Of a stretch of 9,397 nt of DNA, positions 1 to 9,397 are shown in pieces. The position numbers and the translations under genes were made by a program. Source of the DNA: Arenicella sp. GTDB taxonomy: Bacteria > Pseudomonadota > Gammaproteobacteria > Arenicellales > Arenicellaceae. The DNA lies in the NCBI GenBank assembly GCA_023299895.1, contig JALZWI010000281.1, positions 1 to 9,397 on the forward strand, written 5' to 3'. The notes below the pieces were generated by a model. That model had not been told where the DNA came from. It did not search any database and saw nothing but the letters and a program-made list of their open reading frames with translations. Position 1 is the first letter of the stretch; the number at the start of each line of letters is the position of its first letter.

Positions 1-320
1 TAGAAATGATGGTTGAAACAGGCTGTGACGGCTTAGGTTTGGACTGGACGGTTGATATTGCAGATGCCAGATCTAGAGTTGGTGATAAAGTAGTATTGCA
101 AGGTAATATGGACCCAGTTGTAATGAATACAAACCCTAAGGTGGTTGAGCAACAAGCAATTGATGTTTTACAATCCTATGGACAACATGACACTTCTAGT
201 AAAGGGCATATTTTTAATTTAGGCCATGGTATTCAACCTCATGCTAATCCAGATAATATGGCAGCCTTAGTACAAACAATTCAATCACAAAGCGCACGAT
301 TCCATCAGAGCAATGATTAA
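1..320 (+). CDS. hemE: Uroporphyrinogen decarboxylase HemE, C-terminal part (5' truncated by window edge)
   Basis: HemE decarboxylates the four acetate side chains of uroporphyrinogen III to give coproporphyrinogen III in cytoplasmic haem synthesis. The frame is open from base 3, with no start in the window, and ends at TAA 318-320, so only about the last 105 residues are present. Family motifs seen are ETGCDGLGLDW, then DIADAR, then QGNMDP, and the C-terminal signature HIFNLGHGI, all in the order and spacing of bacterial HemE. The ATG at base 6 is internal, not a start. The last 8 bp overlap the start of the phosphatase gene, so the two are probably translated from one mRNA. No terminator follows. 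Confidence 0.96.
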   Translation, partial: EMMVETGCDGLGLDWTVDIADARSRVGDKVVLQGNMDPVVMNTNPKVVEQQAIDVLQSYGQHDTSSKGHIFNLGHGIQPHANPDNMAALVQTIQSQSARFHQSND

Positions 321-780
321 CTTTGACCTAGTAGAGCCTGGCGTATTTATTGGTAGTGCTCCACAGTCGAGTGTGGATGTTGCGCGACTCAAGCAAATGA
401 AAATCACGGCGATCATTTGCTTGCAAAGTGACGATGATTTAAAGGCACGTAAAATAGATTGGTCAAAACTCCAGGAGTCATATAAACATAATGATATTTC
501 AGTTAATCGTTTTCCGATCAACGATTTTGATGAAGTAGATCTAGGGTGCAAAGTAGTTGAACCGATTAAACGACTTAATGAGTTGTTGTCTGCTAAGCAC
601 AAGGTTTATGTACATTGCAATGCTGGCGTTTGCCGGGCTCCGGCGACCGTTTTAGGCTATTTATGTCATTACCAGGGTATGTCACTCGAAGCAGGCTTAG
701 GGCAAATACGGATTGCTCGTCCAATTGCTAACCCCTATAAAAGCGCGGTTGAAAAAGCGCTTATCGAGTTGGCAGGATAA
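313..780 (+). CDS. Small dual-specificity (Cys-based) phosphatase resembling plant glucan phosphatases
   Basis: A complete 155-residue single-domain protein without signal peptide or membrane segment. The CX5R phosphatase loop is HCNAGVCRAP at residues 101-110, giving nucleophile Cys102 and phosphate-binding Arg108. The likely general acid is Asp71 or Asp73 in NDFDEVDL, about 30 residues earlier as usual. Beyond the loop, the order ICLQSDDDL, PINDFDEVDL, VYVHCNAG, RAPA and GYLCHYQG resembles, from memory, the catalytic domain of Arabidopsis SEX4/LSF2, which dephosphorylate starch. The glucan-phosphatase form CxAGxGR is present except that the second Gly is Cys107. No carbohydrate-binding domain is fused. 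The ATG overlaps the end of hemE by 8 bp, which suggests translational coupling. The phosphatase fold is secure; the substrate (glucan, phosphoprotein or other) is not known. Confidence 0.85.
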   Translation: MINFDLVEPGVFIGSAPQSSVDVARLKQMKITAIICLQSDDDLKARKIDWSKLQESYKHNDISVNRFPINDFDEVDLGCKVVEPIKRLNELLSAKHKVYVHCNAGVCRAPATVLGYLCHYQGMSLEAGLGQIRIARPIANPYKSAVEKALIELAG

Positions 781-790
781 TCACGCCTGA

Positions 791-834
791 TTTAGAAAGC
801 GGATTCTAATTAGACAGCAAATTCTAAATTAGAT
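791..834 (+). promoter_or_regulatory. Putative tandem operator upstream of phasin 1
   Basis: Two 18-bp inverted repeats abut exactly: TTAGAA-N6-TTCTAA at 792-809 and TTAGAC-N6-TTCTAA at 810-827. A further half-site TTAGAT lies at 829-834. The junctions create the palindrome TCTAATTAGA at 805-814 and the near-palindrome TCTAAATTAGA at 823-833. The block is 37/43 identical to one before the second phasin gene (2377-2419) and lies almost the same distance from the start codon. Paired 6-bp half-sites in an 18-bp unit suit a dimeric TetR-type repressor; the PhaD-like regulator encoded between the two phasins is the obvious candidate, by inference. No clear -10 box was found after this copy. Confidence 0.6.
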
Positions 835-871
835 AAGTAGAATTCCAAACATCGAAACTAATTGATTATTT

Positions 872-875
872 GGAG
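872..875 (+). promoter_or_regulatory. Ribosome binding site deciding the phasin 1 start
   Basis: GGAG lies 7 nt before ATG 883. It selects this ATG over the in-frame TTG at 862, which has no Shine-Dalgarno sequence and would add an unrelated 7-residue leader. Confidence 0.7.
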
Positions 876-882
876 TTACATA

Positions 883-1356
883 ATGGCTACTAAAAAAACA
901 ACCGCAAAGAAAACTTCTGCTAAAGCGACTAAATCAAGCGCGGTATCAGAAGTAACAAAACAACAACGTGCAGCATTAAAGTTGATCAATGACAATCTTG
1001 ATAATGCTCAAGATTTGGCTAAAAAGACATATTTAGCAAGTTTAGGTGTTGTTGGGCGTTCTTATGAAGAAGTTAAAACTCGTTACGTTAAAGCGACTGA
1101 GAGTGCGCAAGCGCGTTATGAAAAAATGACCACTGACAGTCAAGAATTCGTAAAAGATTTGGTTGATCGTGGTGAAAAAGTTCAAGACGAAGCAGGTGAT
1201 TTGATCAAAGAAAGCCGTGCGTCTGTTGAAGAGCAAATCGAGGCAGCAAAAAAACGCCTAGGTGGTTTTGTCTCAATCGTTGATGTACCGGCTCGGTTAC
1301 AGGACGTTTCAGACAAATTGGAATCTTTAAGTAAGGATCTTAAAAAGTCTGCATAA
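883..1356 (+). CDS. PHA granule-associated protein (phasin, PhaF/PhaI family), short form
   Basis: Phasins coat the surface of intracellular polyhydroxyalkanoate granules and control their size and number. This 157-residue protein has a short Lys/Thr/Ala-rich N-terminus (residues 1-20, beginning MATKKTTAKK) and then a long, charged, Cys-free helical region typical of the family. Family features are TYLASLGVVGRSYEE (49-63), the FVKDLVDRGEKVQ segment near residues 85-97, and the C-terminal IVDVPARLQDVSDKL heptad-like part. The last block closely matches VVDIPGRLRQAAKK in the second phasin of the window. The gene has its own putative operator upstream and a strong terminator 19 bp downstream, so it is probably a single-gene transcription unit. 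No transmembrane or signal segment is seen. Symbol left blank because phaF and phaI usage depends on the synthase locus, which is absent. Confidence 0.88.
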   Translation: MATKKTTAKKTSAKATKSSAVSEVTKQQRAALKLINDNLDNAQDLAKKTYLASLGVVGRSYEEVKTRYVKATESAQARYEKMTTDSQEFVKDLVDRGEKVQDEAGDLIKESRASVEEQIEAAKKRLGGFVSIVDVPARLQDVSDKLESLSKDLKKSA

Positions 1357-1374
1357 CTTCTTAAGCAATATCTA

Positions 1375-1412
1375 GCATAAAAAAAGCCTGTTTTTGCAGG
1401 CTTTTTTTATGC
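1375..1412 (+). terminator. Rho-independent terminator after phasin 1
   Basis: A perfect 16-bp hairpin: GCAT, seven A and GCCTG (1375-1390), then loop TTTTTG (1391-1396), then CAGGC, seven T and ATGC (1397-1412). The GC core followed by the T7 tract is a classic intrinsic terminator for the phasin transcript. The A7 tract gives the mirrored form on the other strand, but no - strand gene would use it. It separates phasin 1 from the tetR-type gene. Confidence 0.93.
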
Positions 1413-1443
1413 ATTAGTGTTTGCTAAGCTAAACCCGATAAAC

Positions 1444-1460
1444 TAAGTCTGATAGACTTA
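1444..1460 (+). promoter_or_regulatory. Palindrome immediately before the TetR-type gene (possible autoregulatory operator)
   Basis: TAAGTCT (1444-1450), GAT, AGACTTA (1454-1460) form a perfect 7-bp inverted repeat with a 3-bp centre, ending 4 bp before ATG 1465. It occupies the place where a Shine-Dalgarno sequence should be, and none is visible. It could be a DNA operator for autorepression or an RNA hairpin limiting translation. Its half-sites differ from the TTAGAA/TTCTAA boxes of the phasin promoters. Confidence 0.4.
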
Positions 1461-1464
1461 TCGA

Positions 1465-2049
1465 ATGGCAAAATTAAGTACCCGTGATTTGATCTTAGAT
1501 GTAGCATTAGTGCTGCTTAATGAGCGTGGAGAAAGCGTTGTCACCAGTGTTGATTTAGCCGTTGAAATGAACATTAGCCCAGGTAATTTATATTATCATT
1601 TTAAGGGAAAAGAAGAAGTTGTTGAAGAGCTCTATGCGCAGTTTCATGCACGACTGATACTTGCAATGCAAGAAATCACTTCTCAGGCTAAAGGAGATAG
1701 TAAAGAAACCTTAGCTGCTTTATGTGTCGTCTCAGATATATTGCAACAGTTTAAATTCATCAGTCAGGATATTACTGGTTTACATAACCGTTACCCCACG
1801 TTACGACGATCTCTTGCTAAGATATTAAGTCTGTTACATCAGTCACTGGTTGCACTCGTTAAGTTGGTTATGGATAGATCGAAGGTGACAAATTCAGATA
1901 ACGTGTCTCGTTTGTTAGCCGACAATTTAATGTTTACACTGATTAATTACGGCGCATACTTAGTCTTAATTGATCCACACCAGCAGTTGCAAGAAACATC
2001 GATCGAAGAACATTTATATTTGCATTTTTTGCCATTTATAGAAGATTAA
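1465..2049 (+). CDS. TetR-family transcriptional regulator, PhaD-like
   Basis: A 194-residue protein with an N-terminal TetR helix-turn-helix domain (about residues 5-55). The recognition segment NISPGNLYYHFKGKEEVVEEL (36-56) is close to that of Pseudomonas PhaD (recalled ISPGNLYYHFHGKE). The rest is a helical ligand-binding domain with the PhaD-like stretch FKFISQDITGLHNRYPTLRRSL. PhaD controls phasin and synthase genes in Pseudomonas, apparently sensing a PHA-metabolism ligand. Position supports the same job here: phasin genes lie on both sides, and a PHA-system gene follows after 18 bp, probably in the same transcript. Translation starts at ATG 1465, directly after a palindrome and without a visible ribosome site, so expression may be low or regulated. 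Family assignment is firm; the PhaD role and targets are inferred. Gene symbol withheld because orthology was not tested. Confidence 0.85.
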   Translation: MAKLSTRDLILDVALVLLNERGESVVTSVDLAVEMNISPGNLYYHFKGKEEVVEELYAQFHARLILAMQEITSQAKGDSKETLAALCVVSDILQQFKFISQDITGLHNRYPTLRRSLAKILSLLHQSLVALVKLVMDRSKVTNSDNVSRLLADNLMFTLINYGAYLVLIDPHQQLQETSIEEHLYLHFLPFIED

Positions 2050-2056
2050 TAATTTT

Positions 2057-2063
2057 GAGGAGA
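2057..2063 (+). promoter_or_regulatory. Ribosome binding site supporting a GTG start
   Basis: GAGGAGA ends 4 nt before GTG 2068 and is the best Shine-Dalgarno match in the window. It supports the non-ATG start of the PHA-system protein; no in-frame ATG occurs until residue 7. Confidence 0.75.
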
Positions 2064-2067
2064 TTGT

Positions 2068-2358
2068 GTGGCTAAAAACATAAAAATTTGTCGGCAACAT
2101 GAAATGGAATATGACGAATGTCGTGAGGTTGCTCAACAGTTGCTAGACAAGCTGGTCGACCATTTTGGTGGAAGCATTAGCTGTATTGGTGATGATTACC
2201 AATACCGTCATCCAACAGGGATAAAAGCAGTTATTGAAGCACGTGCAAAAGAGTTTAACGTCAATGTTAAATTGGGCTTGTTAACAGGCGCATTGGCTCC
2301 AAGGTTAGATGAAGAAATTAATCGAGTACTAGATGAGCACCTCGGTAGTTCTGTTTGA
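2068..2358 (+). CDS. Polyhydroxyalkanoic acid system family protein (PHA_gran_rgn)
   Basis: A 96-residue soluble protein starting at GTG 2068 behind a strong ribosome site. It matches the small PHA_gran_rgn family (PF09650, from memory), found next to PHA synthesis and granule genes. Typical features are an N-terminal basic segment, a long helix of the type DECREVAQQLLDKLVDHFGG (16-35), a middle strand containing YRHPTGIKAVIEARAKEF, and the ending LLTGALAPRLDEEINRVLDEHL. The molecular function of the family is not established; a part in granule regulation is assumed from gene context. The gene follows the TetR-type gene by 18 bp, so the two probably form an operon. The phasin 2 operator lies just after its stop codon, and no terminator is visible between them. 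Confidence 0.82.
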   Translation: MAKNIKICRQHEMEYDECREVAQQLLDKLVDHFGGSISCIGDDYQYRHPTGIKAVIEARAKEFNVNVKLGLLTGALAPRLDEEINRVLDEHLGSSV

Positions 2359-2376
2359 TGCGAATGGGCGCTAAGG

Positions 2377-2420
2377 TTTAGAAAGTTAATTCTAATTAGA
2401 CGGCGAATTCTAAATTGGAC
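2377..2420 (+). promoter_or_regulatory. Putative tandem operator upstream of phasin 2
   Basis: Second copy of the block at 791-834. Here TTAGAA-N6-TTCTAA is at 2378-2395 and abuts TTAGAC-N6-TTCTAA at 2396-2413. The third box has changed to TTGGAC (2415-2420). That box could double as a -35 element, with GATAAA (2438-2443) as -10 after 17 bp, although the match to sigma-70 consensus is only moderate. Most differences between the copies lie in the N6 spacers, as expected if the half-sites are the selected part. The block ends 52 bp before ATG 2472, against 49 bp in copy 1. Confidence 0.6.
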
Positions 2421-2471
2421 TGATACTCTAAGCATTCGATAAATACGAGATATATTCTAGAGGAAGAAGAG

Positions 2472-3119
2472 ATGGCTGATACTAAAAAAACAACCGAGAA
2501 AGTAACTAATACGACGGCAAAGAAAACAGTAAAAAAAGTATCTACGAAAGCGGTGGCTAAACCTGTTGCAAAAAAAGTAGGTAAAAAGTTAGCTAAAAAA
2601 GCAACCAAGAAACCTATTGCAAAGAAAACGACTAAAAAAGCAACGAAGAAAGCAGTTAAAAAAAATGCGAAAAAAGTAAGCAAGAAAACCAGTAAAAACG
2701 CTTCCTCAAAAAAGGATAATCGGTTTGAGCAATTACAGAGTTTACTGCAAGATAATTTGAGTGGTATTAATGCTGATGGGGCTGAAGCCTTGGCAAAGAA
2801 TATCTGGTTAGCGGGATTGGGCGCTTACTCAAAGACATTTGACGAAATTGCAGAACGAGTTGATGATATGCAAGATAGGTATTCAACAATAAATTCAGAG
2901 GGTCAAAAAATCTTTCAAGATTTAGTTAAACATGGCGACTCGATGCAAAGTGATATTGAAAAGACAGTTAAGAAAGGACGCGATACATTAGAAGACAGAG
3001 TTGAAGACTTCAAAGAGCGCTTTGGTGGTAGTTTGTCTTCAGTGGTTGATATCCCAGGTCGATTAAGACAAGCCGCTAAGAAAGTCGATAAACTGAGCAA
3101 TAAATTAAAGAAAAAGTAG
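2472..3119 (+). CDS. Phasin with long histone-H1-like lysine-rich N-terminal tail (PhaF-like)
   Basis: A 215-residue PHA granule coat protein in two parts. Residues 1-82 form a disordered basic tail with 32 lysines among the first 81 residues. From residue 34 to 72, KK pairs recur almost every four residues (KKxx), with Ala, Thr, Val and Pro between. Residues 85-215 form a phasin domain with IWLAGLGAYSKTF (111-123), FQDLVKHGD (148-156), then VVDIPGRLRQAAKK and a Lys-rich end. Such tails resemble histone H1 and Pseudomonas PhaF, which ties PHA granules to the nucleoid and helps their partition. In PhaF the basic repeat is C-terminal; here it is N-terminal. Nucleoid binding is therefore inferred. 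The start is ATG 2472 with AGGA at 2461-2464. A putative operator shared with phasin 1 lies upstream and a terminator downstream. Confidence 0.88.
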   Translation: MADTKKTTEKVTNTTAKKTVKKVSTKAVAKPVAKKVGKKLAKKATKKPIAKKTTKKATKKAVKKNAKKVSKKTSKNASSKKDNRFEQLQSLLQDNLSGINADGAEALAKNIWLAGLGAYSKTFDEIAERVDDMQDRYSTINSEGQKIFQDLVKHGDSMQSDIEKTVKKGRDTLEDRVEDFKERFGGSLSSVVDIPGRLRQAAKKVDKLSNKLKKK

Positions 3120-3192
3120 CAATCGATTTGAAACTAGATCAACTTTATTTGGTTTCTAAATGCTAAGTATTTAAGAGAAGGTTTGATAATAG

Positions 3193-3216
3193 AGCGCTGA
3201 TTCTCCGGCGTTTTTT
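3193..3216 (+). terminator. Probable Rho-independent terminator after phasin 2
   Basis: CGCTG (3195-3199), loop ATTCTC, CGGCG (3206-3210) form a short GC-rich stem with one G-T wobble, extendable by AG/TT at its base, followed by six T (3211-3216). The T tract overlaps the stop codon of the convergent patatin gene. In the - direction the stem lacks a following T tract, so it serves the + strand only. Confidence 0.7.
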
Positions 3217-4693
3217 ATGCTCGTTTGACTAACTTCACTTGATTCTTTTTTTCAGCTCTTTTGCTTTTGTTGATTAAATCGCGATCTAGTTTTTTTACGA
3301 ATTTATCTAAAGCTCTACTTATATGAGTTTGGATACGTATCTTTTCTAGAGACGGCCAAGTTGACTTTTCTCCATCAGCAATTAGCTCTAGGATTTCTTT
3401 GCTCGATTGTGCGGACAGAGCTTTAGTCGGATTTAAAAATCGGTTTGACGGCAGAATATTGATATCCCCTGTATAGGATTGGGAAACAATCGAAATATAG
3501 CCGTTAATTAATTTACTGAAATAAGAGTCCGAATTAAAGGGTTTTTGCACGATATACGAAGCCGCCAGCCCCCAGTCTTTGATAGTTTTCATACTGGTTG
3601 CACTTATGGTCGAAATAATTCCAGGATGTTTTTTTTGAGGGTTGATAAACGGCAAGGCCAGAGGATTAGTTTGGCTGACAATGAAATGATTAACACCATA
3701 CAATCGCGATAAACGTTTCATTGGTAAGTCATCACTGAGTGAACCGTCAACCCATTTACGTTGGCTAAGATAAGGCACTCGATCTCCATTGACATCTTTA
3801 GCCATCAAGGTGACTGGCTCGAACACGCCTGGTATACAGCATGATGCCAATACTGCCTCACGTAACATCACATTAGGTGTAGTGATAGCGTTTAGTAGGC
3901 GAGACTTCTGATGTTTTTCTGCAGGGGCAATTGAAATATTGATACGCAAACCAGAAATTTTATAGGCTTCTGAAAACGTAAGATCTGGAATCAGTTTTGC
4001 GATCGTATTTTTGAAATCGTTTTGATCAATTTTACTTTTACCAAGAAGAGATAGCTTATTTATAATACTCCGCAATTCTTGCTCAAAATCCATGAACTCA
4101 GGTTCAAATATTTTACCAAGCGCTGAATTGCTACGTGAACCAGCAATCCCAGCAATCAAAGCTCCTCCACTGGAGCCTGATATGATCTCAGGAATTAATT
4201 CCTGTTGCCAGAGCGCTTTTAGCACACCGATATGAAAAAATAAAAAAGTTCCAGAACCGCTCATTAGAAATGCTGAACGACCAAAACAGAGTTGTGCGCG
4301 ATGAAAAAAATCAATTTTTTCATCTAAGCTAACACCTTTTAATCTTGGTTTTGCTAAATGCTCAAGACAGCGCGACACTTCTTTTGAGTATTCCTCAATT
4401 AACCGTTTGGTGCCAAATTTTGCTTGTGTGTACAAATCTGATCGCCCCATGCCACCGAGATTGCCATGGATTCCTTCGTTCAAAGCATATAATAGGTCAG
4501 TGTTATTATTTGCACGACGCAATGATTTCATTAAATTGACGCGACTTCGAATACTTATATGATCATAGCGGCGAGTGTTGTCATTTTTTTTCCACTTTGC
4601 CAAACCACTCTGTTCGTCATGGGCAATAGCGGCCGTACGCCATTCTTTATAAGAACTCGCATTAGCCATTTTTCGCTCTAGAGCTTTAGTCAT
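3215..4693 (-). CDS. DUF3336 / patatin-like serine lipase (TGL/SDP1-type acylhydrolase)
   Basis: A 492-residue protein counted from ATG 4693. An in-frame GTG at 4705 would add four residues; neither start has a good ribosome site, and MTKALERKMANASSYKEW fits the family start better. The N-terminal part (about 15-130) resembles DUF3336, the domain before the patatin fold in yeast Tgl3/4/5 and plant SDP1 triacylglycerol lipases. The patatin domain follows from about 135: oxyanion region SGSGT (145-149), nucleophile elbow GSSGG (173-177, Ser175), and catalytic Asp316 in VDGSLSDDLP. No signal peptide or membrane helix is seen, so it should act in the cytoplasm on neutral lipid, phospholipid or possibly granule-bound substrate. 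The C-terminus is rich in Lys/Arg. It follows the ParA gene by 28 bp, so the two are probably co-transcribed, and it faces the phasin genes. The substrate is unknown. Confidence 0.87.
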   Translation of the reverse strand: MTKALERKMANASSYKEWRTAAIAHDEQSGLAKWKKNDNTRRYDHISIRSRVNLMKSLRRANNNTDLLYALNEGIHGNLGGMGRSDLYTQAKFGTKRLIEEYSKEVSRCLEHLAKPRLKGVSLDEKIDFFHRAQLCFGRSAFLMSGSGTFLFFHIGVLKALWQQELIPEIISGSSGGALIAGIAGSRSNSALGKIFEPEFMDFEQELRSIINKLSLLGKSKIDQNDFKNTIAKLIPDLTFSEAYKISGLRINISIAPAEKHQKSRLLNAITTPNVMLREAVLASCCIPGVFEPVTLMAKDVNGDRVPYLSQRKWVDGSLSDDLPMKRLSRLYGVNHFIVSQTNPLALPFINPQKKHPGIISTISATSMKTIKDWGLAASYIVQKPFNSDSYFSKLINGYISIVSQSYTGDINILPSNRFLNPTKALSAQSSKEILELIADGEKSTWPSLEKIRIQTHISRALDKFVKKLDRDLINKSKRAEKKNQVKLVKRA

Positions 4694-4721
4694 ACGTATG
4701 ATCACAGTGATATTCTATTAG

Positions 4722-5522
4722 TTACTTCTTTTTAGTGAAGGCTATTTTAGCACGGGAATTTTTTTTGAGTGCCGCATAGAGATCAACAAATTCTTGTGTC
4801 ACTTTATGTTTTCTATCCAAATAAATTAATGGAGTATTGCTCGCGTGAGATTCTTTAACCTTAACTGATGAGGAAATAAAGGGCTTTAATAGTTTAAACT
4901 TATCTTTTGCGAGTTGTTTGACGGCTTCTTGGGGTAACTTTGCCCGAGCTTGAAATTGGTTGACGATGACACCTTCGATAACAAGATCAGGATTATGATC
5001 TTCGATGATTTCTTCTAGCTCTTCAGTCAGGTCAATCATCGCCTCACGCGCAAACACATCGCAGTCATAGGGGAGTAAGCATCGATCGGCAGCGATTAAG
5101 GCTGATAATGTAAAGAAGTTCAGCGCAGGCGGAGTATCAATATAAATTTCGTCAAATCGATCATCTATACTGATAAGAAAATCGCGGAATTTATAGATTT
5201 TGTGTTTCGCCTCTAATTTTCCCTCAAGGTCAATCAAAGAGTAACTCGCTGAAATCAGTGAAAGGTTTTCAAATGCAGTTTTACGAATGTAATCATCCGC
5301 CGTAAAATCTCGATAATTGCGACTGATAGTCGATTCCATGAACTCAGCAATACCGACCACATTATCCTTGCCGCTGTGACCTAGATAGGCTGTAGTGTTT
5401 GCTTGAGGGTCCAAATCGACTACTAAGACTTTGTTGCCAGATTGTGCTGAAATGGCCGCTAGATTACAGGTAATAGTTGATTTACCAACACCGCCTTTGC
5501 GATTGAATATGACTCTTTTCAT
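4722..5522 (-). CDS. Orphan ParA/Soj-family deviant-Walker ATPase
   Basis: A 266-residue P-loop ATPase. The deviant Walker A motif RKGGVGKST (8-16) has both the signature Lys9 and Lys14. Walker A' is VVDLDPQAN (34-42) and Walker B is IYIDTPP (126-132, Asp129). It starts almost directly at the P-loop strand, so it has no N-terminal HTH like plasmid P1-type ParA. Dimers of this family bind DNA nonspecifically when loaded with ATP and move plasmids, chromosomes, chemoreceptor clusters, carboxysomes or other cargo over the nucleoid. No ParB, parS-like repeat or MinE-like partner gene is adjacent; the next gene, 28 bp on, is a patatin-like lipase. The C-terminus is basic (KKNSRAKIAFTKKK). Cargo is unknown; the neighbouring granule genes make a storage granule an attractive but untested candidate. 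Upstream is the biotin operon in the same direction. Confidence 0.9.
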   Translation of the reverse strand: MKRVIFNRKGGVGKSTITCNLAAISAQSGNKVLVVDLDPQANTTAYLGHSGKDNVVGIAEFMESTISRNYRDFTADDYIRKTAFENLSLISASYSLIDLEGKLEAKHKIYKFRDFLISIDDRFDEIYIDTPPALNFFTLSALIAADRCLLPYDCDVFAREAMIDLTEELEEIIEDHNPDLVIEGVIVNQFQARAKLPQEAVKQLAKDKFKLLKPFISSSVKVKESHASNTPLIYLDRKHKVTQEFVDLYAALKKNSRAKIAFTKKK

Positions 5523-5563
5523 GATTACGGCTATGATAAATAAGAATAAATGTTCTTGCTAGT

Positions 5564-5591
5564 ATTGTATCTCTAATATTGTATTTGAAAA
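5564..5591 (-). promoter_or_regulatory. Possible sigma-70 promoter for the parA-patatin pair
   Basis: On the - strand, TTTTCA (complement of 5586-5591) and TACAAT (complement of 5564-5569) are separated by 16 bp, with 4/6 and 5/6 matches to consensus. They lie in the 84-bp AT-rich gap between bioD and parA, about 42 bp before the start codon. AT-rich DNA yields such matches by chance, so this is tentative. Confidence 0.3.
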
Positions 5592-5606
5592 GCCATTAAT
5601 TTACTG

Positions 5607-6284
5607 TTAACTCAATAAATGTCTTATTTGTTTCTCAGATAAATCAATTTTATCTGCATGGCTGGGCAGTTCAAGCCACATAGTCTGACGAGAGTTTATG
5701 TCTAAATAACTTTTTAAATAGTCTCTTGTTTCATCAAAGATAACTTCATTTTGTTTGGGAAAGTGGTTATAGATAAGCGCACGAACTTCGATACCACGTT
5801 GTTGGCAAGCTTCTAGTGATAAAACTGTGTGATTAATCGACCCGAGCCTTGCCGAAGTGGTTATCAGAACTGGTAATTTGAGCTGTGCTATCAGATCGAT
5901 TATCAGAGTGTGGCTATTTAGAGGTACACAAAGGCCGCCAGCACCTTCAATTATTAAGTGCTCGCAGCTAGCTTCAAGTTGCTGAGTTTGTTCTATCAAA
6001 TAATCAGGATTTATTTCGCAGTTCTCTAATCGAGCAGATAAATGTGGTGAAGCTGGGTAGTCAAAACGGTAAGGCAAGTGAAGTTCTGTTGCGCAGGTGT
6101 TAAATTGCCTTTTTGCAATAGTTTCATGAGTACGCAGATCTTGAGAACCGTTTTTTGAGCCAGTTTCAACCCATTTTTGAGTACATAACGGATACCCCGA
6201 GCCCAGTATGCTATGCGCTAATGCTCCGCAAGCAACAGATTTGCCTATATCTGTATCAATGCCAGTTATAAATAAAGTAGTCAT
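5607..6284 (-). CDS. bioD: ATP-dependent dethiobiotin synthetase BioD
   Basis: BioD closes the ureido ring of 7,8-diaminopelargonate (DAPA) with CO2 and ATP to give dethiobiotin, the penultimate step of biotin synthesis in the cytoplasm. The 225-residue length is normal. The P-loop is GIDTDIGKS (8-16, Lys15), where most BioD have GTDTxVGKT. The catalytic Lys37 region reads QKWVETG, where KPV is usual. IIEGAGGLCVPL (111-122) and TTSARLGSINHTVLSLEA (142-159) are typical of the family. The DYPASPHLSA segment matches the conserved SPH region. ATG 6284 lies 12 bp after the bioC stop and has only a weak ribosome site, suggesting coupled translation. It is the last gene of the bio cluster; no terminator follows before parA. 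Function is secure despite the P-loop and KWV variations. Confidence 0.93.
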   Translation of the reverse strand: MTTLFITGIDTDIGKSVACGALAHSILGSGYPLCTQKWVETGSKNGSQDLRTHETIAKRQFNTCATELHLPYRFDYPASPHLSARLENCEINPDYLIEQTQQLEASCEHLIIEGAGGLCVPLNSHTLIIDLIAQLKLPVLITTSARLGSINHTVLSLEACQQRGIEVRALIYNHFPKQNEVIFDETRDYLKSYLDINSRQTMWLELPSHADKIDLSEKQIRHLLS

Positions 6285-6296
6285 CGTAATTGCAGG

Positions 6297-7067
6297 TTAA
6301 ATGTTATTTTTGCGAGCAACAATATAAATCGGTTGATAGCTTAATGGCACTTTACCATCTCGTTCAAAATTATCACGATAATCGGTTTCAAACATAGCTA
6401 GGCTTTGCTTATTCCAGGTATGCCTTGCATTACCGTTTACACCGGTTTGTCGCAAGTGCAACAGTAACTCTCGCACTGAGTCGAACCACAAGGTTGTTTC
6501 TTCAATGATGATTGATTCTACCTGATAAGCAGACTTAAGATGTTGCCGCCATGCTTGTTCAGACCAAAAATTTAGTTGTTCTTTTGTGTTAAAGCTTTGC
6601 TGAGTTTTCAGTTTTTCCAGTTCTTTAAAATGACCATCACCAAAACTACTGATCGCTAAGTAGCCTCGGTCTGTTAATGAGCTTGCAAGCCGCTTTAATA
6701 AACTTGGTAAGTCAGCACTCCATTGCACACAAGAAGCGGAACAAATTAACTCGCAATTAGTTGGAACAGTAATATCTTCAACATCGCCAGCTATAAAACT
6801 GATATCCGATAATGGCAAATATTTTTGACACTCTTCTAACAAATCATTGACGATTAATTCTTTGATTTTGAATCGTTCATTTAAGTGCTTAGTAAGAAAT
6901 CCTGTGCCGCAACCGAATTCGAATGTGCGAGCAAGCGATGGTTTCATCCCTGTATTAATTAAGTGCTCAACCAATGTTCTAGCACTGTTTTTTTGAACTA
7001 AGGCACTATCGTTATAACTAACTAATGCTCGCTGGAATGAATGTCGAATTTTTGACTGAGATAGCAT
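6297..7067 (-). CDS. bioC: Malonyl-ACP O-methyltransferase BioC
   Basis: BioC methylates the free carboxyl of malonyl-ACP with S-adenosylmethionine, disguising it so that fatty-acid synthesis can extend it to pimeloyl-ACP methyl ester. The Rossmann SAM-binding motif I is FEFGCGTGFLT (49-59). The acidic residue of the second strand is in VNDL (74-77), and GDVED (94-98) contacts the adenine region. The CSASCVQWSADLPSLL block and LRQTGVNGNARHTW (206-219) are characteristic of BioC rather than other methyltransferases. Starting at ATG 7067 gives 256 residues with MLSQSKIRHSFQRALVSY lined up with the family N-terminus. The TTG at 7088 would add seven residues but has no ribosome site. It sits 48 bp after bioG and 12 bp before bioD. 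Confidence 0.94.
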   Translation of the reverse strand: MLSQSKIRHSFQRALVSYNDSALVQKNSARTLVEHLINTGMKPSLARTFEFGCGTGFLTKHLNERFKIKELIVNDLLEECQKYLPLSDISFIAGDVEDITVPTNCELICSASCVQWSADLPSLLKRLASSLTDRGYLAISSFGDGHFKELEKLKTQQSFNTKEQLNFWSEQAWRQHLKSAYQVESIIIEETTLWFDSVRELLLHLRQTGVNGNARHTWNKQSLAMFETDYRDNFERDGKVPLSYQPIYIVARKNNI

Positions 7068-7115
7068 CGCGCTATTGTCTTTATACAAACAGATTTAAGC
7101 AAGTAGCTTATGCGA

Positions 7116-7766
7116 CTATTTTGAAATTGGTAGTAGATCTTGCCAATTAACCCAGTATGTAAAGGGCGCATGGGCTGCATCGATTAGATTAGGTTGATAA
7201 TATTGCCAAGCCCGAAGTTGGTTCTTTGTAGGAAAAATTTTATCCTGCTTGCTGATCCAGATAGCATCCCAGGGGATAGTGTTATCAACTACGTATCGAC
7301 GATCTTTGATATGTTGTAGTTCATTTTTTTTTGTAGAAATATCCACATTGGAGGCGTTGATTGTCATATTGCTGGAGTTGCAACAGCGCTTGCTGAATTC
7401 AACAAAACTATCAAGATTTAGAGTATCTATTGTATGTTGCACAACTACGCCTGCAATCCCAGCATAACGATCTATGCCCTGCATGGTACCGTTGATAGCG
7501 ATCTTGGTATCAAAAATATCAGGGCGATTTTGTTGCCAAAGAGTATAGTTGGCCACCCCAAAAGACCATGCAATTAAGGTTCGAGTGTCGTAAAGACTTA
7601 AGTCAGGCAGTTTATTTTCGATGTTAGTGTAATCTGATACAACCAGCACATCAGTGTCAGTATTCGTCAATAAGTTAGCAATGATAGTATTATCTAAGCC
7701 CCAGCCATTAAAGAAAACAACAACGTGGATTGCGCGACTACTTTGGTGCTGCCATTTATAGATCAT
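7116..7766 (-). CDS. bioG: Pimeloyl-[ACP] methyl ester esterase BioG (DUF452)
   Basis: BioG removes the methyl group from pimeloyl-ACP methyl ester, ending the BioC-initiated chain and releasing pimeloyl-ACP for BioF. The 216-residue protein matches the BioG/DUF452 alpha/beta hydrolases rather than BioH: FFNGWGLD (18-25) near the oxyanion site, nucleophile Ser68 in AWSFGV (66-71) instead of the BioH-type GWSLGG, INGT (91-94), acid Asp175 in KQDKIFPTKNQ, and His199 in AAHAPF. The start is ATG 7766, which overlaps the last 11 bp of bioF in another frame, implying coupling. A GTG at 7838 would add 24 residues lying wholly inside bioF with no family match, so it is rejected. Position between bioF and bioC is where bioH sits in many gammaproteobacteria. 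Confidence 0.92.
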   Translation of the reverse strand: MIYKWQHQSSRAIHVVVFFNGWGLDNTIIANLLTNTDTDVLVVSDYTNIENKLPDLSLYDTRTLIAWSFGVANYTLWQQNRPDIFDTKIAINGTMQGIDRYAGIAGVVVQHTIDTLNLDSFVEFSKRCCNSSNMTINASNVDISTKKNELQHIKDRRYVVDNTIPWDAIWISKQDKIFPTKNQLRAWQYYQPNLIDAAHAPFTYWVNWQDLLPISK

Positions 7767-8913
7767 TGAGGCAATCAATACAGATGGATAGGGCAGATTC
7801 CGGCATATTAGCGGTGAGAGAAAACCGAATACGCTCACTGCCGGCAGCCACGGTAGGAGATCTAATTGGCATTGCTAAGACACCATTTTCTTCGAGCTTA
7901 GCTGCAAGTCTAACGACATTTTCGTTGCCTGCTTCGATGATTGGCACAATTTGCGAATCACCTAGGTATTCAATCTCCAAAGCGTTCAGTCTGTTTTTAA
8001 AACGCTCACTCAGCTCAGATAACTTTTGTCTTTCAAGTTTAAAGTTTGCTAACTGTTGCCAGATAAATATATTCCACTCGATATTAATCGGTGGTAATGC
8101 GGTTGAAAATAACCATGACCTAGAAAAATTAATCATGCTGTCGATCAATACCTGGTCACCGACAACAAAGCCACCGCAACCCGCTAAAGCTTTGCCAAAG
8201 GTGCCGATAATAAGGTCGACCTCATTCACTAGGTTTAATTGTTCAGTAAGGCCAAGACCGTTAAGGCCAAAACAGCCAACGGCGTGGGCTTCATCAACAT
8301 AAAGACCGCACTGATATTCATTTTTAAGTGCGACTAACTCAGTCAGTGGTGCGATATCCCCATCCATACTGAAAATAGATTCAGTGACGATCCACACATC
8401 TCGATACTCACTACGATACTTTTCTAATAGTTGGGTGAGGTGATCAAGATTATTGTGAGCAAAGCGCTTAAATTTCGCATGACCCAATCTAAGCCCATCT
8501 ATTAAGCTGGCATGAACGTATTTATCGGCTAAAACAAGGTCTTGTTCTGACGTGATTGCAGGCAATATACCAGTATTTGCATGGTAGCCGCTGTTAAAGA
8601 GCAGTGCGCTGGTTTTACTATAAGAGCGAGCTAGCAAGGATTCAAGTTGAGTATGGTTTGAGCTGGTACCTGTTAATGGGCGGGATGAAGAGGCGCTCAT
8701 CCAATTGCTCTTAGCTATATCTACTTGCTGGAAAAAATGCTTTTGCAGGTCAGTGTTACCTGCTAAGCCTAGATAATCATTGCTTGAAAAATTCACAAGG
8801 GCACTGTTATCACTATTGGCGGTATAACCATCCGCGTTTAAAGTCCGCGCCTGTCGAAAAGTATTATTTTTTCTAAGATCAGCGAGAGTTTGGTTTAAAT
8901 GCGTGTGCTTCAT
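7756..8913 (-). CDS. bioF: 8-amino-7-oxononanoate synthase BioF
   Basis: BioF is a PLP enzyme of the alpha-oxoamine synthase family. It condenses pimeloyl-ACP (or -CoA) with L-alanine, releasing CO2, to give 8-amino-7-oxononanoate (KAPA). The 385-residue length is typical. Seen in order: FSSNDYLGLA (42-51), SRPLTGTSSNHTQLE (77-91), FNSGYHANTG (106-115), DKYVHASLIDG (130-140, His135 stacking on PLP), ESIFSMDGDIAPL, YVDEAHAVG (205-213, Asp207 and His210), and TFGKALAGCGG (238-248) with the PLP-binding Lys241. The C-terminus has the family's PIRSPTVAAGSERIRFSL. ATG 8913 is 20 bp after bioA and lacks a strong ribosome site. The stop codon lies inside the start of bioG. Confidence 0.96.
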   Translation of the reverse strand: MKHTHLNQTLADLRKNNTFRQARTLNADGYTANSDNSALVNFSSNDYLGLAGNTDLQKHFFQQVDIAKSNWMSASSSRPLTGTSSNHTQLESLLARSYSKTSALLFNSGYHANTGILPAITSEQDLVLADKYVHASLIDGLRLGHAKFKRFAHNNLDHLTQLLEKYRSEYRDVWIVTESIFSMDGDIAPLTELVALKNEYQCGLYVDEAHAVGCFGLNGLGLTEQLNLVNEVDLIIGTFGKALAGCGGFVVGDQVLIDSMINFSRSWLFSTALPPINIEWNIFIWQQLANFKLERQKLSELSERFKNRLNALEIEYLGDSQIVPIIEAGNENVVRLAAKLEENGVLAMPIRSPTVAAGSERIRFSLTANMPESALSICIDCLNDL

Positions 8914-8933
8914 GTGTATCAGGTAGGCTTTAG

Positions 8934-9397
8934 TTAAGATGCTTGAGCTAATTTGAGAATGGCATTGCAGATGAGGCTAAGTTGCTCGCGTGAGGTAATA
9001 TACGGCGGCATACAGTAGATGTTTTTACTGAACGGGCGCAACCAAACACCTAGTTCAGTACACATTCTCTGAGCTAATGTAGGGTCTACTTGGTTACGCA
9101 TTTCAACTACCCCAATGGCACCGATCGTGCGAACGTCAGCGACATTTTTTAACTCAGCAGCGGGTGCTAACTCAGTCTTAAGTTGTTGTTCGATTGCGCT
9201 AACGCATTGTTGCCATGGTGAGCTCGCCAATAAATCTAGGTTAGCAATTGCAGCACTGCAGGCCAACGGATTAGCCATAAAGGTTGGTCCGTGCATAAAC
9301 GCACCAGGTTCGCCAGTGCGAATCACATCGGCTATTTTTTCTGAGCAAAGAGTTGCGGCGAAGGATAAATACCCCCCGGTTAAGGCTTTGCCGAGGC
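8934..9397 (-). CDS. bioA: Adenosylmethionine-8-amino-7-oxononanoate aminotransferase BioA, C-terminal part
   Basis: BioA transfers the amino group of S-adenosylmethionine to KAPA, giving DAPA, with PLP as cofactor. The frame stays open to the right window edge, so about 154 C-terminal residues are visible, against about 430 in the whole enzyme. The window edge falls just before LGKALTGGYLSFAATL, whose Lys (codon at 9387-9389) is the PLP Schiff-base lysine. Next comes GAFMHGPTFMANPLAC, the near-invariant BioA signature, and near the end VWLRPFSKNIYCMPPYI. The GTG at 9326 is internal. It is the promoter-proximal gene of those in view; the biotin operator region recognised by BirA, and bioB, would lie beyond the window. 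Confidence 0.95.
   Translation of the reverse strand, partial: LGKALTGGYLSFAATLCSEKIADVIRTGEPGAFMHGPTFMANPLACSAAIANLDLLASSPWQQCVSAIEQQLKTELAPAAELKNVADVRTIGAIGVVEMRNQVDPTLAQRMCTELGVWLRPFSKNIYCMPPYITSREQLSLICNAILKLAQAS

What the first reader, a model, noticed from the sequence alone, without database searches (positions are those of the whole stretch)
791..2420. Duplicated operator made of two abutting 18-bp inverted repeats before both phasin genes
The 43-bp blocks at 791-833 and 2377-2419 match at 37 positions. Each holds TTAGAN-N6-TTCTAA twice with no gap, so half-sites repeat at an 18-bp period on nearly the same face of the helix, about 50 bp before each ATG. Differences fall mostly in the N6 spacers. 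Elsewhere I saw only single half-sites, at a rate fitting chance. A PhaD-like TetR regulator lies between the two targets. Together this suggests a small PHA regulon in which two regulator dimers bind cooperatively. That the TetR protein is the binder is inference; no other regulator gene is present here.
Basis: partly seen in the sequence, partly recalled or inferred. Interest (0 to 1): 0.72.

Follow-up and report, generated by a model that had tools for sequence, protein, structure and literature searches.

The report
Tandem PhaD-type operator controlling phasin genes
Two storage-granule coat genes share a doubled regulator-binding site built into their promoters; relatives of this bacterium show no plastic-making (PHA) enzyme but do have oil-making ones, so the switch probably serves oil droplets rather than bioplastic granules.

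Summary
In detail: 37 of 43 positions match, and four exact TTAGA-N8-TCTAA palindromes occur where 0.026 are expected. The helix-face remark is wrong: 18 bp is 1.71 turns. I read the element as a tandem version of the PhaD operator. A similar single box, 10 bp before a -10-like hexamer, precedes phaI and phaC1 in Pseudomonas-type PHA clusters. Of 41 distinct tandem sites, 39 precede phasin genes and two are cut by sequence ends. In overlapping samples of 60, 369 and 194 genomes, clear tandem sites occur in exactly the genomes with a close regulator orthologue. The -10 starts 10 bp past the box in 39 of 39 aligned sites and no -35 is visible, which favours activation. Eleven of 12 parA promoters carry a single box; the window's own is weak. 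Relatives show no PHA synthase but have wax-ester/triacylglycerol synthase, so the regulon probably serves neutral-lipid droplets. Binding, activation and cargo are inferred; the window's own genome is not held.

The parts
792..827 (+). Tandem operator 1: distal palindrome 792-809 and proximal palindrome 810-827, before phasin gene 1
   Evidence: exact matches; conserved in relatives
829..833 (+). Extra half-site TTAGA between the box and the -10, only in copy 1
   Evidence: not conserved in copy 2
838..843 (+). Predicted -10 hexamer TAGAAT, starting exactly 10 bp after the box; start site about 850
   Evidence: TA...T at this distance in 39 of 39 aligned sites, these two window sites included
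883..1356 (+). Phasin 1 (short Lys-rich N-terminus)
   Evidence: Below Pfam/NCBIfam cut-offs; homologous to phasin 2, E 8e-24
1375..1412 (+). Intrinsic terminator-like hairpin between phasin 1 and the TetR gene
   Evidence: 1 found; shuffles give 1.5, so weak on its own
1465..2049 (+). TetR-family regulator, PhaD-like (TetR_N + PF13972); the proposed binder
   Evidence: co-occurrence
2068..2358 (+). PHA_gran_rgn family protein (PF09650/TIGR02610)
2378..2413 (+). Tandem operator 2 (2378-2395 and 2396-2413), before phasin gene 2
2424..2429 (+). Predicted -10 hexamer TACTCT, starting 10 bp after box 2; start site about 2436
2472..3119 (+). Phasin 2 (PF05597) with a long Lys-rich N-terminus
   Evidence: Lys-rich stretch read from the translation
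3215..4705 (-). DUF3336 + patatin lipase
4722..5522 (-). ParA-family ATPase; orthologues carry a single box in their promoter
5559..5576 (-). Weak candidate box before parA (TTAGAGATACAATACTAG), followed after exactly 10 bp by TATTCT
   Evidence: 3 of 12 mismatches, about 14% by chance; relatives have better boxes

Best explanation
Each 36-bp element is a tandem PhaD-type operator built into an activator-dependent promoter. Two dimers of the PhaD-like TetR protein encoded at 1465-2049 would sit side by side from about -58 to -23, over the place where a -35 element would be, and help RNA polymerase start from a -10 that begins exactly 10 bp downstream. The proximal palindrome keeps the register of the single Pseudomonas-type site; the distal one is an addition. 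The regulon is the phasin genes, even when dispersed, plus a parA gene that lies just upstream of the lipase gene. In these bacteria, whose relatives show no PHA synthase but do have WS/DGAT, it most likely adjusts the coat, and possibly positioning and lipolysis, of neutral-lipid droplets. Shown: conservation, rigid spacing, target genes, co-occurrence with the regulator, synthase content of relatives. Inferred: that this protein binds, that it activates, that its signal is a fatty-acid metabolite, and that the cargo is lipid.
For: Chance excluded. Perfect TTAGAA-N6-TTCTAA occurs only 1-3 times per genome in 10 of 11 relatives' genomes and not in the eleventh, G011. 39 of 41 distinct tandem sites (at most 3 of 24 mismatches) precede a phasin ORF and the other two are cut by sequence ends; they include phasins outside the regulator cluster. 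Clear tandem boxes and close TetR orthologues occur in exactly the same genomes: 9 of 60, 5 of 369, 2 of 194. TA...T lies at one fixed distance after the box in 39 of 39 sites; the -35 region matches TTGACA less than shuffles do (2.05 against 2.45 of 6), and a sigma-70 scan shows no plus-strand -35/-10 pair before either phasin. A similar single box at the same spacing lies before phaI in 4 Pseudomonas-type clusters, before phaC1 in 4 with a less perfect -10, and before phasin-like ORFs in 48 of 60 loci with more distant regulators. Two reviews report that PhaD acts on the phaI and phaC1 promoters of P. putida as an activator (passages). In 11 parA promoters a -10 candidate starts 38-39 bp (5) or 48-49 bp (6) after the single box: one helical turn apart, and in step with the distal phasin palindrome at 28 bp. 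PHA synthase: 0 of 12; at most 22.8 bits in 14 genomes against best matches of 105-159 bits in four others. WS/DGAT: 14 of 14. WS/DGAT adjoins the phasin-TetR cluster in G012, with a DUF3336-patatin, and in G309, with GPAT and acyltransferase genes.
Against: No binding or expression data exist for this protein or these sites. Co-occurrence is confounded by shared descent, and most positive genomes were first found through the regulator. A repressor over -35 to -23 would also use these positions. The window's own genome is not held, so its synthases are unknown. The window's parA box is weak (3 of 12 mismatches). WS/DGAT genes mostly lack a box. Three of the four phaI boxes differ from TTAG in two of the first four letters. 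In the tree PhaD does not join the window's clade, and long branches meet there. The TetR gene has no box of its own. PF13972 is described as a repressor domain.
Confidence: 0.7

Rival explanations
1. Same operator and regulator, but the TetR protein represses: it blocks polymerase at -35 to -10 and is released by a ligand, as most TetR proteins do.
For: TetR-family proteins are mostly repressors (recalled); PF13972 is described as a repressor domain; the box covers the -35 region.
Against: No -35-like hexamer remains to serve a free polymerase; spacing to the -10 is rigid in 39 of 39; in parA promoters the box lies 38-49 bp upstream of a -10 candidate, a place suited to activation; PhaD is reported as an activator.
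Confidence: 0.2
2. The box is bound by a different, unlinked regulator, and the TetR gene is only a neighbour.
For: The TetR gene has no box of its own; no binding data exist.
Against: Clear tandem boxes and close orthologues co-occur without exception in the 60-, 369- and 194-genome samples; box variants with TTAGTATG half-sites go with the more distant regulators; single boxes lie at the two promoters that PhaD is reported to control.
Confidence: 0.08
3. The regulon does serve PHA granules: the window's organism has a PHA synthase that its relatives lost, or one too divergent for the models.
For: Phasins, the PHA_gran_rgn protein and the PhaD likeness; G011 and G012 carry tandem boxes and also have synthase-like matches of 159 and 113 bits.
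Against: 0 of 12 with PF07167 and no match above 22.8 bits in 14 genomes with TIGR01836, which gave 105-159 bits in G011, G012 and two Pseudomonas-type genomes; all 14 carry WS/DGAT.
Confidence: 0.25

Closest known systems
PhaD operators of the Pseudomonas phaC1 and phaI promoters
   Same: TetR_N + PF13972 regulator beside phasin genes; imperfect palindrome with a TTCTAA 3' half-site, 10 bp before a -10-like hexamer
   Different: Single box there, abutting pair here; targets here are phasins and parA, no phaC; regulator only about 30-38% identical
Phasin promoters beside a PhaD-like TetR gene in Halieaceae, Porticoccaceae and kin
   Same: Box with TTCTAA plus 10 bp plus TA...T (one mismatch allowed) before phasin-like ORFs in 48 of 60 loci
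   Different: Single box; left half-site mostly TTAGTATG or CTAGTATG; regulator 30-41% identical
PhaR (phaP regulator of Cupriavidus)
   Same: Controls phasins and senses the granule state (review passages)
   Different: A different protein, described as a granule-binding repressor; none of the 8 window ORFs scanned matched such a family
McdA/ParA organelle positioning (carboxysomes)
   Same: An orphan ParA-type ATPase is encoded with organelle coat genes
   Different: No McdB-like adaptor identified; positioning untested

Membership tests
PhaD regulator | TetR_N plus PF13972 domain architecture | tested here: met
   window protein and the PhaD-position proteins of L187, L193
PhaD regulator | Encoded next to phasin genes | tested here: met
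PhaD regulator | Part of a phaC-phaZ-phaC cluster | tested here: not met
   no phaC in the window; 0 of 12 relatives' genomes. I therefore call it PhaD-like, not PhaD
PhaD regulator | Falls in one clade with Pseudomonas PhaD to the exclusion of other paralogues | tested here: inconclusive
   window clade joins L016-L019 (100/100), PhaD lies on the other side of the midpoint root; long branches meet and the bootstrap had not settled
PhaD-type operator/promoter | TTAG...CTAA-like palindrome 10 bp before a -10 hexamer, upstream of a phasin gene | tested here: met
PhaD-type operator/promoter | Bound by the regulator, which activates | not testable with these tools
   reported for P. putida in reviews (passages); primary papers not seen (Tarazona 2020 not held; de Eugenio 2010 not looked up)
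Classical TetR repressor operator over a complete promoter | Recognisable -35 hexamer at 16-18 bp overlapped by the operator | tested here: not met
   best-of-three mean 2.05 of 6 against 2.45 in shuffles
PHA system | PHA synthase in the genome | tested here: not met
   in relatives only; the window's own genome is not held
Bacterial neutral-lipid (WE/TAG) system | WS/DGAT in the genome | tested here: met
   in relatives only: 14 of 14 genomes; window genome not testable
ParA-type organelle positioning | ParA ATPase plus cognate cargo adaptor | tested here: inconclusive
   ParA-type domain found, KGGVGKST readable in the translation; no adaptor identified, none searched for

The most novel reading that the evidence does not exclude
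A PhaD/phasin control circuit known from bioplastic granules runs wax-ester/triacylglycerol droplets in bacteria without PHA synthase: one activator on tandem sites sets the droplet coat (phasins), a ParA ATPase that spaces droplets along the nucleoid, with the Lys-rich phasin as tether, and a DUF3336-patatin lipase that mobilises them.
Probability: 0.4. Interest if true: 0.82.

Novelty: new variant of a known kind. Interest (0 to 1): 0.62.

Why it matters
It gives a sequence signature, box plus 10 bp plus -10, from which PhaD-type regulons can be read across Gammaproteobacteria. It predicts where the regulator sits on DNA and that it activates. It also suggests that phasins and their regulator are not a PHA marker: in the Arenicella relatives they occur without a detectable PHA synthase and with wax-ester/TAG synthase. 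A 2025 review (passages) leaves open whether PHB granules are spaced by a system like that of carboxysomes; a parA promoter carrying the phasin box is a direct lead for storage organelles in general.

Tried and rejected
Own-genome scan: impossible, no genome is held. Relatives were used instead.

Boxes before WS/DGAT genes: 20 loci fetched, covering 20 of the 42 places. None has a tandem box directly before WS/DGAT. L242 has a near match (1 of 12 mismatches) before an alpha/beta-hydrolase gene followed by WS/DGAT, with TATACT starting 38 bp on, as in parA promoters; L237 has a 2-mismatch one. So WS/DGAT is not shown to be in the regulon, one pair excepted as a candidate.

Lipase (patatin) as a direct target: 1 of 13 distinct upstream regions has a box (L014), the rest 4-6 of 12 mismatches. 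L014's genome, G010, is one of two of 12 where parA was not found, so the box may pass to the lipase when parA is gone. That parA and the lipase form one operon elsewhere is inference from gene order.

Rows dropped: three of 42 sites (L123, L015:7278 and the overlapping reading window:2396) were left out as chance or duplicate. In one search, four of 45 sites had 4 mismatches: one precedes a phasin, three do not. One 3-mismatch hit (G009:C29:46010, L123) does not precede a phasin. In one search, six of the 11 matching genomes had only 2-3-mismatch hits and were counted as chance; the backward control hits about 15 of 369 genomes there by my count, 1 of 60, 5 of 12 and 2 of 11. The phaC1 promoter of G617 (L199) was fetched but not examined, and the phaI promoter of G573 lies beyond its contig end.

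Exact published PhaD footprint: not found. Listings (the last lists 20 of 306 papers) showed no text with the sequence, and one primary paper is not held. My memory that the PhaD operator has two 8-bp half-sites 6 bp apart is recall, not a result.

In print: searches (2 papers; 10 papers) listed nothing whose title or abstract start describes this regulon; one of them (PMC10351704, passages) mentions a phasin gene and PHA-system genes on WS/DGAT scaffolds. Only openly licensed papers were searched. The word 'DUF3336' did not occur in the 20 of 96 papers listed, so the likeness of DUF3336-patatin to plant SDP1 and yeast TGL lipases is recall.
Full report
1. The observation. The window holds exactly four TTAGA-N8-TCTAA palindromes, at 792, 810, 2378 and 2396, in two abutting pairs. 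A Markov-1 model of the window gives 0.026 such palindromes and none of 2000 simulations gave an abutting pair. The remark about the helix face is wrong: 18 bp is 1.71 turns, so the second palindrome is turned by about 257 degrees. Block 1 has one more half-site (829-833) that block 2 lacks.

2. Surroundings. Gene order: end of hemE, a dual-specificity phosphatase, phasin 1, TetR regulator (TetR_N + PF13972), a PHA_gran_rgn protein, phasin 2 with a Lys-rich N-terminus, then on the minus strand a DUF3336-patatin lipase and a ParA ATPase, and biotin genes (the bio names are my reading of the translations). Phasin 1 is below the curated cut-offs but is clearly homologous to phasin 2 (E 8e-24). 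The nearest regulator proteins, where named, come from Arenicella and other uncultured bacteria of that kind. No whole genome is held for the window, so all genome-scale tests are on relatives.

3. Conservation. A scan of 84,980 species' genomes with the regulator alignment confirmed 414 relatives and kept the best 80 loci. In L001-L019, 18 of 19 have an exact ten-letter palindrome with an abutting partner of at most one mismatch near a phasin; in L016 the partner has two. L020 is truncated and has none. The consensus is TTAGAA-N6-TTCTAA then TTAGGG-N6-TTCTAA; the window has TTAGAC in the third half-site. In whole genomes the perfect TTAGAA-N6-TTCTAA occurs 1-3 times each in 10 of 11 and not in G011 (the backward control hits once in 2 of 11). 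Among the loci then held, 41 distinct tandem sites have at most 3 of 24 mismatches, the two window sites included; 39 are followed within 200 bp by an ORF that matches a phasin, and the other two run off a contig end. Several of these phasin genes lie on other contigs or far from the regulator. In Pseudomaricurvus one phasin has four successive palindromes, spaced 18, 19 and 19 bp.

4. Link to the regulator. In 60 genomes of the order, the tandem box is in 9 and a close regulator orthologue (E below 1e-100) in the same 9; no other genome has one below 1e-15. Most of the nine I already knew from the regulator scan, so the weight lies in the 51 that have neither. In 369 genomes of the class, five have a tandem with at most one mismatch and the same five have E below 1e-50; four of these were also in the first sample. 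Five more have weaker regulators (E 1e-24 to 1e-20) and no tandem, and six genomes show only 2-3-mismatch hits. In 194 genomes of the order of G011, only G011 and G012 have both, while 84 others have more distant regulators without the tandem; G011 and G012 too were known from the regulator scan. Shared descent limits the weight of these tables.

5. Promoter. With 39 sites aligned on the box, TA at 11-12 and T at 16 bases after it are present in 39 of 39, a -10 hexamer that starts exactly 10 bp after the box (three of 42 sites were dropped as chance or duplicate). No -35 is visible at spacers 16-18: the best of three matches TTGACA at 2.05 of 6 letters on average, against 2.45 when the letters there are shuffled. 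A simple sigma-70 scan finds no plus-strand -35/-10 pair before either phasin gene. Placing the -10 hexamer at -12 to -7, the box spans -58 to -23 with its centre at about -40.5. This is where class II activators sit (recalled). In the window the predicted -10 hexamers are TAGAAT (838-843) and TACTCT (2424-2429).

6. The same device elsewhere. phaC1 has CTAGGGCGCGTTTTCTAA (2 loci), CTAGAGCGCGTTTTCTAA (1) or TTAGAGGGCATTTTCTAA (1), followed after 10 bp by CATACT or TTGAAT, a less perfect -10. Reviews say that PhaD acts on these two promoters in P. putida as an activator (passages). Among 60 loci with more distant regulators, mostly Halieaceae and kin, 48 have the single box plus 10 bp plus TA...T (one mismatch allowed) before an ORF that fits a loose phasin motif of mine; 53 hits in all, against 1 in one simulated set; 9 loci have no hit and 3 have a hit without such an ORF. 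I therefore read the window's element as a PhaD-type operator with a second, distal palindrome added. In the tree the window's clade (98/99) joins the other tandem-box regulators (100/100), with PhaD on the other side of the midpoint root; long branches make the deeper order unsure.

7. parA belongs to the regulon. ParA orthologues are in 10 of 12 relatives' genomes. Of 12 distinct parA upstream regions, 11 have a box with at most 2 of 12 mismatches, 9 of them at most 1; simulation gives 0.2% at 1 or fewer and 1.7% at 2 or fewer. The twelfth is the window, with 3 (about 14% by chance). In the 11, a -10-like hexamer starts 38-39 bp (5) or 48-49 bp (6) after the box. These promoters are related by descent and four of them hold other -10-like hexamers too. 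The two distances differ by one turn and are in step with the distal phasin palindrome, which ends 28 bp before its -10. In the window the weak box (5559-5576, minus strand) is followed after exactly 10 bp by TATTCT.

8. PHA or lipid? PhaC_N (PF07167) was found in 0 of 12 relatives' genomes. TIGR01836, a class III synthase model whose cut-off no genome reached, gave best matches of 105-159 bits in two Pseudomonas-type genomes, G011 and G012, but at most 22.8 bits in the 14 Arenicella-type and Thiotrichales genomes. Completeness of these genomes is not told. All 14 have WS/DGAT, as do G011 and G012; the two Pseudomonas-type genomes show none. In G012 the order is alpha/beta hydrolase, WS/DGAT, DUF3336-patatin, boxed phasin, boxed phasin, TetR; in G309 the boxed phasin and TetR adjoin a HAD-acyltransferase, a GPAT and a WS/DGAT. 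A metagenome study reports WS/DGAT and Kennedy-pathway genes shared with Arenicella xantha (PMC10351704, passages). A Ralstonia phasin binds triacylglycerol inclusions when expressed in TAG-storing bacteria (PMC6273058, passages). Neutral-lipid droplets are thus the likelier cargo. Against it: the window's genome is unknown, two tandem-box genomes have synthase-like matches too, and WS/DGAT genes mostly lack the box.

9. Mechanism and confidence. Most likely the PhaD-like protein activates phasin genes from tandem sites (0.7 for the whole account as stated). Repression (0.2), another binder (0.08) and PHA as cargo (0.25, not exclusive of the others) are the rivals. The regulator has no box of its own and follows a weak terminator-like hairpin, so it may be made at a low level by read-through; this is inference. 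A ParA that spaces lipid droplets is the boldest reading and is untested; no adaptor was identified.

10. Novelty. PhaD and its two Pseudomonas targets are known. The abutting double site, the rigid box-to--10 rule across the group, the parA target and the absence of PHA synthase did not show in the listings and passages of the searches I ran, in a library that lacks most subscription journals. I class it as a new variant of a known kind.

Noticed in passing
window 4722-5522 (-) and 5559-5576: Orphan ParA ATPase beside storage-granule genes; orthologues carry the phasin box in their promoters.
   Followed up: yes
window 3215-4705 (-): DUF3336-patatin next to phasins; an architecture that I recall from plant and yeast triacylglycerol lipases.
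   Followed up: partly
L121 2063-2136: Pseudomaricurvus phasin promoter with four successive palindromes (spacing 18, 19, 19).
   Followed up: no
L146, L149: TetR paralogues directly beside genes that read like WS/DGAT (not checked with Pfam); possibly regulators of neutral-lipid synthesis.
   Followed up: no
about 22 nt after the tandem box in many loci; window 850-855: A conserved CATCGA-like stretch at the predicted start site (C at offset 57 in 31 of 39), unexplained.
   Followed up: partly
L242 1277-1294: Near-perfect box before an alpha/beta-hydrolase gene followed by WS/DGAT, with TATACT starting 38 bp on, like the parA promoters.
   Followed up: partly
window 313-780: Small dual-specificity phosphatase-like protein between hemE and phasin 1.
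   Followed up: no
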